A stretch of 64,000 bases of DNA. It comes from Crystallibacter degradans. GTDB taxonomy: Bacteria > Actinomycetota > Actinomycetes > Actinomycetales > Micrococcaceae. Where the stretch lies: NCBI RefSeq assembly GCF_012952295.1, contig NZ_JABBCH010000006.1, positions 124,001-188,000 of the forward strand, read 5' to 3'. Of this stretch, positions 1 to 64,000 are shown in pieces (position 1 is the stretch's first letter; the number at the start of each line of letters is the position of its first letter). A program made the translations under genes and the position numbers. The notes below the pieces were generated by a model. It saw only the letters and a list, made by a program, of their open reading frames with translations, was not told the origin of the DNA and ran no database searches.

Positions 1-143
1 GCCGGGGTCAACAGGTACGGCTCGCCGCCACGGGTGGCGGTCACAAAGGCCCGCACCACCATGACAGCCAGCAGCACCACAACCATCAGCAGCACCAGGC
101 CGAAAAGCCAGGCTCCTCCGACTAAGAACCATTCTGCATTCAT
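1..143 (-). CDS. Small membrane protein, cut by the left window edge
   Basis: The minus-strand frame starts at an ATG at 143, with a GGGAG-type ribosome binding site about ten bases upstream, and runs open to the window edge. The 47 visible residues begin MNAEWFLVGGAWLFG and form one strongly hydrophobic helix (about residues 5-32) followed by a polar stretch rich in Arg, Thr and Gly. This is a single-pass N-terminal membrane anchor, but the rest of the protein is outside the window. I do not recognise the family. It is divergent from the M1 peptidase gene, and the two share a 280-base upstream region containing a palindrome. Confidence 0.55.
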   Translation of the reverse strand, partial: MNAEWFLVGGAWLFGLVLLMVVVLLAVMVVRAFVTATRGGEPYLLTP

Positions 144-272
144 TGCAATGCATCTCCCTCGACGCGGAAGCAACCTTGCCGTAGAGCCGCGGACAATGTC
201 GCCCCTGAACGGTATTCCTTATAGCCAGATTACCCATCTCCGCTGAGGAGATACAGGGGTGCGCGTGTCACC

Positions 273-288
273 GCAACGTAAACGTTGC
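273..288. promoter_or_regulatory. 16-bp palindrome, candidate repressor operator
   Basis: Two perfect 7-base arms, GCAACGT and ACGTTGC, flank a central AA. The site lies between the divergent membrane protein gene (start 143) and the M1 peptidase gene (start 426). Its size and symmetry fit a LacI- or TetR-type operator, but no cognate regulator is adjacent. Confidence 0.4.
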
Positions 289-425
289 AACATAACTTTT
301 TCCCAAGCACCGGGACGAAGAATGGCACCGGAGCGCAGTAACAGCTGCACCGACCGTATTCATTGACACCACTTGCAGAAGCAGCGCACGGTAGAGACAC
401 CGACAGCGCTGTTTCAGGGGGCAGC

Positions 426-2525
426 ATGAGTTTCAGATCCAGGTCAGGCACGGAACCAACCGGGCCGGCAGTATGGCGCCGGACCGGCATTGCGGTGGCC
501 GTTGCGGCATCGTTGGCCGCGGGCCTGACTGTCCTGCCGGGAACCGCCGCCCTCGCAGCGCCCGATCCGCGGTTGTTCGAATCCCAGCCCGGCGCGGCAA
601 GCGTGGGCGATAAGTACTTCCCGCAGGCAGGCAACGGCGGCTACGACGTCAAGCACTACCAATTGGACCTGTCCTACCATCCGCCCACGGACAAGCTGGA
701 CGGCATTGCCACCATCAGCGCCCGTGCCGCCCAGGACCTTTCCTCCTTCAACCTGGACCTGCGCGGTCTCTCCGTGGAGTCAGTCGAGGTCAACGGCCTC
801 TCTGCCTACTGGTCCGTTCCGGAGGACGGCGAACTGAAGGTACAGTCGCCGCAGAATATCCGCAAGGGCGACAAGTTCACCGTGGTGGTCAAGTACTCGG
901 GCGTGCCCAAAACCATCAAGGAGCCGGGCCTGGCCGGCTTCATCCACACCGAAACCGGCGCCACGGTCACCGGCCACCCCCTGACCGCGCCCACCTGGTT
1001 CCCGTCCAACAACCACCCGCGGGACAAGGCCACCTACACTTACAACATCTCTGTGCCGGACGGCTGGGAAGCCCTGGCCAACGGCGCGCTGACCGACAAG
1101 AAGTCCAAGAGCGGCCGGACCACGTGGACGTGGGAAGCCAAGGAGCAGCTGCCGGCGTACCTGGCCTCGATGAGCGTCGGCGAGTTCGAGATCGACTCCT
1201 ATGCCAAGGACGGCATCGACTACTGGGACGCACTGGATCCGGAACTGAAGTCCGTCATCACGCCGCGCAACGGCAACGGCCTGGCCTGGTCCCACACCTC
1301 GGACGCCTCCTACAAGCGGCTCAGCCGCACCATCAGCATTCCCAACGACGGCGCCGAGCTGTCCTTCTGGCTCGAGCGCGACACGGAACCGGGCTGGGAC
1401 TTCGCGTTCGTGGAGGCCCGCACCGCTGGCACCGAGGACTGGACCACGCTCAAGGACACTACCGGCCACGCCACCAACGACACCGGCCTGGCCTGCCCCG
1501 CCTGGCACGAGGTGCATCCGTTCCTCAGGCATTACCAAACCGACGACGGCGAGGGCGGCTGCACGGCCGAAGGCACCTCGGGCAAGTGGTGGGCTGCCAG
1601 CGGCACCAGCGACGGCTGGGAGAAGTGGGAGTTCGATCTGTCCGCCTTCAAGGGTACGGACGTGGAGCTCTCCATCACCTACGCCAGCGACATCAACGGT
1701 CAGCGTGACGGCGTCCTGATCGAGGACATCATCGTCTCCACCGACGAGGGCACCACGTCCTTCGAGAACGACCGCAACCGGGACCGGCTGGAAGGCTGGA
1801 CCGTTCCCGGTGCGCCGGAAGGCAGCCCGGGCAACGAGGATGACTGGGAAGCCGGCGTTTCCACGCCGGTCTCCATCGGCGCCAGGGTGGAAAAGGGCCT
1901 GGCACGCCAGCCCGAAATCATCGGTTTCCTGGCCGACAATTTCGGCGACTATCCCGCGGAGGCCGCGGGCGGCGTCGTGAGTGGAATTGACGGTCTGGGG
2001 TTTGCCTTGGAGAGCCAGAGCCGGCCGACCTACTCCGAAGACTGGTTCTACGATCCGGCCAGCGCCGACTCGATGATGGTGCACGAACTCGCGCACCAGT
2101 GGTTCGGCGGCAGCCTTTCGCTCGCCTCGTGGCGGGATGCCTGGCTGGCGGACGGTTTCGCCACCTACGCGCAATGGCTGTGGAATGAGGAACAGGATCT
2201 CGGCAAGGCCCAGGATGCGTTCGAATTCTACGGCGGCATTCCGGCCGACGATCCCTTCTGGGACCTGCGTATTTCGGATCCGGGCGCGGACCGTGTCTTC
2301 GACGCCTCCGTGCAGGCCCGCGGGGCGATGGTGCTGCACGCACTGCGCGATGAGCTTGGCGACAAGACATTCTTCCCGATGCTGAAGGCTTGGAGTACCG
2401 GGAAAGCCGGCAAGGTTGTCTCCACGAAACAGTTCATCCAGTTTGCCGAGCAGTACTCGGGGCAGGACCTGACCGAACTCTTCGACACCTGGCTCTTCAC
2501 CCCCGGGAAGCCCGGCGAGCTGTGA
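426..2525 (+). CDS. Secreted M1-family metallopeptidase with a large inserted domain
   Basis: Predicted zinc aminopeptidase-type enzyme, exported by a signal peptide (hydrophobic core about residues 20-45, AxA-like cleavage site). The ATG at 426 has an AGGGGG ribosome binding site; an earlier in-frame TTG at 363 adds no signal-peptide feature. An N-terminal M1 beta domain (about 70-270) is followed by an insert (about 280-500) with alternating beta strands and paired Cys that resembles the MAM-like domain of immune inhibitor A proteases. The catalytic part has an ALESQ substrate motif and HELAHQWFG with H553, E554 and H557. In M1 enzymes the third zinc ligand is Glu, 19 residues after the second His; here that position is Asp576 (WLADGFATY). 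The family call is firm, but activity is uncertain because of that change. Confidence 0.85.
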   Translation: MSFRSRSGTEPTGPAVWRRTGIAVAVAASLAAGLTVLPGTAALAAPDPRLFESQPGAASVGDKYFPQAGNGGYDVKHYQLDLSYHPPTDKLDGIATISARAAQDLSSFNLDLRGLSVESVEVNGLSAYWSVPEDGELKVQSPQNIRKGDKFTVVVKYSGVPKTIKEPGLAGFIHTETGATVTGHPLTAPTWFPSNNHPRDKATYTYNISVPDGWEALANGALTDKKSKSGRTTWTWEAKEQLPAYLASMSVGEFEIDSYAKDGIDYWDALDPELKSVITPRNGNGLAWSHTSDASYKRLSRTISIPNDGAELSFWLERDTEPGWDFAFVEARTAGTEDWTTLKDTTGHATNDTGLACPAWHEVHPFLRHYQTDDGEGGCTAEGTSGKWWAASGTSDGWEKWEFDLSAFKGTDVELSITYASDINGQRDGVLIEDIIVSTDEGTTSFENDRNRDRLEGWTVPGAPEGSPGNEDDWEAGVSTPVSIGARVEKGLARQPEIIGFLADNFGDYPAEAAGGVVSGIDGLGFALESQSRPTYSEDWFYDPASADSMMVHELAHQWFGGSLSLASWRDAWLADGFATYAQWLWNEEQDLGKAQDAFEFYGGIPADDPFWDLRISDPGADRVFDASVQARGAMVLHALRDELGDKTFFPMLKAWSTGKAGKVVSTKQFIQFAEQYSGQDLTELFDTWLFTPGKPGEL

Positions 2526-2640
2526 CGCGATCAGGTAACGGCGGCCCACCCGCGGTATCGAAACGACAACACCAGCGTGTTTCCGCCACCCATGCCACAG
2601 CGGAGGCCTACAGTGGCTTTACCTTTCCTGGGGAGGAAAA

Positions 2641-2850
2641 ATGTCACATGAACAAAACCTGGACATCGGCAACTTCCTGACAGTATCGGACGTCGCAGCC
2701 CGGCTCAATGTCAGCAAGATGACCGTGTACCGCCTGGTGCACTCCGGCGAGATGCCAGCCGTCCACATCGGCCACTCGTTCCGGATCAATGAGACGGCGG
2801 TCGCGGACTATCTGGCGGACGCCGCGGTGGAGGCCGATCCGTCGAGCTAG
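2641..2850 (+). CDS. Excisionase-type helix-turn-helix DNA-binding protein
   Basis: A 69-residue protein with a MerR/excisionase-like winged HTH: LTVSDVAARLNVSKMTVYRL, then the basic wing GEMPAVHIGHSFRI. The architecture matches the small actinobacterial HTH proteins of the Rv0500A/BldC type. In mycobacteria the closest-looking member precedes the tiny ribosomal protein bS22, but no such basic peptide is found downstream here. The ATG follows a strong GGGGAGG site with ideal spacing. It is expected to be a cytoplasmic DNA-binding regulator; its targets cannot be read from the sequence. Confidence 0.8.
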   Translation: MSHEQNLDIGNFLTVSDVAARLNVSKMTVYRLVHSGEMPAVHIGHSFRINETAVADYLADAAVEADPSS

Positions 2851-2927
2851 CACCGGGGGCGCCACATCCGTGCCAGCCAGTAGGATGGACTCTGATCCCA
2901 ACCGAGACCGATCTTTGGAGTCCACCT

Positions 2928-3428
2928 ATGGCCTTGAGCGCCTCCACCAACCTGTCCCACCCCGTTGCCGAGGTTACCGAAACCTTTGTCAGCGCGGACT
3001 TCCTCCGCCACATCAGCGAGATGGTCGGCGGCAGCCTGGTCTCCGTCCAGCAGGAGGGCGACGTCGATGGTCCCTTCACGCTCACCGTGGTCCGGAACAT
3101 TCCCACCACCCGGCTCCCGGACATCGCGCGCAAGATGCTGGGCGAGTTCCTGAACGTGACGCAGACCGAGCAGTGGCAGGCCCCGGAGTCCGACGGTTCC
3201 CGGACCGTTAACGTCGGCGTCAAGATTGCCGGTGCTCCCGTGGACGTGGCCGCGGTGCAGAAGCTGGTTTCCGAAGGCGGTTCCACCCGCGTGGATCTCG
3301 AAGGAGAAGTCACCTCCGGCATCCCGTTCCTGGGCGGCAAGATCGCCTCTGCGGCCGAGCCGATGCTGGGCAAGGCGCTGCGCATCCAGGCGGAGCAGGC
3401 CGAAGCCTGGATCGCCGGCCGGGCATAG
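2928..3428 (+). CDS. DUF2505 domain protein
   Basis: A 166-residue soluble protein without signal peptide or membrane segment. Alternating amphipathic strands and a long C-terminal helix, together with the start ASTNLSHPVAEVTETFVSAD, match the DUF2505 family, widespread in actinobacteria and thought to have a START/SRPBCC-like fold. No biochemical function is established. The ATG is preceded by a TTGGAG site. It is followed after 12 bases by a small membrane protein gene on the same strand, so the two are probably co-transcribed. Confidence 0.8.
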   Translation: MALSASTNLSHPVAEVTETFVSADFLRHISEMVGGSLVSVQQEGDVDGPFTLTVVRNIPTTRLPDIARKMLGEFLNVTQTEQWQAPESDGSRTVNVGVKIAGAPVDVAAVQKLVSEGGSTRVDLEGEVTSGIPFLGGKIASAAEPMLGKALRIQAEQAEAWIAGRA

Positions 3429-3440
3429 GGCTTACGGACT

Positions 3441-3662
3441 GTGAACGTACCTGCTGCCCTGGCCTGGATCCTGGTCTTCGCCGGCTTGTGGAGCGTCATC
3501 GCCTGGGTGCCGTTCCTGCTCCAAGTCTGGAAGGACCCGCGGTCCAAGGACGACAAAGGCAATATGACCAGCTACCTCACCACACGGTTCATGCTCATCA
3601 CCACGTCGATGATCCTGGGCATCGCCACCCTGGTCATCGGCTTCCGGCTCATGGCGGGCTAG
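3441..3662 (+). CDS. SCO4848-like small membrane protein
   Basis: A 73-residue protein starting at GTG, with two transmembrane helices (about residues 5-27 and 50-71) separated by a polar loop containing KDPRS. The WSVIAWVPF motif and overall layout resemble the SCO4848 family of actinobacterial membrane proteins, of unknown function. The gene lies 12 bases after the DUF2505 gene and converges on the TMEM175-like gene. Confidence 0.65.
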   Translation: MNVPAALAWILVFAGLWSVIAWVPFLLQVWKDPRSKDDKGNMTSYLTTRFMLITTSMILGIATLVIGFRLMAG

Positions 3663-3689
3663 CTATTCTTCTGCCTGGCTGATTTTTCA

Positions 3690-3757
3690 CGAGAACGTCC
3701 CTGACGAACCCGATCGTCCCTCCCACGAGGGCGGCGGTACCGGCAGGGACGTTCTCG
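3690..3757. terminator. Nested inverted repeat between convergent genes
   Basis: Perfect 14-base arms at 3690-3703 and 3744-3757 (CGAGAACGTCCCTG and its complement) enclose a second hairpin at 3718-3731 (CCCTC, four-base loop, GAGGG). It lies between two converging genes, so a bidirectional terminator is the simplest reading. There is no T-tract, and the long loop would also fit a dispersed repeat element. Confidence 0.5.
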
Positions 3758-3774
3758 CGTTTCCCAGGGGCCGG

Positions 3775-4467
3775 TCATACGGCGTCCGCCCCCTTCCTGC
3801 CGATTCTGCGGGTGATCACGACAGCGGGGATGATGAGCAGCCACATATACATGGCCGCATCCGTGTGGAAGAACGCTACCGGGATGCTCAGCACAAATAC
3901 CAGCGGCACCGGCAGGATGGACCAGAACACATACCTGTACATAGCCCGGTCCACGTCCTCGGTCATCAGCTTTGCCCGCCACGCATGCATCCAGATCAGG
4001 TTCAGCATGACAAAGACGGCCGCCGTCACGCTCGCATAGAGAACCGCCGGCCACGGCGAAATCTCCCCGCCATAGTTGCTCAGGAAACTGGTAGGCATCG
4101 GCAGGACCGCAATGAAGAACAGCAGAAGCAGGTTCAGCCACTGCAGACGGGCATCGTAACGGCGGATGACAACAAATTTTCGATGGTGGTTCATCCAGGC
4201 GGTGCTGATCACGGCGAAGCTGACGGCATAAGCGAAGAATTCCAGCGTGGCCGCCAGCAGGGCAGCGCCCAAGTGCTCCTGATCCAGCCCTTCGGGAATG
4301 ATGATTTCCAGCACCAGCAGCGTCATGGCGATGGCAAAGACCGCGTCGCTGAAAAACACCAGCCGCTCAAGGGAGGCACCGGAGCCGAAGAGCTTCCGGT
4401 GCCGCTCCCGCAATCCTTCGCGGCGCTCCGGCTCTCCTTCCTTCCCTGCGCCGGTGCCCTCCGTCAA
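3775..4467 (-). CDS. TMEM175-family (DUF1211) potassium channel-like protein
   Basis: A 230-residue integral membrane protein with about six helices. The first helix carries the family signature RLVFFSDAVFAIAMTLLVLE, in which the FSD motif lines the pore in TMEM175 channels. Bacterial members are potassium-permeable channels. The N-terminal 30 residues are highly charged. The listed start is TTG at 4467 with a poor ribosome binding site; a downstream TTG 18 codons later is possible. It lies 13 bases from the end of the subtilase gene on the same strand and may be transcribed with it. Confidence 0.8.
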   Translation of the reverse strand: MTEGTGAGKEGEPERREGLRERHRKLFGSGASLERLVFFSDAVFAIAMTLLVLEIIIPEGLDQEHLGAALLAATLEFFAYAVSFAVISTAWMNHHRKFVVIRRYDARLQWLNLLLLFFIAVLPMPTSFLSNYGGEISPWPAVLYASVTAAVFVMLNLIWMHAWRAKLMTEDVDRAMYRYVFWSILPVPLVFVLSIPVAFFHTDAAMYMWLLIIPAVVITRRIGRKGADAV

Positions 4468-4480
4468 GGCCAGACTCAGG

Positions 4481-5812
4481 TTAGAACACCGAGCCGCGGA
4501 TGAGGTGGCCGTAGTAGATCGAACCCGGCCGCTGGGGATCCCCCTCGTAGCCGTGGTCGGGGTTCTCGTTGTTGTACTGCTCGGTCGCCTCCACGAAGCT
4601 GTCCATCACCTCGGCCACAGACCCGGTGCAGGTGCCCTGGTTCAGGCAGAGCGCCACCGTTCCGGCCACAGCAGGCGAGGAGAAGCTGGTGCCGTGCGGG
4701 GAAGCTGTGCCACCGCCACGGGCCGTGGTTTCAACACACACTCCCGGGCCGGCGACGGTGTGCTCCAGGTCGTCACCCTGTGTGGCGAAGTTGGAGAAGC
4801 TCGCGGGCCGGTCGTCGCTGGCATAAGCACTCACGTCCTGGCCCAGGCACACCGGCGATGCCTCTCCGCCGGGCCTGCCGTCAAAATCGCCGATCGCCGT
4901 CGCGGTCAGCACTTCGTCATAGGCGGCAGGAACCACTCCGGCCATATCCGTCGCACCGTTGCCGGCCGCCACCACGTAGGTCACACCGGCTTCAACCGAA
5001 CGGCAGATCGCCGCATGCATGGGGTCGCCGCTCTCGCTGCCGCAGGCGCCGTCGTCGGTCCCGGGTCCGGCAATGCTCACGTTGGCGACGGCGATGTCGT
5101 TGTCCGCATCGTTATCGGTCCGCGTCCCGGTCACCCAGTCATACGCGCAGATCAGGCTGGACAACGAGATCGTCCCGGCGTCGCTCAGCACCCGCACGGA
5201 CCAGATCGGAGCCCCGGGAGCCATGCCCACCACGCCCAGATCATTGTCGCGTGCCGCCGCCACGCCGGCCACCGAAGTTCCGTGGCCCATGACGTCCACC
5301 GGCGCGGGTACGTCTACCGCGGAGCCGCTGCTGCAGTCGACGCCGCCGCGGACATTGAGGTCCGGGTGGGTCGCGTCCACGCCGGTGTCGATGACGGCAA
5401 TGTTGACGTCGACGTCACCGGCGCCGTCGCCGGCTTTGGCACTGGACTGATCAGCCCCGGTGCGCGTCACGCTGACCGGCGTCTTCTGCGCCGCGAGGGT
5501 GAACTGCCGGTCCAGGGCAACGTAGGCCACTGCCGGGTCATCGCCCAGCTGCTCGGCGTCGGCAGCGGTCATGCTCGCGGCGTAGCCGGAGATTGCCTCG
5601 CGGTATGTCGAGGTCTCCTCGACGTCGAATTCCTCGTGGTGGTCCGCCGCGATGTCCTCAACATCGGCAGCGGAGTCCTTTAAAACAACGATGTAGTCGT
5701 CCTCGGTCTCGGCCAGTGCCGGCGATCCGAGAAAAGCCATTCCGGCCGTAGCGGTTGCTGATGCAGCCACAATGGCCAGCAACCGGCGCGCTGCTGGATG
5801 CAGACTCCCCAT
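4481..5812 (-). CDS. Secreted S8 family serine peptidase (subtilisin-like)
   Basis: Secreted endopeptidase precursor of 443 residues. The ATG at 5812 has a GGAGGAAATC site. A signal peptide (about 1-34) is followed by an I9-type propeptide (about 38-108), then the subtilase domain. The catalytic triad is visible: Asp142 (IDTGVDATHPDL), His177 (GHGTSVAG) and Ser376 (HGTSFSSP), with oxyanion Asn285 in AAGNG. There is no large C-terminal extension, so the mature enzyme is a compact S8A peptidase. It reads away from the polyamino-acid cluster; no functional link to that cluster is visible beyond proximity. Confidence 0.92.
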   Translation of the reverse strand: MGSLHPAARRLLAIVAASATATAGMAFLGSPALAETEDDYIVVLKDSAADVEDIAADHHEEFDVEETSTYREAISGYAASMTAADAEQLGDDPAVAYVALDRQFTLAAQKTPVSVTRTGADQSSAKAGDGAGDVDVNIAVIDTGVDATHPDLNVRGGVDCSSGSAVDVPAPVDVMGHGTSVAGVAAARDNDLGVVGMAPGAPIWSVRVLSDAGTISLSSLICAYDWVTGTRTDNDADNDIAVANVSIAGPGTDDGACGSESGDPMHAAICRSVEAGVTYVVAAGNGATDMAGVVPAAYDEVLTATAIGDFDGRPGGEASPVCLGQDVSAYASDDRPASFSNFATQGDDLEHTVAGPGVCVETTARGGGTASPHGTSFSSPAVAGTVALCLNQGTCTGSVAEVMDSFVEATEQYNNENPDHGYEGDPQRPGSIYYGHLIRGSVF

Positions 5813-6295
5813 GATTTCCTCCGAAGCAGGTTCGATCCCAATATCCCCAAAATCGATATGCGGCCACCTGCCCCCAAGCGCTTCACCATATCGTTATAAA
5901 CCCCTTTGGAATCACAGTATGTACCCCCGGAGGAAGAACCGTCCATAGCTGCGGCAAAATCATGTGCCTCATGACGTTGCCGCCCGGAAATCCACCGTTT
6001 GCGGCGAGGACGGTTCAGTCGGTATAGGTGCGCCAGCGTTCCTTGACGTCTTCGCCGGAGCTCCTCCCACGGCGGTGCGTCCGGCATCCAGAGGCCGCCG
6101 AGGCCAGGAGAACAGAGAGCCGGATCCACCCGCCCACCCCTGCTCAAGCGAGCACGCTACCGGCCGCCTGAGCCGGACTTTACTGGCAGTGCCCAACATT
6201 TTCCTAAGGTCTGCTCCCTAGCGTCGTGTTCACTTCATTGCCCCCGCTCCGAGGAGATGCGTCCGGAGCAGCCAGCGATCCCTAAGGAAAAGAAA
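5813..6295. other. Divergent intergenic region, no convincing gene
   Basis: These 483 bases separate the subtilase (leftward) from the diaminobutyrate aminotransferase (rightward). No reading frame on either strand has a good start with a recognisable product. The region should hold both promoters, but no confident -35/-10 pair can be assigned by eye. Base composition is visibly less G+C-rich around 5820-5960 than in the flanking genes. Confidence 0.4.
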
Positions 6296-7618
6296 TTGAC
6301 GGATATTTTTGCATCCCTGGAGTCCGAGGTCCGCAGCTACAGCCGGGGCTGGGACACTGTTTTCGACCACGCTGCCGGGGACTCGTTGTACAGCGAGGAC
6401 GGCACAGAATATCTTGATTTTTTCTCAGGCGCCGGAGCACTCAACTATGGGCACAATAATCCGCTCCTGCTGGAACCGCTGATCACGTACTTGCGCTCGG
6501 GCTCGGTCGTTCATTCGCTCGATATGAAGACGACGGCGAAGCGGCGATTCCTAGAGACGTTCTTGGAACTGATCCTGGTACCGCGCGGGATGGACTATAA
6601 GGTCATGTTCACCGGTCCCACCGGAACGAACAGCGTTGAAGCGGCACTGAAACTGGCTCGCAAGGTGACTGGCCGGCATCAGGTGCTGAGCTTCACCAAC
6701 GCGTTTCACGGGATGACCCTCGGCGCACTGGCGGTAACCGGCAATTCCATGAAACGACAAGGGGCAGGAGTTCCGCTCAACAACGCCTCCAGCATTCCTT
6801 ATGATGGCTATCTTGACCGGCAGACGGATGATTTGCTGTGGCTGCAGCGCTCATTGGAGGACAGCGGGTCCGGGCTGGACAAACCCGCCGCAGTCATTGT
6901 GGAGACGGTTCAGGGCGAGGGAGGGCTCAGGGCAGCCGGTGGCGCTTGGTTGCGCCGACTCGCTGATATCTGTCAACAGCACGGTGTGCTTCTCATTGTG
7001 GACGATGTTCAAGCCGGGTGCGGGCGTACCGGCAAGTTTTTCAGTTTCGAGGAAGCAGGCATCCGTCCCGACATTGTCTGCCTGTCCAAGTCGCTTTCCG
7101 GTTTCGGGCTTCCGCTGGCCATTACGCTGCTCAAGCCCGAACTGGACATCTGGCAGCCCGGGGAGCACAACGGCACATTCCGAGGCCATAACCCGGCCTT
7201 CGTGACCGGGACTGCTGCGCTGGAGCATTTCTGGAACGGCCGCGGATTCGAGCAACAGATAGCCGCCCGGGCCGCACAGCTGCACGCAGCTCTGGCAACG
7301 CTAGCGGCCGGCACCGAAGGCGCCCGCGTCCGCGGCCGAGGGCTCCTGGCGGGCCTCTATTTTCCAGACCGGACAACGGCACGAAAAATTGCCGCCGAAT
7401 CCTTCGCCCGCGGCTTGCTGGTAGAAACCTCCGGACCGGAGGGCGAAGTGGTCAAAGTCATGCCGGCGCTGACGATCAGCGCGGAGAACATGGCCCGCGG
7501 GCTCGACCTTCTTGCAGGGGCGGTCCGTTCGGTTAGCTGTGAGCGGCCCGAAGAACTACCAAGTGACCTCGGCGGGGAAGTCCTTGAGCCACCAGCGTCC
7601 AGCTCGGTTCTGCAGTAG
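6296..7618 (+). CDS. ectB-like: EctB-type diaminobutyrate--2-oxoglutarate aminotransferase
   Basis: Class III PLP aminotransferase expected to convert L-aspartate-4-semialdehyde plus glutamate to L-2,4-diaminobutyrate. EctB hallmarks are all present: GALNYGHNNP, SFTNAFHGMT, VETVQGEGGL, the cofactor-binding DDVQAGCGRTG, the PLP lysine in CLSKSLSGFG, and the diagnostic GEHNGTFRGHN. The TTG at 6296 is preferred: AAGGA lies seven bases upstream and the protein then begins MTDIFASLESEVRSYSR, like other EctB proteins. The earlier ATG at 6257 abuts its GAGGAG with no spacing. No ectA or ectC follows. The next gene is an aspartokinase and the Pls-type NRPS is downstream, suggesting diaminobutyrate is made as a polymer building block. 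More A/T-ending codons than the neighbours hint at acquisition. Confidence 0.88.
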   Translation: MTDIFASLESEVRSYSRGWDTVFDHAAGDSLYSEDGTEYLDFFSGAGALNYGHNNPLLLEPLITYLRSGSVVHSLDMKTTAKRRFLETFLELILVPRGMDYKVMFTGPTGTNSVEAALKLARKVTGRHQVLSFTNAFHGMTLGALAVTGNSMKRQGAGVPLNNASSIPYDGYLDRQTDDLLWLQRSLEDSGSGLDKPAAVIVETVQGEGGLRAAGGAWLRRLADICQQHGVLLIVDDVQAGCGRTGKFFSFEEAGIRPDIVCLSKSLSGFGLPLAITLLKPELDIWQPGEHNGTFRGHNPAFVTGTAALEHFWNGRGFEQQIAARAAQLHAALATLAAGTEGARVRGRGLLAGLYFPDRTTARKIAAESFARGLLVETSGPEGEVVKVMPALTISAENMARGLDLLAGAVRSVSCERPEELPSDLGGEVLEPPASSSVLQ

Positions 7619-7727
7619 GCGGTTAGCACGTCGGGTCCGAACACATTGGCATGCGGCGGATAGCGCTCCGGATGCACCAGGAGAGCAGGCCGGAGTTGTG
7701 GCGGCAGTCCAAGAGATGGGGGTCAGG

Positions 7728-9206
7728 GTGAACAACTTCAAGCGCCTGGATGAAGCTATTGTCCGCATGGCGAAGGGCTCATTCGCCCAGCAGCACAGCG
7801 CCCCGACGATCGGTGGGCCACTGCCGCTAGGCATACTGCCGCCGGCGGTGGGCACGGCGGGACACTCGAAGAATGTCATAGTGCAGAAGTACGGCGGCTC
7901 GTCGGTGGCGGATGCCGCAGGTATTCGGCGCGTTGCTCAGCGGGTGGCCGAGACACAGGCATCTGGACATCAGGTAGTAGCAGTGGTGTCCGCTATGGGC
8001 GACGCCACCGACGACTTGTTGGATCTCGCGGCCAGTGTCTCGCCTCATCCGCCTGCCCGCGAGCTCGACACCTTATTGACGACTGGTGAACTCGTTTCCG
8101 CGGCCTTGCTGGCGATCGCGTTGGCGGATCTGGGAGCCGATGTTCGGACATTCACAGGAAGCGCGGCGGGCCTCATTACCGACGACTTCCATGGCAAAGC
8201 GCGCATTGTCGATGTCGACCCGCGCCGGATCCGCGCCTGCCTGAAGAACGGTCAGATCGCCGTCGTGGCAGGCTTCCAGGGCAGGAGCCGCAAAGGGAAG
8301 ACGGTCACCACTCTCGGGAGGGGAGGCTCGGACCTGACCGCCGTCGCGCTCGCCGCAGCACTAGGTGCAAGCGTCTGTGAGGTCTATACGGATGTCGACG
8401 GTATCTACACGGCGGATCCACGGATCGTGCCCAATGCCCGCAAGATCGATGTGCTCGCCAGCGAGGAAATGCTTGAGTTCGCAGCCTCGGGAGCAAAGGT
8501 TCTCCACCTCCGATGCATCGAGTACGCTCGCCGCTTCGGCGTTCCGATTCATGTCCGATCCTCGTTCGCGCAAAAGCAGGGCACAATGATTCTGCCCAGT
8601 CTCGACCAGCACCATTCGGAGGCGCAGGCAGGCGAACAGACTCTGGTTTCGGACGTGGCAAGCGTCAACTCTGCAGCACAAGTCACCGTCGCTGGTATCC
8701 CAGACTGCTCCAGGACCGCCGCACGGCTCCTTCAGGACCTCGCCGCAGCGGGACTGAGCATTGAAATGCTCGCCCAAAACCCGCGAGATGCCAGCACCGA
8801 ACTCGCCGATATCACTTTTACCCTTCCGTCCGCGGAGGTGCCGGCAGCGATTGCGGCTCTGGACGCGGCCCAGAGCCGCATCGGATTCGAAGCTCTCCAC
8901 CACAACGACGAAGTAGGCAAGGTCTCGCTCACTGGACTCGGGATGCGCTCTTCCCCCACTGCCTTCAGCACATTTTTCAAAGCGCTGGCCGACGCCGGAA
9001 TCAGTCCGGAAATCATCTCAATTTCGGAACTGTGCATCGCGGCTGTGACGCCTGCCAATCAGCTTGCCGATGCTGTCCGAGCGCTCCAGATGGCTCTTGG
9101 TCTAACGCCGCGGGAGGAGGAAGTGGCGGCCGATGCGCACGCCAGACACACGTCCCCTGTTCGTGTTCAGGCGGCCGCGTCAACGGGGCAAAGGGATTTT
9201 CCATGA
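7728..9206 (+). CDS. lysC-like: Aspartate kinase of the diaminobutyrate/polymer cluster
   Basis: Phosphorylates L-aspartate, the first step toward aspartate semialdehyde, the substrate of the upstream aminotransferase. The kinase domain starts with VIVQKYGGSSVAD and includes VVAVVSAMGDATDDLL, TTGELVSAALLA, GFQGRSRKGKTVTTLGRGGSD and the YTDVDGIYTADPR loop. Two ACT-type regulatory segments follow. In the last ACT region the usual ELISTSEIRIS is changed to EIISISELCIA, which may affect feedback inhibition. The start is uncertain: GTG 7728 has GGGGGTCAGG upstream, while ATG 7716, GTG 7698 and ATG 7767 are alternatives, and about 50 residues precede the conserved kinase start in any case. Chromosomal lysC is normally paired with asd; this copy is not. 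Confidence 0.88.
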   Translation: MNNFKRLDEAIVRMAKGSFAQQHSAPTIGGPLPLGILPPAVGTAGHSKNVIVQKYGGSSVADAAGIRRVAQRVAETQASGHQVVAVVSAMGDATDDLLDLAASVSPHPPARELDTLLTTGELVSAALLAIALADLGADVRTFTGSAAGLITDDFHGKARIVDVDPRRIRACLKNGQIAVVAGFQGRSRKGKTVTTLGRGGSDLTAVALAAALGASVCEVYTDVDGIYTADPRIVPNARKIDVLASEEMLEFAASGAKVLHLRCIEYARRFGVPIHVRSSFAQKQGTMILPSLDQHHSEAQAGEQTLVSDVASVNSAAQVTVAGIPDCSRTAARLLQDLAAAGLSIEMLAQNPRDASTELADITFTLPSAEVPAAIAALDAAQSRIGFEALHHNDEVGKVSLTGLGMRSSPTAFSTFFKALADAGISPEIISISELCIAAVTPANQLADAVRALQMALGLTPREEEVAADAHARHTSPVRVQAAASTGQRDFP

Positions 9207-9387
9207 CATTCGGCTGGAAGGGAAGGCGGACGGTTGGACACCCTGCTCGTGCCGGCCCGTTCCCGCGGTCGAAAACCACCGCAGGCAGCCCCTAACCGAG
9301 ACAACCCCGTTACCTTTCTTATAGCCCCAAAACGAGCAAGAATCGGGGTTGCTGGCCTGTCGGCCCCGGCATGATTTAGTCCCCCAG

Positions 9388-9567
9388 TCGACCATGATCC
9401 GGGGGGGTGTTGTCACCGGGGTTCGATAGGCGCCAGGGGATCGCTAATGGGGACCAGACCAGCCGCGGACACCACCGCGGCAGGCCGGCCGTAACGTGGA
9501 TGCCGAGCTCTGGGGCCGCAGGACATGCCAGCGCTGTCGCACTGGATCCAACTTCCGGAGGTAAGCA
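9388..9567 (+). ncRNA. Candidate bridge-RNA region of the IS110 element
   Basis: IS110-subgroup elements encode a structured guide (bridge) RNA in the non-coding DNA between the left end and the recombinase gene. Here that interval is about 180 bases, contains no open frame of note, and has several G+C-rich complementary segments (for example around 9460-9475, CCGCGGACACCACCGCGG). The assignment rests on position and family knowledge; I did not fold the RNA or identify target- and donor-binding loops. Confidence 0.4.
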
Positions 9568-10767
9568 GTGATCAAGGACCACGAAACGGTCGATGTCTTC
9601 ATCGGCGTCGACGTCGGTAAATCCAACCACCACGCCGTGGCCCTGGACAAAAAAGGCAAAAAACTCCTCGACAAGGCGCTGCCGCAGGACGAGGCGAAAC
9701 TACGCTCGATCATCGACAAACTCGCCAAACACGGGACGCTGCTGCTGGTCGTGGACCAGCCCGCCACCATCGGCGCCCTCCCGGTCGCGGTGGCCCAGGC
9801 CGCCGGCATCATGGTCGGCTACCTGCCCGGCCTGGCCATGCGCCGCATCGCGGACCTGCACCCCGGCGAAGCCAAAACCGATGCCCGGGACGCCTACATC
9901 ATCGCCGAAGCCGCCCGCACGATGCCGCACACGCTGCGCTCGATCGCGGTCGCCGACGAGCAGGCCGCGGAACTGTCCATGCTCTGCGGTTTCGACGACG
10001 ACCTGGCCAAGCAGGCCACCGCCGCCTCGAACCGGATCCGCGGGCTGCTGACCCAGATCCACCCCGCCCTGGAGCGGGCCGTCGGCCCGCACCTGGACCA
10101 CCCCGTGATGGCCGAACTGCTACGCAAATACCCCGGCCCCGAGGCGCTGCGCCGGGCCGGGCAGACACGGGTCGCCGCGTTCATGGTCAAGTACGCCCCG
10201 CGCGCCGGCAAGCCCTGGGCCGCGGAGATCTTCGCCGCCCTGGACCAGCAGAGCGTGGTCGTCTCCGGCACCGGCGCCGCCGGCATCGTGCTGCCCCAGC
10301 TCGCCGCGCAGCTGGCCCAGCTGCGCACCTCCCGCGCCGAGGTCCTGGCCCAGGTGGAGAAACTCGTGGAGGCCCACCCTCTTCACCAACTCCTGACGTC
10401 CCTGCCGGCGGTCGGCGTCAGGACGGCAGCCCGGATCATCACCGAGGTTGTCGGCAAGGAATTCAAGACCGCAGGCCACCTCGGATCCTACTCCGGGCTC
10501 TCGCCCGTCACCTGGCGCTCGGGAACCTCGATCCGCGGCGACCACTCCTCGAAAAAGGGCAACAAAATCCTCAAACGCGCCCTCTTCCTCTCCGCCTTCG
10601 CGGCCCTGAAAGACCCGGTCTCCCGCGCCTACTACGACCGCAAACGGACCGAAGGCAAACGACACAACCAGGCCCTGATCGCCCTCGCCCGACGCCGCTG
10701 CGACGTCATCTTCGCCATGCTGCGCGACGGCACACTCTACGAGGCACCCGCAGCCCAGGCCGCCTAA
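9568..10767 (+). CDS. IS110 family transposase (DEDD recombinase)
   Basis: A 399-residue recombinase starting at GTG, eight bases after GGAGG. The N-terminal RuvC-like DEDD domain shows FIGVDVGKSNHHAVAL (first Asp), LLVVDQPATIG and EAKTDARDAYIIAE. The C-terminal transposase_20 domain contains LPAVGVRTAARIITEV, SYSGLSPVTWRSG and KKGNKILKRALFLSAFAA with the conserved serine-type region of IS110 enzymes. Full length with no frameshift, so the element could be active. It is in the same orientation as the flanking biosynthetic genes. Confidence 0.93.
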   Translation: MIKDHETVDVFIGVDVGKSNHHAVALDKKGKKLLDKALPQDEAKLRSIIDKLAKHGTLLLVVDQPATIGALPVAVAQAAGIMVGYLPGLAMRRIADLHPGEAKTDARDAYIIAEAARTMPHTLRSIAVADEQAAELSMLCGFDDDLAKQATAASNRIRGLLTQIHPALERAVGPHLDHPVMAELLRKYPGPEALRRAGQTRVAAFMVKYAPRAGKPWAAEIFAALDQQSVVVSGTGAAGIVLPQLAAQLAQLRTSRAEVLAQVEKLVEAHPLHQLLTSLPAVGVRTAARIITEVVGKEFKTAGHLGSYSGLSPVTWRSGTSIRGDHSSKKGNKILKRALFLSAFAALKDPVSRAYYDRKRTEGKRHNQALIALARRRCDVIFAMLRDGTLYEAPAAQAA

Positions 10768-10925
10768 AAGAGCCGCACACCAGCCGGCCGGCACCCGCCG
10801 CCGGCCGATACCCCCTGCCCAAAAACCCCGACCCGACGCAGCAACGAAAAACGGCCGAACCGCTTGACAAAGAACATAGGGACACCCCCCAGACACCGAA
10901 AGCACCGTATCAACGAGAGGTACCG

Positions 10926-13900
10926 ATGGCTCTGGCTGATAATTCCTATCCTGCACGCACCGCGGCTGACGCAGTTCATGAGACGGTGCCAGCTACTTTG
11001 GACCAGTTGCTGCTGCAGTCCTCGCACCACCAGAGTGTGCGGTGGTCTCCGGGTGAGCGTCTGGAAACGCTCTTCGAGAGCCAATGCGACTCGTTACGCC
11101 GCGATGGCCGCGCAGGCCAGTTGGCGGTCGACTCCGGGGACTCGACGTTGACCTACGATCAGCTGGACGCGCAGGCCAATCAGTTGGCCCGTCATTTGCT
11201 GGCCGACGGCGCACAGGCCGGCGACCGCATTGCGCTGCTGTTCGACAATGCGGTGTGGTCCTATGTCGCGATGCTGGCGGTGCTGAAGATTCAGGCGGCG
11301 TATGTGCCGTTGGACGCCGGGTTCCCCACGGACCGGATGGGATACATCATGGAGGACTCCGGGACCAGCCGCGTGCTGACCCAGAGCCACCTGACCAGTC
11401 TCTTGCCGGAAGTCTGCTGCCGCGCTCTGGCTTTGGACGCGGCCGCCACGGACGTCGCGGGTCTGCCTGGCTCCCGACTCACAGACATCGAGAAGCCCGA
11501 GCCGGTCGAGGACTTGGCCTACGTCATCTATACTTCGGGGTCCACCGGCCGCCCCAAGGGGGTGGGCATCGAACACTCCAGCATTTGCAACTTCGTCCGC
11601 GTCGCCGCCGAGGTCTACGGATATCAGAGCGACGACCGTGTCTATCAGGGGCTGACGATCGCCTTCGACTTCTCGGTCGAGGAGATGTGGGTGCCGTGGA
11701 TGGTCGGAGCGACGCTGGTGCCCAAGCCGAGTTCGAAGAGCCTGCTCGGAGCGGACCTGGGACGCTTCGTAACCGACAACCGTATTACCGCGATGTGTTG
11801 TGTACCAACCCTGCTGGCCACGCTGGAGGATGAGCTCCCCGACCTGCGTTTCTTGCTCGTCTCCGGTGAAGCCTGCCCGCGCGATCTGGCAGAGCGCTGG
11901 CACCGGCCGGGCCGGCGATTCCTCAATGTCTACGGACCTACAGAAGCGACCGTGACCGCCACGTGGGACGTCATGCACCCCGACAAGCCCATTACCCTAG
12001 GTCAGCCGCTGCCGACCTACACGACCATGATCCTGGATCCCGAGAAGCCACGGGCCCTGCCGCGGGGCGAGATGGGTGAGATCGGCATCGCCGGAATCGG
12101 ACTCGCAGTCGGGTACATGAACCATCCCGAGAAGACGAATGCAGTTTTCATCCCCGACTTCATGGGCATTCCGAACAACCCCTCCGGACGCATCTACCGC
12201 AGCGGCGACCTTGGCCGCATCACGAACGACGGGTTGATCGAGTACTACGGCCGGATCGACACCCAGGTCAAGATCCGCGGATACCGGATTGAGCTGTCCG
12301 AGATTGAATCGGTGCTCCTGCAAGTCCCCGGGATCGCGCAGGCAGTGGTCGCGACGCATGAATCAGCACCGGGGATGACAGAGCTCGCCGCGTTCTATAC
12401 GTTGCGCCACGGCGTCTCCGATCTCGCGCCGCAGATGATCAGGGAGGAGCTCCGCGACCGGCTGCCGAGCTACATGATCCCGGCCTTCTACGAGCAGCTT
12501 GAGACCATGCCGATGCTGCCCAGCGACAAGGCCGACCGGAAAAACCTGCCGACGCCCAGCAACCGGGTGAGCGACTCGGCCGACGCCGAGTACTGCGAAC
12601 CCGCCACGGATATCGAGGCGGCTCTGGCCGAGCAGCTTGGAGCCGTGCTGGGAATGGAACGCATCTCCGTGGAGGCGCACATCTTCGACAACCTCGGGGC
12701 CAACTCCCTGCTGATTGCGCGCTTCTCCGCTGAGTTGCGCAAAAACACCGACCTGCCGCCGGTCGGTGTACAGATCATCTACGAGCATCCGACCATTCGA
12801 GGTCTAGCTGCGGCAATCGCGGCTCCGGCCGCCGCAGACGTATGGGCGGAACAGGAACCACGTCCCCGGCCCAAACGAGGGCGGGCCACCATTTTCGACA
12901 TGGTGCTCTGCGGTTTTCTGCAAGCTGTACTCGCCATTGCCTACTCCTATGCATTCATCACGGCGATCGTGGCAGGCTACCTCTGGGTCGCCGCAGGTGC
13001 CAATATCCTGGAGAGCTGGGGACGTTCGGTCATCTTCGGGGTCATCTTCTTCTTGGCTCTTTGCATCGTGCCGATCCTGCTCAAATGGCTGATCCTGGGA
13101 CGGTGGGAAGAGCAACACATTCGCATTTGGTCCCTGGCATACGTGAAATTCTGGTTTGTCCGTGCGCTGGTCAGGCTCAACCCGCTGGCCTACTTCGTCG
13201 GGACCCCAATCCTTCCCTTCTACCTACGGTTGCTGGGCGCAAAGATCGGCCACAACGTCACCATCCTCACCCCCATCACCCCGGTGTGCACCGACCTGTT
13301 GACCATCGGTTCCGGGACGGTGATCAACAAGGATACGTTCTTCCTGTGCTACCGCGCCCATGACGGATGGATCCAGACCGGCCGGGTCACGCTTGGCCAG
13401 GACGTCCTGATCAGCGAGAGGTGCGTGCTGGACATCGACTCCACAATGGGTGACGGAGCGCAACTGGGCCACTCGTCGTCACTGCAGCGACTGCAGTCTG
13501 TACCCGCGGGCGAGAGCTGGCACGGATCCCCTGCCGTGCCGACCGATGTGAACTACCGGTTCATCGAACCGCTGCGGGCCAGCCGACGGCGCCAGATCAC
13601 CTACAGCGCGCTTGTCCTGCTCAACAACATGGCGTTGTTCGCCCCGCTGCTTCTGCTGGCCATCGCGCTGTTCGTGCCGGCCTACTTGGCAACTGACCAT
13701 CTGAATTATGCGGACCCAGGATTCTACGTGGATCTGGTGTTGGTTTCTTTCGTCTTGCTGTTCGGTGGCATCGTCCTCGTGTTGTCCGCTGTGCTGACGA
13801 TTCCTCGGCTGCTCAACCTCCTGATCAAACCGGGGCGGACGTATCCGCTGTACGGTCTGCATTACGCGGTCCACCGGTTAATCATCCGAATGACGAATGT

Positions 13901-15005
13901 CTTCCAGTTCATGCACATCAGCGGAGACAGCTCACTGGCCGTGCACTACCTCCGTCTGTTGGGCTACAAGCAACCCAACCAGATACAGACCGGATCGAAT
14001 TTCGGGACCGAACTCGACCACGAGAACCCTTACCTGACCACGGTGGGATCCGGGACCATGATCTCCGACGGCGTGTCGATCATGAACGCCGACTACTCAA
14101 GTACGTCCTTCAGCGTAACCGAGGTAAAAATCGGGACGAATAACTTCTTCGGCAACGACATCCCGTATCCCGCAGGTGCTCGTGCGGGCGACAACGTTCT
14201 GTTCGGCAGCAAGACCATGATTCCCATCCACGGCGAGGTCCGGCAAAACGTCGGCTTGCTGGGTTCACCGGCATTCGAGATTCCCCGGTCGGTCGATCGC
14301 GACACGGCGTCGCTCAAGATCGACAGCAGGGAGGAAATCCTCCGTCGGCTGCCGGCCAAAAACCGGCACAACGCGATATCTATTGGACTGTACCTGGCCA
14401 GCCGGTGGGTCCTCGTCCTCGCCGGCCTGCTCGCGTACTCGTTCGCCATCATACTATTCCCGGGTGTTCCGGGCCTGGGGCTCTATGTGGGCACCATCGG
14501 CTTCGGCGCTTTCATGATCGCCTTCTTCATTGTGCTCGAGCGTGCTGCCCAGGGATTCAAAGCGATGGTCCCGATCCGGTGCTCGATCTATGACGTGAGG
14601 TTCTGGCGGCACGAACGGTTCTGGAGGTTCATCGGGTATCCCCTGCCATTCTTCGACGGCACCCCGTTCAAGCCTGTGTTCTGGCGCCTTTACGGCGTGC
14701 GGATGGGCAAGCGGGTCTTCGACGATGGCTGCGTCATTCCGGAGAAAACGTTGGTCACCATCGGCGACGACACGATTCTGAATACTGCCAGCGTCGTCCA
14801 GTGCCACTCAATGGAGGACGGCGTCTTCAAACTGGACGCCATCGACGTCGGCCACGGGGTCACGTTGGGCGTAGGCTCCTACCTGCTGTATGACGCCGTT
14901 ATGGGCGACGGTTCCGTGCTGGAGGCCGACTCCTTCCTGATGAAGGGGAGCCAAGTGCCGAAAGGCGCCCGGTACGGCGGCAACCCCGCACAGGAAATCA
15001 CCTAG
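10926..15005 (+). CDS. pls-like: Pls/PosA-type membrane NRPS, predicted poly(amino acid) synthetase
   Basis: A 1359-residue single-module peptide synthetase with the layout of epsilon-poly-L-lysine synthetase (Pls). The adenylation domain (about 50-545) has YTSGSTGRPKG near residue 202 and catalytic Lys535. A carrier domain (about 565-640) has LGANSL, with Ser594 as the phosphopantetheine site. Three tandem C-terminal soluble domains (about 760-880, 975-1125, 1205-1359), each hexapeptide-repeat-like, are separated and preceded by pairs of membrane helices (about 660-722, 895-960, 1148-1205). There is no ordinary condensation or thioesterase domain. Pls enzymes polymerise one diamino acid through its side-chain amine. 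The nearby diaminobutyrate aminotransferase and aspartokinase make poly(2,4-diaminobutyrate) the most likely product; polylysine is the alternative. The ATG has a GAGAGG site. Confidence 0.9.
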   Translation: MALADNSYPARTAADAVHETVPATLDQLLLQSSHHQSVRWSPGERLETLFESQCDSLRRDGRAGQLAVDSGDSTLTYDQLDAQANQLARHLLADGAQAGDRIALLFDNAVWSYVAMLAVLKIQAAYVPLDAGFPTDRMGYIMEDSGTSRVLTQSHLTSLLPEVCCRALALDAAATDVAGLPGSRLTDIEKPEPVEDLAYVIYTSGSTGRPKGVGIEHSSICNFVRVAAEVYGYQSDDRVYQGLTIAFDFSVEEMWVPWMVGATLVPKPSSKSLLGADLGRFVTDNRITAMCCVPTLLATLEDELPDLRFLLVSGEACPRDLAERWHRPGRRFLNVYGPTEATVTATWDVMHPDKPITLGQPLPTYTTMILDPEKPRALPRGEMGEIGIAGIGLAVGYMNHPEKTNAVFIPDFMGIPNNPSGRIYRSGDLGRITNDGLIEYYGRIDTQVKIRGYRIELSEIESVLLQVPGIAQAVVATHESAPGMTELAAFYTLRHGVSDLAPQMIREELRDRLPSYMIPAFYEQLETMPMLPSDKADRKNLPTPSNRVSDSADAEYCEPATDIEAALAEQLGAVLGMERISVEAHIFDNLGANSLLIARFSAELRKNTDLPPVGVQIIYEHPTIRGLAAAIAAPAAADVWAEQEPRPRPKRGRATIFDMVLCGFLQAVLAIAYSYAFITAIVAGYLWVAAGANILESWGRSVIFGVIFFLALCIVPILLKWLILGRWEEQHIRIWSLAYVKFWFVRALVRLNPLAYFVGTPILPFYLRLLGAKIGHNVTILTPITPVCTDLLTIGSGTVINKDTFFLCYRAHDGWIQTGRVTLGQDVLISERCVLDIDSTMGDGAQLGHSSSLQRLQSVPAGESWHGSPAVPTDVNYRFIEPLRASRRRQITYSALVLLNNMALFAPLLLLAIALFVPAYLATDHLNYADPGFYVDLVLVSFVLLFGGIVLVLSAVLTIPRLLNLLIKPGRTYPLYGLHYAVHRLIIRMTNVFQFMHISGDSSLAVHYLRLLGYKQPNQIQTGSNFGTELDHENPYLTTVGSGTMISDGVSIMNADYSSTSFSVTEVKIGTNNFFGNDIPYPAGARAGDNVLFGSKTMIPIHGEVRQNVGLLGSPAFEIPRSVDRDTASLKIDSREEILRRLPAKNRHNAISIGLYLASRWVLVLAGLLAYSFAIILFPGVPGLGLYVGTIGFGAFMIAFFIVLERAAQGFKAMVPIRCSIYDVRFWRHERFWRFIGYPLPFFDGTPFKPVFWRLYGVRMGKRVFDDGCVIPEKTLVTIGDDTILNTASVVQCHSMEDGVFKLDAIDVGHGVTLGVGSYLLYDAVMGDGSVLEADSFLMKGSQVPKGARYGGNPAQEIT

Positions 15006-15025
15006 ACGTCGAGAGAAGGACGCGG

Positions 15026-15313
15026 ATGGGCTTAACTCAAGACAAGCAAGGCCGCGACGGCCCTGCTGGATATCTCGTCGGTATCGGTGCGGGACTGGCG
15101 ATCGCCAGCAGCCTCGGACTCCATGTTGGCGGCCGGTCTGTTCCTCCGGACCGAGCGCGCGGGCGCACGCTCGATGAAGCATCTCGCCGCGATGGGTACG
15201 ATGGCCTTGACCTCTACTCCGTGCACCTGCTCCCGCTCATCACTGTGGCGCATTATGGGAAACCCGCTACGTTAGAATGCTGTCCTCATGCCGCACTGAT
15301 AAGGACGAAATGA
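15026..15313 (+). CDS. Small ORF coupled to the NRPS and M28 genes
   Basis: A 95-residue frame starting 21 bases after the NRPS stop with a good AGAAGGA site five bases before ATG. Its TGA overlaps the ATG of the M28 peptidase (ATGA at 15310-15313), the usual sign of translational coupling. The first 40 residues include a Gly/Ala-rich hydrophobic stretch (GYLVGIGAGLAIASSLGL) that could be one membrane helix. The rest is polar and unlike any family I recognise and may be a frameshifted or decayed tail. The operon position argues for a real gene; the composition argues for decay. Confidence 0.5.
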   Translation: MGLTQDKQGRDGPAGYLVGIGAGLAIASSLGLHVGGRSVPPDRARGRTLDEASRRDGYDGLDLYSVHLLPLITVAHYGKPATLECCPHAALIRTK

Positions 15314-16347
15314 AACTGCACTGGCACCGGAGAACAATTGTCCTCATCGCGGCGCTCGGGCTGTGTGTTGTCCTTTTGGCGCTTACGCTGGTCAGTGGGC
15401 GGACGGACGATTCCGCGCCGCGGGGTCAGGGTCGCGCGGCAACCGGGCCACAGTCGCAGCCGCAGGCGACCACAGCGTACGAGCATCTGGAAGAGTTTCA
15501 AGCAATTGCCGATGAGCACGGCGACCGAGCTGCCGGCACCTCCGGATATGAGGCCGCGGCTCAGTATGTCGAACAGCAGCTCGCCAGTGCTGGGTATCAA
15601 AGCAGCCGCCAGTACTTCACTGTCGAAGATCATGGCGAAGAATTTGAGTCTTTCAACATCATTGCGGAGACCGATGGCGGCAGCGAAGATAACGTGATCA
15701 TGCTTGGCGCACACCTCGACGGGGTGCAGAACAGCCCAGCAATCAATGACAATGCTTCCGGCGTGGCGGCACTGCTGCAGGCCGCGAAAGAACTGAGCCA
15801 GCGGGATGAGCCCAAGAACAAAGTACGCTTCGCGTGGTGGGGGGCAGAGGAGTTTCGCGAGCCGATCGGTTCTGAGCACTACGTCGAGGACCTGGCCGAC
15901 AGCGGCGAACTCGACGACATCGCCGCCTATCTGAACTTCGACATGGTCGCCTCGCCCAACTATGTCATCGCGGTCTATGACGCACGGGAATCCGATACCT
16001 GGCTCGAAGTGCCTGACGGTTCGAGGCAGATCATGGAGTTCTTCACTGACTACTTCGACTCCCGCGACCAGCCCTGGGTGACTACCGGGTGGAATTTCGA
16101 TTCCGATCAGAGGGCGTTCATTGAGGAAGGCGTTGCAGTAGGCGGCCTGTTCACCGGCAGCAACGAGAGGAAATCGCGTAAGCAGGCCAACATCTTCGGC
16201 GGCGAGGCAAGGGAGCCGCGCGATCCCAATTACCACACGTCAGGCGATGACATCAGCAACGTCGATCAGGAAGCGCTGAGCATTATGACCGACGCAATCA
16301 CACATGCCGCTACCAGCCTGGCTGAGGACAGCAGCGCCCTCGAGTAA
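15310..16347 (+). CDS. Secreted M28 family zinc aminopeptidase
   Basis: A 345-residue precursor with an N-terminal signal/anchor (about 8-30), then an M28 peptidase domain. The zinc ligands and catalytic residues of the family are visible: MLGAHLDGV, AINDNASGVAALL, WWGAEEF, LNFDMV and YHTSGDD. M28 aminopeptidases remove N-terminal residues and act outside the membrane. The ATG at 15310 follows AAGGACGAA and overlaps the stop of the preceding small ORF, so the gene is the last of the NRPS operon. By analogy with polylysine producers, which encode a polymer-degrading peptidase, it may trim or degrade the polymer; that role is inference. Confidence 0.88.
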   Translation: MKLHWHRRTIVLIAALGLCVVLLALTLVSGRTDDSAPRGQGRAATGPQSQPQATTAYEHLEEFQAIADEHGDRAAGTSGYEAAAQYVEQQLASAGYQSSRQYFTVEDHGEEFESFNIIAETDGGSEDNVIMLGAHLDGVQNSPAINDNASGVAALLQAAKELSQRDEPKNKVRFAWWGAEEFREPIGSEHYVEDLADSGELDDIAAYLNFDMVASPNYVIAVYDARESDTWLEVPDGSRQIMEFFTDYFDSRDQPWVTTGWNFDSDQRAFIEEGVAVGGLFTGSNERKSRKQANIFGGEAREPRDPNYHTSGDDISNVDQEALSIMTDAITHAATSLAEDSSALE

Positions 16348-16460
16348 TCGGGGCAGCGGGAAATAGGGCATAAAATCAGCACTAATTATTCAACTCCATC
16401 CGGGCTTACCGTGGAATGAGGCGTCGTCCGTTCCGGACGACCTGACATGGAGGTTCTGTC

Positions 16461-16754
16461 GTGACTGTCACCACCAGTGTTGCCGACTGCAGCGTGACCC
16501 GCTGCGGGTTCAATGACCATGAAGGCTGTACCGCGGTTGCCATCACCGTAGGCGGAGGTGAAGACCATGCCGCCTGCGCAACCTTTGTAGACATCGGAAA
16601 GCATGGCGGCCTGCCCAAGGTTCTCGCCCAGGTGGGCGCTTGCCAGCGGGCGGAGTGCGTCCACAACGACCACCTGCTCTGCAGCGCAGCCGAAGTCCAT
16701 GTCGGCCCGGGAGCCGACAATGCGGACTGCCTAACCTACGCACACAAGCCCTAG
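16461..16754 (+). CDS. DUF1540 cysteine-rich protein with two repeats
   Basis: A 97-residue protein from a GTG start with GGAGG seven bases upstream. Two tandem DUF1540 units are visible, about residues 7-43 and 60-94, each with the pattern C-x3-4-C-x6-7-C and a final C before an aromatic residue (ADCSVTRCGFNDHEGC; GACQRAECVHNDHLLC). The Cys/His pattern suggests metal binding, probably zinc, but no function has been shown for the family as far as I know. No signal peptide is visible. Confidence 0.8.
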   Translation: MTVTTSVADCSVTRCGFNDHEGCTAVAITVGGGEDHAACATFVDIGKHGGLPKVLAQVGACQRAECVHNDHLLCSAAEVHVGPGADNADCLTYAHKP

Positions 16755-16936
16755 CCGGCGTGCCGGTGACCGGCTTCCGGCACCGCCGTAACCATAGCTC
16801 GGCCCTTGCGCTGGAGTGTCTCCTCGAACCGCTCCAGCGCATTGCTCTGCCGAAAATTACCGGATGATCGCGCGCCCCGCAGGAGAAATGGGGTAGCGGC
16901 TTCACGGCGTCGGATGGAGTCACAGGTGGATAACAT
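16751..16936 (-). CDS. Possible small protein, unknown
   Basis: A 61-residue minus-strand frame beginning MLSTCDSIRRRE and ending AGHRHAG, with GAGGGG nine bases before its ATG. Third-position G/C is strong in the distal half. Its stop shares a CTAG with the stop of the DUF1540 gene, so the two would overlap by four bases. No family is recognised and no homologue can be tested here, so it may be chance. It fills most of the otherwise empty interval before the PRC-barrel gene. Confidence 0.3.
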   Translation of the reverse strand: MLSTCDSIRRREAATPFLLRGARSSGNFRQSNALERFEETLQRKGRAMVTAVPEAGHRHAG

Positions 16937-17062
16937 CCGTTGCAGCCCCTCGGTACCGTCCGTAACGTGAAAAACAGGGCGCAGACAAACCCGCCCTGGA
17001 TGGAGGAGTTCCAGGACCAAGCAACCGAACCGCTCGATACTGAATTGCGACGAGGAGAAACC

Positions 17063-17488
17063 ATGACAGACGATAAAGCCGCCAGCCTCCAAAAGCTCAG
17101 CGACATTGCCCGGACCGTCTCCCAAGAAGACGAAGACATCCGCGGCAGGAACGTCAAAGCCAGAGACGGCGAAGACCTTGGCGAAGTCGACGACCTCCTG
17201 ATCGACCCGACGGAAAACAACGTACGCTTCCTGGTGGTCGCCTCCGGAGGATTCCTCGGGCTGGGCCAGACAAAGTCGTTCATTCCCGTTGAAGCCGTCG
17301 CAGGGATCACTGCCGATGAAGTCCGTATTGACCAGGCAAAAGACAAGATAGCAGGTGCGCCGACCTACGATCCCGACATCGTCGAGGAACGCGGCTATTA
17401 CGAGGATCTCTACGGCTACTACGGCTACACCCCCTACTGGGCTCCCGGGTACATCTACCCCGGCTACCCCTATCCCCCGGTGAGGTGA
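17063..17488 (+). CDS. PRC-barrel domain protein
   Basis: A 141-residue soluble protein. The ATG at 17063 has GAGGAG five bases upstream; longer in-frame starts lie in non-coding sequence. The PRC barrel spans about residues 25-95 (GRNVKARDGEDLGEVDDLLI, then RFLVVASGGFLGLG and SFIPVEAV). The C-terminus is a Tyr/Gly/Pro-rich tail (GYYEDLYGYYGY and following). PRC-barrel proteins of this kind are common stress-associated or envelope-associated proteins of uncertain role. Confidence 0.85.
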   Translation: MTDDKAASLQKLSDIARTVSQEDEDIRGRNVKARDGEDLGEVDDLLIDPTENNVRFLVVASGGFLGLGQTKSFIPVEAVAGITADEVRIDQAKDKIAGAPTYDPDIVEERGYYEDLYGYYGYTPYWAPGYIYPGYPYPPVR

Positions 17489-17539
17489 TGGGCGTACCTT
17501 CCTGACCGCCCCGCACGCACGTCGTTAGGAGCACTCCGG

Positions 17540-18319
17540 GTGACCCTTGAAATGAATGTGGCGCAAAGCGTGGCCGGGTCGTTGTTTATCGCCGTCCTGC
17601 TCGCCGCGCTGCATTTGAGCGCACCGGGCATCCGCAAACTGCCGCTGGTACCGGAACGTGCCACGGGGTCATTCGCGGGAGGTCTGGCGGTCACTTATGT
17701 TTTTCTTCACCTGCTCCCGGAGATCGCAGCAGGAAACGAGGCCATCGGCGAACTCCTTTCCGATGTCATCGAGCCCACGCCGCTGCTCGATCTGGGTATC
17801 TTCCTGGTGGCGTTGGTCGGCTTCAGCCTGTTCTACGGCCTCGAACGGGCCGCCGACCGCCCGCCACGCCCCGGCAAGGGAGCCAATGAACATCCGAGCG
17901 CCGGAACGTACTGGCTACATCTTGGATCGTTCATGGTCTACAACGCGTTGATCACCTATTCCATGGCTCTGCGGCTGCAGACAGGAGTGCTGTTCGCGGT
18001 GTTGTTCACCGTTGCCATGGGGCTGCATTTCATCCTGACGGACCGCGGGCTGGAGGAACATTATCCACGCCGGTTCAACAGAAGCGGGCGGCTGGCGCTT
18101 GGCGGTGCCTTGCTGTTCGGCTGGGCCCTCTCCGCGCTTGCAGCACCGACCAACACGTTGGTGGTTGTGCTCCTGACCGCCTTCCTCGGCGGTTCCATCT
18201 TGCTGAACGTGTTCAAGGAAGAGATCCCTTCCAACCGTAATTCCAGTTTTGCCTGGTTCGCCGTCGGAGTTCTCTTCTATGCGGCCCTCCTGGCTCTCAT
18301 TACGGCACTTGGCGAATAA
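17540..18319 (+). CDS. Multi-pass membrane protein with distant ZIP-transporter resemblance
   Basis: A 259-residue protein from a GTG start with seven or eight predicted helices. Parts resemble ZIP metal transporters: FAGGLAVTYVFLHLLPEI in an early helix, HFILTDRGLEEHYPRRF in the middle, and KEEIPSNR before the last helix. The conserved metal-binding HNxxD pattern of ZIP proteins is not clearly present, so transport of a metal is only a suggestion. It lies 51 bases after the PRC-barrel gene on the same strand. Confidence 0.55.
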   Translation: MTLEMNVAQSVAGSLFIAVLLAALHLSAPGIRKLPLVPERATGSFAGGLAVTYVFLHLLPEIAAGNEAIGELLSDVIEPTPLLDLGIFLVALVGFSLFYGLERAADRPPRPGKGANEHPSAGTYWLHLGSFMVYNALITYSMALRLQTGVLFAVLFTVAMGLHFILTDRGLEEHYPRRFNRSGRLALGGALLFGWALSALAAPTNTLVVVLLTAFLGGSILLNVFKEEIPSNRNSSFAWFAVGVLFYAALLALITALGE

Positions 18320-18404
18320 GGAGGGAAAGCCAACAAGCAGACAGCGGGGGCTGGTCCAAAGACAGATGCACGGCCTTGCCGGCCGCAATCCGAGGGAGAA
18401 GATA

Positions 18405-18875
18405 ATGGTCAACATGAACAAACCGCGTCCGGACGAACGCCGGGCCCATGCAACGCCGGTGCAGAAAACCGCGCGGGTCGTCGCCATAGTCCTGGCCGTC
18501 CTGGGAATTCTTGGCTTCATCCCGGGCATCACTACCGAATACGGGCTGCTGGAGGTGACAGGCATCGGCACCGACGCCCTGCTCTTCGGGCTGCTGCCGG
18601 TGACCATTACGCACAACGTTCTGATGCTGCTGTTTGCTGCGGGCATTTTCGCCGCCGCGCAGCGCAGCGCCGGTGCGACAAAAGCCACCCTGATTGGGCT
18701 GGGGCTGTTCAATGTCGCATGCGCGGCCTACGGACTCATCAACGTCAGGTACGGGTCCACCTTGTGGGTACCCGCAGGCGAAGTGGACAACTGGTTCCAT
18801 CTGGTGCTCGGCGTGCTGCTGTTCGGTCTTGGTCTGATCAGGGGTCCGAAGAACCTGGACCAAGGAAAGCGCTGA
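18405..18875 (+). CDS. DUF4383 membrane protein
   Basis: A 156-residue integral membrane protein with four helices. The GILGFIPGITTEYG segment after helix 1 and THNVLMLLFAAGIFAA in helix 2 match DUF4383, common in actinobacteria and of unknown function. The ATG at 18405 has a GAGGGAG site. It is the last gene of a rightward run and converges on lpqB. Confidence 0.8.
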   Translation: MVNMNKPRPDERRAHATPVQKTARVVAIVLAVLGILGFIPGITTEYGLLEVTGIGTDALLFGLLPVTITHNVLMLLFAAGIFAAAQRSAGATKATLIGLGLFNVACAAYGLINVRYGSTLWVPAGEVDNWFHLVLGVLLFGLGLIRGPKNLDQGKR

Positions 18876-18921
18876 CGCCGGTCTCAAGAGCACACAGCTG
18901 CCCCAAACCCTGTCGAGGGCA

Positions 18922-18941
18922 TTCCCCGATTAGCCGGGGAA
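18922..18941. terminator. Short hairpin between convergent DUF4383 and lpqB genes
   Basis: Arms TTCCCCG (18922-18928) and CGGGGAA (18935-18941) with a six-base loop overlap the lpqB stop codon. Position between converging genes suggests a terminator; there is no T-tract. Confidence 0.4.
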
Positions 18942-20609
18942 GGCCGGATCCAGGACCAGCGGGGGCGGCTGCGGCGCCCAGCTCTGCCCCACGCGCGAGT
19001 AGAGAGCGTCCGAAGTCTGGACGTAGATGTTGTCCGGTCCGTTCCCTGCGCTGATTTCTTCCATGCCGTCCAGCTTCCCCAGTTCCTCGGAGCTGCCGTC
19101 GAGCCGGAGCACAGCGGCCTCGCTGCCGCCGGAGTCCAGGACCGCCACGGTAGTTTCGTCTGCCCAGGCTGCGCTGTCGGCGGCGAAAGGAGAAGGCAGT
19201 TCGTTAGGCTCGCTCAGCCGGATCGGGACCCCGTCCCCGTCACGGACTATGCCCGCCACCAGTACCTTGCTCTCCCCGTCCTCTTGCGTGATCAGCAGGG
19301 CCCGGGTTCCGTCGCGCGAAATCCTCAAATCCGAGACCTCCGCACCTGCCAGCCATTCCGCAGCAACCGGAACGGCAGGCCCGCCGCTTTGGTCCAGCGG
19401 AACCGCCGACACCGTGCCGCGTTGGCCGGAAACGGTCCAGACCCACCCAAACGGGCCGATGCTGGGACCGGTCAGTTCCGTGCCGGCGACCACGTTCCTG
19501 ACCGTTCCATCCGCACCGATCGTGTAAAGCCCGCCGTCGCCAAGGAAGGCGGCTTCGTCCCCATTGGGAGCCAGCGCCGGTTCGCGCGGATGCAGCTGCG
19601 AGACCTTCGGCAGTGGCGGGTTCTGCACGGCGGATCCTTCGTAGAAGACCAGCTCGCCGTCGAGCACGGCAATCTGCCTGCTTCCAACCGCCGGATCCTT
19701 CACCGCCGGTTCGAATCCCGCCGCGGCCCTGTCGCCGATTTCAACATCACGCTGGCCCACCGACATCCTGATGCTGCTCACCGTGTTCAGCGGACCAAGG
19801 GTCAGCTCCAATTGCTGCTGCATCCGTTGGCGGTCCAGGAAGGTCGTGCCGTCAAGGGCAGCGGACGTCAGGTCCACGCTGGCCACCCCTGATTCGACCG
19901 GCACCGCCTGCTGCGCGAGCCGGGTGCCTTCGGGGAAGGCGCTCACCACGGCTTCGGCCAAATAGGGCGCCGGACCTTCGAGCAGAAGTGTTGCCAGGCT
20001 CGCCGCGACGCCCTGGCGGCTGGCAAGCCACCGGGTGTCGGGAACCGCGTAGCTGTAGGTGGGGTCGAAAAAATACGCGGTATATCCCTCAAACAGCGAG
20101 GGGAAGTCCGAGGCGGAGACCATCGTCCCATCCGGTATACCGGAAATGCGCCACTGGCCGTCCACCTGTTCGAGCTCCACGGGCACGGAACGCGTGGTCC
20201 CGGGATCCGCTATGACCCTGATGCCGCGGGAATCAATCACGGACGCAACCTCGAAGTTCAGGACATAGGCGTGCTCCCCGGCTGCTTTGGTGATCTTCAC
20301 CCCGCCGTCGTAGACCAACGTCCGCTCAGTGGGCCGCCATTCGCCCGCGAGCTTCGGAGCCAGGAATTCCCGGGCCGTACCGTAATCATCCTGGGCCGCG
20401 GTGCCCGCCAACAGGAAGCCTTCGATGACCTGCTCTGGTCCCGCACCAGGCTCGGGTCCCGGCGGATTGAACGTGTAGTCCCCGACCGGGGCCCCTTCGG
20501 TCGGCGGTTCGATCTTATCTACCGGCCCCATGTCGGGAATCGAAGAACATCCTGTGACGGCCAGTCCAAACAGCAACACGGCAGCCAGTCTCCTGAACGC
20601 TGAGCGCAA
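18930..20609 (-). CDS. lpqB: LpqB-family lipoprotein
   Basis: A 559-residue lipoprotein. The signal peptide ends in the lipobox VTGC followed by SSIPDMG, typical of LpqB. A GerMN-type domain lies at about 200-310 and a beta-propeller-like C-terminal half follows. LpqB modulates the MtrAB two-component system in mycobacteria and is normally encoded directly after mtrB. Here neither mtrA nor mtrB is nearby, so this may be a second, orphan copy. The TTG at 20609 is preferred, with AAGGAC nine bases upstream, because it starts directly at the signal peptide; an upstream frame to 20675 adds an unlikely leader. Confidence 0.85.
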   Translation of the reverse strand: MRSAFRRLAAVLLFGLAVTGCSSIPDMGPVDKIEPPTEGAPVGDYTFNPPGPEPGAGPEQVIEGFLLAGTAAQDDYGTAREFLAPKLAGEWRPTERTLVYDGGVKITKAAGEHAYVLNFEVASVIDSRGIRVIADPGTTRSVPVELEQVDGQWRISGIPDGTMVSASDFPSLFEGYTAYFFDPTYSYAVPDTRWLASRQGVAASLATLLLEGPAPYLAEAVVSAFPEGTRLAQQAVPVESGVASVDLTSAALDGTTFLDRQRMQQQLELTLGPLNTVSSIRMSVGQRDVEIGDRAAAGFEPAVKDPAVGSRQIAVLDGELVFYEGSAVQNPPLPKVSQLHPREPALAPNGDEAAFLGDGGLYTIGADGTVRNVVAGTELTGPSIGPFGWVWTVSGQRGTVSAVPLDQSGGPAVPVAAEWLAGAEVSDLRISRDGTRALLITQEDGESKVLVAGIVRDGDGVPIRLSEPNELPSPFAADSAAWADETTVAVLDSGGSEAAVLRLDGSSEELGKLDGMEEISAGNGPDNIYVQTSDALYSRVGQSWAPQPPPLVLDPAFPG

Positions 20610-20788
20610 AACGATAGTGTCCTTCCAAACAACGACGTCGGCCGCTCGCGTTGGCAGCGAAAGGCCACCTTCCACGTGGGTAATCAGCCGACGCGGCCGG
20701 CCTTACACTATGCCGCCAAACTTCACGCGGACTCCATGCCTGCTGGGAGGCGGCTGTACGCGGGACGGTCAGTCAGAATTGTTGCAGG

Positions 20789-21133
20789 TCAGGATTTCGT
20801 GCGTTCCCCGCGGGTGTGGTTCAGGTAAACGGTGTTCCCGGAGACCCGTTTTACCGCGTCGGAGGCTTCAAAGAAATTGTTTCCAAAGCCCTTTCCGTCC
20901 ACTTCTACGTAGCCCAGCCGGAGCAGCCGTTCCCTGCGTTCTTCCGGCAGGTCCGACTGCCCGCTCAGCGCCGTCGCCACCGCCTGGACGATATTGGGGT
21001 CCCGCTCGGAGGTCTGTCCCTCGGCGGTGGTCGCCTGCGGATCGCCGAACTTAACTGACTTCACCGTCCCGACTTTTTCTCCGGACGCATCAAAGACGTC
21101 CATTCCTTCGCGCACGTCGCTTAAATCACTCAT
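20789..21133 (-). CDS. DUF2171/PRC-barrel-like small protein
   Basis: A 114-residue soluble protein starting MSDLSDVREGMDVFDASG. The pattern of an N-terminal strand pair (GEKVGTVKSVKFG) and a late GKGFGNNFFEASDAVKRVSG matches small DUF2171-type proteins that resemble PRC barrels. The ATG at 21133 has GGGAG upstream; a TTG two codons earlier is less likely. Stands alone between lpqB and the AI-2E permease gene. Function unknown. Confidence 0.65.
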   Translation of the reverse strand: MSDLSDVREGMDVFDASGEKVGTVKSVKFGDPQATTAEGQTSERDPNIVQAVATALSGQSDLPEERRERLLRLGYVEVDGKGFGNNFFEASDAVKRVSGNTVYLNHTRGERTKS

Positions 21134-21221
21134 AGCCAAGGCTCCCGCCGCTCATAAGCAGACTGATGGTTTGTTCAGCCCAGCGTAGTGCCCGTACGGT
21201 GCCGCCGCCAGAGCCGGGACG

Positions 21222-22373
21222 CTAATGCAGGTTTTGCCTGGGGATGACTACTTTCCGCACGATGATCACTGCCGATGCCGCCAGGGGCACTGCCACCAGC
21301 GCGCCGAGGACACCGCCCAGTGTTCCGCCGGCAACCACGGCGATGACGACAAGGGCGCCGGGCACTTCCACGGCCTTGTCCATGATCCGTGGCGTCAGGA
21401 TGTAGGCCTCCACCTGCATGTAAACCAGATAGTAGATTCCGGCTGCCAGTGCTGTTTGGGGAGAACCGGCGAGGCAGACAAGGGTGATGATCGTGGAGGA
21501 GACGATCGTTCCTACCATCGGCACGAAGGAACCCAGGAAGGCCACAGTGGCCAGCAGCAGCGGGCTCGGAGCCTGGATCATTGTCAGGAAGACCGCGGAC
21601 AGGACACCGTTGATGAAGGAGAGCCCGAACTCCCCGACCAGATATCGACTGATGGCATGGGCAATGTCTTCCGATACCTCGATAAAGGCAGGCCTCCGGC
21701 TCGCGGGGACCAGATCGTAGGCAAGCTTCTTCATCCGGCCCAGCGAGACCACAAAATAGACGGTCAGGATGAACACGAGGATCGCGCCGGAAATACCGCC
21801 GGCCAATCCCGCGCCGACTGCGAGGATTCCGCCGCCGAGGGCGATGAGGTTGGCAGGGTTGCTCAGGAATCCGGTCACTTCCCCGGCCAGCTGGTCCACG
21901 TCCAGATAGCCGGAGAGGATGCGTTCAACGTTGTCCACCCAGTCCGAACGCAGTACCTGTTCGGCAAACAGGGGCAGGGAGGCGATCAGGTCCCGGACTT
22001 CCCTGATGAAAAGCGGAATGATCCAATACAGCAGGCCGGCTGTGATGAGTCCGAGGACCACAATCGCTACGGTAACGGCTGCGGGCCGCGGCAGCTTCCT
22101 GCTTTCCAGCCACCTGATCACGGGATCAAGCCCTAGCGCGGCGAAGAGCGCCAGCCCGACATAGATGATCAGCGTCGCCAGCGACGAGACCGCGGCCCAG
22201 ATGACAAGCCCGACGCCCACGCCCAAGGCGCCGGCAAGACCCAAGCGGAATGCTTGGATCCGCCGTGGCCGGGCTCCGGCTGCTGTATCCATGACCTCTG
22301 CCTTCCGCCTTGCCGGCCACCGCGGTCCGGGCCGGCGGGACCCCGGAGTGCTCCGGCTTCGAGGTAACGTCAT
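21222..22373 (-). CDS. AI-2E family transporter-like permease
   Basis: A 383-residue membrane protein with about eight helices. The family pattern is clear: an N-terminal pair of helices, the DPVIRWLESRKLPRPAAV segment, a long central amphipathic region (about 150-200) and a C-terminal block with FLGSFVPMVGTIVSS. Members range from AI-2 exporters to Na+/H+ antiporters, so the substrate is unknown. The ATG at 22373 sits seven bases after the stop of the upstream gene with an AGGACC site, suggesting coupling; ATG 22292 is an alternative that removes an Arg/Pro-rich leader. Confidence 0.85.
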   Translation of the reverse strand: MTLPRSRSTPGSRRPGPRWPARRKAEVMDTAAGARPRRIQAFRLGLAGALGVGVGLVIWAAVSSLATLIIYVGLALFAALGLDPVIRWLESRKLPRPAAVTVAIVVLGLITAGLLYWIIPLFIREVRDLIASLPLFAEQVLRSDWVDNVERILSGYLDVDQLAGEVTGFLSNPANLIALGGGILAVGAGLAGGISGAILVFILTVYFVVSLGRMKKLAYDLVPASRRPAFIEVSEDIAHAISRYLVGEFGLSFINGVLSAVFLTMIQAPSPLLLATVAFLGSFVPMVGTIVSSTIITLVCLAGSPQTALAAGIYYLVYMQVEAYILTPRIMDKAVEVPGALVVIAVVAGGTLGGVLGALVAVPLAASAVIIVRKVVIPRQNLH

Positions 22374-22380
22374 GGTCCTA

Positions 22381-22998
22381 TCAACCGATCCTCGTGCTGC
22401 TTTCCTGACCCGCAATCCCGGCCCGCCGGGATGACCACCATGCCATCACACCGCCGGCAAGCAGGGATCCCAGCGTTCCCGCGGCCAGATCAAGAATGGT
22501 GTCGTCGTAGCCGACAAAAATATCCTCACTGAGAAAATTGTGGCCGAACCACTCCCACAACTCCCACCAGGCGGCCGTAGCCACACCGAAGGCCAGCGGA
22601 AGGAGGACGAGCCGGGCGCTTCGGCGTGGCACGGCCGTTTCCCGGATACCGGGAACAATGCCGAACCGGGAGCACACGAAGTACGCCATGGCTGCGATAG
22701 CTCCGGTGGTCAGGAAATGCACGCCGACGTCCCACCAGCGCAGCGCCTCGTACCATCCAAGGACTCCGCTCCACGCGGCCACCAGCACCGTCAGCCCGAA
22801 GGAGAAATCGAACCCCGCAGGCGCCTTCGCCCAACGCGGCAGCAGCAAACCCAGGAAAACCGCCACGAACCGGAACACCTCGGCCGGGCCGAACCAGGCT
22901 GCCGCCGCAACGCAGCTGAGCAGCGCAGCCAGCCGCACGAGATTGGCCAGCCATGCCAAGACCCGCTGCCATAACGGCACGGTTTTACCGGTTCCCAT
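22381..22998 (-). CDS. DUF2238 (YjdF-like) membrane protein
   Basis: A 205-residue protein with about six helices. The conserved polar motifs of the family are visible inside helices: WWDVGVHFLTTG, WWELWEWFGHNF and VGYDDTILDLAAGTLGSLLAG. These embedded acidic and His residues suggest a substrate or ion site, but no function is established. Upstream of, and probably co-transcribed with, the AI-2E-type permease gene. Confidence 0.82.
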   Translation of the reverse strand: MGTGKTVPLWQRVLAWLANLVRLAALLSCVAAAAWFGPAEVFRFVAVFLGLLLPRWAKAPAGFDFSFGLTVLVAAWSGVLGWYEALRWWDVGVHFLTTGAIAAMAYFVCSRFGIVPGIRETAVPRRSARLVLLPLAFGVATAAWWELWEWFGHNFLSEDIFVGYDDTILDLAAGTLGSLLAGGVMAWWSSRRAGIAGQESSTRIG

Positions 22999-23268
22999 GC
23001 GGTCACGCTACAGATAACCGTTCGCCCTCGCCAGAGCAACGGCCCAAGTCACAGCTAGGCCTGCATCCATGTCACAGTCGCATAAAGCATCTGCGCAGTC
23101 CTTTCAGCAGGCACGACCGGCGGCAACCCGGTGCAACGCTTAATCCGGAGGCGGGGCGGCCGGTCACAATCGTGCCAACTCCGTTGTTGGGCTGGACGGC
23201 CCTGCCTATGTTGGAGCCATCAGGGCACCCGACATCGGTACGCCACCTCCAATCCGAGGAATGAAATC

Positions 23269-23676
23269 ATGATGGGACGAAGGAACAGGCCAATCCTGCT
23301 GCTCTCGGCAGCGGCGCTCGGTACGGCGCTGCTGACCGGCTGCGGAAATGAAACACCGGTCCAGGAGGCAGAGGAAGAGGGCCCTGCCGCCGTGGCCAAG
23401 ATCCTGGGCGAGTCCGTGACCATGGAGTCCGAAGTTGAAGAAGTCGTCGGACCGAACGTATTTATCGTCGGCGAAGACACCATGGTCCTTGCCGCCGGCA
23501 TGACCGAAAATTTGGCAGAAGGAGACGACGTAAGGGTCCATGGAACTGTCCAGAGTTTCCTCATGAGCGACGTCGAGCCGCGGCTGGGCATTGATCTGAA
23601 CGACGACGAGACGGAGCGCGTTGTCGAATTTGAGCAGGAACTCGTTGTCGTCGCCGACCAGGTCGAGGAGCTCTAA
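23269..23676 (+). CDS. Small lipoprotein with OB-like domain (paralogue of 34370-34930)
   Basis: A 135-residue precursor with a lipobox LLTGC at the end of the signal peptide, an acidic linker (VQEAEEEG), then one beta-rich domain: GESVTMESEVEEVVGPNVF, GDDVRVHGTV. The same strand order and key words (VTxxxxVxEVV, VxVxGxV, LGxDL) recur in the lipoprotein at 34370-34930, so the two are likely paralogues. The fold looks OB-like. The ATG at 23269 has GAGGA eight bases upstream. Its stop overlaps by four bases the stop of the convergent LssY_C gene. Confidence 0.75.
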   Translation: MMGRRNRPILLLSAAALGTALLTGCGNETPVQEAEEEGPAAVAKILGESVTMESEVEEVVGPNVFIVGEDTMVLAAGMTENLAEGDDVRVHGTVQSFLMSDVEPRLGIDLNDDETERVVEFEQELVVVADQVEEL

Positions 23677-24521
23677 CCAGCCAGGGCGATGATGGGCAGG
23701 TCGCCGTCGGTTTCGATGGCGTCTCCTCCCCCGTTCCTGCTGTGGTAGCCGGTGGAGAAGTGTCTGACCGTGTGCACTGCGGCACCGGATGAATGCAGTG
23801 CGGCAGTAACCAGGTCCCGCTCAGTGTCCGTGTTCTCCGCGATTTTGTGGGTGATCTGGAAGGTGAACAGGGATAGTCCTACTCGCCGATCGTAGGTGGC
23901 TGCACCGACCAGCTCCACCTTGAAGCCGCCCGGCAGCCGCCAATCCGGTGGACAGTTCCAGAACCTGACGTGGTGCCGCTCCGCCGGACTGCCTGCTACC
24001 TCCCGTTCAAAGACCAGCGATTGCTTGTGCCCGAAAACGAACAACGGGCTGACAGGCGCAGCGGGATAGCTGCGCCGCAACAGGGCGGCGCGGACAATGT
24101 GCCAGCCCGTTCGCCAGGTCAGCGGATCCGCCTCCACCCAGCCGGCGGACAGCATGGCGATCCGCAGCTGCGTGGCAGTGCCGATGACCGCCAGGTTCAC
24201 CGGATCACCGAGCAAGCCGTCCGCGGTGCGTGTCCGGCCGATGAAATAGCTGGGCACATAGATCCGTGTCAGCACCCGGTTCAGCCGCGGCAACAACACG
24301 TAGGCCGCCAGCACCCAGATCGGCAGGAACAGCCAAAACCGGCGCCCGCCGTCGTCAATTTCGTCGAGCAGCAGTTCGTAAGCGGCCCATCCTGCCAGCG
24401 AAGTGGACAGGAAAAAGAACAACCGTTGCAGCCAGAGCAGCGCAGTTGCCTCTATCTGCTGGTACCAGCGCCGGTCTGAAACCGGGTGGTCCGGTTCCCT
24501 GTCTCCGTCCTTCGTGTTCAT
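23673..24521 (-). CDS. LssY C-terminal domain membrane protein
   Basis: A 282-residue protein with two N-terminal membrane helices (about 28-50 and 60-80) and a cytoplasmic or periplasmic LssY_C domain: DPVNLAVIGTATQLRIAMLSAGW, then YPAAPVSPLFVFGHKQSL and RHHVRFWNCP, ending GAATYDRRVGLS. LssY_C occurs fused to PAP2 phosphatases or alone and has no known activity. The start region lies inside a 20-base tandem duplication. It follows the SRPBCC gene with a 27-base gap. Confidence 0.82.
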   Translation of the reverse strand: MNTKDGDREPDHPVSDRRWYQQIEATALLWLQRLFFFLSTSLAGWAAYELLLDEIDDGGRRFWLFLPIWVLAAYVLLPRLNRVLTRIYVPSYFIGRTRTADGLLGDPVNLAVIGTATQLRIAMLSAGWVEADPLTWRTGWHIVRAALLRRSYPAAPVSPLFVFGHKQSLVFEREVAGSPAERHHVRFWNCPPDWRLPGGFKVELVGAATYDRRVGLSLFTFQITHKIAENTDTERDLVTAALHSSGAAVHTVRHFSTGYHSRNGGGDAIETDGDLPIIALAG

Positions 24522-24555
24522 TGTCCGGTTAGCGCGTTCATCGTCCGGTCAGCGC
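24516..24555. repeat. 20-base tandem duplication over a gene junction
   Basis: Two adjacent copies of GTTCATTGTCCGGTTAGCGC (24516-24535 and 24536-24555) differ at two positions. The duplicated unit covers the stop of the SRPBCC gene and the start of the LssY_C gene on the minus strand, so one start-codon context is duplicated. Confidence 0.75.
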
Positions 24556-25031
24556 GGTTGGCCTTCGGCCAGCGCTTTGAGCCGCTGGAGGCTTTGGGCC
24601 ATGCCGGCGTGCATGACTGCCCGCCGGTTCTTGTTTTCCTTGCTGCCGGACTGGATGATCCACCAACCGATCCGGGTGATCGGACGCACGACTTCATAGG
24701 ATTCGGTTACCCGTGTCCCCGCTCCTTCCGGCTCAAACCGGTAGCGCCAGACCAGGGTCCCGGCGAACGGTTCGGTTCGGGCAAAGGCGAACTCCCGGCC
24801 CGGCTCCGCCGTGGTGATCACCGGCTTATTGTGCCAGCTGGCCCGGCCGACCGTGTTGCGGGCCTTGAACCTCGCACCGACCTTGGGTCCTGAAGCGCCG
24901 TCAAGCCAGACGCATTCGGCAACCTCCGGACTGTATTCAGGTGTTCTGGTGACGTCCGCGACGATCGCGTACAGGACCTCGGGGGCAGCGTTGATGTACG
25001 TAGTGAGCTCGTCCCGGTCCAGAGTCTGCAC
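24549..25031 (-). CDS. SRPBCC family protein
   Basis: A 160-residue soluble protein of the START/polyketide cyclase-like fold: an N-terminal strand (TTYINAAPEVLYAIVADVTRTPEYSP), a curved sheet (VGARFKARN, FAFARTEPF, TLVWRYRFEPEG, GTRVTESYEV) and a long C-terminal helix. Such proteins bind hydrophobic ligands. The GTG at 25031 has AAGGAG six bases upstream; longer frames to 25178 lack a better site. Possibly co-transcribed with LssY_C. Confidence 0.8.
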   Translation of the reverse strand: MQTLDRDELTTYINAAPEVLYAIVADVTRTPEYSPEVAECVWLDGASGPKVGARFKARNTVGRASWHNKPVITTAEPGREFAFARTEPFAGTLVWRYRFEPEGAGTRVTESYEVVRPITRIGWWIIQSGSKENKNRRAVMHAGMAQSLQRLKALAEGQPR

Positions 25032-25212
25032 AGCCAGCTCCTTCAAAGCCGCGCCCCGGGCGGGGCGCTTGAATTTCAGCATCCGCCTGCCTGGCAGTGC
25101 GGTCAAGGATTCCGGCAACACAAAGGCGGCGGCCCCGGGCATGATGCCCGAAACCGCCGCCTGGTGTTGCCTCTGCATGCTGCTGGATCCCTACTGGTTC
25201 CAGCGGCGGATC

Positions 25213-28143
25213 TTACAACGAGCCCTTGACCAAGCCCGGCTTCACGCCGTTGTTCGTGAATCGCGTGCCGGCGTAGTAGTACATGGCGCCCGTCGGCCTG
25301 GTAGCCAGCAGATCCGTGTTGTTGTCCGTGCCGGCATCACCCGGTCCGAGGATCCGGTTGTACTGCGACCAGCCGCTGCTGCCGATCTTGCGTTCCGCCG
25401 CGAACCACCCGCCCGAGGAGGCGCTGGTGCGTCCGGCCAGCAGCCACAGCGTGCCGTCAGGCTTGCGGGCCGTCAGGTCGCCGGTGCCGCCGTCGTCGTA
25501 ATCTCCGACCGCGGTGAGGTGGTCGTACTTGTTCCAGCCGGTGGCGATCCGGCTGCGCGCGGAAACCTTGCCCGTGCCGGTGCCCGGATAGAGCCACGCC
25601 GTGCCGTCCGGGCGCACGCCGATCAGGTCCTTCTTGCCGTCCCGGTTCACGTCGCCGGCGCCCAGCAGCGTGTTGAACTGGTTCCAGCCGCTGGCGCCGA
25701 TGCGGATCCGCGGCATGTAGCCTTCGCTGATGGAGTTGACCCGGCCGGTGCCCTTGTAGAGCCACAGCGAGCCGTCCTTTTCGCGGGCCAGCAGGTCGTT
25801 GGCGCCGTCCCGGTTGAAGTCGCCCACGCCGACCAGCGCGGTGTAGATCTGCCAGCCGGTGCCGATGCGCACCGCGGCGGCGTGGCCGCCCCTGCCGTTG
25901 CCGGCGGCGAACCACAGCGTGCCGTTGGACTTGCTGGCCACCAGGTCTGCCTTGCCGTCGCCGTTGAAGTCGCCCGGCGTCGCCACCAGGTTGTAGGCGT
26001 TCCAGCCCGTTCCGGCGGCCACGTGCGGCAGCATGCCGGAGGCGTCCTGCATCTGGGTGCCGGCGTAGAAACGCAGCGACTTGTCCGGGTAGATGCCCAG
26101 CACGTCCGGCTTCCTGTCGCCGTTGTTGTCGCCCGCGCCGAGGACCTGGCTGAACTTCTGCCAGCCGCTGGAGCCGACCTTCTGCGGCACGCCGAACGAG
26201 GCATTCAGAGCCGCCTTCCGGCCGGTTCCCCGGTACAGCCACAGCGTGCCGTCGGCCTTAACCGCGAGGACGTCGGCCTTGCCGTCGCCGGAGTAGTCGC
26301 CCGGAGCGGCGAGCTTGGTGTACTTCCAGCCCGAGGCGACCTGGACCCGGGAGCCGGTCTTCCCGGTGCCTAGGCCCGGGTAGAACCACACGGTCCCGTC
26401 CGGGCGCGTGGCCAGCACGTCCGCCCGGCGGTCCCCGTTCAGATCGCCGGCGGCAATGACCTCGGTGAACTGGTTCCAGCCGCTTGAGCCGACCTTGACC
26501 CTGGGCTTGAAGGTCTTGGTGCCGACGGCGCCGGTGCCCTGGTAGAGCCAGAGCGAGCCGTCCCGGTGGCGGGCCAGCAGGTCAGGGTACGCATCGCCGT
26601 CGTAATTCCCTGCGCCGACCAGCTTGTTGTAGATGTGCCAGCCGCCGCCGATCTTCACGGCCTTGCCGTAGCCGCCGGCGCCGTTGCCCGGGTAGTACCA
26701 GAGGCTGCCGTCGGTGCGGCGGGAGACCATGTCGCTCTTGCCGTCGCGGTTCAGGTCGCCGGGGACAGCGCTGGTGACGGTGTAGTCGCCGGCTGGCTTC
26801 GGCGCCACGGCGGGTGCCGGGGCGCTCACGCCGTTGGGGTACTTGGCGAAAGCGACCAGCTGCGCCTGGGTGCCGCGCCAGACGTTGGAGTCGCCGAGGA
26901 AGGGGCCGGATTCGCTGTACTGCCAGATGTCGTAGCGGGTCCAGCCGGCGGGCAGCCACGGGTAGGTGACATTGCCGGTGGAGAAGTGCGCGATGTGCAG
27001 CGGGTGGTCCTTGAAGGCGCTGCTGTAGCCCAGGCACTGGTTCCACCAGCTGCCGTTGGTGTAGATGGCCGGCACGCGGCCGGTCCGGGCCTTGATCTGG
27101 TTGGAGAAGTCGCGCACCCAGTTGACCAGCTGCGAGGGGCTCATGTTGTAGCAAGTGTTGCCCAGCTCCGGGTACGGGTTGAACTCGATGTCCAGCAGCG
27201 GCGGCAGCGTCCTGCCGTCGGCGGACCAGCCGCCGCCGTTGTTGACGAAGTAATCCGCCTGGGCCTTGCCGCTGGTGACGTTGGGGATGGCGAAGTGGTA
27301 GGCGCCGCGGATCATGCCCACCTTGTAGGAGCCGGAGTACTGGCTGCCGTAGCTGGGGTTCTTATAGCTGGTCGCTTCGGTGGCCTTCACGTAGGCGAAG
27401 CGGGCGCCGAGGTTCCACTCGGTCTGCCAGTTCACGCTCGGCTGCCAGCCGGAGACGTCCATACCCTGGACGCCCGGCGCACGCCAGTGGTTGCGGTTGG
27501 TGGCCGCGGCGATGGTGACGGCTGCCGTCCGCTCGATCTCGAGGACGTCGAGCGTTTCGGCGAGCTCCTCCTGCGCGTCTTCCTGCTTGAGCTCTGCTTC
27601 GCGTTCCTGGCGCATCTCCAGGCCCTTGCCCATCTCGGCGCCGTGTTCGCCCTGCAGCTCTTCCAGGAGGGCCAGCTTCTGCGCCTGCGTCAGCTTGTCC
27701 ACGTCCACCTCGACGGGGGTCTCCGACGCCGGTGTGCCCGTATCCTCGGCGGGTTCGGTGGCGGTCTGGCCCGGTTCGGGGGCTTCCGGCGCTTCAGTGG
27801 CCGGCCCATCTGACGGCTCATCAATGGGGTCGACGGCGGGCGTTTCCGCCGGTGCGGCGTCTTCCACCGGTTCCGCGGACCCGAGCACGTCCGGCAGCGT
27901 TTGCCGTTCGGCCAGGCCCTTGTCAACCGACGACGGCGGCGCCTGGGTTTCGGTTGGTTCGGTCACCGTGACGGCCGGGGCGGGGAGGGATTCGGCCGCT
28001 GCTGCCGGCTGCATGATGAGCACTCCGGCCACGCTGATGGTCAGGGCGGTGGCACCGGAGACAGCGCGCTGCCAGGCCTTCCGGGAGGTCAATCGTTTAT
28101 ATAACGGACCGCAGGCAGGCGGGCGCGAATGAACGGTGTTCAT
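25213..28143 (-). CDS. Secreted GH25 lysozyme with ten FG-GAP repeats
   Basis: A 976-residue secreted muramidase expected to cut peptidoglycan between MurNAc and GlcNAc. Order: signal peptide (about 1-48, AAAA cleavage region), Pro/Glu/Thr-rich spacer (about 50-145), a coiled-coil-like Gln/Glu/Leu segment (about 150-220), the GH25 domain (about 235-440) with [21 protein letters not shown] and catalytic D318-x-E320, then ten FG-GAP/VCBS-type repeats of about 45-50 residues. The repeats have DxNxDGxxD calcium-type loops, for example [20 protein letters not shown] and [10 protein letters not shown], and W(F/L)YxG turns. The repeats probably form a beta-propeller for wall or glycan binding. The ATG has GGAG six bases upstream. 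Confidence 0.92.
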
Positions 28144-28380
28144 AGGTAACTCCAGATAGCGAGACTTGGTGCACCGCCCCAATCCGAGACACGCGGCGCC
28201 GAATAAGAGTAACCGATTCACCACCCGCTTGGGTTACGGTTTGATCACGCTCGCGCGGCTGATTGGCGCCCCGAAGTGTTGTGGCTTGTCAGGGGCCTCA
28301 AGGTATTCACAAGGTGACCCAAGTAACTTTTCACCTGACCACTGCAACCTACGCCGGACCGCCGATTGAAAGACAGGTTC

Positions 28381-28626
28381 ATGAGCTACACGACGAAGAC
28401 CTTGGCTTATCCGCGCCGCCGCGACATCCGCCTCGGCACCGCCAATCCCGTTCCGCCCACCGGCATGATCGCAGCGGTTCCGCTGGTTACAGTACCCTCG
28501 GGCAGCCCGCTGCCGATGCGCCGGGACCTGCGGACGGGCCCGCGGCTGCGGCAGATGCGGACCGTCACGGCAGCATTCGCCGTCGCTGCGTGTGTCGGGG
28601 CCCTTTGGCTGCTGCTGGGCCGGTAG
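28381..28626 (+). CDS. Small tail-anchored protein with PPTGMI motif (paralogue A)
   Basis: An 81-residue protein with a soluble Arg/Pro-rich N-terminus and one C-terminal membrane helix (about 60-79). The core YPRRRDIRLGTANPVPPTGM recurs almost unchanged in the gene at 39480, and a second basic block (RRDLRTG) follows in both. In both proteins nine residues precede the YPRRR block, which supports the ATG at 28381 (GACAGG upstream) over a TTG at 28366. No named family is recognised. It is divergent from the GH25 lysozyme. Confidence 0.72.
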   Translation: MSYTTKTLAYPRRRDIRLGTANPVPPTGMIAAVPLVTVPSGSPLPMRRDLRTGPRLRQMRTVTAAFAVAACVGALWLLLGR

Positions 28627-28693
28627 CTGCCGGCCGCAGAATTGTCCTGGCCGTGGGCTAGGGTCGGGTGGATCAGGCAGTTGGGGGAAACAA

Positions 28694-29737
28694 ATGCCAT
28701 ATAGCCGTGGGGATGGGCCGCACCCTCCGCCCACCGAAAACGTCAGCCGCAGGATCACCGGTACATCGGAAACCCTGCGCAGCTCCGTGTCCGGACGCAT
28801 CCCGCAGTGGGCGCTGGACGAGGCCCTTGGACAGGGGCCGGCCCCGGCCGGTTGGCGGACTCCCCCGGCGGCCCCGGCCTCCACCGTTTCCCCGCACGCT
28901 CTACGGCGCGCTCGACGCCGCAGGAACCGGGGTGGTCTCCACCGGAACCGCCGGTACCCTCTCTGGCTGACCACCGCGGTGTCCATCACTGTTGTGGGTG
29001 CCCTGCTGCTGGCGCCGACCATGGGGAGCCGGGTGCTCAACGCCCTGCCGGGGCTTTTAGCGGCAGCCGAGATGCCGCCGTCGGGCGTTGGAGCTGCGGA
29101 TGCGCCGCTGGGCACACCGCCAGCCGCCACCGGATCGGACCAGTACCGGTTCCTTGAATTCGACGGGCTGGACCAGCCCTTCGTCGCCTACGATCCCTGC
29201 CGGCCAATCCATTATGTGGTCCGCGCGGACGGGGCGCCGGCCGGAGGCGCGGAAATGATCGAGGAGGCGGTCCGCATTGTCTCGGCGGCTTCCGGACTCC
29301 AGTTCATTAACGACGGCGAAACCGCCGAAGCGCCCCAGGCCGGCCGGCCGAAGTACCAGCCGGACCGCTACGGTGAACGCTGGGCACCGGTGCTCATTGC
29401 CTGGTCAACACCCGAGGACAATCCGGATCTGGGTGGCGACACCATCGGCCTGGGCGGCAGCTCCCCGGTAGGCCTCGAGGGCGAAACGATGGTTTATGTC
29501 ACCGGGCAGGTTGAGCTGGACGGCCCGCAGATGCGCGACGTCCTGCAATACCCCGGTGGCTGGGAAGGTGCGCGGTCAGTCGTCGTGCATGAACTGGGCC
29601 ATGTCCTGGGGCTGGACCATGTGGATGATCCGGGCCAGCTGATGTACGCGGGCGGGAACTCCCAGACCCAACTCGCCGACGGGGACCGTGCCGGCCTTGC
29701 CCTCCTCGGCCAAGGCGAATGCGTCCCCGAGCTCTGA
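28694..29737 (+). CDS. Matrixin-like (M10-type) zinc metalloprotease, membrane-anchored
   Basis: A 347-residue protein: an Arg-rich cytoplasmic N-terminus (about 1-95), one membrane helix (about 97-120), a linker, and an external metallopeptidase domain (about 150-345). The zinc site is HELGHVLGLDH (H299, E300, H303, H309), followed by the Met-turn QLMYAGG. Two Cys (DPCRPIHYV and the C-terminal GECVPEL) could form a disulphide. Matrixins cleave extracellular proteins; the substrate is unknown. The ATG at 28694 follows GGGGGAAACAA. Confidence 0.85.
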   Translation: MPYSRGDGPHPPPTENVSRRITGTSETLRSSVSGRIPQWALDEALGQGPAPAGWRTPPAAPASTVSPHALRRARRRRNRGGLHRNRRYPLWLTTAVSITVVGALLLAPTMGSRVLNALPGLLAAAEMPPSGVGAADAPLGTPPAATGSDQYRFLEFDGLDQPFVAYDPCRPIHYVVRADGAPAGGAEMIEEAVRIVSAASGLQFINDGETAEAPQAGRPKYQPDRYGERWAPVLIAWSTPEDNPDLGGDTIGLGGSSPVGLEGETMVYVTGQVELDGPQMRDVLQYPGGWEGARSVVVHELGHVLGLDHVDDPGQLMYAGGNSQTQLADGDRAGLALLGQGECVPEL

Positions 29738-29787
29738 CGCGCAGGCGCGCGGACCAGGGTGAGGAGCCCGGCAGCAGGCGCCGGGGT

Positions 29788-29928
29788 TCAGTCCGTTTCC
29801 GGGCCGTCGCAGTAGGGGCAGCGGGCGGAGCCGAAACCGCAGGCGTCCAGGAACGCGTCTGCGGCGATGCCGGTGGTGGATTCGAGGAGGCGGTCGGTCG
29901 GTATTTCTTCCAGAACAGTGTGCGTCAT
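29788..29928 (-). CDS. 46-residue cysteine-containing peptide
   Basis: A short minus-strand gene too small for ordinary gene calling. The ATG at 29928 has AAGGACC four bases upstream and the frame ends at TGA 29788-29790. The protein begins MTHTVLEEIPTDRLLEST and ends with CGFGSARCPYCDGPETD, so it has three Cys, two of them in a CPYC pair. There is no signal peptide. The CPYC motif suggests metal binding or redox chemistry; the layout (acidic leader then Cys/Gly-rich tail) would also fit a modified-peptide precursor, but no modification enzyme is adjacent. Unrecognised family. Confidence 0.5.
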   Translation of the reverse strand: MTHTVLEEIPTDRLLESTTGIAADAFLDACGFGSARCPYCDGPETD

Positions 29929-30339
29929 TGCGGGTCCTTAAGTGCGGCTTCTCATCCTGCAGCCGGGAGGTCCAGATGCGGTGCCGCGGCAGGGTCAGCT
30001 GCCACGGCACCGAACGGTTCCAGAACCTCAGGGCAAGAGGTCGGTCGAGGCCCTGGACCTGCGCTCCCGGACGGAGTGCGGACCGGTCTTCCGGTGGGAT
30101 TTGCGGTCTTGGTCACAGACTATGGGAGGCAGAGGGGTCCCATCAGTGTGCAAGCGCACAGCACCAGGGATGAGTCTGTGTGCCGCTGACAAGGGCTCTT
30201 CGGCCCCCCTCGCCGGGGGCGGAACGGACGGATAAAATGACGGAACAAGTGGTAAACGGCGCTCCGGCTCAGCGGACCAAGCCTTCTTAGGCGACCTCCC
30301 CCGAATTCCCGCTCATTTGTCGCATCGGACTTCCCCATC
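29929..30339. other. Gene-poor interval
   Basis: About 410 bases between the small Cys peptide and the secreted protein gene. No frame with a convincing start and composition was found. A short hairpin (CCCCCTCGCCGGGGGCGG) lies near 30205-30222. The region presumably holds promoters for both flanking genes. Confidence 0.35.
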
Positions 30340-30765
30340 ATGAAAACCATGTCACGCGCTTTGGCTGCGGCCGGAGCCGCCGCACTCCTGACCGCCTTTT
30401 CCATCGCCGCGCCCGCAAGCGCGGCCGGCACCCTCACCGCTCCCGACGAGGGCGAGCTCCTTGGCGACGGCGCTGCTGTCACCCTGTCCATCACCTACGA
30501 GTGCGACAGCGGGCAGAATGCGAACGTGTTCGCCGAAATCGCCCAAACCGTCGAGGACGACCGTGTCGCCAGCGGCAACGGGTTCGCCGCTCCGGTCGAC
30601 TGCACCGGCGAGGAGCAAAGCGTGGAGGTGTCCGTGCTGGCATCCGGGGGCTTCTTCGCGTTCACCGAAGGAACCGCCGTCGCCCGCATCTTCCTGGCCA
30701 CCTGCACCGTGGGAGCCTGCGAGCAGGTGACTGCCACCGTGGAGCTGGAGCTCGTGGAGGATTAG
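30340..30765 (+). CDS. Small secreted protein, unknown function
   Basis: A 141-residue precursor with a clear Sec signal peptide (hydrophobic core about 8-25, ASA cleavage near 30). The mature part is beta-rich with four Cys in two likely disulphides (YECDSG...VDCTGE and ATCTVGACEQ), suggesting an immunoglobulin-like sandwich. It resembles uncharacterised secreted actinobacterial proteins rather than a named family. The stop overlaps the PBP gene stop by four bases (TTAG), tail to tail. Confidence 0.7.
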   Translation: MKTMSRALAAAGAAALLTAFSIAAPASAAGTLTAPDEGELLGDGAAVTLSITYECDSGQNANVFAEIAQTVEDDRVASGNGFAAPVDCTGEEQSVEVSVLASGGFFAFTEGTAVARIFLATCTVGACEQVTATVELELVED

Positions 30766-32852
30766 CGCATGCTGAAGGGAATCTCGCCGAAGTCCCCGGT
30801 CTCGTAGAGCGGAGCCACTTCGCGCATGTACTCGGTCCACTGCGCCCCGGCGATAGTGGAGCCGTCCACATAGTCGCGGACCACGCCGTTGATCGGGACG
30901 TAGTTCAGCGACGAGTAGGACGTCCAGTTGCCCACCCAGGACGCGGTGGAAATGCCCTTCGTGTAGCCAACGGTCCACGTCTGCTCGGAGAGGTCGGTGG
31001 TGCCGGTCTTGGCTGCGGCCGGCACACCGATGGGTGTGATGTTGCCCGGCATCTCCTGCACCAGGTCCTGCAGCGGCTTGCTGATGGCTGCCGCCACACC
31101 CGGTTCCAGGACCTGCTCGCACGCCGGCTCCGGGATCTCGTAGCTCTTGCCTTCGGAGTCGGTGACCTCGGTCAGGGCGATCGGCTCGCAGTACTCTCCC
31201 CCGCTGGCGAAGGTGGCGAACGCGGCGGCCATGGTCAGCGGGGAGACCTCCTGCCCGCCGATCACGAAGGACGGGTTGTTCACGACCATCGGCTCGCCGT
31301 CCACCGCGCGGTGGACGCCGAGCCTGTTGTACACGTCGCGGATCTCGCACAGGTCCAGCATGGCGGCCTGGGCCGCGGTCGCCGAGTTGACCGACGAGGT
31401 CAGCCCCTCGCTTACGGTCATCGGACGGGCGTAGCCGGGCAGCGCGTTCTTGAAATCCCACTCGCTGAAGTAGGCGGTGTCCGGCAGGCAGCTGGCCGTC
31501 CAGTTGTATCCGCCGGGATAGTAGGTGCGGCTGGCGTCCACCACATCGCTCAGGGCGTTCCCGGCCTCCAACCAGGCAACGGTGGTGAACGGCTTCACGG
31601 TGGAGCCCGGCTGGAAGCCGTACGGCGTTCCGCCCATGCCCGGATCAACGTTGAAGTTCAGCTCGGTGTTACCCTCGCCTGCCTCGGGCGTGTAGTTGGT
31701 GTTCTGCGCCATCGCGAGGATCTTGCCGGTACCCGGTTCAACCGAGATCATGGCCGAGCCGGCGCCGGACGCGTCACCCACCGGAACCTGCTCCTCGATC
31801 TGTTCCTGCGCTTCCTCCTGCAGCCGGGAATCCAGCGTGGTCTGGATCTTGAGGCCGCCGCGGACCAGCAGTTTGGCGCGCTCGGCGGCATCTTCGCCGA
31901 AGGCGTCGGACTGCATGACCAGGTTTTCCACGTAGTTGCAGAAGTAGGCGGCGAACTCGGCCCCCACGCAGCCCGAGTGCACCGGCTGCAGGTCAATCTC
32001 CAGATCCGAGGCGACGGCGTCGTCGTACTCTTTCTGGGTGATCTTCCCGTTGCGCAGCATGGCACCCAGCACCGTGTCCCGGCGCTCCTTGGTGGCCTCC
32101 GGGTTGGTGACCGGGTTGAAGTAGTTCGGCGACTGCACCATGCCGGCGAGCATGGCGGACTGCGCGATGTTCAGCTCGGCGGCCGGAATACCGAAGTAGG
32201 TCTGCGCGGCAGCCTCCACGCCGTAGGTCTGGCCGCTGAACAGGACAATGTTCAGGTAGCCCTGCAGGATTTCCTCTTTCGAGTACTCCCGTTCGACGGC
32301 GATGGCCAGCTTGGCCTCCCGCAGCTTGTCCGTGATGTTCTTGGTGCCGCTGATGGTCAGCTCGTCGGCACTCTTGCCCGCTTCCACGCCGTTGTCGATC
32401 AGCACGTTGTTCACATACTGCATGGTCAGCGTGGATGCTCCCTGCAGGCTGCCGCCGGCGAGGTTGCTGGCCGCGGCGCGCATGATGCCCTGCAGGTCCA
32501 CGCCGTTGTGCTCGTAGTACCGCGTGTCCTCGATGGAGATTATGGCATCCTGCATGTGCTGCGACACCTCGTCCAGCGTCACGGGCACCCGGTTCTCCGC
32601 GTAGAAGGTGGCAATGAGCTCCCCGTCCGCGGAGTAGATGGTGGAAGGCTCATCCATGGGGTTGGTCTCGAGATCGCTGGGCAGCTGGTCGAAAATGTCC
32701 ACCGAGGTGTTGGCTCCCGCGGCGGCCACGGCGACGGACGGGACCAGGAGCCCGGCCGCCAGGACGCCGCACAGCACGCTCACCCCGAAGAAGAGGGCCA
32801 GTTTGCCCAGCTTCGTCGAGCTGTCCAACAAAGGAGTCTTGTGAATGCGCAT
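30762..32852 (-). CDS. Class A penicillin-binding protein (transglycosylase/transpeptidase)
   Basis: Bifunctional peptidoglycan synthase of 696 residues, anchored by one N-terminal helix (about 18-40). The GT51 domain shows IEDTRYYEHNGVD and GASTLTMQYVNN, close to the usual GGSTITQQ. The transpeptidase domain has SxxK in PGSTVKPF, SxN in TSSVNSATAA and the KTG triad in AAKTGTTD. There is no PASTA tail. The ATG at 32852 gives a short basic N-terminus before the anchor; the upstream open frame to 33086 is not PBP-like. It makes wall polymer at the outer face of the membrane. Confidence 0.92.
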   Translation of the reverse strand: MRIHKTPLLDSSTKLGKLALFFGVSVLCGVLAAGLLVPSVAVAAAGANTSVDIFDQLPSDLETNPMDEPSTIYSADGELIATFYAENRVPVTLDEVSQHMQDAIISIEDTRYYEHNGVDLQGIMRAAASNLAGGSLQGASTLTMQYVNNVLIDNGVEAGKSADELTISGTKNITDKLREAKLAIAVEREYSKEEILQGYLNIVLFSGQTYGVEAAAQTYFGIPAAELNIAQSAMLAGMVQSPNYFNPVTNPEATKERRDTVLGAMLRNGKITQKEYDDAVASDLEIDLQPVHSGCVGAEFAAYFCNYVENLVMQSDAFGEDAAERAKLLVRGGLKIQTTLDSRLQEEAQEQIEEQVPVGDASGAGSAMISVEPGTGKILAMAQNTNYTPEAGEGNTELNFNVDPGMGGTPYGFQPGSTVKPFTTVAWLEAGNALSDVVDASRTYYPGGYNWTASCLPDTAYFSEWDFKNALPGYARPMTVSEGLTSSVNSATAAQAAMLDLCEIRDVYNRLGVHRAVDGEPMVVNNPSFVIGGQEVSPLTMAAAFATFASGGEYCEPIALTEVTDSEGKSYEIPEPACEQVLEPGVAAAISKPLQDLVQEMPGNITPIGVPAAAKTGTTDLSEQTWTVGYTKGISTASWVGNWTSYSSLNYVPINGVVRDYVDGSTIAGAQWTEYMREVAPLYETGDFGEIPFSMR

Positions 32853-32938
32853 GGTTTTAACTGTAAGGTGCAACCCTGACCGTTTGCTTCGAACAAGCAA
32901 CCGCTGTGAATTACAATCCGAGAACGACGGCGGGACGT

Positions 32939-34339
32939 TCAGTTTGCGAGCAGGGCGGCAGTTTCGTTCGCGGCCTGCATCAGACGGGTGCGCTCGGCCC
33001 GCTCCAACGAGGCCGCTTCGATGGCGCTGCGCACCTGTTCGAGCTGCAGTGCGAGGGCGCCACGGTAGCGCCGGTCCTTGTCGCACCAGGCTACTTCCCG
33101 CAGCAGCTCCACCAGCCGGGCGGCCACCATCGGGTCCTTGGCACCGTACAGGCGCGGCTGGCTGACGGCTAGATCCAGCAGCTCCTCGATGCTGGGCAAC
33201 GCCAGCACCACGCGGACCCGGCCGCCGTCGTCGTTGTTGCGGCCGCCGCTGCCGCCGTCGTCGTTGTTGCGGCCGCCGCTGCCGCCGTCGTCGTTGTCCC
33301 GATCGTCAATCATCATGCGCGGTCCCGGGTTCCGGTCCACGAGGCAGCACAGCAGGCTGGACAGGTGGCCCAGCACATGGATCGCCGTGGTCGGGTCATT
33401 GATCCCCGGGGACAGCGCGCGGGCCGCCACGTCCACCAGCTGGCGGAAGCCGAACGCCACATCCTGCACATTGGTGCGCTCGAAGCCGGTGGCCACCACC
33501 TCGTTCACCCGCTTCCCCAGCTCAGCGGCTTCCTCGGCACCAAGTGCGCCGCCGGAACCGGTCTTCCAGGCGCGCGCAAACGGCACTCCTTCGATCAGCG
33601 AGCTGCCCGGCCCCCGGTCGATCTTGACTACCGCGCCGGTCTCCCGCGCGGCCTGCAGCAGCGCGTCTTCGTCGATGCTGGTCAGGAATCCGGAGCGGGC
33701 GGACGTGATGGGAATGCTTCCCGGGCCCGGTTCCGGTTCCTGCGGCTGGGGCGGGGCGCCGGCGGGAAAGATCCGGTCAATGGTGACCTTGGTTTCCTCG
33801 TGCACGTTGCGCATCATCGTCTCCACCCGGATCTCGCGCGTCAGGTGGGCCAGGAACAGGACCAGCCCCATCACGCTGGCCAGCGACAGGACAAACGAGA
33901 CGGTGACGGAGATTTCCGGGACAAACGGCCCGTCTTCGTCCTGCTGGGTCCGCACGCTGCGCAGCACGGTCAGCGCGAAGACAAAGGTGGACAGGAACAA
34001 TGCAAGCGTCACGTGCACAAACCGGTCGCGCGTGAACGTGCGCAGCAGGCGCGGGGAGAACTGGCTGCTGGCCAGCTGCAGCGTGACCACCGTGAGGGAA
34101 AAGGTCAGCGAGGTGACCGTGATGAGCGACGAGGAAATAGCTTCCAGTACCGAGCGCGCCGCCTCAGGTCCGCCGCCGAACAGCAGGGCCGTCACCGTGG
34201 GCGGCAGGTCGTCGTCGACAGCTGAATCGAGGCGGGGAAGGATGATGCCCAGAACTACCGAGAGAACGACGGCGACCGCCGGCACCGGCCAGAGCTGGGT
34301 CCGCAGGGTGTCCCGGATGCGTTCGCTGCGCCTCTTCAT
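32939..34339 (-). CDS. DUF2254 membrane protein
   Basis: A 466-residue protein with four N-terminal helices and a long soluble C-terminal part. Family motifs are present: SSLITVTSLTFSLTVVTLQLASSQFSPRLL after helix 2 and SPGINDPTTAIHVLGHLS in the soluble region. A 30-base tandem repeat inside the gene encodes a Asn/Asp/Gly/Ser-rich linker (unit NNDDGGSGGR) between two conserved parts. The function of DUF2254 is unknown. It lies 86 bases upstream of the PBP gene on the same strand. Confidence 0.85.
   Translation of the reverse strand: MKRRSERIRDTLRTQLWPVPAVAVVLSVVLGIILPRLDSAVDDDLPPTVTALLFGGGPEAARSVLEAISSSLITVTSLTFSLTVVTLQLASSQFSPRLLRTFTRDRFVHVTLALFLSTFVFALTVLRSVRTQQDEDGPFVPEISVTVSFVLSLASVMGLVLFLAHLTREIRVETMMRNVHEETKVTIDRIFPAGAPPQPQEPEPGPGSIPITSARSGFLTSIDEDALLQAARETGAVVKIDRGPGSSLIEGVPFARAWKTGSGGALGAEEAAELGKRVNEVVATGFERTNVQDVAFGFRQLVDVAARALSPGINDPTTAIHVLGHLSSLLCCLVDRNPGPRMMIDDRDNDDGGSGGRNNDDGGSGGRNNDDGGRVRVVLALPSIEELLDLAVSQPRLYGAKDPMVAARLVELLREVAWCDKDRRYRGALALQLEQVRSAIEAASLERAERTRLMQAANETAALLAN
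33221..33297. repeat. 30-base in-frame minisatellite in the DUF2254 gene
   Basis: Units at 33221-33250 and 33251-33280 are identical, followed by a 17-base partial copy. The period is ten codons (NNDDGGSGGR), so gain or loss of a unit keeps the frame. It encodes a flexible linker. Confidence 0.9.
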
Positions 34340-34369
34340 GCACTCATTCTGCCCCAGCCGGGGCTGCTG

Positions 34370-34930
34370 TCAGCCGCTGGGACTCATATCGACGTTCAAC
34401 GCCATGATGTAGGGCTCCTGGTCCCAGGCGGCGTAAAGGGGATCGTCGAGGTCCGCGCCCAGATCGTCCTCAACGTACGGCAGGTCCAGCACCGTGTGGA
34501 CCACACCCTTGACCTGCACCGGTTCGCCTGGCTCGAGGTCGGCCAGGTCGCCGTCGTAAATCACCAGCAGCGGTTCAACCGTCGTATCGTCGGTACCGGC
34601 GATGGTGAAGGCCTCCGGCGCCACCACCTCGTTCACGTCGGCCGAGACCGTAACGGTCTGGCCTTCGAGCGAGTCCAGCTCGTCAACGAACTTCTGGTCA
34701 TACAGCCCCTCATAGGGACCGCCGGGCACCGACGGCGACGCCGAGCGCGGAGCCTCCGCTCCCAACGGATCATCGGCTGCCTCCTGGACGTCCTCAACAT
34801 CGACCCCGCTCTCGGGTCCCGACGTCCCGCAGCCGGCCAGGCCGAGCGAGGCGAAAACAAGGGCGCCCGGAAGCCCCAGGCGGACCGTCCAGCTCCTCAC
34901 GTGTTCACTCTGGGAATGATGAATCGACAT
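34370..34930 (-). CDS. Lipoprotein with OB-like domain (paralogue of 23269-23676)
   Basis: A 186-residue precursor: basic N-terminus, hydrophobic core and lipobox LAGC followed by GTSGPES. After an acidic, Pro-containing linker comes a beta domain with GQTVTVSADVNEVVAPEAF and GEPVQVKGVV, matching the lipoprotein at 23269-23676 in order and key residues, but longer. The ATG at 34930 has AAGGAG seven bases upstream. The protein is expected on the outer face of the membrane. Function unknown. Confidence 0.75.
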   Translation of the reverse strand: MSIHHSQSEHVRSWTVRLGLPGALVFASLGLAGCGTSGPESGVDVEDVQEAADDPLGAEAPRSASPSVPGGPYEGLYDQKFVDELDSLEGQTVTVSADVNEVVAPEAFTIAGTDDTTVEPLLVIYDGDLADLEPGEPVQVKGVVHTVLDLPYVEDDLGADLDDPLYAAWDQEPYIMALNVDMSPSG

Positions 34931-35166
34931 GGCCTTGCTCCTTCGATGTGCAGTTGATTCAGCTGGTTTCACCGTAAAAACACGCCGGAAGAGAGGTCAA
35001 CGGACTTAACACAACCGGAACCCGGGCAACATACGCCGTTACCGGCCCGTTCTGCTTGATCGCGCCAACCGGTTACGATCCGGTCAATACCGTTGTCCGG
35101 ATTGATCAGTGTGCTTAGGTTAGGAGTAAACGTACGTGTTGGACGAGCAACGTTAGGATCCCCACC

Positions 35167-35670
35167 ATGAGAAAACCAGGCACTGTCCTGCGACATCTGA
35201 TCGCCGTGCTGGCCGCCCTCGCCATGGCCTTTACGCTCTCAAGCTGCGCAGAAACGGACGTGGAAGAAACAGACCCGGTGGCCAACGGGGTCAACGCGGA
35301 TATCGGGCCTATGCAGGTGCGGAGCTTACTGATCGTTGCCGCGGCCGAAGGCCAGCCGGGCCGTCTGCTGGGCACACTCTCCAACACCGCGGACGAGCCC
35401 ACGGAGGTCATCATCACAGATGCCAACAGTGAAGTGACGGTGACGGTCGACGGCGGCACGGACTATGGGTTCGACACGAACGTCCACCAGCTCCCGACCG
35501 TCACCGAACCGCCGGGATCGCGCGTCCCGGTCACCGTCACGGTCGGCTCCGAGAGTGCAGAGTTGCTGGTCCCGGTCTTCGACGGCACCTTGGAACCCTA
35601 CCGTCAGTACCTGCCGCCGGGTGCCCCGTCCCCCAACGCCTCGGAGACGGCCTCAGACCCGGCCTCTTAG
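35167..35670 (+). CDS. Secreted lipoprotein, beta-rich
   Basis: A 167-residue lipoprotein with signal peptide and lipobox LSSC (about residue 27). The mature part alternates beta strands (VTVTVDGGTDYGF, PVTVTVGSESAELLVPVFDG) and ends in a Pro/Ser/Ala-rich tail. It resembles actinobacterial lipoproteins annotated DUF461-like; the similarity is by layout and I cannot confirm it. The stop codon lies inside a 25-base tandem duplication. Confidence 0.7.
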   Translation: MRKPGTVLRHLIAVLAALAMAFTLSSCAETDVEETDPVANGVNADIGPMQVRSLLIVAAAEGQPGRLLGTLSNTADEPTEVIITDANSEVTVTVDGGTDYGFDTNVHQLPTVTEPPGSRVPVTVTVGSESAELLVPVFDGTLEPYRQYLPPGAPSPNASETASDPAS

Positions 35671-35701
35671 GACGCACTCAGACCCGGCCTCTTAGGACGC
35701 A
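35652..35701. repeat. 25-base perfect tandem duplication across a stop codon
   Basis: CTCAGACCCGGCCTCTTAGG plus five bases occurs at 35652-35676 and again at 35677-35701. The first copy contains the lipoprotein stop codon TAG (35668-35670). The 25-base period would shift frame if read through. Confidence 0.9.
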
Positions 35702-35725
35702 GTCGCCCTACCGCCTGGCGAAGTT

Positions 35726-36076
35726 CTACGCAGTCAGGGGTTCCAGCACCTGGAGCCGGCATTCGGAATGCAGCGGATCGGACTTCTCCGGCAGGCAGCC
35801 GCGCTCTACTGCGGTCTGCAGATCCGCCAGTGCTTCGGCACCGGCGTGGGCCTTGGACAGATCGACAACTATTTCCATCCCGGGCACCAGCGCGTTCGTA
35901 CGCCGCGCAATGGCGTAAAGCGCCTTGAGGTTTTGTATCGTCACCGTTCCGCCCACCTGGATCCGCGCCGACTGCATCGTGGTGTCCAGGCGCACCAGCA
36001 CCTTGAGTTTCCGGCTGGCAGCGCCGGCGAAACCGGTCTGGTGCGCGGGATTTCGTACTAGTTGCGTGGTTGTCAT
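35726..36076 (-). CDS. Small STAS-like protein, tentative
   Basis: A 116-residue soluble protein. The middle (SARIQVGGTVTIQNLKALYAI, then GMEIVVDLSKAHAGAEALADL) has the strand-helix rhythm and the VDLS turn of STAS/anti-anti-sigma proteins. It has a basic N-terminal extension. Cys pair GCLPEKSDPLHSECR near the end. The ATG at 36076 has AAGGACGGGT upstream; the frame to 36301 is not supported. No partner kinase or sigma factor is adjacent. Confidence 0.5.
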   Translation of the reverse strand: MTTTQLVRNPAHQTGFAGAASRKLKVLVRLDTTMQSARIQVGGTVTIQNLKALYAIARRTNALVPGMEIVVDLSKAHAGAEALADLQTAVERGCLPEKSDPLHSECRLQVLEPLTA

Positions 36077-36115
36077 ACCCGTCCTTCTGAGATCTCCGGG
36101 GAACTGCTGATTGCT

Positions 36116-36150
36116 GCCGTGGACCGCCGATAGCCTGGGCGGTCCACGGC
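36116..36150. terminator. 13-base-pair perfect hairpin
   Basis: Arms GCCGTGGACCGCC and GGCGGTCCACGGC with a nine-base loop. It lies about 170 bases beyond the zinc-ribbon gene stop and 40 bases upstream of the STAS-like start, both on the minus strand, so it could end the first or control the second. No T-tract. Confidence 0.5.
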
Positions 36151-36316
36151 TGCATTTCCGTACTGGACCCCGGGCGCCTTTGCTCGGGACCGGCACGGAA
36201 TCGGGATTGCCACTTACGTGGTGCGGCCAGTCCCCCCTGCTGGCTCCCGATATGCACCACCTACAGGCTCCCGTGCCCCGGCCATTGCCAATAGGGCCCA
36301 AAGTCCCGCCTTCAGG

Positions 36317-36574
36317 TCAGGCGTACCAAAACCAGCCCGGCGGCTCCCAGTCCGAGGGCACCTCATGGCCACTGAACTGCCCGCATTTAAGGCAGCTGTA
36401 GCTGGCTTCGGCGGAGGTAAGACCTGTCCCGGGCTGCAGCCGGGGCGGAATGAACTCCTCAATGATCAGATACTGGTCCGAGCGGCAGGTCTCGCAGAAG
36501 GGCAGTTCTGGTCCGATCCCGATTGTGGGCACCGCTATTGCCGCATCGTCTTCTTGCCAAGCGGGTAGAACCAT
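36317..36574 (-). CDS. Small zinc-ribbon-like protein
   Basis: An 85-residue protein with two CxxC pairs: FCETCRSDQYL and YSCLKCGQFSGH, the pattern of a zinc ribbon. The C-terminus is aromatic (WEPPGWFWYA). The ATG at 36574 has a strong GGAGGAAACCCCT leader. It is a soluble protein of unknown role. Its upstream region holds two inverted repeats, one resembling a DevR box, and it is divergent from the DevS-like kinase. Confidence 0.75.
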   Translation of the reverse strand: MVLPAWQEDDAAIAVPTIGIGPELPFCETCRSDQYLIIEEFIPPRLQPGTGLTSAEASYSCLKCGQFSGHEVPSDWEPPGWFWYA

Positions 36575-36606
36575 AGGGGTTTCCTCCGGTCTTGCTCAAG
36601 ACTTGT

Positions 36607-36627
36607 GCCGGACGTCATTGGTCCGGC
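36607..36627. promoter_or_regulatory. Inverted repeat in the zinc-ribbon leader
   Basis: GCCGGAC (36607-36613) and GTCCGGC (36621-36627) with a seven-base spacer, 33-53 bases upstream of the zinc-ribbon start. It could be an operator or a leader hairpin. Confidence 0.35.
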
Positions 36628-36686
36628 GCAGCAGCCGTCAGAGGCCGCATGATCAAAAGTCTGCCCTAGCCACTTTGGAAAGAGGA

Positions 36687-36700
36687 GGGCCTTTCGTCCC
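36687..36700. promoter_or_regulatory. DevR/DosR-box-like palindrome
   Basis: GGGCCTTTCGTCCC matches 12 of 14 positions of the mycobacterial DosR core GGGACTWWAGTCCC (W taken as A or T), with symmetric flanking A and T. It lies in the divergent region between the zinc-ribbon gene and the DevS-like kinase, whose response regulator partner is nearby. Binding is predicted, not shown. Confidence 0.4.
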
Positions 36701-36953
36701 TCAATTGTTATAAAGGTGCTAAGAGCCCCTGATTGAACCATTCAGCCCGCACGACGGCGGCTGATTGGCGCATTCAGGAAGCCCCTGCAGCAGTCCGGCA
36801 GAAGGATCTAACGCCGTAATAGCTTGACGCGTGTTGCCCCCGGCAACTTAGATGACAGTCCAGAGCTTTAGCGCAACAGCCGGGCTGCAGAGTACGAACA
36901 TCGGTTGGGGGACGTATGTGGATTCCGGATTCGTCGGCTGAAGGCAGGACCGG

Positions 36954-38528
36954 ATGAAACACCTGCTGGCTGCCGTGATGGCGCTCGCTGAAGACCTAAG
37001 CCTGGAAACCGTCCTGCAGCGGGTGGTGGAGTCGGCCTGCCAGTTGGTGGATGCCCAGTACGGCGCCCTGGGCGTTGCCGGTGAAGACGGCACTTCGCTG
37101 AGCCACTTCATTACCGTCGGCATCGACGAGGAAGAACACCACCGCATCGGCGACCTGCCAACCGGACACGGCGTGCTCGGGCTGCTGCTTCGCGAACCCG
37201 TGGCGCTGCGGCTCAATCCGCTCAGCGGGCACGCAGACGCCCATGGCTTTCCGCCCAACCATCCGCCGATGCAGTCATTCCTCGGGGTGCCGATCCGCGT
37301 CCGGGGTGCAGTCTTCGGCAGCTTGTACCTGACGGAGAAGAAGGGCGGCGGCAGCTTCACCGTCCGGGACGAGGAATTCGTAACCACCCTTGCCGCGGCG
37401 GCGGGCGTGGCGATACAAAATGCCCGCTTATTCGAGGCCATGAGGCGCCGTGAGCAGTGGCTGCAGGCCTCGATGGAACTGAGCATGCGGTTGCCTTCCA
37501 AATCCCAGGACCCGCGAGATCTGATCGTCGACCACGCGCTGGCACCGTCCGGGGCTGCGCTGGCGGTGTTCGCCACCCCGGCCCAGGACGGGATGATCGC
37601 CCGGTGCGAAGCTGCCGCAGGCGAGCGCGCGGGGGAAATTGTCCGCCAGAGCGTCCCGGTCTCACTCACCGTTCTCCACTCCGTGCTGGAGACAGGAAAG
37701 CCCGTATTGTGCGAAGCGGCAGATCTGGTGGACCCGGAAAAAGCGGAGGGGCTGGGGGCCGCGCTGGTGGCCCGGCTGTCCCCGCGCGGCGGCGAACCCA
37801 GCCTGCTGGTGCTCTGCCGGGCGCCCGGGGCCGATGGCTTCCATCCCGTTGATCTGGACATGGCAGAAATCTTCTGCACGCATGCTTCGCTCACCATGGA
37901 GCTGGCGCAGGGCCAGCGGCTGCGTGAACAGTTGGTGCTCTTTGCCGACCGGGACCGGATTGCCAGGGATCTGCACGACGTCGTCATCCAGCGCCTGTTT
38001 GCCGCCGGTTTGAGCTTGCAAAGCCTGCGCCGCTACACCATGGAGGACAGCGCCCAGGAGCGGATCACCGACGTCACCCGGGAACTGGACGAAGCCATCC
38101 GCGAGCTGCGCGACACCATCTACTCCCTGCGCGCCGATGCCCAGGAGGAAGTCCTCAGCAGCAGGATTGTCCGGGCAGTGCAGGAAGGCACCCGGGCGTC
38201 CGCCTTCACACCCCGGCTCGAGATTTCCGGTCCCATTGATTCGGATGTGCCGGACAAGGTGGCCGAACACCTGCTGGCGGTCATTCGGGAAGGACTCAGC
38301 AACGCGGTGCGCCATTCGGATGCCGACCATATCGAGGTCGCCGTGGCAGCTATCGACAATCGCGTCCGGCTGGCCATCAAGGACAACGGCCGCGGATTCG
38401 CCCATCCCCTGCGCCGCAGCGGCCTGGCCAACCTCGAGCAGCGCGCCGAAGAACTCCACGGCACTCTGGACCTCAAGAGCGCTCCGGGCAAGGGCACAAG
38501 CCTGGTCTGGACAGTGCCGCTGGCGTAG
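36954..38528 (+). CDS. devS-like: DevS/DosT-like GAF sensor histidine kinase
   Basis: A 524-residue soluble kinase: GAF-A (about 14-152), GAF-B (about 175-325), HisKA_3 and HATPase. Phospho-acceptor His341 sits in DRIARDLHDVVIQRLF, and the ATPase has NAVRHS, DNGRGF and GLANLEQRA. GAF-A resembles mycobacterial DosS/DosT, which bind haem. The proximal His equivalent is His103 (NHPPMQSFLG) and the distal Tyr equivalent is Tyr125 (FGSLYLTEK). The DosS E87 position is Gly40, as in DosT. By analogy it senses oxygen, CO or NO. The ATG at 36954 has AGGACCGG; a 13-codon upstream frame ends in the same ATGA. Confidence 0.9.
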   Translation: MKHLLAAVMALAEDLSLETVLQRVVESACQLVDAQYGALGVAGEDGTSLSHFITVGIDEEEHHRIGDLPTGHGVLGLLLREPVALRLNPLSGHADAHGFPPNHPPMQSFLGVPIRVRGAVFGSLYLTEKKGGGSFTVRDEEFVTTLAAAAGVAIQNARLFEAMRRREQWLQASMELSMRLPSKSQDPRDLIVDHALAPSGAALAVFATPAQDGMIARCEAAAGERAGEIVRQSVPVSLTVLHSVLETGKPVLCEAADLVDPEKAEGLGAALVARLSPRGGEPSLLVLCRAPGADGFHPVDLDMAEIFCTHASLTMELAQGQRLREQLVLFADRDRIARDLHDVVIQRLFAAGLSLQSLRRYTMEDSAQERITDVTRELDEAIRELRDTIYSLRADAQEEVLSSRIVRAVQEGTRASAFTPRLEISGPIDSDVPDKVAEHLLAVIREGLSNAVRHSDADHIEVAVAAIDNRVRLAIKDNGRGFAHPLRRSGLANLEQRAEELHGTLDLKSAPGKGTSLVWTVPLA

Positions 38529-38566
38529 CGGACTCCGCAGCAACGCCGGCAGTCATCAGGCGACCG

Positions 38567-39274
38567 CTACCCCACCCCGTCGGGCTGCGCTTCGCCGGCG
38601 GCCTTGGCCACGAACACCGCGGCCTGGGTCCTGCGTTCGAATCCGAGCTTCGCCAGAATGGAGGACACGTAGTTCTTGACCGTCTTCTCGGCCAGAAACA
38701 GCTGGTCGCCGATCTGCCGATTGGTCAGGCCCTCGCCGATCAGCGCCAGAATGCGCAGCTCCTGCGGGCTCAGCGCGTCCAGCCGGGGATCCGCCGCCTC
38801 GGGCCGGGCCAGCCCCTGCAGGATCCGGGCCTTCAGGTCCGGCTCGAAAAGCGACTCCCCGTTGGCGGCCTTGCGCAGCTCCGCCACGAGATCCGTCCCG
38901 ACAATCTGCTTGAGCACATAGCCCAGCGCCCCGGCGATGACCGCGCTGCGCAGCGAGCGTTCGTCGTCGTAACTCGTCAGAATCAGGCACCGCAGCGACG
39001 GATCGACGGACAGCACGTCCCGGCAGACCTCGATCCCGGTGCCGTCCGGCAGCCGCGCATCGAGTATGGACACGTCCGGACGCAGGGCGGGAATCAGCCC
39101 CGTTGCCTCCCGCGCCGAGCCTGACTGGCCGATGACCTCGAAGCCCTCGCCCTCCAGCAGGTCCTGGAGTCCGCGCCTGACCAGTTCGTGGTCATCGAGA
39201 ATAAAAACCTTGATGCTGCGGTCCGCCGAATCCGGCTGAGCGCGCGCTGCCTCGTCCACCTGTTCCCCATTCAC
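38567..39274 (-). CDS. devR-like: DevR/DosR-type NarL-family response regulator
   Basis: A 235-residue regulator: receiver domain (about 20-140) with the acidic pair D27-D28, phospho-acceptor Asp72 (VSILDARLPDG) and the conserved Lys in YVLKQI, then a LuxR-type HTH (LTNRQIGDQLFLAEKTVKNYVSSILAKLG). It converges on the DevS-like kinase gene 38 bases away, so the pair is encoded tail to tail. It should bind palindromes such as the DevR-box-like site at 36687. The GTG at 39274 has GGAG seven bases upstream. Confidence 0.9.
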   Translation of the reverse strand: MNGEQVDEAARAQPDSADRSIKVFILDDHELVRRGLQDLLEGEGFEVIGQSGSAREATGLIPALRPDVSILDARLPDGTGIEVCRDVLSVDPSLRCLILTSYDDERSLRSAVIAGALGYVLKQIVGTDLVAELRKAANGESLFEPDLKARILQGLARPEAADPRLDALSPQELRILALIGEGLTNRQIGDQLFLAEKTVKNYVSSILAKLGFERRTQAAVFVAKAAGEAQPDGVG

Positions 39275-39479
39275 GATGGCACTCCCATGTGCTCCGTCAT
39301 ACGGTCCGGTCCCCTAGTTCATTGTTACCGGGTCTGCCGGATTCGCCAAGTGGCCAAGGTCCCGTGAGGAAATGTGATGGAAACGCTATCTGGCTAGGGC
39401 ATTTGAAGCAGGCCCGGACCATAGGATGGAGAAAACACTCCCATCCGACGTCCGGCTTGCCCGGCTGAAAGTCGAGTTG

Positions 39480-39827
39480 ATGACTCCCCCGGCTGAAAAC
39501 GCCCCTTACCCCCGCCGGCGCGACATCCGCAGCGGGGCAGCGGACCCCGTGCCCCCGACCGGCATGATCCCCGTGGTCCCCTTGCCAACCAAGTTGTCCG
39601 TGCCGGCCCAGCCTGCCCTGCCCGCCCGCAAGGAACTGCGGACCGGGATGATCCAGATCGTCCCGCCCGCGGACGGCCAGCCCTCCTCGGAAACGCGTTA
39701 CGTACCGGCGCCAAAACCTGAAACAACGACGGCGGACCCGGCCTCGCGCCGCAAGCCGCTCTGGATTGCCGGCGGCGCAGCCGTGGTGGCGGGGCTCATC
39801 GCCGCGACGTTCCTCTTCTGGCTCTGA
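39480..39827 (+). CDS. Small tail-anchored protein with PPTGMI motif (paralogue B)
   Basis: A 115-residue protein sharing YPRRRDIRSGAADPVPPTGM with the gene at 28381. A second block, RKELRTGMIQIVPP, repeats the basic-then-GMI-VP pattern, so the protein itself contains two degenerate copies. One membrane helix lies at the C-terminus (about 92-114). The start at ATG 39480 puts nine residues before YPRRR, exactly as in paralogue A; an upstream ATG at 39426 has poor spacing. It is divergent from devR. Confidence 0.68.
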   Translation: MTPPAENAPYPRRRDIRSGAADPVPPTGMIPVVPLPTKLSVPAQPALPARKELRTGMIQIVPPADGQPSSETRYVPAPKPETTTADPASRRKPLWIAGGAAVVAGLIAATFLFWL

Positions 39828-39888
39828 CGCTCCTGGTTCCGACGATTCTGGTTCCGGCAGTGACGCTCCTGGCGACGTCCGCCGGGTG

Positions 39889-40446
39889 CTAGGGCAGAGT
39901 CCGCCGGGGTCTGGAGCTTCTCGCGAAACGCGCGATGGCCACGGCAGACAGGGTTGCCAGCACGGGAATCAAGACCAGCGGACCCACTCCTGCCAGTCCG
40001 TTGCTCCCGGCGGCTAGCAGTCCCATCATGCCGATCCAGCAGAGCACTGCCGCGTAGGCTGCGACCACTGCAAGGCCGTTGAAGAAGCGGGGGTGGTTGG
40101 CCGGGTACCGGCCGAGTTTCGTCCTTGGACCGGACTGCCGATGCTGCCGCCGACCCGCAAGCTTACGGTGCTGGCCGTGCGGAGGCTTCCGGTGCCGCCC
40201 GTCTGTGGAAACGGCAGCCGGCCCTTTCAGGCAGAGCCGCCAGGCTGCGTAAAGCCCGAGCGTGAACAGCACGGGGAAGAACAATAGATGCGGTATCGCA
40301 TAGACAAGGGCGGGCGCCGCGACCAGCAGGGCGATGGCGCCGAACCAGCACAGGCCGACGCCGTAAACTCCGATGACCAAGAGGGTTTTTCTGGCGCCGC
40401 GGCTGAGTGCCGGAAGCTTTACGGGGATGAGTTCCTGGCTGGACAT
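39889..40446 (-). CDS. Four-helix membrane protein with internal duplication
   Basis: A 185-residue protein with two similar halves, each a helix pair: YGVGLCWFGAIALL then LLFFPVLFTLGLYA, and YAAVLCWIGMMGLL then PLVLIPVLATLSAV. The halves are joined by a very basic Gly/His/Arg-rich loop (about 78-115) that should be cytoplasmic. The ATG at 40446 has GGAG five bases upstream. Family not recognised. Confidence 0.65.
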   Translation of the reverse strand: MSSQELIPVKLPALSRGARKTLLVIGVYGVGLCWFGAIALLVAAPALVYAIPHLLFFPVLFTLGLYAAWRLCLKGPAAVSTDGRHRKPPHGQHRKLAGRRQHRQSGPRTKLGRYPANHPRFFNGLAVVAAYAAVLCWIGMMGLLAAGSNGLAGVGPLVLIPVLATLSAVAIARFARSSRPRRTLP

Positions 40447-40519
40447 ATCCGCTCCGCTGCGAGACTGGGACGATCTGGAATCATACCATCACAGCACGGA
40501 TAGCCCGCGTTGGCGAGAC

Positions 40520-40981
40520 CTACTGCCCGCGGTCCTCGGACGCCCGGTCGAAGGTCAGGGAGGCACCTTCTTCGGCGCGCAGGAGCCGGCCCAGGGTGGC
40601 CGCGAGCTCGGCGCGCTCCTCGTGGGTCAGAACCGCGAAAAACTTGTCGGCCTGCTCCAGCTGCGCGGCACGAATGGCCTCGGACAGCTCGCGGCCAGCG
40701 TCGGTCAGGGTCACCACGGTGGCACGGCGGTCGGCCGGGTCCGGCTGGCGCACGCACCAGCCGCGCTCCTGCAGGCCATCCACGACTTCGGTGGCGGAGC
40801 GCGGAACAATGTGGAGCCGTTCGGAGAGTTCCCCCAGCCTCAGCTGGCCGTGGCGCCTGAGCATGCCCAGCGCCCGGGACTGTGACGGCGCAACGTCCCA
40901 CGGCGCCAGCGCGTCCCGGGAGAGGTGCCGCAGCCGCCGGGCTACGGCCCAAAAAGAATCCAGCAAGTTTTCATCGGCCAC
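40520..40981 (-). CDS. MarR family transcriptional repressor
   Basis: A 153-residue winged-helix repressor: LRLGELSERLHIVPRSATEVVDGLQERGWCVRQ is the recognition region, and DPADRRATVVTLTDAG is the wing with the conserved DxRxxxxxLT pattern. It is divergent from the ABC exporter gene, and a clear triple half-site operator sits between them, so it most likely represses the exporter and itself. GTG start at 40981. Confidence 0.9.
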   Translation of the reverse strand: MADENLLDSFWAVARRLRHLSRDALAPWDVAPSQSRALGMLRRHGQLRLGELSERLHIVPRSATEVVDGLQERGWCVRQPDPADRRATVVTLTDAGRELSEAIRAAQLEQADKFFAVLTHEERAELAATLGRLLRAEEGASLTFDRASEDRGQ

Positions 40982-41012
40982 GGGAATAGACTATCAGCGG
41001 TAGCGGTTGTAC

Positions 41013-41033
41013 CCTCATAGTGAGGTTACCTCA
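41013..41033. promoter_or_regulatory. MarR operator with three overlapping half-sites
   Basis: TGAGGTTACCTCA at 41021-41033 is a 13-base inverted repeat (TGAGGT, central T, ACCTCA), and CCTCA at 41013-41017 adds a third half-site pairing with the same TGAGG across TAG. It lies 32-52 bases from the MarR start and upstream of the exporter start, as expected for a shared divergent operator. Confidence 0.7.
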
Positions 41034-41105
41034 GCAATTCTGCTGGCCTCAGTCATCAACCGGCCGTCCAATCAGAACGGCCTGGCGCCCCTCGAGAGAA
41101 ACGGG

Positions 41106-42932
41106 GTGGTTCCCACGGAATCCATCAATACCATCAGCTTGGCCCCCGGCGGCGGCCGTGGCGGCGGACCCGGCCGCGCACCTACCGCCGCGGAACGCGA
41201 CCAGGCGCAGCACGTTTCGCTGCGGCGCATTGCCGCACTGTTCCGCCCCTACCGCTGGCAGCTCACGCTCGTCACCGCCATCATCATTGCGTCCTCCGTG
41301 GTCTCGATGGCCTCGCCCTTCCTGCTGCGCGCTGTCATCGACACCGCGCTGCCGGAGCAGGACGTCCGGCTGCTGGTTTTCCTGACCGCAGGCATGCTGG
41401 CCGTCGCCGTCATCACGGCCGCCTTCGGCGTGGTCCAGACCTGGATCAGCACCCGGATCGGCCAGCAGGTGATGCACCGGCTGCGCTCGGATGTGTTCAC
41501 GCATCTGCAGCGCCAGTCCATCGGCTTCTTCACCCGCAGCCGCGGCGGCGAAGTACAGTCCCGCATCACCAACGACATCGGCGGTATGCAGACGGTTGTC
41601 ACGTCCACTGCCACGAGCATCGCGGCGAACCTCACCACCGTGGTGGCCACCGCCGTCGCCATGGTGGCACTGTCCTGGCAGCTGAGCCTGATCTCGCTGC
41701 TGGTGATGCCGCCGGCCGTGATCCTCACCCGCAAGGTCGCCACCATGCGGCGCGAAATCACGGCCCGCAAGCAGCGCGAGTTGGCGGACATGAACGTCAC
41801 GATCGAAGAGTCGCTCTCCGTCAGCGGCATCCAGTTGAGCAAGACCCTGGGCACCGGACCGGCACTGGCCGCCCGCTTCACCGAGTCCTCCGGCCGGCTC
41901 ACGGACCTGGAACTTCGCTCCGAACTCGCCGGCCGCTGGCGCATGGCCACCATGAGCATCATCTTCGCAGCCGTCCCCGCCGTCATCTACCTGGCCGCGG
42001 GCCTGCCTGCCACCGCCGGAAACATGACCATCGGTACAGTGGTGGCGTTCACCGCGCTGCAGAGCGGACTGTTCCGGCCCCTGATGGGACTGCTGAACGT
42101 CGGCATCACACTGACCAGCTCGCTGGCCCTGTTCGCGCGCATCTTCGAGTACCTCGACCTGCCGGTGGAGATCCAGGACCCGGACTCCCCCGCCGTCGTT
42201 GTTCCTGCCGCGCTCAAGGGCCACGTGCGGTTCGAGGATGTGAGCTTCAGCTATCCGGGCAGCGAACTTCCCGCGATCGACGGCGTCAGCCTGGACGTCC
42301 CGGCCGGCACCACCCTGGCGCTGGTGGGACAGACCGGTTCGGGCAAGAGCACACTGGCTTCCATGGCCGCCCGGCTGCACGATCCCGGCGCCGGCCGCAT
42401 CACTATCGACGGCATGGACATCCGCACCATGGCGCTGGCGGACCTGGCCTCCGTGGTCGGCATGGTCAGCCAGGACACCTACCTGCTGCACACCACGGTA
42501 CGCGAAAACCTGCGCTACGCCAGACCGGACGCCACCGATGCGCAGATCGAACAGGCCGCACGCGACGCGCAGATCCACGAGCACATCATGGCACTGCCGG
42601 ACGGCTACGACACCATGGTCGGCTCCCGCGGCCACCGCTTCTCCGGCGGCGAAAAGCAGCGCATCGCCATCGCCCGGACGCTGCTGCGCAACCCGCAGGT
42701 GCTCATCCTCGACGAAGCCACCAGCGCGCTGGACACCCGGACTGAACGAGCCGTGCAGGAGGCCTTCGACCGGCTGGCGCAGGGGCGGACCACCATCACC
42801 ATCGCCCACCGGCTCTCCACCGTGCGCAACGCTGACCAGATAGCAGTGCTCGACGGCGGACGCATCGTTGAGACCGGGACGCACCATACGCTGGTGGAAG
42901 AAAACGGCCGCTATGCCGCACTGGCTGCCTGA
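41106..42932 (+). CDS. ABC exporter (membrane domain fused to ATPase), MarR-regulated
   Basis: A 608-residue half-transporter of the multidrug/lipid exporter type. A Gly/Arg-rich start is followed by six helices (about 55-330) and an ATPase with Walker A GQTGSGKST, Q-loop VSQDTYLLH, signature FSGGEKQRIAIAR, Walker B VLILDEATSAL and switch His in AHRLS. It probably homodimerises to export a toxic compound. The GTG at 41106 (GAGAGAAACGGG upstream) is chosen because a longer frame from 41007 would run through the MarR operator. Confidence 0.88.
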   Translation: MVPTESINTISLAPGGGRGGGPGRAPTAAERDQAQHVSLRRIAALFRPYRWQLTLVTAIIIASSVVSMASPFLLRAVIDTALPEQDVRLLVFLTAGMLAVAVITAAFGVVQTWISTRIGQQVMHRLRSDVFTHLQRQSIGFFTRSRGGEVQSRITNDIGGMQTVVTSTATSIAANLTTVVATAVAMVALSWQLSLISLLVMPPAVILTRKVATMRREITARKQRELADMNVTIEESLSVSGIQLSKTLGTGPALAARFTESSGRLTDLELRSELAGRWRMATMSIIFAAVPAVIYLAAGLPATAGNMTIGTVVAFTALQSGLFRPLMGLLNVGITLTSSLALFARIFEYLDLPVEIQDPDSPAVVVPAALKGHVRFEDVSFSYPGSELPAIDGVSLDVPAGTTLALVGQTGSGKSTLASMAARLHDPGAGRITIDGMDIRTMALADLASVVGMVSQDTYLLHTTVRENLRYARPDATDAQIEQAARDAQIHEHIMALPDGYDTMVGSRGHRFSGGEKQRIAIARTLLRNPQVLILDEATSALDTRTERAVQEAFDRLAQGRTTITIAHRLSTVRNADQIAVLDGGRIVETGTHHTLVEENGRYAALAA

Positions 42933-42968
42933 GCGGCCCGGGTCGACGGGCTGCGGCATACTGGGACC

Positions 42969-43121
42969 ATGAAGCAATTGCTCACCGTCCTCCTCCTGGC
43001 GGCCATCGTCCTGCTGGTGCTGGGCATCGCCGTCCAGGCCGTGAAGTTCCTGCTCTATGTGGGCCTGGCCGTGCTGGTGGTCTCCGGCGCCGTCCTGCTG
43101 TTGACCCGTGAACAGGACTGA
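42969..43121 (+). CDS. 50-residue membrane peptide
   Basis: A short gene 36 bases after the exporter stop. The protein MKQLLTVLLLAAIVLLVLG... is almost entirely hydrophobic, with two helices (about 4-24 and 27-46) and a polar end TREQD. Codon choice is strongly G/C at third positions, as in real genes here. It is probably co-transcribed with the exporter. Function unknown. Confidence 0.6.
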   Translation: MKQLLTVLLLAAIVLLVLGIAVQAVKFLLYVGLAVLVVSGAVLLLTREQD

Positions 43122-43195
43122 CGCCGGAAGCTTGTCCTTGTCACCGCATGCCTCCGGTGGGAATCTGTAAGAAACCCGACTGAAAGGACACGGCC

Positions 43196-43636
43196 ATGGC
43201 TGAGCAGCATAAGAGGCTTCCCTTCGACCCCCGCAGGTCTCCCGGCGAACTGCTGGAGCCGCTCCGGCGCTTGTTCGATACGGAAATGGAGTCCTCTTCG
43301 GGCATCCGGGTCGAGGAGTTCGTGGACGGCGAGACCATGGTGGTGCGCGCCGAACTGCCGGGCATCGACCCGGACCAGGACGTGGACGTTTCCGTGTCGG
43401 ACGGCGTCCTGCACATCAAGGCCGAGCGCCGGGAACAGACGGAACACCGGGACAAGGACAGTTACCGCTCGGAGTTCAGGTACGGCTCGTTCACCCGGGA
43501 CGTCACGTTGCCCGATGGCGTGAACGCGGACGACATCAACGCCACCTATCGCGACGGCGTACTGGAAGTTCGGACGCCGATGCCGCCCAAGCCGGCAAGC
43601 GCTCCAGCCCGCAAGGTGCAGATCAACCGCGGATGA
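43196..43636 (+). CDS. Hsp20/alpha-crystallin small heat-shock protein
   Basis: A 146-residue chaperone. The alpha-crystallin domain (about 36-130) has IRVEEFVDGETMVVRAELPG, VSDGVLHIKAERRE and the final GVLEVRTPMPPK. It holds unfolded proteins in large oligomers. The ATG at 43196 has AAAGGACACGGCC. In mycobacteria hspX belongs to the DosR regulon; I found no convincing DevR box directly upstream here. Confidence 0.92.
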   Translation: MAEQHKRLPFDPRRSPGELLEPLRRLFDTEMESSSGIRVEEFVDGETMVVRAELPGIDPDQDVDVSVSDGVLHIKAERREQTEHRDKDSYRSEFRYGSFTRDVTLPDGVNADDINATYRDGVLEVRTPMPPKPASAPARKVQINRG

Positions 43637-43662
43637 GTTAAAAGTCTCGCGTGAGTTAAAAG
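43634..43662 (+). repeat. 18-base-period direct repeat at the Hsp20 3' end
   Basis: TGAGTTAAAAG occurs at 43634-43644 (beginning with the stop codon) and at 43652-43662. It sits directly before the terminator hairpin. Confidence 0.6.
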
Positions 43663-43698
43663 CGAAGACCCCCGCCAGTCTCGGAGCGGGGGTCTTCG
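43663..43698 (+). terminator. Strong G+C hairpin after hsp20
   Basis: Arms CGAAGACCCCCGC and GCGGGGGTCTTCG form a perfect 13-base stem with a ten-base loop, 27 bases after the Hsp20 stop. No T-tract, but size and location fit an actinobacterial terminator. Confidence 0.8.
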
Positions 43699-43911
43699 GG
43701 CGTCCCCGGGCGGATGAATGGGGGAAAGCATCCGGTCCGGGAGCGGCCAATATCTTGGGGGAAGATAATCGCGGCCAGCTGTGCCGTGTACAGTCTGCCA
43801 ATCCACCGCACACAATGGTGAATCGTTTGTTACAAACCACGTAATGTTGCGCGTTTGGCCCAATCTTGCCCGATTCCCCCATCCCGCTCGTCCACGGGAG
43901 AAGATCGAGAA

Positions 43912-45588
43912 GTGGCAAACGTAGATCAAGAAACTTCAGAACAGCCGACGGCGGATCGACTGCGGGACATCGCCGAGCGCTCCTTCGGCATGGAGACCCT
44001 CCGCGAGGGCCAGCTTGAAGCCATGGAGGCAGCCGTTGGCGGCAGGGACGTTCTCGCCGTCATGCCCACCGGGCACGGAAAGTCGGCCGTGTACCAGGTG
44101 CCGGGCGTGGCAATGCCGGGTACCGCCGTCGTTGTTTCGCCCCTTTTGGCACTCCAGCGCGACCAGGTGGACGCCATCAACGCGGACCTGCAGGCGGAGC
44201 GGGCCTTCGCCATCAACTCGCAGGTGCGGGCCAAGGCCGAGCGGGCCGCGTGGGAGGCGCTGGAGAACGGGGAGGCGAAGTTCATTTTCCTGGCGCCCGA
44301 GCAGTTAGCGCGCGAGGAGACCATGGCGCGGCTCGCCAAGCAGGACATCAGCCTGTTTGTGGTGGACGAGGCGCACTGCATCTCGTCGTGGGGCCATGAT
44401 TTCCGGCCGGACTATCTCACCCTGACCGCGGTGGTGAAGCGGCTGGGCCATCCACCGGTGATCGCGCTGACCGCCACCGCCTCGCCGCAGACCCGCAACG
44501 AGATTGTCGACCGGCTGGGCATGCGCGATCCGCACACCTTTGTGCACAGTTTTGACCGGCCCAACCTAAACCTGAGCGTGCAGCGCCACCACGAGGAACG
44601 CAGCAAGCAGGACGCCGTGCTGGAGGAGCTCGCGGAGCTCCAGGGACCGGGGCTGCTCTACGCCGCCACGCGCAAGGACACCGAGTTCTACGCCGCGGAG
44701 CTCGCCGAGCGCGGACTGCGGACGGACGCCTACCACGCCGGCCGCAAGGCCTCGGAGCGGAAGGACATCCATGAGCGCTTCCACGCCAACGAGGTGGACG
44801 TCGTGGTGGCCACCACCGCGTTCGGCATGGGGATCGACAAGCCGGACGTGCGGTTTGTGGTGCACGCGGACATCACCGACTCGCTGGACAGCTACTACCA
44901 GGAGATCGGCCGGGCCGGGCGGGACGGCGAGCCCGCCCGCGCCGTGCTGCACTACCGCTCCGAGGACCTGGGGATGCAGCGGTTCTTTGTCGGCGGCACC
45001 CCGGCCGAAGAGGACCTGGCCGCGGTGTTCGAGGCCGTCCGGGACCACTCCCCCATCCGCGCCGCCGGCCTGCGCGAACACACCGGCCTGACGCCACGAA
45101 AACAGACCCGGGTGCTGAACCTGCTCGAGCACAGCGGCAGCATCGCGGTGAACCGCAGGGGTTACCGCGCCGTCGGCTCCGTCAGTGCCGAGGAAGCGGT
45201 GGAGAAGGCCCTGGCCGAATCGGAATCGCGCCGGCTGATCGATAAGTCCCGGATTGAAATGGCGCGCGGCTACGCCGAGACGGACACCTGCCGGCGGGAC
45301 TGGCTCCTCAACTACTTCGGCGAGGAGACGGACGGCTACTGCGGCAACTGCGACAACTGCGAAGAGGGCTCCCGGGCCGAGGCGGAGGCGCACGAGGCCG
45401 CCATGCCGGAGGGCTACGAGATCCAGCGGCCGGTCACGCACCGCGAGTGGGGCCACGGCATTGTCATGGGGACCCAGCCGGACCGCATCACCGTGCTCTT
45501 CGACTCGGTGGGCTACCGGGATCTGGCTTTGAAGGCAATCGAGGAAGATGAGGGACTGCTGACGTACGACGGCGGCGGCGCGGCTTAG
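43912..45588 (+). CDS. recQ-like: RecQ family ATP-dependent DNA helicase
   Basis: A 558-residue 3'-5' helicase. SF2 motifs: MPTGHGKSAVYQ (I), VVDEAHCISSWGHDFRP (II, DEAH), ALTATAS (III), TTAFGMGIDKPDVRFVVH (V) and QEIGRAGRDGEP (VI). A zinc region (CRRDWLLNYFGEE then CGNCDNC) follows. There is no HRDC domain; instead the C-terminus has a small domain with REWGHGIVMG and ITVLFDSVGYRDL, typical of many actinobacterial RecQ proteins. GTG start at 43912. Confidence 0.9.
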   Translation: MANVDQETSEQPTADRLRDIAERSFGMETLREGQLEAMEAAVGGRDVLAVMPTGHGKSAVYQVPGVAMPGTAVVVSPLLALQRDQVDAINADLQAERAFAINSQVRAKAERAAWEALENGEAKFIFLAPEQLAREETMARLAKQDISLFVVDEAHCISSWGHDFRPDYLTLTAVVKRLGHPPVIALTATASPQTRNEIVDRLGMRDPHTFVHSFDRPNLNLSVQRHHEERSKQDAVLEELAELQGPGLLYAATRKDTEFYAAELAERGLRTDAYHAGRKASERKDIHERFHANEVDVVVATTAFGMGIDKPDVRFVVHADITDSLDSYYQEIGRAGRDGEPARAVLHYRSEDLGMQRFFVGGTPAEEDLAAVFEAVRDHSPIRAAGLREHTGLTPRKQTRVLNLLEHSGSIAVNRRGYRAVGSVSAEEAVEKALAESESRRLIDKSRIEMARGYAETDTCRRDWLLNYFGEETDGYCGNCDNCEEGSRAEAEAHEAAMPEGYEIQRPVTHREWGHGIVMGTQPDRITVLFDSVGYRDLALKAIEEDEGLLTYDGGGAA

Positions 45589-45605
45589 TTACGCCGGCTC
45601 GCCTA

Positions 45606-46388
45606 TCAGCTGGCCTGTCGGGCGCCGACAGGCAGAGAGTGGCTTCTCTCCGCGGACCGGGGCACAGTTACCAGCAGGTCGGCCAGGCCCCGGGAAGGTG
45701 CAACGCCAAGTTCTTCGCGGTACCGGGAGCTGAAGTCCTTGTACCCGCGCAAGGCTTCGGCGTAGTTCCCTTCCGCCAACTGTGCCTGCATAGCCAGCCG
45801 TTGGGCCTCTTCATTGAGTGGATCGATTTCCATCGCGGAACGGGCTGCTTCGACGGCGCCGTACATGTCCTCCAGCCGGAAAAGTCTCCAGGCCAGCTGC
45901 TGAAGGGCTTGCGTGCGTACGCTGCGCCATTCGTCCTGCGCTTCCACTACCCAGTCGTCATACCAGCCAGGCAAGAATTCACCGTGGCACAGCAGGTGGC
46001 TGCAGGCGATGGCCGCGGCGCCTTCGATTTCCAAGGTTCCGCTCAGCTGCTGCCGGAGTTCCTGGACATCCACCCGGACGTCCGGTGCCAGGCCGACCCG
46101 GCCGAATTCGGCAACCAGGACGCCCGGCAAGTCCCGGGATACCTGGCACAAACTGATGCGCAACGATCCTGAAGCCTGCTTTTTGCTGGCCTCCGGCCAT
46201 AGTATGCGTGCCGCAGTGGAACGTGGCATTGGTCCTTGGAATGCCAGCAGGGCGATCAGGCGCTGCTCGCGTCGTGAGGGTATGTGGTCAACCATGCCGC
46301 GCCGCAAGCGCCAGCAGCCGATCAGCCCCAGACTCCACTGTTCCTCATCACTGACGCTACCGTTTGGTCCTATGCCGAAGATGTCCAT
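45606..46388 (-). CDS. SARP-like BTAD transcriptional regulator
   Basis: A 260-residue regulator of the AfsR/SARP class without ATPase or TPR extension. An OmpR-like winged-helix N-terminus (SLGLIGCWRLRRG, SRREQRLIALLAF, ARILWPEASKKQASGSLR) is followed by a BTAD helical domain (CHGEFLPGWYDDWV, LARR-like repeats, NEEAQRLAMQAQLAEGNYAEALRGYKDF). The ATG at 46388 has GGGAG. SARPs usually activate nearby genes; the divergent His/Tyr-rich secreted protein is the nearest candidate. Confidence 0.82.
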   Translation of the reverse strand: MDIFGIGPNGSVSDEEQWSLGLIGCWRLRRGMVDHIPSRREQRLIALLAFQGPMPRSTAARILWPEASKKQASGSLRISLCQVSRDLPGVLVAEFGRVGLAPDVRVDVQELRQQLSGTLEIEGAAAIACSHLLCHGEFLPGWYDDWVVEAQDEWRSVRTQALQQLAWRLFRLEDMYGAVEAARSAMEIDPLNEEAQRLAMQAQLAEGNYAEALRGYKDFSSRYREELGVAPSRGLADLLVTVPRSAERSHSLPVGARQAS

Positions 46389-46643
46389 ATCCGCTCCCGA
46401 GGTCCGATTAGATGCTGGACCAGAATGCGCTTGCAACAGCTCCGGCGGCGTCCACCGCAGGGCGCAAAACCGCCGTACTTCCCGGGATGCACCCGGTACC
46501 GCCAGGGGCATCGCACTACACCTGCAGATGTAGCGCGCGAACCAACTTGCAGATGGATCCGCCGAATGCCCTGCCGAAGCGAAACTGATGGCGTACCCCG
46601 ATGGGACGCAACGAATCAGCCAAGACATGCAGGAGCAAAACCA

Positions 46644-47225
46644 ATGTTCGCTAAGAAGAACTCCGGTAACGGAGCAGCATCAGTACGCAGCAAGGGCACG
46701 CTGGTCAAGGCAGCCACCACTGCCGCGGGCCTGGCCATCGCCGCATCGGCCGTGCCGCTTGCCCTCGCTGGCCCGGCTCAGGCAAACGTCGCCGCCCAAA
46801 CTGCAGCCGTCACGCAGAGCCAGGGCCACCACGGCTACAAGTACGGGTGCGAGGTGGAACCGATGAAGCCGAAGGTTTACTACAAGAAGCACAAGGACCA
46901 CCACGGCAACTACTACAAGAAGGCCCACCACATCGACTACAAGGTCAAGGTCCATTGCGAAGATGGCTACTGGATCGATCTGCACCAGAAGACCTGGAAG
47001 AAGGGCCACGGCGGCGACGAGTACATGGGCGGATGGAAGCACAAGGACAAGTTCGACCATGAAGGCTACGAAACTTACACCGTGCGGTACGGCGCCCCGG
47101 ACCATTACAAGCATGGCGAGAAGGTCTACCACAGCGTGAACTACAGGACGCACAAGCACGGTTATGACTGGTCCAAGTGGTACGGCTGGGAGAAGAGCCA
47201 CTACGAGTACATCTACAAGTACTAA
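46644..47225 (+). CDS. Secreted His/Lys/Tyr-rich protein
   Basis: A 193-residue precursor with a long Tat/Sec-like signal region (hydrophobic core about 22-42, AQA cleavage near 48). By my count the mature part has 18 His and 21 Tyr, with many Lys and Trp and only two Cys (GCEVEP and VHCEDG). It has no recognisable domain. The composition suggests metal binding, polyanion binding or an adhesive/structural role; none is shown. AGGAG precedes the ATG. It is divergent from the SARP-like regulator and ends at a strong terminator. Confidence 0.78.
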   Translation: MFAKKNSGNGAASVRSKGTLVKAATTAAGLAIAASAVPLALAGPAQANVAAQTAAVTQSQGHHGYKYGCEVEPMKPKVYYKKHKDHHGNYYKKAHHIDYKVKVHCEDGYWIDLHQKTWKKGHGGDEYMGGWKHKDKFDHEGYETYTVRYGAPDHYKHGEKVYHSVNYRTHKHGYDWSKWYGWEKSHYEYIYKY

Positions 47226-47245
47226 CCCGTCAAGATCGCGCCATC

Positions 47246-47296
47246 AGGAACACCGGGTGCCCGGAAGCCCACAGCTTCCGGGCACGTGGTGTTCCT
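47246..47296. terminator. Long bidirectional terminator hairpin
   Basis: Central arms GTGCCCGGAAGC and GCTTCCGGGCAC are extended by AGGAACACC and GGTGTTCCT, giving more than 20 paired bases. Lies between two converging genes and touches the stop of the PLP enzyme gene. Confidence 0.88.
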
Positions 47297-48581
47297 AAAA
47301 GAACGTCTCGATCAGCCGGGCAACCTTGGCGCTGGCCCCAGGGGTGAAGCTCTCAACCGCGGGGATGAGCCGCCATTTGTCGAACATGGTGCACGGGTGT
47401 GAGAGCCCCAGCACCACCAGGTCCCCCACGCCGGGCTCGGCGCCGTCGGCCGTCCGCAGGAACGAGTGCTGGTCATTCATCCCGCTCACGGTAGCCCCGC
47501 GCAGGTCGGAAGTCTGACCTGTTGTCCGGGATACGGCGGTCAGCGGGATGGGGAAGCCCTCGTCGTAGGGAAAGTCCCGCTTGCCGCCGTCGAGCAGGGC
47601 CAGCCCGGGCTCTGGCTGGGACAGCACCCGGCAGACGGCGCGGGCTGCCGGCACCAGTGTCTCGTCACCAGTGGACGCGCGGTCCGGGTCGAAGGGTGAC
47701 AGCGCATGGTAGATCCCGTGGTCATGGGTGATGTAGGCGCCGGACCTCAGGACGTACCGCGCCGTGTCGGACTTCCGCGCCTGCGCGAACAGCTCACTCA
47801 CGACGTCGGGATAGTTGCTGCCGCCGCACGTCACCAGCACGTCGCCGTCGTCGTACAGGTGGCCGATCCGCTGGTGCAGCTCCAACAGATCAGAAACGTA
47901 CCGGTGGAGGAAGTCCAGCGTCGCCGTGTCCCGGTCGTGCCCGAGCGCCCCCTCGTAGCCGGCCACCCCGGCCAGCCGCAGAACCGGTGACGCGGCAACC
48001 GCTTCGGCGAGCGCAACCGCCTCGTCCACACTGCGGCAGCCGGTCCGCCCACCCGGCGCACCGAGCTCCACCAGCACGGACAGCGGCCGGGCCAGCGAGA
48101 CCCCGGCCAGGGCTTCTTCGGCAAGGGCGATGGCAGCGGGATTGTCGAGCCAGGACCAGATGGAACACTCGGGATCCGCAAGCTCCCCGGCGACCCAGCG
48201 GATCGCATTGGGGTCCGTGAGCTGGTTGGCCAGCAGGAGCGCGTTGAAAGACCGCGCCCGCCCCACCCGCAGCTGGCTGGGATTGGCCACGGTGATGCCG
48301 GTGGCGCCGGCGTCGAGCTGCTGCTGCCAGAGCTGCGGCGCCATGGTGGTCTTGCCGTGCGGCATCAGTTCCAGGTCCCGCTCGCCCAGCCAGCCGGCCA
48401 TGAACGCAACATTGTGCGCCAGGGCTTCCTCGTCCAGGACCAGCAAGGGAGTCCAGAAATCCGCCAGGTCCGGACCGGCCGCGACGTACTCCTCCACGGC
48501 CCGGCCGGCCGCGCTGCCGGGCAGTCCCTTGTCGTCCGCGCTGATCGTCCGGGTCTGCTGTACCTGCTGCGGTGGGTTCAA
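47295..48581 (-). CDS. PLP-dependent amino acid deaminase/aldolase-like enzyme
   Basis: A 428-residue enzyme with a fold-type III (alanine-racemase-like) barrel. The PLP lysine is in ELMPHGKTTMAP. A C-terminal D-serine dehydratase-like domain has the metal-site motif LSHPCTMFDKW. Families with this architecture include D-threonine aldolase, D-serine dehydratase and D-amino acid deaminases; the substrate cannot be decided here. The TTG at 48581 (GGCGGGG upstream) is preferred over longer frames that run into an inverted repeat. Confidence 0.8.
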   Translation of the reverse strand: MNPPQQVQQTRTISADDKGLPGSAAGRAVEEYVAAGPDLADFWTPLLVLDEEALAHNVAFMAGWLGERDLELMPHGKTTMAPQLWQQQLDAGATGITVANPSQLRVGRARSFNALLLANQLTDPNAIRWVAGELADPECSIWSWLDNPAAIALAEEALAGVSLARPLSVLVELGAPGGRTGCRSVDEAVALAEAVAASPVLRLAGVAGYEGALGHDRDTATLDFLHRYVSDLLELHQRIGHLYDDGDVLVTCGGSNYPDVVSELFAQARKSDTARYVLRSGAYITHDHGIYHALSPFDPDRASTGDETLVPAARAVCRVLSQPEPGLALLDGGKRDFPYDEGFPIPLTAVSRTTGQTSDLRGATVSGMNDQHSFLRTADGAEPGVGDLVVLGLSHPCTMFDKWRLIPAVESFTPGASAKVARLIETFF

Positions 48582-48602
48582 CGTCGCCCCGCCTTTCGTC
48601 GT

Positions 48603-48642
48603 CGTCGTTAGAATTTTCTTCCAGCGTAGTGGGCTAACGACG
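48603..48642. promoter_or_regulatory. Inverted repeat upstream of the PLP enzyme gene
   Basis: CGTCGTTAG (48603-48611) and CTAACGACG (48634-48642) are perfect 9-base arms separated by 22 A/T-richer bases, 22-61 bases upstream of the PLP enzyme start. It may be a spaced operator around the promoter. Confidence 0.4.
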
Positions 48643-48662
48643 GCGGGGGTCACGTTTGCGGT

Positions 48663-49598
48663 TTAGTCGCCTACCGCTTCGCGGCCGCGGCGCACAATCA
48701 GCGGATCCGGCTCGTAAACCACTGAGGTGTCCTTGTCCTCATAGTCGAACTGGTTGAGGAAAAAGCGCATGGCGTTGATCCGCCCGCGCTTCTTGTCATT
48801 GGACTTGATGGTGGTCCACGGGGCGTGGTCCGTATCGGTGCGCAGGAACGTGTCTTCCTTCGCCTGTGTGTAGTCCTCCCACCGGTCCAGGGAGGCAAGA
48901 TCCATCGGCGAGAGCTTCCACCGCCGCACCGGATCGATCTGGCGGATCGCGAAACGGGTGCGCTGTTCGTGCCGCGTCACCGAGAACCAGAACTTGGTGA
49001 GGTGGACGCCGGAATTCACCAGCATCCGTTCAAAGACCGGTGCCTGCGCCATGAAGGTCTCGTATTCCTCGGGGCTGCAAAACTCCATCACGCGCTCTAC
49101 GTTGGCGCGGTTGTACCAGGAGCGGTCGAACATCACGATCTCTCCGATGGTGGGCAGATGGTGGACGTAGCGCTGGAAATACCATTGGCCCGCTTCCCGG
49201 TCCGATGGTTTTCCCAGCGCCACCGTTCGGGCTGCCCGGGGGTTCAGATGCTCTGTGAAGCGCTTGATCGTACCGCCCTTGCCGGCGGCGTCGCGGCCTT
49301 CGAAAACGATTACGTGCTTGAGGTCATGGTCCTGGCTCCAGTACTGGAACTTCAGCAGTTCCACCTGCAGCCGGTACTTCTCCAGCTCGTACTCGTCGCG
49401 GGACATCCGCTCGTCGTACGGGTAGTCCTCCCGCCACGTCTCCACGGCCGAACCGCCAGGGTCGATGAGCTCCGGGTCCTCGCCTTGGCCGCCCCGCACC
49501 GAGTAACCCAGCTCCACCAACTGGTCGATGGCCTCGCGCAGGTTCTCCCTGACCCATCCTTGGTCTCCGATCGACCACTGTGCGTCGTCCTGAGTCAT
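48663..49598 (-). CDS. ppk2: Polyphosphate kinase 2 (PPK2)
   Basis: A 311-residue PPK2-family kinase that transfers phosphate between polyphosphate and nucleotides. Walker A: FEGRDAAGKGGTIKRF; Walker B/lid: VMFDRSWYNRANVERVM and the late WTTIKSNDKKRGRINAM. Full-length class I-type domain, with an N-terminal extension of about 80 residues. The ATG at 49598 has GGAG seven bases upstream. It lies 81 bases upstream of the PLP enzyme start on the same strand. Confidence 0.92.
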   Translation of the reverse strand: MTQDDAQWSIGDQGWVRENLREAIDQLVELGYSVRGGQGEDPELIDPGGSAVETWREDYPYDERMSRDEYELEKYRLQVELLKFQYWSQDHDLKHVIVFEGRDAAGKGGTIKRFTEHLNPRAARTVALGKPSDREAGQWYFQRYVHHLPTIGEIVMFDRSWYNRANVERVMEFCSPEEYETFMAQAPVFERMLVNSGVHLTKFWFSVTRHEQRTRFAIRQIDPVRRWKLSPMDLASLDRWEDYTQAKEDTFLRTDTDHAPWTTIKSNDKKRGRINAMRFFLNQFDYEDKDTSVVYEPDPLIVRRGREAVGD

Positions 49599-49718
49599 CC
49601 CGGCACTCCTTCCGGCTCGCGGATTCACGGCAGTCTAACAACGCCGGGTGAACGGCCGGTGCACTCGCTGCGCCTGCCCGCGGCGATCGCGCGGCGGGCG
49701 GCGTGATGGAATTAGGGG

Positions 49719-50366
49719 ATGGAGACAACGCAGCCGCTCACCGCAGGCCGACGCCGATACGCGGCGGCTGCCATGGCCGGCGCCGTGATCTACGCCGTGG
49801 TGGATGTTGTCCTTCACCTGCTGCCGCCGCACTACAACCCAATCAGCGACGCCGAAAGCAACCTCGCGGTGGGTCCGTTCGGCTGGATCATGAACCTCAA
49901 TTTCCTCGGCCGCGCCGTTATGACTTTCTGCGTGATCGCAGCGATCAGCCGGACAGGGCCGGCGACGGGGCTGCGGCGCACCGGCTCTTGGCTCCTGGGC
50001 ATCGGAGGCGTGTGTTCCGGGGTGCTGGCATTCTTTTCGGCCGACGTCCTTGCTGCCGGCGCATCCGGTCTGCGGGTTTCCACCACCGAAGGCACCATCC
50101 ACCTTTACGTCGCAGCCTTCGGGTTCCTCGCCGCGTTGGCGGCCTTCGTCCTGCTGACCCTGTGGATTCGAACCAGCACGAACCTGCGCAACGCGTATCC
50201 GGCCGCATTGGCCTTCACCCTGCTCGCCGGCGCAGGACTCGCGTCCCTTGGCCTGGCTATCGGCTTTGCACCGGAACTGCTCGGTTTGGCGGAGCGGATC
50301 TGTCTAGTCGGCATCCTCGGCTGGGCTTTCGCCGTCGCCGCCGCTATCCGCCGGTCCGACCCCTGA
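49719..50366 (+). CDS. DUF998 membrane protein
   Basis: A 215-residue protein with six helices. The loop PPHYNPISDAESNLAVGPFG after helix 1 is the DUF998 signature (NPxSDxES). Function unknown. It is divergent from ppk2 and starts a short rightward pair with the MFS gene. Confidence 0.82.
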   Translation: METTQPLTAGRRRYAAAAMAGAVIYAVVDVVLHLLPPHYNPISDAESNLAVGPFGWIMNLNFLGRAVMTFCVIAAISRTGPATGLRRTGSWLLGIGGVCSGVLAFFSADVLAAGASGLRVSTTEGTIHLYVAAFGFLAALAAFVLLTLWIRTSTNLRNAYPAALAFTLLAGAGLASLGLAIGFAPELLGLAERICLVGILGWAFAVAAAIRRSDP

Positions 50367-50453
50367 TCGACCACGTGGATTGCGATGCCAATCTGCGACT
50401 GTGCATTACCTGCAAGATGTTCCACCACACAGTCGACCTGCAAGACTGGTCCG

Positions 50454-51650
50454 ATGAGAAGTTCCCGCGGTTTTATCGCCGGTTTGATCGTGCTCTGCCA
50501 AAGCTCCCAGTCCTTGGCATACGCAGGCATCGCGCTATTCCTTCCGCTGATCCGGACGGAACTTGGACTGACCTTTACCGAGTCCGGGTTGTTCGCCATT
50601 GCGACCACGGCCACTTATGCGGCGATGCAGATTCCCGCGGGATATCTGGCGGACCGGTTCGGCGCCAAGCGGGTATTCCTGATCGGCACCCTCGGGGTTA
50701 ATCTGACAGCCTTGGGTTTTGCGCTGCTGCCAACATTTGGCTGGCTACTTCTGGACCAGGCAGTATCCGGGATATTCCGGTCACTTATGTTCGCACCAGG
50801 CATGGTGCTGATGTCACGCCAGTTCCCGCCTGATCGCCGTGCCACTGCAATCGGATTGTTTGTGGCGCTGGGTTTCACTTCCAACATCTTCCTCAACACC
50901 CTCGGTCCGGTCTTGGTGGGCCCGCTTGGCTGGCGCAATCTGTTTCTCATCTTTGCCGCCATGGGACTGCTGTTCCTGGTCCTGTTCTGGAAGACGCCGG
51001 AGGCACCTGGCACCGGGCAGGACACCCGGCCCGTCCGGTTCCACGAGCTCGCGGCCCTCATACGAAAGCGCATTCTCTGGCTCTGCGCAGGCATCCAGTT
51101 CGTGCGCTTGGCAGTCACCGGTGGAACAGCGATGTGGCTGCCCACTTATCTCATCACGGACAAGGGCATGTCTCTGCAGGCCGCGGGGCTTGTCCTCGCT
51201 GCGGGCGCTCTGCTTTCTGCCCCGGCAAACTTCCTCGGCGGTTACATCGCGGACCGTTTCAACCGTCCCGTGGCGGTCATCTCCACAGCACTGGTGCTGA
51301 TCGGCGGAACGTTGCTGCTGATCGTCCAGGCCCAGTCCCCCGCCGCCCTGCTGGTCCTGGTGGCCGTTAACCAGTTCCTGGTTCAGATCTATTTCGGTCC
51401 GCTTTTCGACATTCCGGTCCGCGCACTCGGCCGCGAATTCGCCGGCACGATCAGTGGCTTCTCCAACTTCTGGGCGAACATCGGCGCCCTGTTCTCGCTG
51501 TACCTGCTCGGGTCGGCCAAGGACCTCCTTGGCTCGTTCGACGCCGGTTTCTTCCTCCTGGCGGGAATGTGTGCCGTGGCTATCCTCTTGGCCGTGCCAG
51601 TTTCGCGGCGAACAACGACGACGGTGATGCCCGCAAGTAACGCACGCTAG
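50454..51650 (+). CDS. Major facilitator superfamily transporter
   Basis: A 398-residue MFS permease with twelve predicted helices. The loop 2-3 motif AGYLADRFGAKRVFL is the classical MFS signature, and a second copy (GGYIADRFNRPVAV) lies between helices 8 and 9. The substrate is not identifiable. The ATG at 50454 puts the start just before helix 1; a longer frame from 50385 is unlikely. The stop overlaps the convergent LacI gene by four bases. Confidence 0.85.
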   Translation: MRSSRGFIAGLIVLCQSSQSLAYAGIALFLPLIRTELGLTFTESGLFAIATTATYAAMQIPAGYLADRFGAKRVFLIGTLGVNLTALGFALLPTFGWLLLDQAVSGIFRSLMFAPGMVLMSRQFPPDRRATAIGLFVALGFTSNIFLNTLGPVLVGPLGWRNLFLIFAAMGLLFLVLFWKTPEAPGTGQDTRPVRFHELAALIRKRILWLCAGIQFVRLAVTGGTAMWLPTYLITDKGMSLQAAGLVLAAGALLSAPANFLGGYIADRFNRPVAVISTALVLIGGTLLLIVQAQSPAALLVLVAVNQFLVQIYFGPLFDIPVRALGREFAGTISGFSNFWANIGALFSLYLLGSAKDLLGSFDAGFFLLAGMCAVAILLAVPVSRRTTTTVMPASNAR

Positions 51651-52666
51651 ACCCGTGCGGGAGCGGGCCCTGTTGTTTCCCGGACGACCAGTTGTGGCTG
51701 GTGGACCAGGTCTTTGGGCTCCTGGGAGGCCAGCCGCGCCGCCGCACACGCGACAGCAGCTGCAGCCAGTCGCGGCGCGTCCTGGCTGACGCTGGTCAAC
51801 TGCACGTGGCTGAGGCGGGAAAGCTGACTGTCGTCGTACCCAGTTACAGAGAGGTCCTCGGGAACGTTTAGTCCCGCCCGTCGTACGGCCTCCAGCACGC
51901 CCAGTGCGCACCGGTCATTGAAGGCCACTACGGCGTCCGGGATCGAACCGGCCACCAGTTCGCCAGCCGCGCGCAGCCCGTCTTCTTCGTGGGCTCCGCC
52001 ATGGAGCACCCGGATGTTGGCCGAGAGTCCGTACTCCTGCATGGCAGCCCGATAGGCCGCGCTGCGTTCGTCGGCGGCCACTGCTCCGGCACCATCGATG
52101 TGCACAACATTCCGGTGCCCCAGCGACACCAGATGTTCCACGGCCGCACGGACGCCGGCGCCGTCGTCGCTGCGGACTACGTCAACGCCTTCAGCCGACG
52201 TGGTGCTGAGGAGGCTGATCACCGGCACCTGACGCGCATAAGCGGCCAGTAAATCCGGGGCGGAGGACGGCGCGATCATCAGCGCCGCCTCAATGCCCGC
52301 ATCCAGAAGCGACTCCACCGCGCGGGATTCCGGCCGACGCGCACCGACCGCGCTGAGAACCACGTCGAATCCGTCAGCCTCCGCTGCAGCATAAATGGAT
52401 TCGACCACCTCACCGTGGAATGGCTCGGAGAGTGTGAAAGTGACGCCAAGGAGCCTGGTCCGGCTGCTGCGCAGCAGACGCGCACGGGAATCCGGACGGT
52501 AGCCCAGCTCGCGGGCAACCTCAAGCACGCGGAGGCGAGTGGCCTCACCGGCACCTTCGGCGCCACGCATTACGATCGAAGCCAGCGCCCGCGAGACACC
52601 GGCCGCCGCGGCGACGTCCGCCAGCGTAGTCCTGCGCGTCGGCGTGCCCTCAGGCTGTTGTCGCAT
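51647..52666 (-). CDS. LacI family transcriptional regulator
   Basis: A 339-residue repressor: HTH TTLADVAAAAGVSRALASIVM with the LacI hinge (RELGYRPDSRARLLRSSRT), then a periplasmic-binding-protein-like effector domain (VTFTLSEPFHGEVVESI, AFNDRCALGVLEAVR, VTGYDDSQLSRLSH). It is divergent from the dehydrogenase-isomerase pair, and two mirror-image operators occupy the shared region. The effector is probably the sugar or cyclitol handled by that pair. Start at the second of two ATGs, best spaced from AAAGGAG. Confidence 0.9.
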   Translation of the reverse strand: MRQQPEGTPTRRTTLADVAAAAGVSRALASIVMRGAEGAGEATRLRVLEVARELGYRPDSRARLLRSSRTRLLGVTFTLSEPFHGEVVESIYAAAEADGFDVVLSAVGARRPESRAVESLLDAGIEAALMIAPSSAPDLLAAYARQVPVISLLSTTSAEGVDVVRSDDGAGVRAAVEHLVSLGHRNVVHIDGAGAVAADERSAAYRAAMQEYGLSANIRVLHGGAHEEDGLRAAGELVAGSIPDAVVAFNDRCALGVLEAVRRAGLNVPEDLSVTGYDDSQLSRLSHVQLTSVSQDAPRLAAAAVACAAARLASQEPKDLVHQPQLVVRETTGPAPARV

Positions 52667-52761
52667 CATGCTCCTTTGCTTTCCGCCACACATCCGGGAG
52701 CGGGTTCTTCGAGGGGCTTTTCGCGGCCGCTTCGATTCTTGCAAGAGCCCCAAAATTGATA

Positions 52762-52775
52762 CTAGAACGATCTAG
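52762..52775. promoter_or_regulatory. LacI operator A
   Basis: CTAGAACGATCTAG, with TAGA/TCTA arms around a central ACGA as in LacI-family sites. It is the exact reverse complement of operator B. Confidence 0.7.
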
Positions 52776-52817
52776 ACAGCGCTGTCCACGTGTGTCACAG
52801 TGGATGCGTCCCGTCTA

Positions 52818-52831
52818 CTAGATCGTTCTAG
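52818..52831. promoter_or_regulatory. LacI operator B
   Basis: CTAGATCGTTCTAG, the reverse complement of operator A, centred 56 bases away. It lies 48 bases upstream of the Gfo/Idh start. The pair could allow looping and control of both divergent promoters. Confidence 0.7.
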
Positions 52832-52878
52832 TGCTAGTCGGAGCCCAAGCTCCGGACTTCATCATCAAAGGAGCATCC

Positions 52879-53994
52879 ATGGCCTACGTCGAGCGCAACA
52901 CCGAGACAACATCCCCGGTCCGGCTTGCCCTGATCGGTTCCGGCTGGATAGGAGCTTTCCATGCCGAAAGCGCCGCCGCCCGGATCGGCGGAACCCGCCT
53001 CGAGGCGATCGCCGATCCTGCCCTTGGACCCGCCACCGAACTGGCGGACCGGCTCGGCGTCGCCAAGGTGACTGCCAATCCAGCCGACCTGTTTGTCGAT
53101 CCGGACGTCGACGGCGTCATCATAGCAGCACCGGCCCGCTTCCACTCGTCCCTGATCGCAGCAGCCGCTGCCGCCGGTAAGCATGTGTTCTGCGAAAAGC
53201 CGGCAGCACGGACCCTCGAAGAGTTGGACGATGCGCTGGCCGCCGTAGAGGAGGCCGGAGTCGAGCTGCAGATCGGCTTCAACCGCCGTTTCGCGGCGGA
53301 CTTCGCGGCCGCAAAGCGCACCATTGACGCCGGAAGCGTGGGCGAGCCACGGCTGCTACGTTCGCTTACCCGCGATCCCAACACAACGGACGCCATCCCA
53401 AACGCGGACCGGACCCCGCAGTGGACCATCTTTCTCGAGACGCTGATTCACGACTTCGACACTCTCAACTGGTTCAACCAAGGAGCCGTCCCGGAGCAGG
53501 TCCATGTGATGGCCGATGCGCTGGTGGAACCTTCGCTCAAGGATGCGGGCTACCTGGATACCGCGGTCGTCACCATCCGCTACAGCAATGGAGCGATCGC
53601 CGTCGCCGAGGCGAACTTCAGCGCCCTGTATGGCTACGACGTACGCGGCGAGGTATTCGGGTCGGCCGGTATGGTCCAGGCCGGTTCGCTGCACAAGACA
53701 TCAGCCACAAGCTACACCGCGCACGGCTTCAGCGGCGAAACCCCGCGGCTGAACGTCGAGCTATTCCATGATGCCTACACCGCGGAAATCGCACACTTCG
53801 CGGAGGTCATCCGAAGCCGGCGCGACGGCACACCAGCTCCTGAGCTTGTCGCACCCGGCGGCGCCGATGCCCGGGCGGCCCTAGCCCTCGCCCTGGCTTG
53901 CATCAAATCAGTCGACACCAGTGCCCCCGTCAACTTAGCCGATGTTCTCCCCGCCGCCGTCCAGGCCAGCGCACTTCCGGCGGACGCCCGATGA
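52879..53994 (+). CDS. Gfo/Idh/MocA dehydrogenase (first of four)
   Basis: A 371-residue NAD(P)-dependent oxidoreductase. Rossmann GSGWIGAFH, then CEKPAART and the catalytic LIHDFDTLNWF. The sequence resembles inositol and sugar dehydrogenases. AAAGGAG eight bases before the ATG; the stop overlaps the next gene (ATGA). It sits under the twin LacI operators and is expected to oxidise the compound sensed by that repressor. Confidence 0.88.
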   Translation: MAYVERNTETTSPVRLALIGSGWIGAFHAESAAARIGGTRLEAIADPALGPATELADRLGVAKVTANPADLFVDPDVDGVIIAAPARFHSSLIAAAAAAGKHVFCEKPAARTLEELDDALAAVEEAGVELQIGFNRRFAADFAAAKRTIDAGSVGEPRLLRSLTRDPNTTDAIPNADRTPQWTIFLETLIHDFDTLNWFNQGAVPEQVHVMADALVEPSLKDAGYLDTAVVTIRYSNGAIAVAEANFSALYGYDVRGEVFGSAGMVQAGSLHKTSATSYTAHGFSGETPRLNVELFHDAYTAEIAHFAEVIRSRRDGTPAPELVAPGGADARAALALALACIKSVDTSAPVNLADVLPAAVQASALPADAR

Positions 53995-54836
53995 GCGGTC
54001 AGGCCACGCCGAGCCTGGGCTCAACCGGCATCCGCCTTGCTGTCTGCGCAGAAATGGTTTTCCTGGACCTGCCCATCGAGGAACGTGTCCGCCGGATCTC
54101 CGACGCTGGCTTCGACGTCGAGCTTTGGGATACCCGCAAGCACGACGTCGAACAGCTCGTCGCCACCGGCGCCGCGTTCTCCTCGATGACCGGCTACTCT
54201 GCGGGCAGCGTCATCGATCCGGACACCTCGCCCGATGTTCTCCGCACGGCCGCCGAGCTCATTCCCACAGCACTGGAGCTGGGCGTCAGCCGCATGGTGG
54301 TCCACCCTGCCGAGCTGATCGACGGGCAGGCCGCACGTCCAGCCTTCCGCGCTACCGGCCAGATGTGGCTCACGGGACTGCGGACTCTTGAAAAGCTGGG
54401 CGAGCTCGGCGCGGAGCACGGCGTCACGTTCGCGCTCGAGAACCTCAACACCATCATTGACCACCCGGGCATTCCGCTCGCCAGAGTCAAGGACACGCTG
54501 GCCCTCGTCGAGGCGGTGGCGCACCCCAATGTAAAGATGATGCTCGACCTTTATCACGCGCAGATCGGCGAAGGGAACCTGATCGACCTGCTCGGCCGCG
54601 CCCTGCCGCACATTGGCGAGATCCAGGTGGCAGATGTGCCTGGGCGCTGCGAACCCGGCACCGGGGAGATCAACTACCCGGCCATCGCTCGGACCCTGGA
54701 CGAAATCGGTTACGAGGGGACAGTCGGGATGGAGGCCTGGGCCGAATCCGACAGTGAGCTGGCCTTGGCACGCTTCCGAGAAGCATTCACGATACGGCGT
54801 ACGGATCCCTTCAGTGCGGGGATCTCCAAGGGCTAG
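53991..54836 (+). CDS. Sugar phosphate isomerase/epimerase-like TIM barrel (Hyi/IolE type)
   Basis: A 281-residue AP-endonuclease-2-like barrel. Metal ligands of the family are visible: GVTFALENLN (Glu), MMLDLYHAQ (Asp/His), GEIQVADVPGR and TVGMEAWAES (Glu). The IQVADVPGRCEPGTGEINY segment is typical of hydroxypyruvate isomerase-like members. ATGA overlap with the dehydrogenase implies coupling and a shared pathway step. Confidence 0.85.
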   Translation: MSGQATPSLGSTGIRLAVCAEMVFLDLPIEERVRRISDAGFDVELWDTRKHDVEQLVATGAAFSSMTGYSAGSVIDPDTSPDVLRTAAELIPTALELGVSRMVVHPAELIDGQAARPAFRATGQMWLTGLRTLEKLGELGAEHGVTFALENLNTIIDHPGIPLARVKDTLALVEAVAHPNVKMMLDLYHAQIGEGNLIDLLGRALPHIGEIQVADVPGRCEPGTGEINYPAIARTLDEIGYEGTVGMEAWAESDSELALARFREAFTIRRTDPFSAGISKG

Positions 54837-54917
54837 CAGCAGCGCCACCAGGACCCCCGATCACCGATCGGCCAACACTGGCCGCGAGGCCTTGTCCGGA
54901 CCTCGTGACTGGGAGAG

Positions 54918-55940
54918 TCAGAGCTCCACTTTGACCGGGATGCCGGTCTCCAGGGACAGCTGTGCGGCGTCGGCCACTTTGGAGGCAGCGACGGCGTCAT
55001 CGGGCGTACATGGGTTTTCCCGCTGCCCTTGGATCAGTTCGAGGAACGCCAGCATCTCGGCCCGATAAGCAGCGTCGAACCGCTCGGCGAAGGTCTTGTG
55101 GGTCTCCCCCTGCGGAAACTCGACTCCGGCCTCGGTCGACCGGACCGCGGTCTTCTCGTCCAGCCCCACCATCACGGATGACTTGGATCCTTGGATTTCG
55201 AGCCGCACGTCGTGGCCGGCCCCGTTGTAGCGGGTAGCGGAGACCGTGCCCACCGTTCCGTCGTCGAAAGTAACGACGGCGAGCGCGGTGTCCACGTCGC
55301 CCACGGCGCCGATGGCGGGATCTCCGTTGTTCGAGCCGCGGGCATACACCTCCACGATCTCGTGGCCCGTTAGCCAGCGAAGAATGTCGAAATCGTGTAC
55401 CGAGCAGTCGCGGAACAGTCCGCCCGACGTTGCCAGGAATTCGATAGACGGCGGAAACATGTCGCCGGTGACGGCCCGGAGGGAGTAGATCCAACCCAGC
55501 TCCCCCGCATCAAAGCGGCGCTTGGCTTCCAGGTAGCCTGCGTCGAAGCGGCGCTGGTGACCGATCTGCACCACACCGTTGTGTTCCCGTATGCAGTCGA
55601 GCACCGGCAGCGAGTCCGCCACATTTCCGGCCACCGGCTTCTCGCAGAAGACCGGTATGCCCGCTTCCACGCCGGCACGGATGAGCTCAGGATGGGTTGC
55701 GGTGCCGGTGGCGATGACCAGGCCGTCGACCCCGCCGTCGAGCATGTCCCGGACGCTAGGGACGAATTCCGCACCCACCGATTCGGCCACCGCGCGCGCG
55801 TGGTCCGCGGCAACGTCGGTAATCTGCAGCCGGACCTGAATGCCCTGCTCCCTCAGGCCCTCGTTGAGGGCGGAGATGTTCTTTGCGTGCATGGTGCCGA
55901 TTCGGCCGGCGCCGGCCAGGCCGAGGGATACCTTGTTCAT
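54918..55940 (-). CDS. iolG-like: Inositol 2-dehydrogenase-like oxidoreductase
   Basis: A 340-residue Gfo/Idh/MocA enzyme: Rossmann GLAGAGRIGTMHA, EKPVAG, QRRFDAGY and the catalytic DCSVHDFDILRWL, close to actinobacterial IolG. It would oxidise myo-inositol or an isomer at one hydroxyl. The ATG at 55940 has AAAGGAAACA. It is the last gene of a leftward operon (dehydrogenases plus ABC importer). Confidence 0.85.
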   Translation of the reverse strand: MNKVSLGLAGAGRIGTMHAKNISALNEGLREQGIQVRLQITDVAADHARAVAESVGAEFVPSVRDMLDGGVDGLVIATGTATHPELIRAGVEAGIPVFCEKPVAGNVADSLPVLDCIREHNGVVQIGHQRRFDAGYLEAKRRFDAGELGWIYSLRAVTGDMFPPSIEFLATSGGLFRDCSVHDFDILRWLTGHEIVEVYARGSNNGDPAIGAVGDVDTALAVVTFDDGTVGTVSATRYNGAGHDVRLEIQGSKSSVMVGLDEKTAVRSTEAGVEFPQGETHKTFAERFDAAYRAEMLAFLELIQGQRENPCTPDDAVAASKVADAAQLSLETGIPVKVEL

Positions 55941-55986
55941 TGTTTCCTTTGCTGGTTGATAAGGCTGCTGGTGGTGGTGGGGGCTG

Positions 55987-57069
55987 CTAGATGGTACGCG
56001 CCGCCGCGGCCGTGCTATCCCGCGCGTCGGGAAAACTGATTCCCAGCTGGGCGCGCAGTTCGTCGGCCAGCCGCATCGTTTTGATGGATTCGCCCAGCGG
56101 CCGCTCTGCCACTTCGAGCTTCCCGGCGGCCACCGCACGGGCCACTGCCGCGGCCTGGAAGTGTAGCCCCGCCACGTGATCACCAGGCGGTTCCCCGTAG
56201 CGCAGTTCCCGCCCATCCGCCGTGCGGACCGTGAAACCGCCGGGTACGTTGAAAGATCCGTCCAGGGTGAGCGTTGCTTCAGTCCCCACGATGGTGGCCG
56301 TGGTGGGCGTGAATCCAAAGAGGTTTGTGTTCAACACAGCGTGCGCGCCACCGGCGAAGTCCATCACCGCGGAGATCTGGCCGTTGACGCCGGCCGGGTG
56401 CGGAGTCCCGAGGGCGTGGACGGTCTCGGGCACACCAAGGACCGAGGAGATGAACGCTAGCGGATACGTGCCCAGGTCCAGCAACGGCCCGCCGGCCAGC
56501 TCCGGGTCGAAGATACGGTGGCCCGGCTCGAAGTGCTCGCCGTACTCGGCCTGCACGGTGACCAACCGTCCCAGCGCGCCGGACTCGAGCAGCTGCCGCG
56601 CGATGTCGTACTTTGGCAGGAAGAACGTCCAAAGCGCCTCCGCAGCCAGCAGCCCCCGCGATGCCGCCAGACCGGCGATGTCCTCGGCCTGCCGGGCGTC
56701 GACACCGATAGGCTTCTCAATCAGGACATGCTTGCCCGCCTCGAGCGCCACACGCGCGACGGAGTGGTGGTGGTTGTGCGGCGTGGCCACGTAGACAATA
56801 TCCACATCCGGCGAATCCGCCAGCTCCTCATAGCTGCCGTAGGCCGCAGGGATGCTGAACCGTCCTGCGAAATCTCTGGAGCGCTCCTGAGACCGCGAAC
56901 CAACGGCGGCCACAACCTGGCGGGTGTGTCTCTGCAAGGAGGCGGCGAAGCGCTCCGCGATCCAGCCCGGTCCGGCAATGCCCCACCGTAGCGGGGGCGC
57001 GTCCCAGGAGTCCGGCACGCGGCTGCCGGGAAGCGCATCAGGAAAGCGCGCGTTTGATGTCGGGCTCAT
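55987..57069 (-). CDS. Gfo/Idh/MocA dehydrogenase, glucose-fructose oxidoreductase-like
   Basis: A 360-residue enzyme differing from its neighbours: Rossmann GIAGPGWIAERF, EKPIGVDARQA and a GGPLLDLGTYPLAF segment in place of the His-Asp motif, as in glucose-fructose oxidoreductase-type and dihydrodiol dehydrogenase-like members. The ATG overlaps the stop of the upstream dehydrogenase (ATGA), so the pair is coupled. Confidence 0.85.
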   Translation of the reverse strand: MSPTSNARFPDALPGSRVPDSWDAPPLRWGIAGPGWIAERFAASLQRHTRQVVAAVGSRSQERSRDFAGRFSIPAAYGSYEELADSPDVDIVYVATPHNHHHSVARVALEAGKHVLIEKPIGVDARQAEDIAGLAASRGLLAAEALWTFFLPKYDIARQLLESGALGRLVTVQAEYGEHFEPGHRIFDPELAGGPLLDLGTYPLAFISSVLGVPETVHALGTPHPAGVNGQISAVMDFAGGAHAVLNTNLFGFTPTTATIVGTEATLTLDGSFNVPGGFTVRTADGRELRYGEPPGDHVAGLHFQAAAVARAVAAGKLEVAERPLGESIKTMRLADELRAQLGISFPDARDSTAAAARTI

Positions 57070-58070
57070 GCCTGCCCCACCGGGGTGAAAGCCCCTCCGT
57101 TGTGCATGGATTCCACCATCGCCTCGCCCGCCAGCGAGGCACGCAGTCCATCCTCGGCAGACGCCAGCGGCGATTCCGTGCCCTCCTGCAGCGACCTGAT
57201 CCAGGCCTGCAGCTGACGACGGTAGGCCTCGGCGAAACGAGGCCGCCAATCCTGCGGGTACTGCGTGTAGCTCTTCAGCGCGGAGTTGTAGGCCACGGTG
57301 GCCGGCTCCAGGAACCGGCCAGTGCCGCGCTCACCGACCACCTCGCATTGAGTGGAGTAGCCGTGGCCGGCGTTGAGGAACAGTTCCAGAGTGGCCAGCA
57401 CGCCGGAGCGCAGGCGCATCATCATGAACGCCGGATCCTGCAGGCCGGAACCAGCCTGAGACGTGGAGAGAATACCGGGTACCCACGCGACCTCGGTGAT
57501 CGGGCTGTCCAGCAGCCAAGGGAGGGAGTCCAGCTCGTGGATCGCGGAGTTGGTGACGGCGGATTCGCTCGTGGCGCCCGGCGCCGCGGAGACATTGCGG
57601 CTGACGCCGTGCACCAGCAATGTGCGGCCCAACCGGCCATCCTCAATGGCCTCGCGGACCTCCAGGTGCCCGGGGTCGAAACGACGCATGAATCCCACGC
57701 TGACCAGGGACCTTCCGTGCTCGTCACGGACCCTGCGTTCGGCATCCACAACCTCACGCGCTTCCGCCGCCGTCGGCGCCAGCGGTTTCTCGCAGAGCAC
57801 AGGCTTGCCGACGTCCAGGCAGGCCTGGACCAGTTCCGCATGCGTGGAGTCGTGGGAGGCGATGACCACTGCATCGACTTCGTCCGCTTTGATGAGTTCC
57901 AGCGGATCTGTCACCGCGCGGGCGCCGAGGGCTGAAGCCGCTCCCTCGGCCCTCTCGGCATCGATGTCCGCGATGCAGGTCAGCGAAGCACTTCCGATAT
58001 TGCGGGCCAGGTTCTGTGCGTGGTCGGCTCCCATTATGCCGGCGCCAATCACTCCTGCGCGGATGGTCAT
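57066..58070 (-). CDS. Gfo/Idh/MocA dehydrogenase (fourth)
   Basis: A 334-residue enzyme: Rossmann GVIGAGIMGADHA, CEKPLAPT, MRRFDPGHLEVREAI and the catalytic SAIHELDSLPWLL. The ATG at 58070 has AAAGAGGACC. It lies 48 bases after the ABC ATPase and overlaps the next dehydrogenase. Confidence 0.87.
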   Translation of the reverse strand: MTIRAGVIGAGIMGADHAQNLARNIGSASLTCIADIDAERAEGAASALGARAVTDPLELIKADEVDAVVIASHDSTHAELVQACLDVGKPVLCEKPLAPTAAEAREVVDAERRVRDEHGRSLVSVGFMRRFDPGHLEVREAIEDGRLGRTLLVHGVSRNVSAAPGATSESAVTNSAIHELDSLPWLLDSPITEVAWVPGILSTSQAGSGLQDPAFMMMRLRSGVLATLELFLNAGHGYSTQCEVVGERGTGRFLEPATVAYNSALKSYTQYPQDWRPRFAEAYRRQLQAWIRSLQEGTESPLASAEDGLRASLAGEAMVESMHNGGAFTPVGQA

Positions 58071-58118
58071 GGTCCTCTTTCCTGCTGAATTCTTCGTTCA
58101 GTCGCGGGTTAGCCGTCT

Positions 58119-59024
58119 TCAGCTTCGGCGGGTTTCGGTACCGGAGACCTCTGCTTCAACCTCCGCAATAACATCCCCGTGGCCGCCGAGCGACTCCAGC
58201 TCGTGGGCCAACTCCGCCAGTTCGGCACCGCCGGCCATCTGCGCCGTGAGCTCCTCGAGCGTGATGTCCTTCTTGTTGTAGTAACCGATCGATTTGCCGC
58301 GCTTGAGCAGCAGGAACCGGTCACCCACAGGGAAGGCGTGGTGCGGATTGTGGGTAATAAAAATGACGCCGAGACCGCGATCGCGCGCCTGCAGGATGTA
58401 ACGAAGCACGACGCCGGACTGCTTCACGCCCAGCGCAGCGGTGGGCTCGTCCAGAATCAGAACCTTGGCCCCGAAATGGACGGCTCGTGCGATGGCCACG
58501 CACTGCCGTTCACCGCCGGAGAGTTGGCCGATGGGCTGCTCGACATCGCGCAGATCGATGCCCATTTCCTTCAGTTCCTTCTTGGTAATCTGCTTCATTG
58601 TCTCCACGTCTAGCCGCTTGAACGGGCCGACGCCGGTGGTCAGTTCGGAACCAAGGAAGAAGTTACGCCAGATCGGCATCAATGACACGACGGCGAGGTC
58701 CTGGTACACCGCTGCGATTCCTGCATCCAAGGCTTCACGCGGCGAATTCAGATGGCGCGGCTCCCCGAAGATCGAGAAGGTTCCCTCATCATGCTTGTGG
58801 AGGCCGGCGATGATCTTGATCAGCGTGGATTTGCCGGCGCCGTTGTCGCCGAGGACGCACGTCACTCGGCCCGCGTCCACGGCCATTGTTACGTCGCTCA
58901 GCGCGATGATGTTGCCGTAGTGCTTGCCCACCCCGTCCAATTCGAGCAGGTGGACCGGCGTGCTGGTCAGCGGGTCCTTTTCGGCCCGGAGCAGCGCTTC
59001 CTGGGTGATGTCCTTGTTTTTCAT
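58119..59024 (-). CDS. Sugar/cyclitol ABC importer ATPase (single domain)
   Basis: A 301-residue ATPase with one nucleotide-binding domain: Walker [11 protein letters not shown]-loop [11 protein letters not shown], signature [13 protein letters not shown], Walker [13 protein letters not shown] and switch His in ITHNPHH. Most ribose-class ATPases have two such domains; this is the FrcA-like single-domain type. The ATG at 59024 is preferred over 59033, which is one base from AAGGA. Expected to drive the adjacent permease. Confidence 0.88.
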
Positions 59025-59054
59025 GAGTGTCATTTCCTTCTGCTCCTCGTGCGC

Positions 59055-60095
59055 TTACTTCTGCTCGGCCCGGCGCTTGACCACAAGATTGACGATCGTG
59101 GCCAGAAGCAACATCAGCCCCAGGAAGAATTTGAACCAGTCCGGATTCCAATCCGCATAGACGATGCCCTTGTTGGCCATGCCGAAGATGAACGCGCCGA
59201 TCGCGCCGCCGATCGCTGAACCGTAGCCACCGGTGAGGAGGCACCCGCCGATGACAGCGGCGATGATGTAGAGAAACTCGTTGCCGATACCTTCGCCGGA
59301 CTGGACAGTCGCGAAGGCAAACAGGTTGTGCATGCCAAGGACCCAGGCGCAGAAGCCTACACCCATGAAGAGACCGATCTTGGTGCGTACAACAGGAACA
59401 CCCACGGCACGGGCGGCATTGGCATCGCCGCCGGAAGCGAAGATCCAGTTCCCTACCTTCGTGCGCAGCAGAATCCACGAGGCCACGGCAACCATTGCGA
59501 TCCAGATGAAAACAGTGATCTTCACATCAATGCCGCCAATGTTTACCGAGGAGGCGAAGATCGCTTTGGCCGACTCGAATCCGTCCATGTTCGAAACGGA
59601 CGGCGTGGAAACGCTGCCGCCTATTGCCCGGGTCAGACCCAGATTAAGACCGGTCAGCATCAGGAAGGTTGCCAGAGTGACAATAAATGAGGGCAGCTTC
59701 GTCTTGATCAGGATCCAGCCGTTAATGAAGCCGACGCTAAGCGAGAGGACCAATGCCAGGACCACGCCTACCCAGACGTTCATCGAGAAGTACCAGCTGA
59801 ACAGGGAGGCCATTAGCGCCGAGCTGATTACGGCCACACCGGTGGACAAGTCGAATTCGCCACCAATCATCAGCAGGGAAACACCGACAGCCATGATGCC
59901 GATCGTCGAGGCGCCGTAGAGAACGGTAGCGATCGATCCGGGCTGCAGGAAGACGGGGGCCACAGCCGAAAAAAAGATGAACAGTGCCACGGCCCCGACG
60001 AGGGCTCCGATTTCGGGACGGCCCAGAATCTTGCTGATGGTGCTTTTCTTCGCTACCCGTTCATCTTTGACGGGAGCTGTTGCTGTCATGGTCAT
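59055..60095 (-). CDS. Sugar/cyclitol ABC importer permease
   Basis: A 346-residue permease of the ribose/xylose/inositol class with about nine helices. The family motif GGEFDLSTGVAVISSALMAS is in helix 3-4 and GGYGSAIGGAIGAFIFG near the end. The ATG at 60095 has AAGGAG eight bases upstream. It lies between the binding protein and the ATPase. Confidence 0.88.
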   Translation of the reverse strand: MTMTATAPVKDERVAKKSTISKILGRPEIGALVGAVALFIFFSAVAPVFLQPGSIATVLYGASTIGIMAVGVSLLMIGGEFDLSTGVAVISSALMASLFSWYFSMNVWVGVVLALVLSLSVGFINGWILIKTKLPSFIVTLATFLMLTGLNLGLTRAIGGSVSTPSVSNMDGFESAKAIFASSVNIGGIDVKITVFIWIAMVAVASWILLRTKVGNWIFASGGDANAARAVGVPVVRTKIGLFMGVGFCAWVLGMHNLFAFATVQSGEGIGNEFLYIIAAVIGGCLLTGGYGSAIGGAIGAFIFGMANKGIVYADWNPDWFKFFLGLMLLLATIVNLVVKRRAEQK

Positions 60096-60113
60096 GTCAT
60101 TTACTCCTTGAAG

Positions 60114-60148
60114 GCTGTGGCGGAACCGGAAAGTGGTCCCGCCACAGC
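60114..60148. terminator. Stem-loop between binding protein and permease genes
   Basis: Arms GCTGTGGCGG and CCGCCACAGC (10 bp) with a 15-base loop, immediately after the binding-protein stop. Such stem-loops often let the binding protein be made in excess by stabilising its mRNA or stopping part of transcription. Confidence 0.65.
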
Positions 60149-60158
60149 AGTCGGCTGG

Positions 60159-61154
60159 TTAGCGGACGCCTTGCTCGGCGAATTCGAGGACCTCGCCTGC
60201 ACTTTCCTGGTCCACAATGGTTGGACCGGTCAGCACCGGCTGGCCACCGCCGATCTCGAAGCCGCCGCGCTTGTTCTGCCAAAGTGCATCCACAGCCATG
60301 TAGCCCTGCAGCCATGGCTGCTGGTCGACAGTGAAGATGACATCGCCGTCGACGATCTTCTGCGCAAGTTCAGCGTTCATATCGAAGGACGCCACCTTGG
60401 CATCGCTTCCGGCGGTCTCGACCGCCTGCAGAATGGTCAGGGTAAACGGTGCGCCGAGCCCGATAACGACATCGGCGGCTTTCGTTGCCTGCAGTTTTGC
60501 GGTCACAGTGGACTGCACCTGCGTCATATCGGTTCCTTGCACGTACAGGATTTCGGTGCCGGGCACCTTTTCCTTAACACCGGCGCACCGGTTCTCGAGG
60601 CCGACGTGTCCCTGCTCCTGGATCACGCAGATGGGGTGCTCGTAACCGTCTTCCGCCAGCCGCTCACCCACCGCCTCGCCAGCGAGCTTTTCGTTCGATC
60701 CGAAGTGGGTGAAAGCGCCCAGCTCGGAGAACCGGTCCTCTCCTGCGTTGAGGCTCACTACGGGGATGCCCGCTTCAGTTGCATTTTGCAATGCCGAGGC
60801 CAAAGCATCGGGCTTGGCCAGGGTAACTGCGATGCCGTCCACGCCTTGCTGCACCGCTTGTTCGATCAATTGAGCCTGCCGGCCGCCCTCGGGATCAGAG
60901 AGATACTGCAATTCGACGTTGTCCTTGGCAGAGGCTTCTTCCGCACCCTTCCGAACGATGTCCCAGAAGGTATCGCCAGGAGCTGCGTGCGTAATCAATG
61001 CAACTTTGATCCGTTCCGTATCGGCAACGGCGCCACCACCTTCACCCCCCGCTTCGGGGGCACGCCCTCCGCCGCTGGAACAGGCTGTCAAGGTCAGCGC
61101 AGGAACCAGGACCGCCGCAGCCGCCAGTTTCCGCCAGGAAAGCTTGTGTGACAC
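60159..61154 (-). CDS. Sugar/cyclitol-binding lipoprotein of the ABC importer
   Basis: A 331-residue lipoprotein (signal peptide, lipobox LTAC followed by SSGGG) of the LacI-like/ribose-binding class: KVALITHAAPGDTFWDIVRKG, LIEQAVQQGVDGIAVT, GIPVVSLNAGED and FDMNAELAQKIVDGD. The ligand is probably an inositol or related sugar, given iolB and the dehydrogenases. The GTG at 61154 has AAAGGAG six bases upstream. Confidence 0.88.
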   Translation of the reverse strand: MSHKLSWRKLAAAAVLVPALTLTACSSGGGRAPEAGGEGGGAVADTERIKVALITHAAPGDTFWDIVRKGAEEASAKDNVELQYLSDPEGGRQAQLIEQAVQQGVDGIAVTLAKPDALASALQNATEAGIPVVSLNAGEDRFSELGAFTHFGSNEKLAGEAVGERLAEDGYEHPICVIQEQGHVGLENRCAGVKEKVPGTEILYVQGTDMTQVQSTVTAKLQATKAADVVIGLGAPFTLTILQAVETAGSDAKVASFDMNAELAQKIVDGDVIFTVDQQPWLQGYMAVDALWQNKRGGFEIGGGQPVLTGPTIVDQESAGEVLEFAEQGVR

Positions 61155-61177
61155 GAGAATCTCCTTTGTTTTCGTGA

Positions 61178-61200
61178 ACCGGCCTTCCCCGAAGGCCGGT
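61178..61200. promoter_or_regulatory. Leader hairpin upstream of the binding-protein gene
   Basis: ACCGGCCTTC and GAAGGCCGGT pair perfectly across a three-base loop, 24-46 bases before the binding-protein start, just upstream of its ribosome binding site. It may stabilise the mRNA or act as an attenuator. Confidence 0.5.
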
Positions 61201-61284
61201 GGACCGATCCCGGGGAGCATGGTCTTCGCCCCGGTTCAGTTCCTTGGGAACAAGCATGGTGACAGGAGTCACAGAAGTCAATAG

Positions 61285-61298
61285 TATGTAAGGACATA
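61285..61298. promoter_or_regulatory. Candidate GntR operator
   Basis: TATGTAAGGACATA has perfect 5-base arms around AAGG. It lies in the divergent region between the ABC operon and the GntR gene, about 130 bases upstream of the binding-protein start. This is the symmetry expected of a GntR/HutC site. Confidence 0.5.
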
Positions 61299-61488
61299 TT
61301 CACAATGAGAAGGAAGCCACGCTTCGGAAGGCACGAGTGGCGGCCGGTATACGTACAGGAAGAGCTCCCATTCCCCAGGTGTAGCCGAGGGAACGAGAAG
61401 GATCGCTGATACCATCACGGCAAGACTGTTTGTCCTATCATTTGCAGCAACCATCACCCAAGACCCGGAAGCAGGCGGAGGAGGAGCA

Positions 61489-62229
61489 ATGAGCACAGAC
61501 CTCAATATCCCCATAGACCGGTCCTCTCCGGTGCCTCTGTACCACCAGGTAGTGCAGGGCATCGAAGCGGCCATCCACAGCGGCGCGCTTGAGTCCGGCT
61601 CCCGGCTGGACAACGAGATTGAGTTGGCGAGCAAACTCAAGCTCTCGAGGCCGACAATGCGCAAGGCTATGGACGAGTTGGTCCGCTCCGGCCTGCTGGT
61701 CCGGAAGCGCGGTGTCGGAACGCAGGTGGTCTCCAACCAGGTCCGCAGGCACCTCGAGCTGTCCAGCCTCTTCGACGACCTCAAGCGCACGGGCCAGAAG
61801 CCCACCACTGAGGTCCTGGATTTCCGCCACGGCAAGGCCGATGCGTCAATCGCTAAGGCCCTTGACCTTCCCTCGGGTGTGAACGTCTACCATTTCTCTC
61901 GACTGCGAAGCGTAGGCGGCAAACCTCTGGCGCTGATGGAGAACTGGGTCCGGGACGACATTACGGAGATCACCGAAGAAGGACTGCGGCAACTCGGGCT
62001 GTACCAGATTCTGCGTGACGCCGGTGTGAACTTCCGTCTGGCCAGCCAGCGCATCGGCGCCATGGTGGCGGATGCCCGGCAGGCCGGCCTGCTTGACGTC
62101 GAGACAGGCTCCGCACTGGTCACCATGGAGCGCACCGCGGTGGATGACACCGGGCGAAATGTCGAAACCGGGCATCATGTCTACCGCGCCGATTCGTACA
62201 GCTTCGAGATGACCCTGGTCCAGCGCTGA
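61489..62229 (+). CDS. GntR family regulator with UTRA domain
   Basis: A 246-residue HutC-type repressor: winged HTH (LYHQVVQGIEAAIHSG, ELASKLKLSRPTMRKAMDEL, VRKRGVGTQVV) and a UTRA effector domain (about 90-245; YHFSRLRSVGGKPLALMENW, ETGHHVYRADSYSFEMTL). GGAGGAGGAG precedes the ATG. It is divergent from the ABC importer operon and upstream of iolB, so probably controls inositol-type genes. Confidence 0.9.
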   Translation: MSTDLNIPIDRSSPVPLYHQVVQGIEAAIHSGALESGSRLDNEIELASKLKLSRPTMRKAMDELVRSGLLVRKRGVGTQVVSNQVRRHLELSSLFDDLKRTGQKPTTEVLDFRHGKADASIAKALDLPSGVNVYHFSRLRSVGGKPLALMENWVRDDITEITEEGLRQLGLYQILRDAGVNFRLASQRIGAMVADARQAGLLDVETGSALVTMERTAVDDTGRNVETGHHVYRADSYSFEMTLVQR

Positions 62230-62309
62230 CCCAGGACAGGCGGCAACTCGCCTCACCAACTTCCGTTCTACAGACCGACTTCGATCCCTCAACGAAAGGC
62301 CGCACAGTC

Positions 62310-63212
62310 ATGCCCGAATCTACGCAATGGGTATACCCGCTCGGAACCGCCGTCGACGGCGCCTGGCAGGTCTCGCTCGGCGCCGCCGACAGCCCCACCC
62401 AGGTGGACGGCTGGGCACACACCGGCATCAAGATCGCTCGGCTCGCCCCCGGCGAGGCCGTAAAACTGGCGGCGGATGCCGAGGAACGCCTCGTGATCCC
62501 GCTCGAAGGCTCCTTCACCGTGACCATCGACGGCCTTGACTACGCACTCCGCGGGCGAGGATCCGTCTTCGCTGGCCCGTCCGATGTGCTCTACACGGGG
62601 ATCGAAACCGCCGTCACCATCTCCTCGTCCGACGGCGGACGGGTGGCCGTTGCCCTGGCGCCCGCAAAGGCCAGCTACCCGGTGCGCCTGATCAAAGCCG
62701 AAGATACTCCGGTGGAACTGCGCGGCTCCGGGATCTGCTCCCGCCAAGTGCACAACTTCGGCACCCCCGCGGCATTGGAAGCGGACCGCTTTATCGTGTG
62801 CGAGGTTATTACGCCGGCAGGCAACTGGTCGTCATATCCCCCGCACAAGCATGATGAGGAGAAGGACGGCGAGACCAGCCTTGAGGAGATCTACTACTTT
62901 GAGACCCGGCCAGCCAAGGACGCGCTGGCTCCTGCCGAGGCGGACGCCATCGGGTATGCCCGGGTCTATGCCTCGGATGATCGGCCGATCGATGTCAATG
63001 CCGAAGTCCGCACCGGCGACGTGGTCCTGGTCCCTTACGGCTGGCACGGACCGGCCATGGCCGCCCCGGGCTACGACCTGTATTACCTGAACGTGATGGC
63101 CGGCCCCGGCCGCGTCCGGGAATGGCTGATCAGCGACGACCCGCACCACGGCTGGATCCGCCAGACCTGGGAGGGCCAGCAGATGGATCCCCGGCTGCCC
63201 TTTACCGCCTGA
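62310..63212 (+). CDS. iolB: 5-deoxy-glucuronate isomerase
   Basis: A 300-residue bicupin enzyme of the myo-inositol pathway that converts 5-deoxy-D-glucuronate to 2-deoxy-5-keto-D-gluconate. The metal motif is in SSYPPHKHDEEKDG, followed by EEIYYFETRP, and GDVVLVPYGWHGPAMAAPGYDLYYLN is the second strong match. GAAAGG precedes the ATG. It is in the same direction as the GntR gene, 80 bases after it. This gene fixes the pathway as inositol catabolism. Confidence 0.92.
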   Translation: MPESTQWVYPLGTAVDGAWQVSLGAADSPTQVDGWAHTGIKIARLAPGEAVKLAADAEERLVIPLEGSFTVTIDGLDYALRGRGSVFAGPSDVLYTGIETAVTISSSDGGRVAVALAPAKASYPVRLIKAEDTPVELRGSGICSRQVHNFGTPAALEADRFIVCEVITPAGNWSSYPPHKHDEEKDGETSLEEIYYFETRPAKDALAPAEADAIGYARVYASDDRPIDVNAEVRTGDVVLVPYGWHGPAMAAPGYDLYYLNVMAGPGRVREWLISDDPHHGWIRQTWEGQQMDPRLPFTA

Positions 63213-63262
63213 CCACTCCAGGAGCAGCACACGCAAACCCCGGGGTTATCCGGCCGGCCTGC

Positions 63263-64000
63263 CTACAGTCCGGCCGGAATATTGTGCGGGGTGACGACGT
63301 CGATCTTTGACGCCTCGGGCACCGGGTCCATGGGCAGAGCACCATAATGGCGCATCAGAACGCGGCAGCATCGGTTGACGTCCTGGCGCAGGTCATGGTG
63401 CAGCAACGCGCTGATCCTGCCTTCGCGCAGCAGGCGGACGTTGTCCGGATTCAGGTCGTGCCCGATGAAGACAGCCAGCTCCCGGCCGGCCTCCGCGAAG
63501 GCCGCCAGCAATCCGGCATTCCCGCCGCCGATGGAATAAACCGCGGCCACTCCGGGATCCTCTGCGAGTGCGTGCGCCATGATCTCCTGTGCGTTGCCGT
63601 CCAGCCCGTTCGAGCCGGCCAGATAATGAACGGGACGATGCGGCTCCAGCCTGCGCATCGCGGCCCGGAATCCCATTTCCCGTTCTTCTTCGCCACGGAA
63701 CGCGTCGCTGCTGACTGTCACGGTGACGCTCCCGGGCCGCCCGCCCAGCCATTGCGAGACCAGGTAGGCCGCCGTTGCCCCGGCCGCCCTGTTGTCGATT
63801 CCGACATACGCCAGCCGCCGGCTCACCGGTACGTCTGTCGCCAGTGTGACCACCGGAATGCCTTTGGCATGCAAACGTTCGACGGCGGCAGCCACCTCCG
63901 GCACGTCCGGCGCCTTGAGCACTACCCCATGGCTGCCGTGGGCGGCAATCCGGTCCAACTGATCCACGCAGCCTGCTGGTGTCCAGTTCTCGTTCAGGTG
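63263..64000 (-). CDS. LacI-type regulator or sugar-binding protein, 5' end beyond window
   Basis: The frame is open from the right edge to a stop at 63263; 245 residues are visible, with no start or DNA-binding part in view. The visible portion is a periplasmic-binding-protein-like domain: HGVVLKAPDVPEVAAAVERL, GIPVVTLATDVPVS, AYVGIDNRAAGATAAYLVSQW, AVYSIGGGNAGLLAAF and FIGHDLNPDNVRLL. The lack of an export tail and the context favour a LacI repressor of the iol genes over a binding protein. Confidence 0.8.
   Translation of the reverse strand, partial: HLNENWTPAGCVDQLDRIAAHGSHGVVLKAPDVPEVAAAVERLHAKGIPVVTLATDVPVSRRLAYVGIDNRAAGATAAYLVSQWLGGRPGSVTVTVSSDAFRGEEEREMGFRAAMRRLEPHRPVHYLAGSNGLDGNAQEIMAHALAEDPGVAAVYSIGGGNAGLLAAFAEAGRELAVFIGHDLNPDNVRLLREGRISALLHHDLRQDVNRCCRVLMRHYGALPMDPVPEASKIDVVTPHNIPAGL

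Follow-up and report, generated by a model that had tools for sequence, protein, structure and literature searches.

Introduction

Few cationic homopoly(amino acid)s are known. One account lists six linear members of the wider class, one of them anionic (PMC9606270), and antimicrobial, antifungal, antiviral or cell-penetrating activity has been reported for several (PMC8117764, PMC9606270). Two reports describe the gene set for poly(2,4-diaminobutyric acid) (poly-Dab) as a Pls homolog together with an aspartate kinase and a Dab transaminase (PMC8225329, PMC8117764). Streptomyces celluloflavus carries these genes as pldA, dat and ask; the accessions named for PldA and for PddA of the next cluster are WP_110952768 and WP_083959783, respectively (PMC8117764). 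In the pddA–D cluster of Streptoalloteichus hindustanus, the source of gamma-poly-D-Dab, a Pls-like synthetase, an aspartokinase and a Dab aminotransferase (PMC8225329) are joined by a translationally coupled, DapF-like Dab racemase. The Pls of Streptomyces albulus (structure 7WEW) is an A-T-C1C2C3 membrane synthetase whose gene is followed by that of the peptidase PldII. The same family includes PosA, the delta-poly-L-ornithine synthetase of Acinetobacter baumannii, which according to its paper has another substrate, the pocket code DMEHNGTVSK and a single-gene operon. That paper further states that Phe in PDAP and PDAB synthetases takes the place of the Ala of lysine enzymes, and that synthetases for PDAP, PDAB and poly-beta-lysine can hardly be told apart by sequence alignment (PMC10522769).

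Here we analyzed a gene cluster within a 64-kb stretch of DNA (the whole of it hereafter termed the window) from a soil Arthrobacter and compared it with these systems. The cluster most likely encodes a pathway devoted to making a cationic homopolymer of Dab, a reading to which we assign a probability of about 0.78.

Results

The cluster runs in one direction and comprises the following features:
6257–7618, plus strand: ectB-type L-2,4-diaminobutyrate:2-oxoglutarate aminotransferase gene (TIGR02407)
7716–9206, plus strand: aspartokinase gene (ask), adjoining ectB (AA_kinase and ACT domains; NF005155 over its cut-off)
9304–10884, plus strand: IS110-family insertion element, absent from the syntenic locus of Arthrobacter sp. 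VKM Ac-2550
9568–10767, plus strand: IS110 transposase, 399 aa (DEDD_Tnp_IS110, Transposase_20; NF033542 over its cut-off)
10926–15005, plus strand: Pls-type single-module synthetase (pls), 1359 aa, predicted gamma-poly-Dab synthetase (TIGR02353)
11118–12530, plus strand: adenylation domain, residues 65–535 (AMP-binding, AMP-binding_C)
12621–12818, plus strand: thiolation (carrier) domain, residues 566–631, with Ser594 (PP-binding)
12843–15002, plus strand: membrane polymerization domain, three units that each combine a pair of long helices with a left-handed beta-helix (structure model)
15026–15313, plus strand: small open reading frame, what is left of a gene for a membrane acyltransferase with HGSNAT_cat domain (matches a VKM Ac-2550 gene)
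15277–16347, plus strand, start at 15277 or 15310: M28 zinc peptidase, secreted or membrane-anchored (Peptidase_M28)

A first-pass annotation had read ectB, ask, pls, a small coupled frame and the peptidase gene as a co-directional poly-Dab cluster. The cluster is real and this core reading holds, but the IS110 element between ask and pls had been missed. The synthetase architecture, together with the neighboring Dab aminotransferase and aspartokinase, is that of the S. celluloflavus cluster, which has Dat where the window has an ectoine-derived EctB; the M28 peptidase of the window is a further difference. The aminotransferase and aspartokinase genes lie upstream of pls on the same strand, and the same pairing is seen in relatives.

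The product of ectB scored 625.6 bits against TIGR02407 (cut-off 552.2), confirming its assignment; its start is probably the TTG at 6296, as first annotated, which follows AAGGAAAAG. Its Lys278, which we take to be the PLP lysine, is kept in all 56 aligned rows, the window's included, and the protein shares 98% identity with its VKM Ac-2550 counterpart. In a quick tree it falls in a nine-row clade of pls-linked EctBs nested among ectoine EctBs; quick trees likewise underlie the label counts on the synthetase tree. The aspartokinase domains were also borne out, with kinase homology from about 7872 onward, and the enzyme is 56% identical to that on contig C37, presumably the primary aspartokinase of the genome.

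Given this ancestry and the equivalog-level score, the window aminotransferase might supply Dab for ectoine. An EctB homolog is indeed the feature that the cluster shares with ectABC(D) clusters, which in addition hold ectA and ectC. The reported lack of these two genes stands locally, as EctA and EctC queries gave no match within the 64-kb window, but not genome-wide: contig C37 carries a separate, complete ectABCD set that contains the only ectC of the genome and an ectB of its own, whose product is 71–72% identical to the window's. Because of this separate set, the window ectB looks dedicated to its cluster, and the concern that ectA and ectC elsewhere might use it does not apply. We therefore rejected ectoine supply as the role of the window aminotransferase, a reading that is hardly credible beside the separate ectABCD.

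The synthetase has the architecture A-T-C1C2C3 in one chain (AMP-binding, PP-binding, TIGR02353), as the first-pass annotation had proposed, and its terminal domain scored 643.6 bits against TIGR02353 (cut-off 423.1). Residues 50–545, spanning the adenylation domain, are 98.4% identical to VKM Ac-2550, and lysine-type enzymes share about 28%–32% identity with the window synthetase. The predicted structure (mean pLDDT 87.7, pTM 0.89) contains six long helices arranged as three pairs, with a left-handed beta-helix unit after each of them, in agreement with the six helices and three soluble units annotated before. Foldseek returned hexapeptide acyltransferases as the best matches of the membrane domain. 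The carrier Ser594 and His1294 of C3 are kept in 86 of 86 rows, among them three loci (L038, L041 and L044) that duplicate named records, and likewise in all 20 lysine-type controls. A three-fold beta-helix arrangement of the C-terminal domain seemed new at first; it is already in print for PosA, whose modeled domain shows three left-handed beta-helices related by approximate three-fold symmetry (PMC10522769).

The adenylation pocket of the window enzyme reads DFECLSVVTK, with Phe at position 236 (FDFSVEE). The 20 lysine-type controls read DAESIGTVVK (19) or DAESIGTVIK (1), and DAESIGTVVK was also read by eye from the alignment for the S. albulus Pls structure 7WEW. The comparison with characterized synthetases that had been proposed at the outset thus speaks against lysine, and we rejected a lysine polymer because of the pocket, which holds Phe instead of Ala at position 236. 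A distant Streptomyces group with the pocket DFECLSAVTK, one position apart from the window's, has Dat and Ask adjoining in three of three loci; we regard these synthetases as putatively PldA-like from their Dat–Ask neighbors, their pocket and the fact that their genomes also encode a lysine-type synthetase. They share 33%–34% identity with the window enzyme, which by sequence is placed in a deep clade apart from them. A literature search for the pocket strings found no use of them.

To relate pocket and supply, relatives were collected by synthetase motifs alone, which yielded 79 named loci from the best 80 of 148 confirmed matches. The 20 lysine-type controls were picked from many rows as relatives at genus, family and order level, not at random. 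Genes of the relatives were called with a simple codon-usage caller, and pocket counts refer to 76 loci, as the synthetase gene of L067, L103 and L105 was not called in full. At a distance of up to 6 kb, a Dab aminotransferase (EctB or Dat) is present in 58 of the 79 loci versus 0 of 20 lysine-type loci (Fisher p 6e-10), and an aspartokinase in 32/79 versus 0/20 (Fisher p 3e-4), p values that are not corrected for the relatedness of the loci to one another. The exact pocket DFECLSVVTK recurs in 57 of the 76 relatives, in addition to the window, and 47 of these 57 rows have the aminotransferase; of the ten rows without it, five have at least 10 kb of sequence on both sides. Altogether 21 of the 79 loci lack an aminotransferase within 6 kb, some of them cut by contig ends. 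Likewise, none is found near a pls paralog on contig C41 of the same genome or in two (L256 and L257) of three window-type Streptomyces loci. On the synthetase tree, EctB and Dat swap many times with the pocket unchanged; the tree label "no aminotransferase" of L039 is wrong, since the opposite strand of that locus encodes a divergent EctB. Three of 85 synthetase open reading frames, all from Pseudonocardia, are Pls–Dat fusions. The relatives span at least 20 named genera (counted by hand) in four phyla, and a scan of viral contigs with the synthetase found no relative. Together, these sequence comparisons argue for a strong tie of the DFECLSVVTK pocket to Dab supply genes.

The monomer could in principle be a short diamino acid other than Dab, with 2,3-diaminopropionate (Dap) as the main candidate, and the ectB–ask pair could serve something else. 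Phe236 is common to Dap enzymes (PMC10522769), and the adenylation domain of the PDAP synthetase is reported to accept Dab weakly as well (PMC4668381), so that pocket and supply could be imperfectly matched. However, the Streptomyces synthetases presumed to be of the PDAP type read DFEYVGTVTK, differing from the window at 278, 299, 301 and 322, and have a Dab aminotransferase adjoining in none of three cases. Position 301 separates the rows in the same way: the aminotransferase is present in 55 of 67 Ser301 rows versus none of six Gly301 rows, all six from one clade, while the three remaining pocket rows have a gap or another residue there. With the synthetase–Dat fusions of three genomes also standing against it, the Dap reading is decidedly improbable, and pocket and gene neighborhood argue strongly for Dab as the substrate.

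The supply enzymes are the same as PddC and PddD of S. hindustanus (PMC8225329), which raises the possibility that the product is gamma-poly-D-Dab. A search for PddA and PddB among the relatives, with three DapF queries, gave no DapF-like match in the window or in loci L035–L164, and a single DapF gene in the genome matches PF01678. Because PddB itself is only weakly DapF-like, a divergent racemase might escape such searches. We set the D-polymer aside as highly improbable, and since no Dab racemase was found, L-Dab is the predicted monomer.

Among the loci inspected, Actinokineospora diospyrosa has a second DapF-like gene, with no synthetase adjoining within its 3.4-kb locus.

Downstream of pls, the small frame shares an ATGA at 15310 with a start codon of the M28 gene, in line with the coupling first described, but it is a remnant. 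It matches the start and the 3' part of a 417-aa HGSNAT_cat gene that is intact in VKM Ac-2550, with about 0.8 kb of the middle missing and a frame shift inside. Nothing in the 64-kb window matches the phosphopantetheinyl transferase gene that comes next in VKM Ac-2550. The peptidase assignment was upheld by a 143-bit match to Peptidase_M28 and by one strong hydrophobic segment at the N-terminus. The motifs checked, presumably the M28 metal ligands, are kept in seven of seven aligned sequences, the window's included. A peptidase gene after the synthetase gene recalls S. albulus, although the epsilon-poly-L-lysine system has an M1-type enzyme (seen in Streptomyces locus L264).

The acyltransferase of the relatives might modify the product, which would then be a capped Dab oligomer, with strains that lack the enzyme making the bare polymer. 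Of the 79 named loci, 7 have a match to the HGSNAT-type protein of VKM Ac-2550 within 6 kb, and a Pfam-confirmed gene of this type adjoins the C41 pls of the same genome. However, such matches are also found at 3 of the 20 lysine-type controls; therefore the link is not specific, and capping appears improbable.

The IS110 element (1.58 kb) begins 98 bp past the ask stop codon and ends 42 bp ahead of the pls ATG. It is the single full-length copy in the genome, besides a 190-bp piece of 94% identity on C37 and weaker partial matches. Its position, the acyltransferase remnant, the phosphopantetheinyl transferase gene missing from the window and the mosaic 3' half of pls in the comparison with VKM Ac-2550 would all fit an operon that is decaying or silent in this strain, whatever its ancestral product. 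On the other hand, the frames of ectB, ask, pls and the M28 gene are all open and the checked residues are kept. The dN/dS of the entire pls against VKM Ac-2550, a sum over the history of both lineages, is 0.24; by 100-codon stretches it is 0.30–0.33 for codons 501–700 and 0.14–0.27 from codon 701. With L051 as outgroup, window-specific changes in the C-terminal half outnumber those specific to VKM Ac-2550 (74 versus 43, chi2 8.2), a result less clear with L052 (chi2 2.0) or L039 (chi2 0.7). As the relative-rate test differs among outgroups, we rejected strong decay of the synthetase. A decaying or silent operon is on the whole unlikely, at a level that still deserves serious weight, and the insertion and the lost companion genes may change or lower expression in this strain.

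Discussion

The pocket and the genomic link to Dab supply support the original poly-Dab reading and enable us to propose a putative pathway. The aspartokinase would feed the aspartate pathway, with aspartate semialdehyde formed by a housekeeping Asd presumably encoded elsewhere, and the EctB-type enzyme would transaminate the semialdehyde to L-2,4-diaminobutyrate. The adenylation domain of the Pls enzyme would then adenylate Dab, with Asp and Glu at code positions 235 and 239 probably binding the alpha- and side-chain amines and Phe236 shortening the pocket. Afterwards, Ser594 of the carrier domain would take up the monomer. The membrane domain, seen in the model as a covalent three-fold repeat of hexapeptide-acyltransferase units with an invariant His1294 in C3, would couple the aminoacyl thioester to the chain through side-chain (gamma) amides and pass the chain out. 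Finally, the M28 peptidase outside the membrane probably breaks down the polymer, for self-protection or turnover. The gamma linkage and L-configuration are predicted from family precedent and from finding no racemase gene; for the single C3 active site and the role of the peptidase our confidence is weak to moderate.

The window synthetase belongs to a large, apparently unstudied branch of polymer-making enzymes in many bacteria. A wider reading, which we hold at even odds, is that this branch is a large uncharacterized clade of Dab-homopolymer synthetases, spread over four phyla and at least 20 named genera, mostly with the single pocket DFECLS[V/A]VTK. Its Dab-making partner would have been swapped repeatedly, being Dat, an older EctB-like enzyme or, in Arthrobacter, an EctB captured from the ectoine pathway; in Pseudonocardia the synthetase and Dat are one protein. 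Enzymes that use Dab would be marked by Ser301, in contrast to the Gly of lysine, ornithine and presumed Dap synthetases. Polymerization would depend on one histidine, that of C3, within a pseudo-trimer of covalently joined hexapeptide-acyltransferase units.

In summary, pocket, supply genes and fusions provide a concrete and cheap test for which synthetases use Dab. Their association also extends the range of candidate producers, among them fused synthetase–aminotransferase enzymes that might make their own monomer.

The window corresponds to positions 124001-188000 of contig C81 in a 4.96-Mb draft genome. The EctB-type diaminobutyrate (Dab) aminotransferase, aspartokinase (Ask), Pls-type synthetase and M28 peptidase named in the first-pass annotation were all found, all on the plus strand. 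The aminotransferase likely starts at the TTG codon at 6296.

Features of the cluster in the window
6257-7618, + strand, EctB-type aminotransferase (passes the curated TIGR02407 cut-off)
7716-9206, + strand, aspartokinase
9304-10884, + strand, IS110 element
10926-15005, + strand, Pls-type synthetase of 1359 aa (terminal domain passes the curated TIGR02353 cut-off)
15026-15313, + strand, short ORF
15277-16347, + strand, M28 peptidase

Separately, the protein encoded at 25213-28092 (959 aa) carries FG-GAP repeats and a lysozyme-like domain of glycosyl hydrolase family 25.

Ten adenylation-pocket positions, in GrsA numbering, were extracted from the alignment. The window synthetase reads DFECLSVVTK, as against DAESIGTVVK in 19 and DAESIGTVIK in 1 of 20 lysine-type controls, and DAESIGTVVK, read by eye, in the S. 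albulus Pls structure 7WEW. The pocket is thus not lysine-type, in agreement with the earlier assignment to Dab. It contains Asp235 and Glu239, which bind the two amines in the poly-ornithine synthetase PosA, as described in PMC10522769. Phe236 would fill the pocket; according to the same source, synthetases of polydiaminopropionate (PDAP) and polydiaminobutyrate have Phe at this position, PosA has Met, and the lysine enzymes have Ala.

Gene neighborhoods point the same way. Named genomes, one per species (84,980 species), were scanned with a seven-synthetase profile and two adenylation-domain motifs, and the best 79 of 148 confirmed matches were kept as loci; among the 76 whose synthetase gene was called in full, 57 match DFECLSVVTK exactly. 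A Dab aminotransferase, EctB or Dat, lies no more than 6 kb from the synthetase in 58/79 loci, an aspartokinase in 32/79 and an M28 peptidase in 9/79, each against 0/20 for the lysine-type controls. Counting only loci that extend 5 kb or more to each side gave 44/54 versus 0/20 for the aminotransferase. The 21/79 loci with neither EctB nor Dat within 6 kb count against the Dab reading. Sorted by pocket residue 301, the aminotransferase accompanies 55/67 Ser loci and 0/6 Gly loci, the latter forming one clade. For its genes and its substrate, the Dab biosynthetic reading is well supported, with a probability of roughly 0.78; the product is predicted to be poly-Dab.

Several of these loci have distinctive architectures. 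At three Pseudonocardia loci (L068:9764-15910, L089:9944-16114 and L101:10040-16027), a single reading frame of about 2000-2120 aa encodes both synthetase and Dat. Two synthetases have a C-terminal phosphopantetheinyl transferase (PPTase, ACPS) match, above the Pfam cut-off in L056:3626-8413 and below it in L085:8599-13707, and may perhaps activate their own carrier domains. In the Pseudonocardia loci L079 and L091 the first Pls-like gene is followed, about 1.8 kb downstream, by a second. Gly at position 301 (DFEALG, DFECMG) is found in an alphaproteobacterial subclade (L108, L117, L118, L119, L121 and L122); a PPTase-like match lies downstream in 6/6, and none has a Dab aminotransferase within 6 kb.

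Ectoine synthesis was considered as another role for the aminotransferase. Contig C37 of the same genome carries a complete ectABCD, including an EctB 71-72% identical to that of the window and the only ectC of the genome; the window ectB is therefore not needed for ectoine, and the refuting case of an ectA or ectC elsewhere drawing on it does not apply. In a 55-row tree it groups with other pls-linked EctBs in a nine-row clade (SH-aLRT 99) nested among ectoine EctBs of same-family and same-order relatives; a second pls-linked group of 14 rows (support 89) is separate. Excluding the window and two further loci, the extractable aminotransferases of named loci comprise 26 EctB and 29 Dat. Mapping EctB, Dat or none onto the synthetase tree requires 23 changes, compared with a shuffled mean of 38.9, with one row mislabelled.

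Four Pls-type proteins of the genome, the window's included, exceed the TIGR02353 cut-off, and a lysine-type pocket was seen in none of the four loci. Two paralogues, on C13 and C41, are 94% identical and share the same pocket; that on C13 is accompanied by Dat and Ask, that on C41 by neither. A third Dat-Ask pair, on C114 (L142:8828-12634), lies with a BTAD regulator, has a Dat 97% identical to the C13 copy, and showed no synthetase in the 20 kb read. Four aspartokinases exceed the cut-off. C55 holds a split Pls-type system (L037:249-8138), in which one protein combines four carrier-domain matches with the Pls membrane domain, accompanied by a separate A-T protein (pocket DIWQSTADDK), a TauD-type dioxygenase and an ornithine-cyclodeaminase-like protein. 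C55-like partial matches, with no adenylation domain, are common in the genus; of the 107/295 Streptomyces genomes that had any match, most gave such a partial match as their best. At Streptomyces L264:4820-6226, the peptidase coupled to a lysine-type Pls is of the M1 family and in a PldII-like position, whereas the window has M28 downstream.

The locus was compared with the syntenic, IS-free locus of the closest relative, Arthrobacter sp. VKM Ac-2550, ordered ectB, ask, pls, a 417-aa HGSNAT_cat membrane protein, PPTase and M28. Identities are 98% (ectB), 97% (ask), 87% (pls) and 81% (M28). The IS110 element, which has no counterpart there and no second full-length copy in the genome, lies 98 bp past the ask stop codon and 42 bp ahead of the pls ATG. 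The small ORF noted earlier is present, but as a leftover acyltransferase gene: its stretches align with the start and 3' part of the intact HGSNAT_cat gene, with about 0.8 kb lost between them and an internal frame change. The PPTase of VKM Ac-2550 has no match anywhere in the 64-kb window.

Sequence divergence shows pls to be mosaic. Compared with VKM Ac-2550 at the DNA or protein level, ectB, ask and the adenylation domain have 97-98% identity; DNA identity falls to 78-86% from about codon 550-600 of pls through the end of M28. Per 100-codon stretch, dS is at most 0.1 in codons 1-500 and 0.44-0.82 from codon 701, where dN/dS is 0.14-0.27. The flank at 16354-17288 returns to 96% identity, matching a VKM Ac-2550 site about 6 kb further on. 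Most simply, a 3.8-kb stretch would have been exchanged in one of the two strains. Across 12550-16354, identity drops within pls from about 97% to about 80% and is high again past M28, apparently a recombination block spanning the polymerising domain and peptidase.

A model of residues 640-1359, built from 20 sequences (mean pLDDT 87.7, pTM 0.89), has three repeats, each with a pair of long helices plus a beta-rich unit, and best matches hexapeptide (left-handed beta-helix) acyltransferases. A three-fold model of this kind already appears for PosA in PMC10522769. What is added here is conservation: Ser594 and His1294 (C3) are kept in 86/86 window-type rows and 20/20 lysine-type controls. None of the C1 and C2 positions checked is a His common to both sets. 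By analogy with hexapeptide acyltransferases, His1294 may occupy the general-base site; as a candidate general base, it leads us to predict a single working site among the three repeats.

In a 39-synthetase tree, the 22 rows of the window clade are split off by a 100/100-support branch from lysine-type Pls as well as from two Streptomyces groups; the tree program warned that long branches meet between the lysine and window groups. The Streptomyces DFEYVGTVTK synthetases (3 rows), presumed PDAP type, lack Dab supply genes, and the DFECLSAVTK synthetases (3 rows), presumed to resemble the poly-Dab synthetase PldA, have Dat and Ask immediately adjoining; the two groups cluster together (99/99). 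No aminotransferase lies near L256 or L257, two more window-type Streptomyces synthetases. The Dat-linked group is 33-34% identical overall to the window clade; their near-identical pockets would reflect either shared ancestry or convergence, both of which would point to Dab. In PMC8117764, PldA, PddA (also a poly-Dab synthetase) and PDAP synthetase queries gave no match in cheese and skin genomes at 40% identity and 80% coverage, which fits the distance found here. No description of this branch was found in the literature searched, mostly outside subscription journals. The window pathway is of a known kind, and its synthetase belongs to a deep branch of the family.
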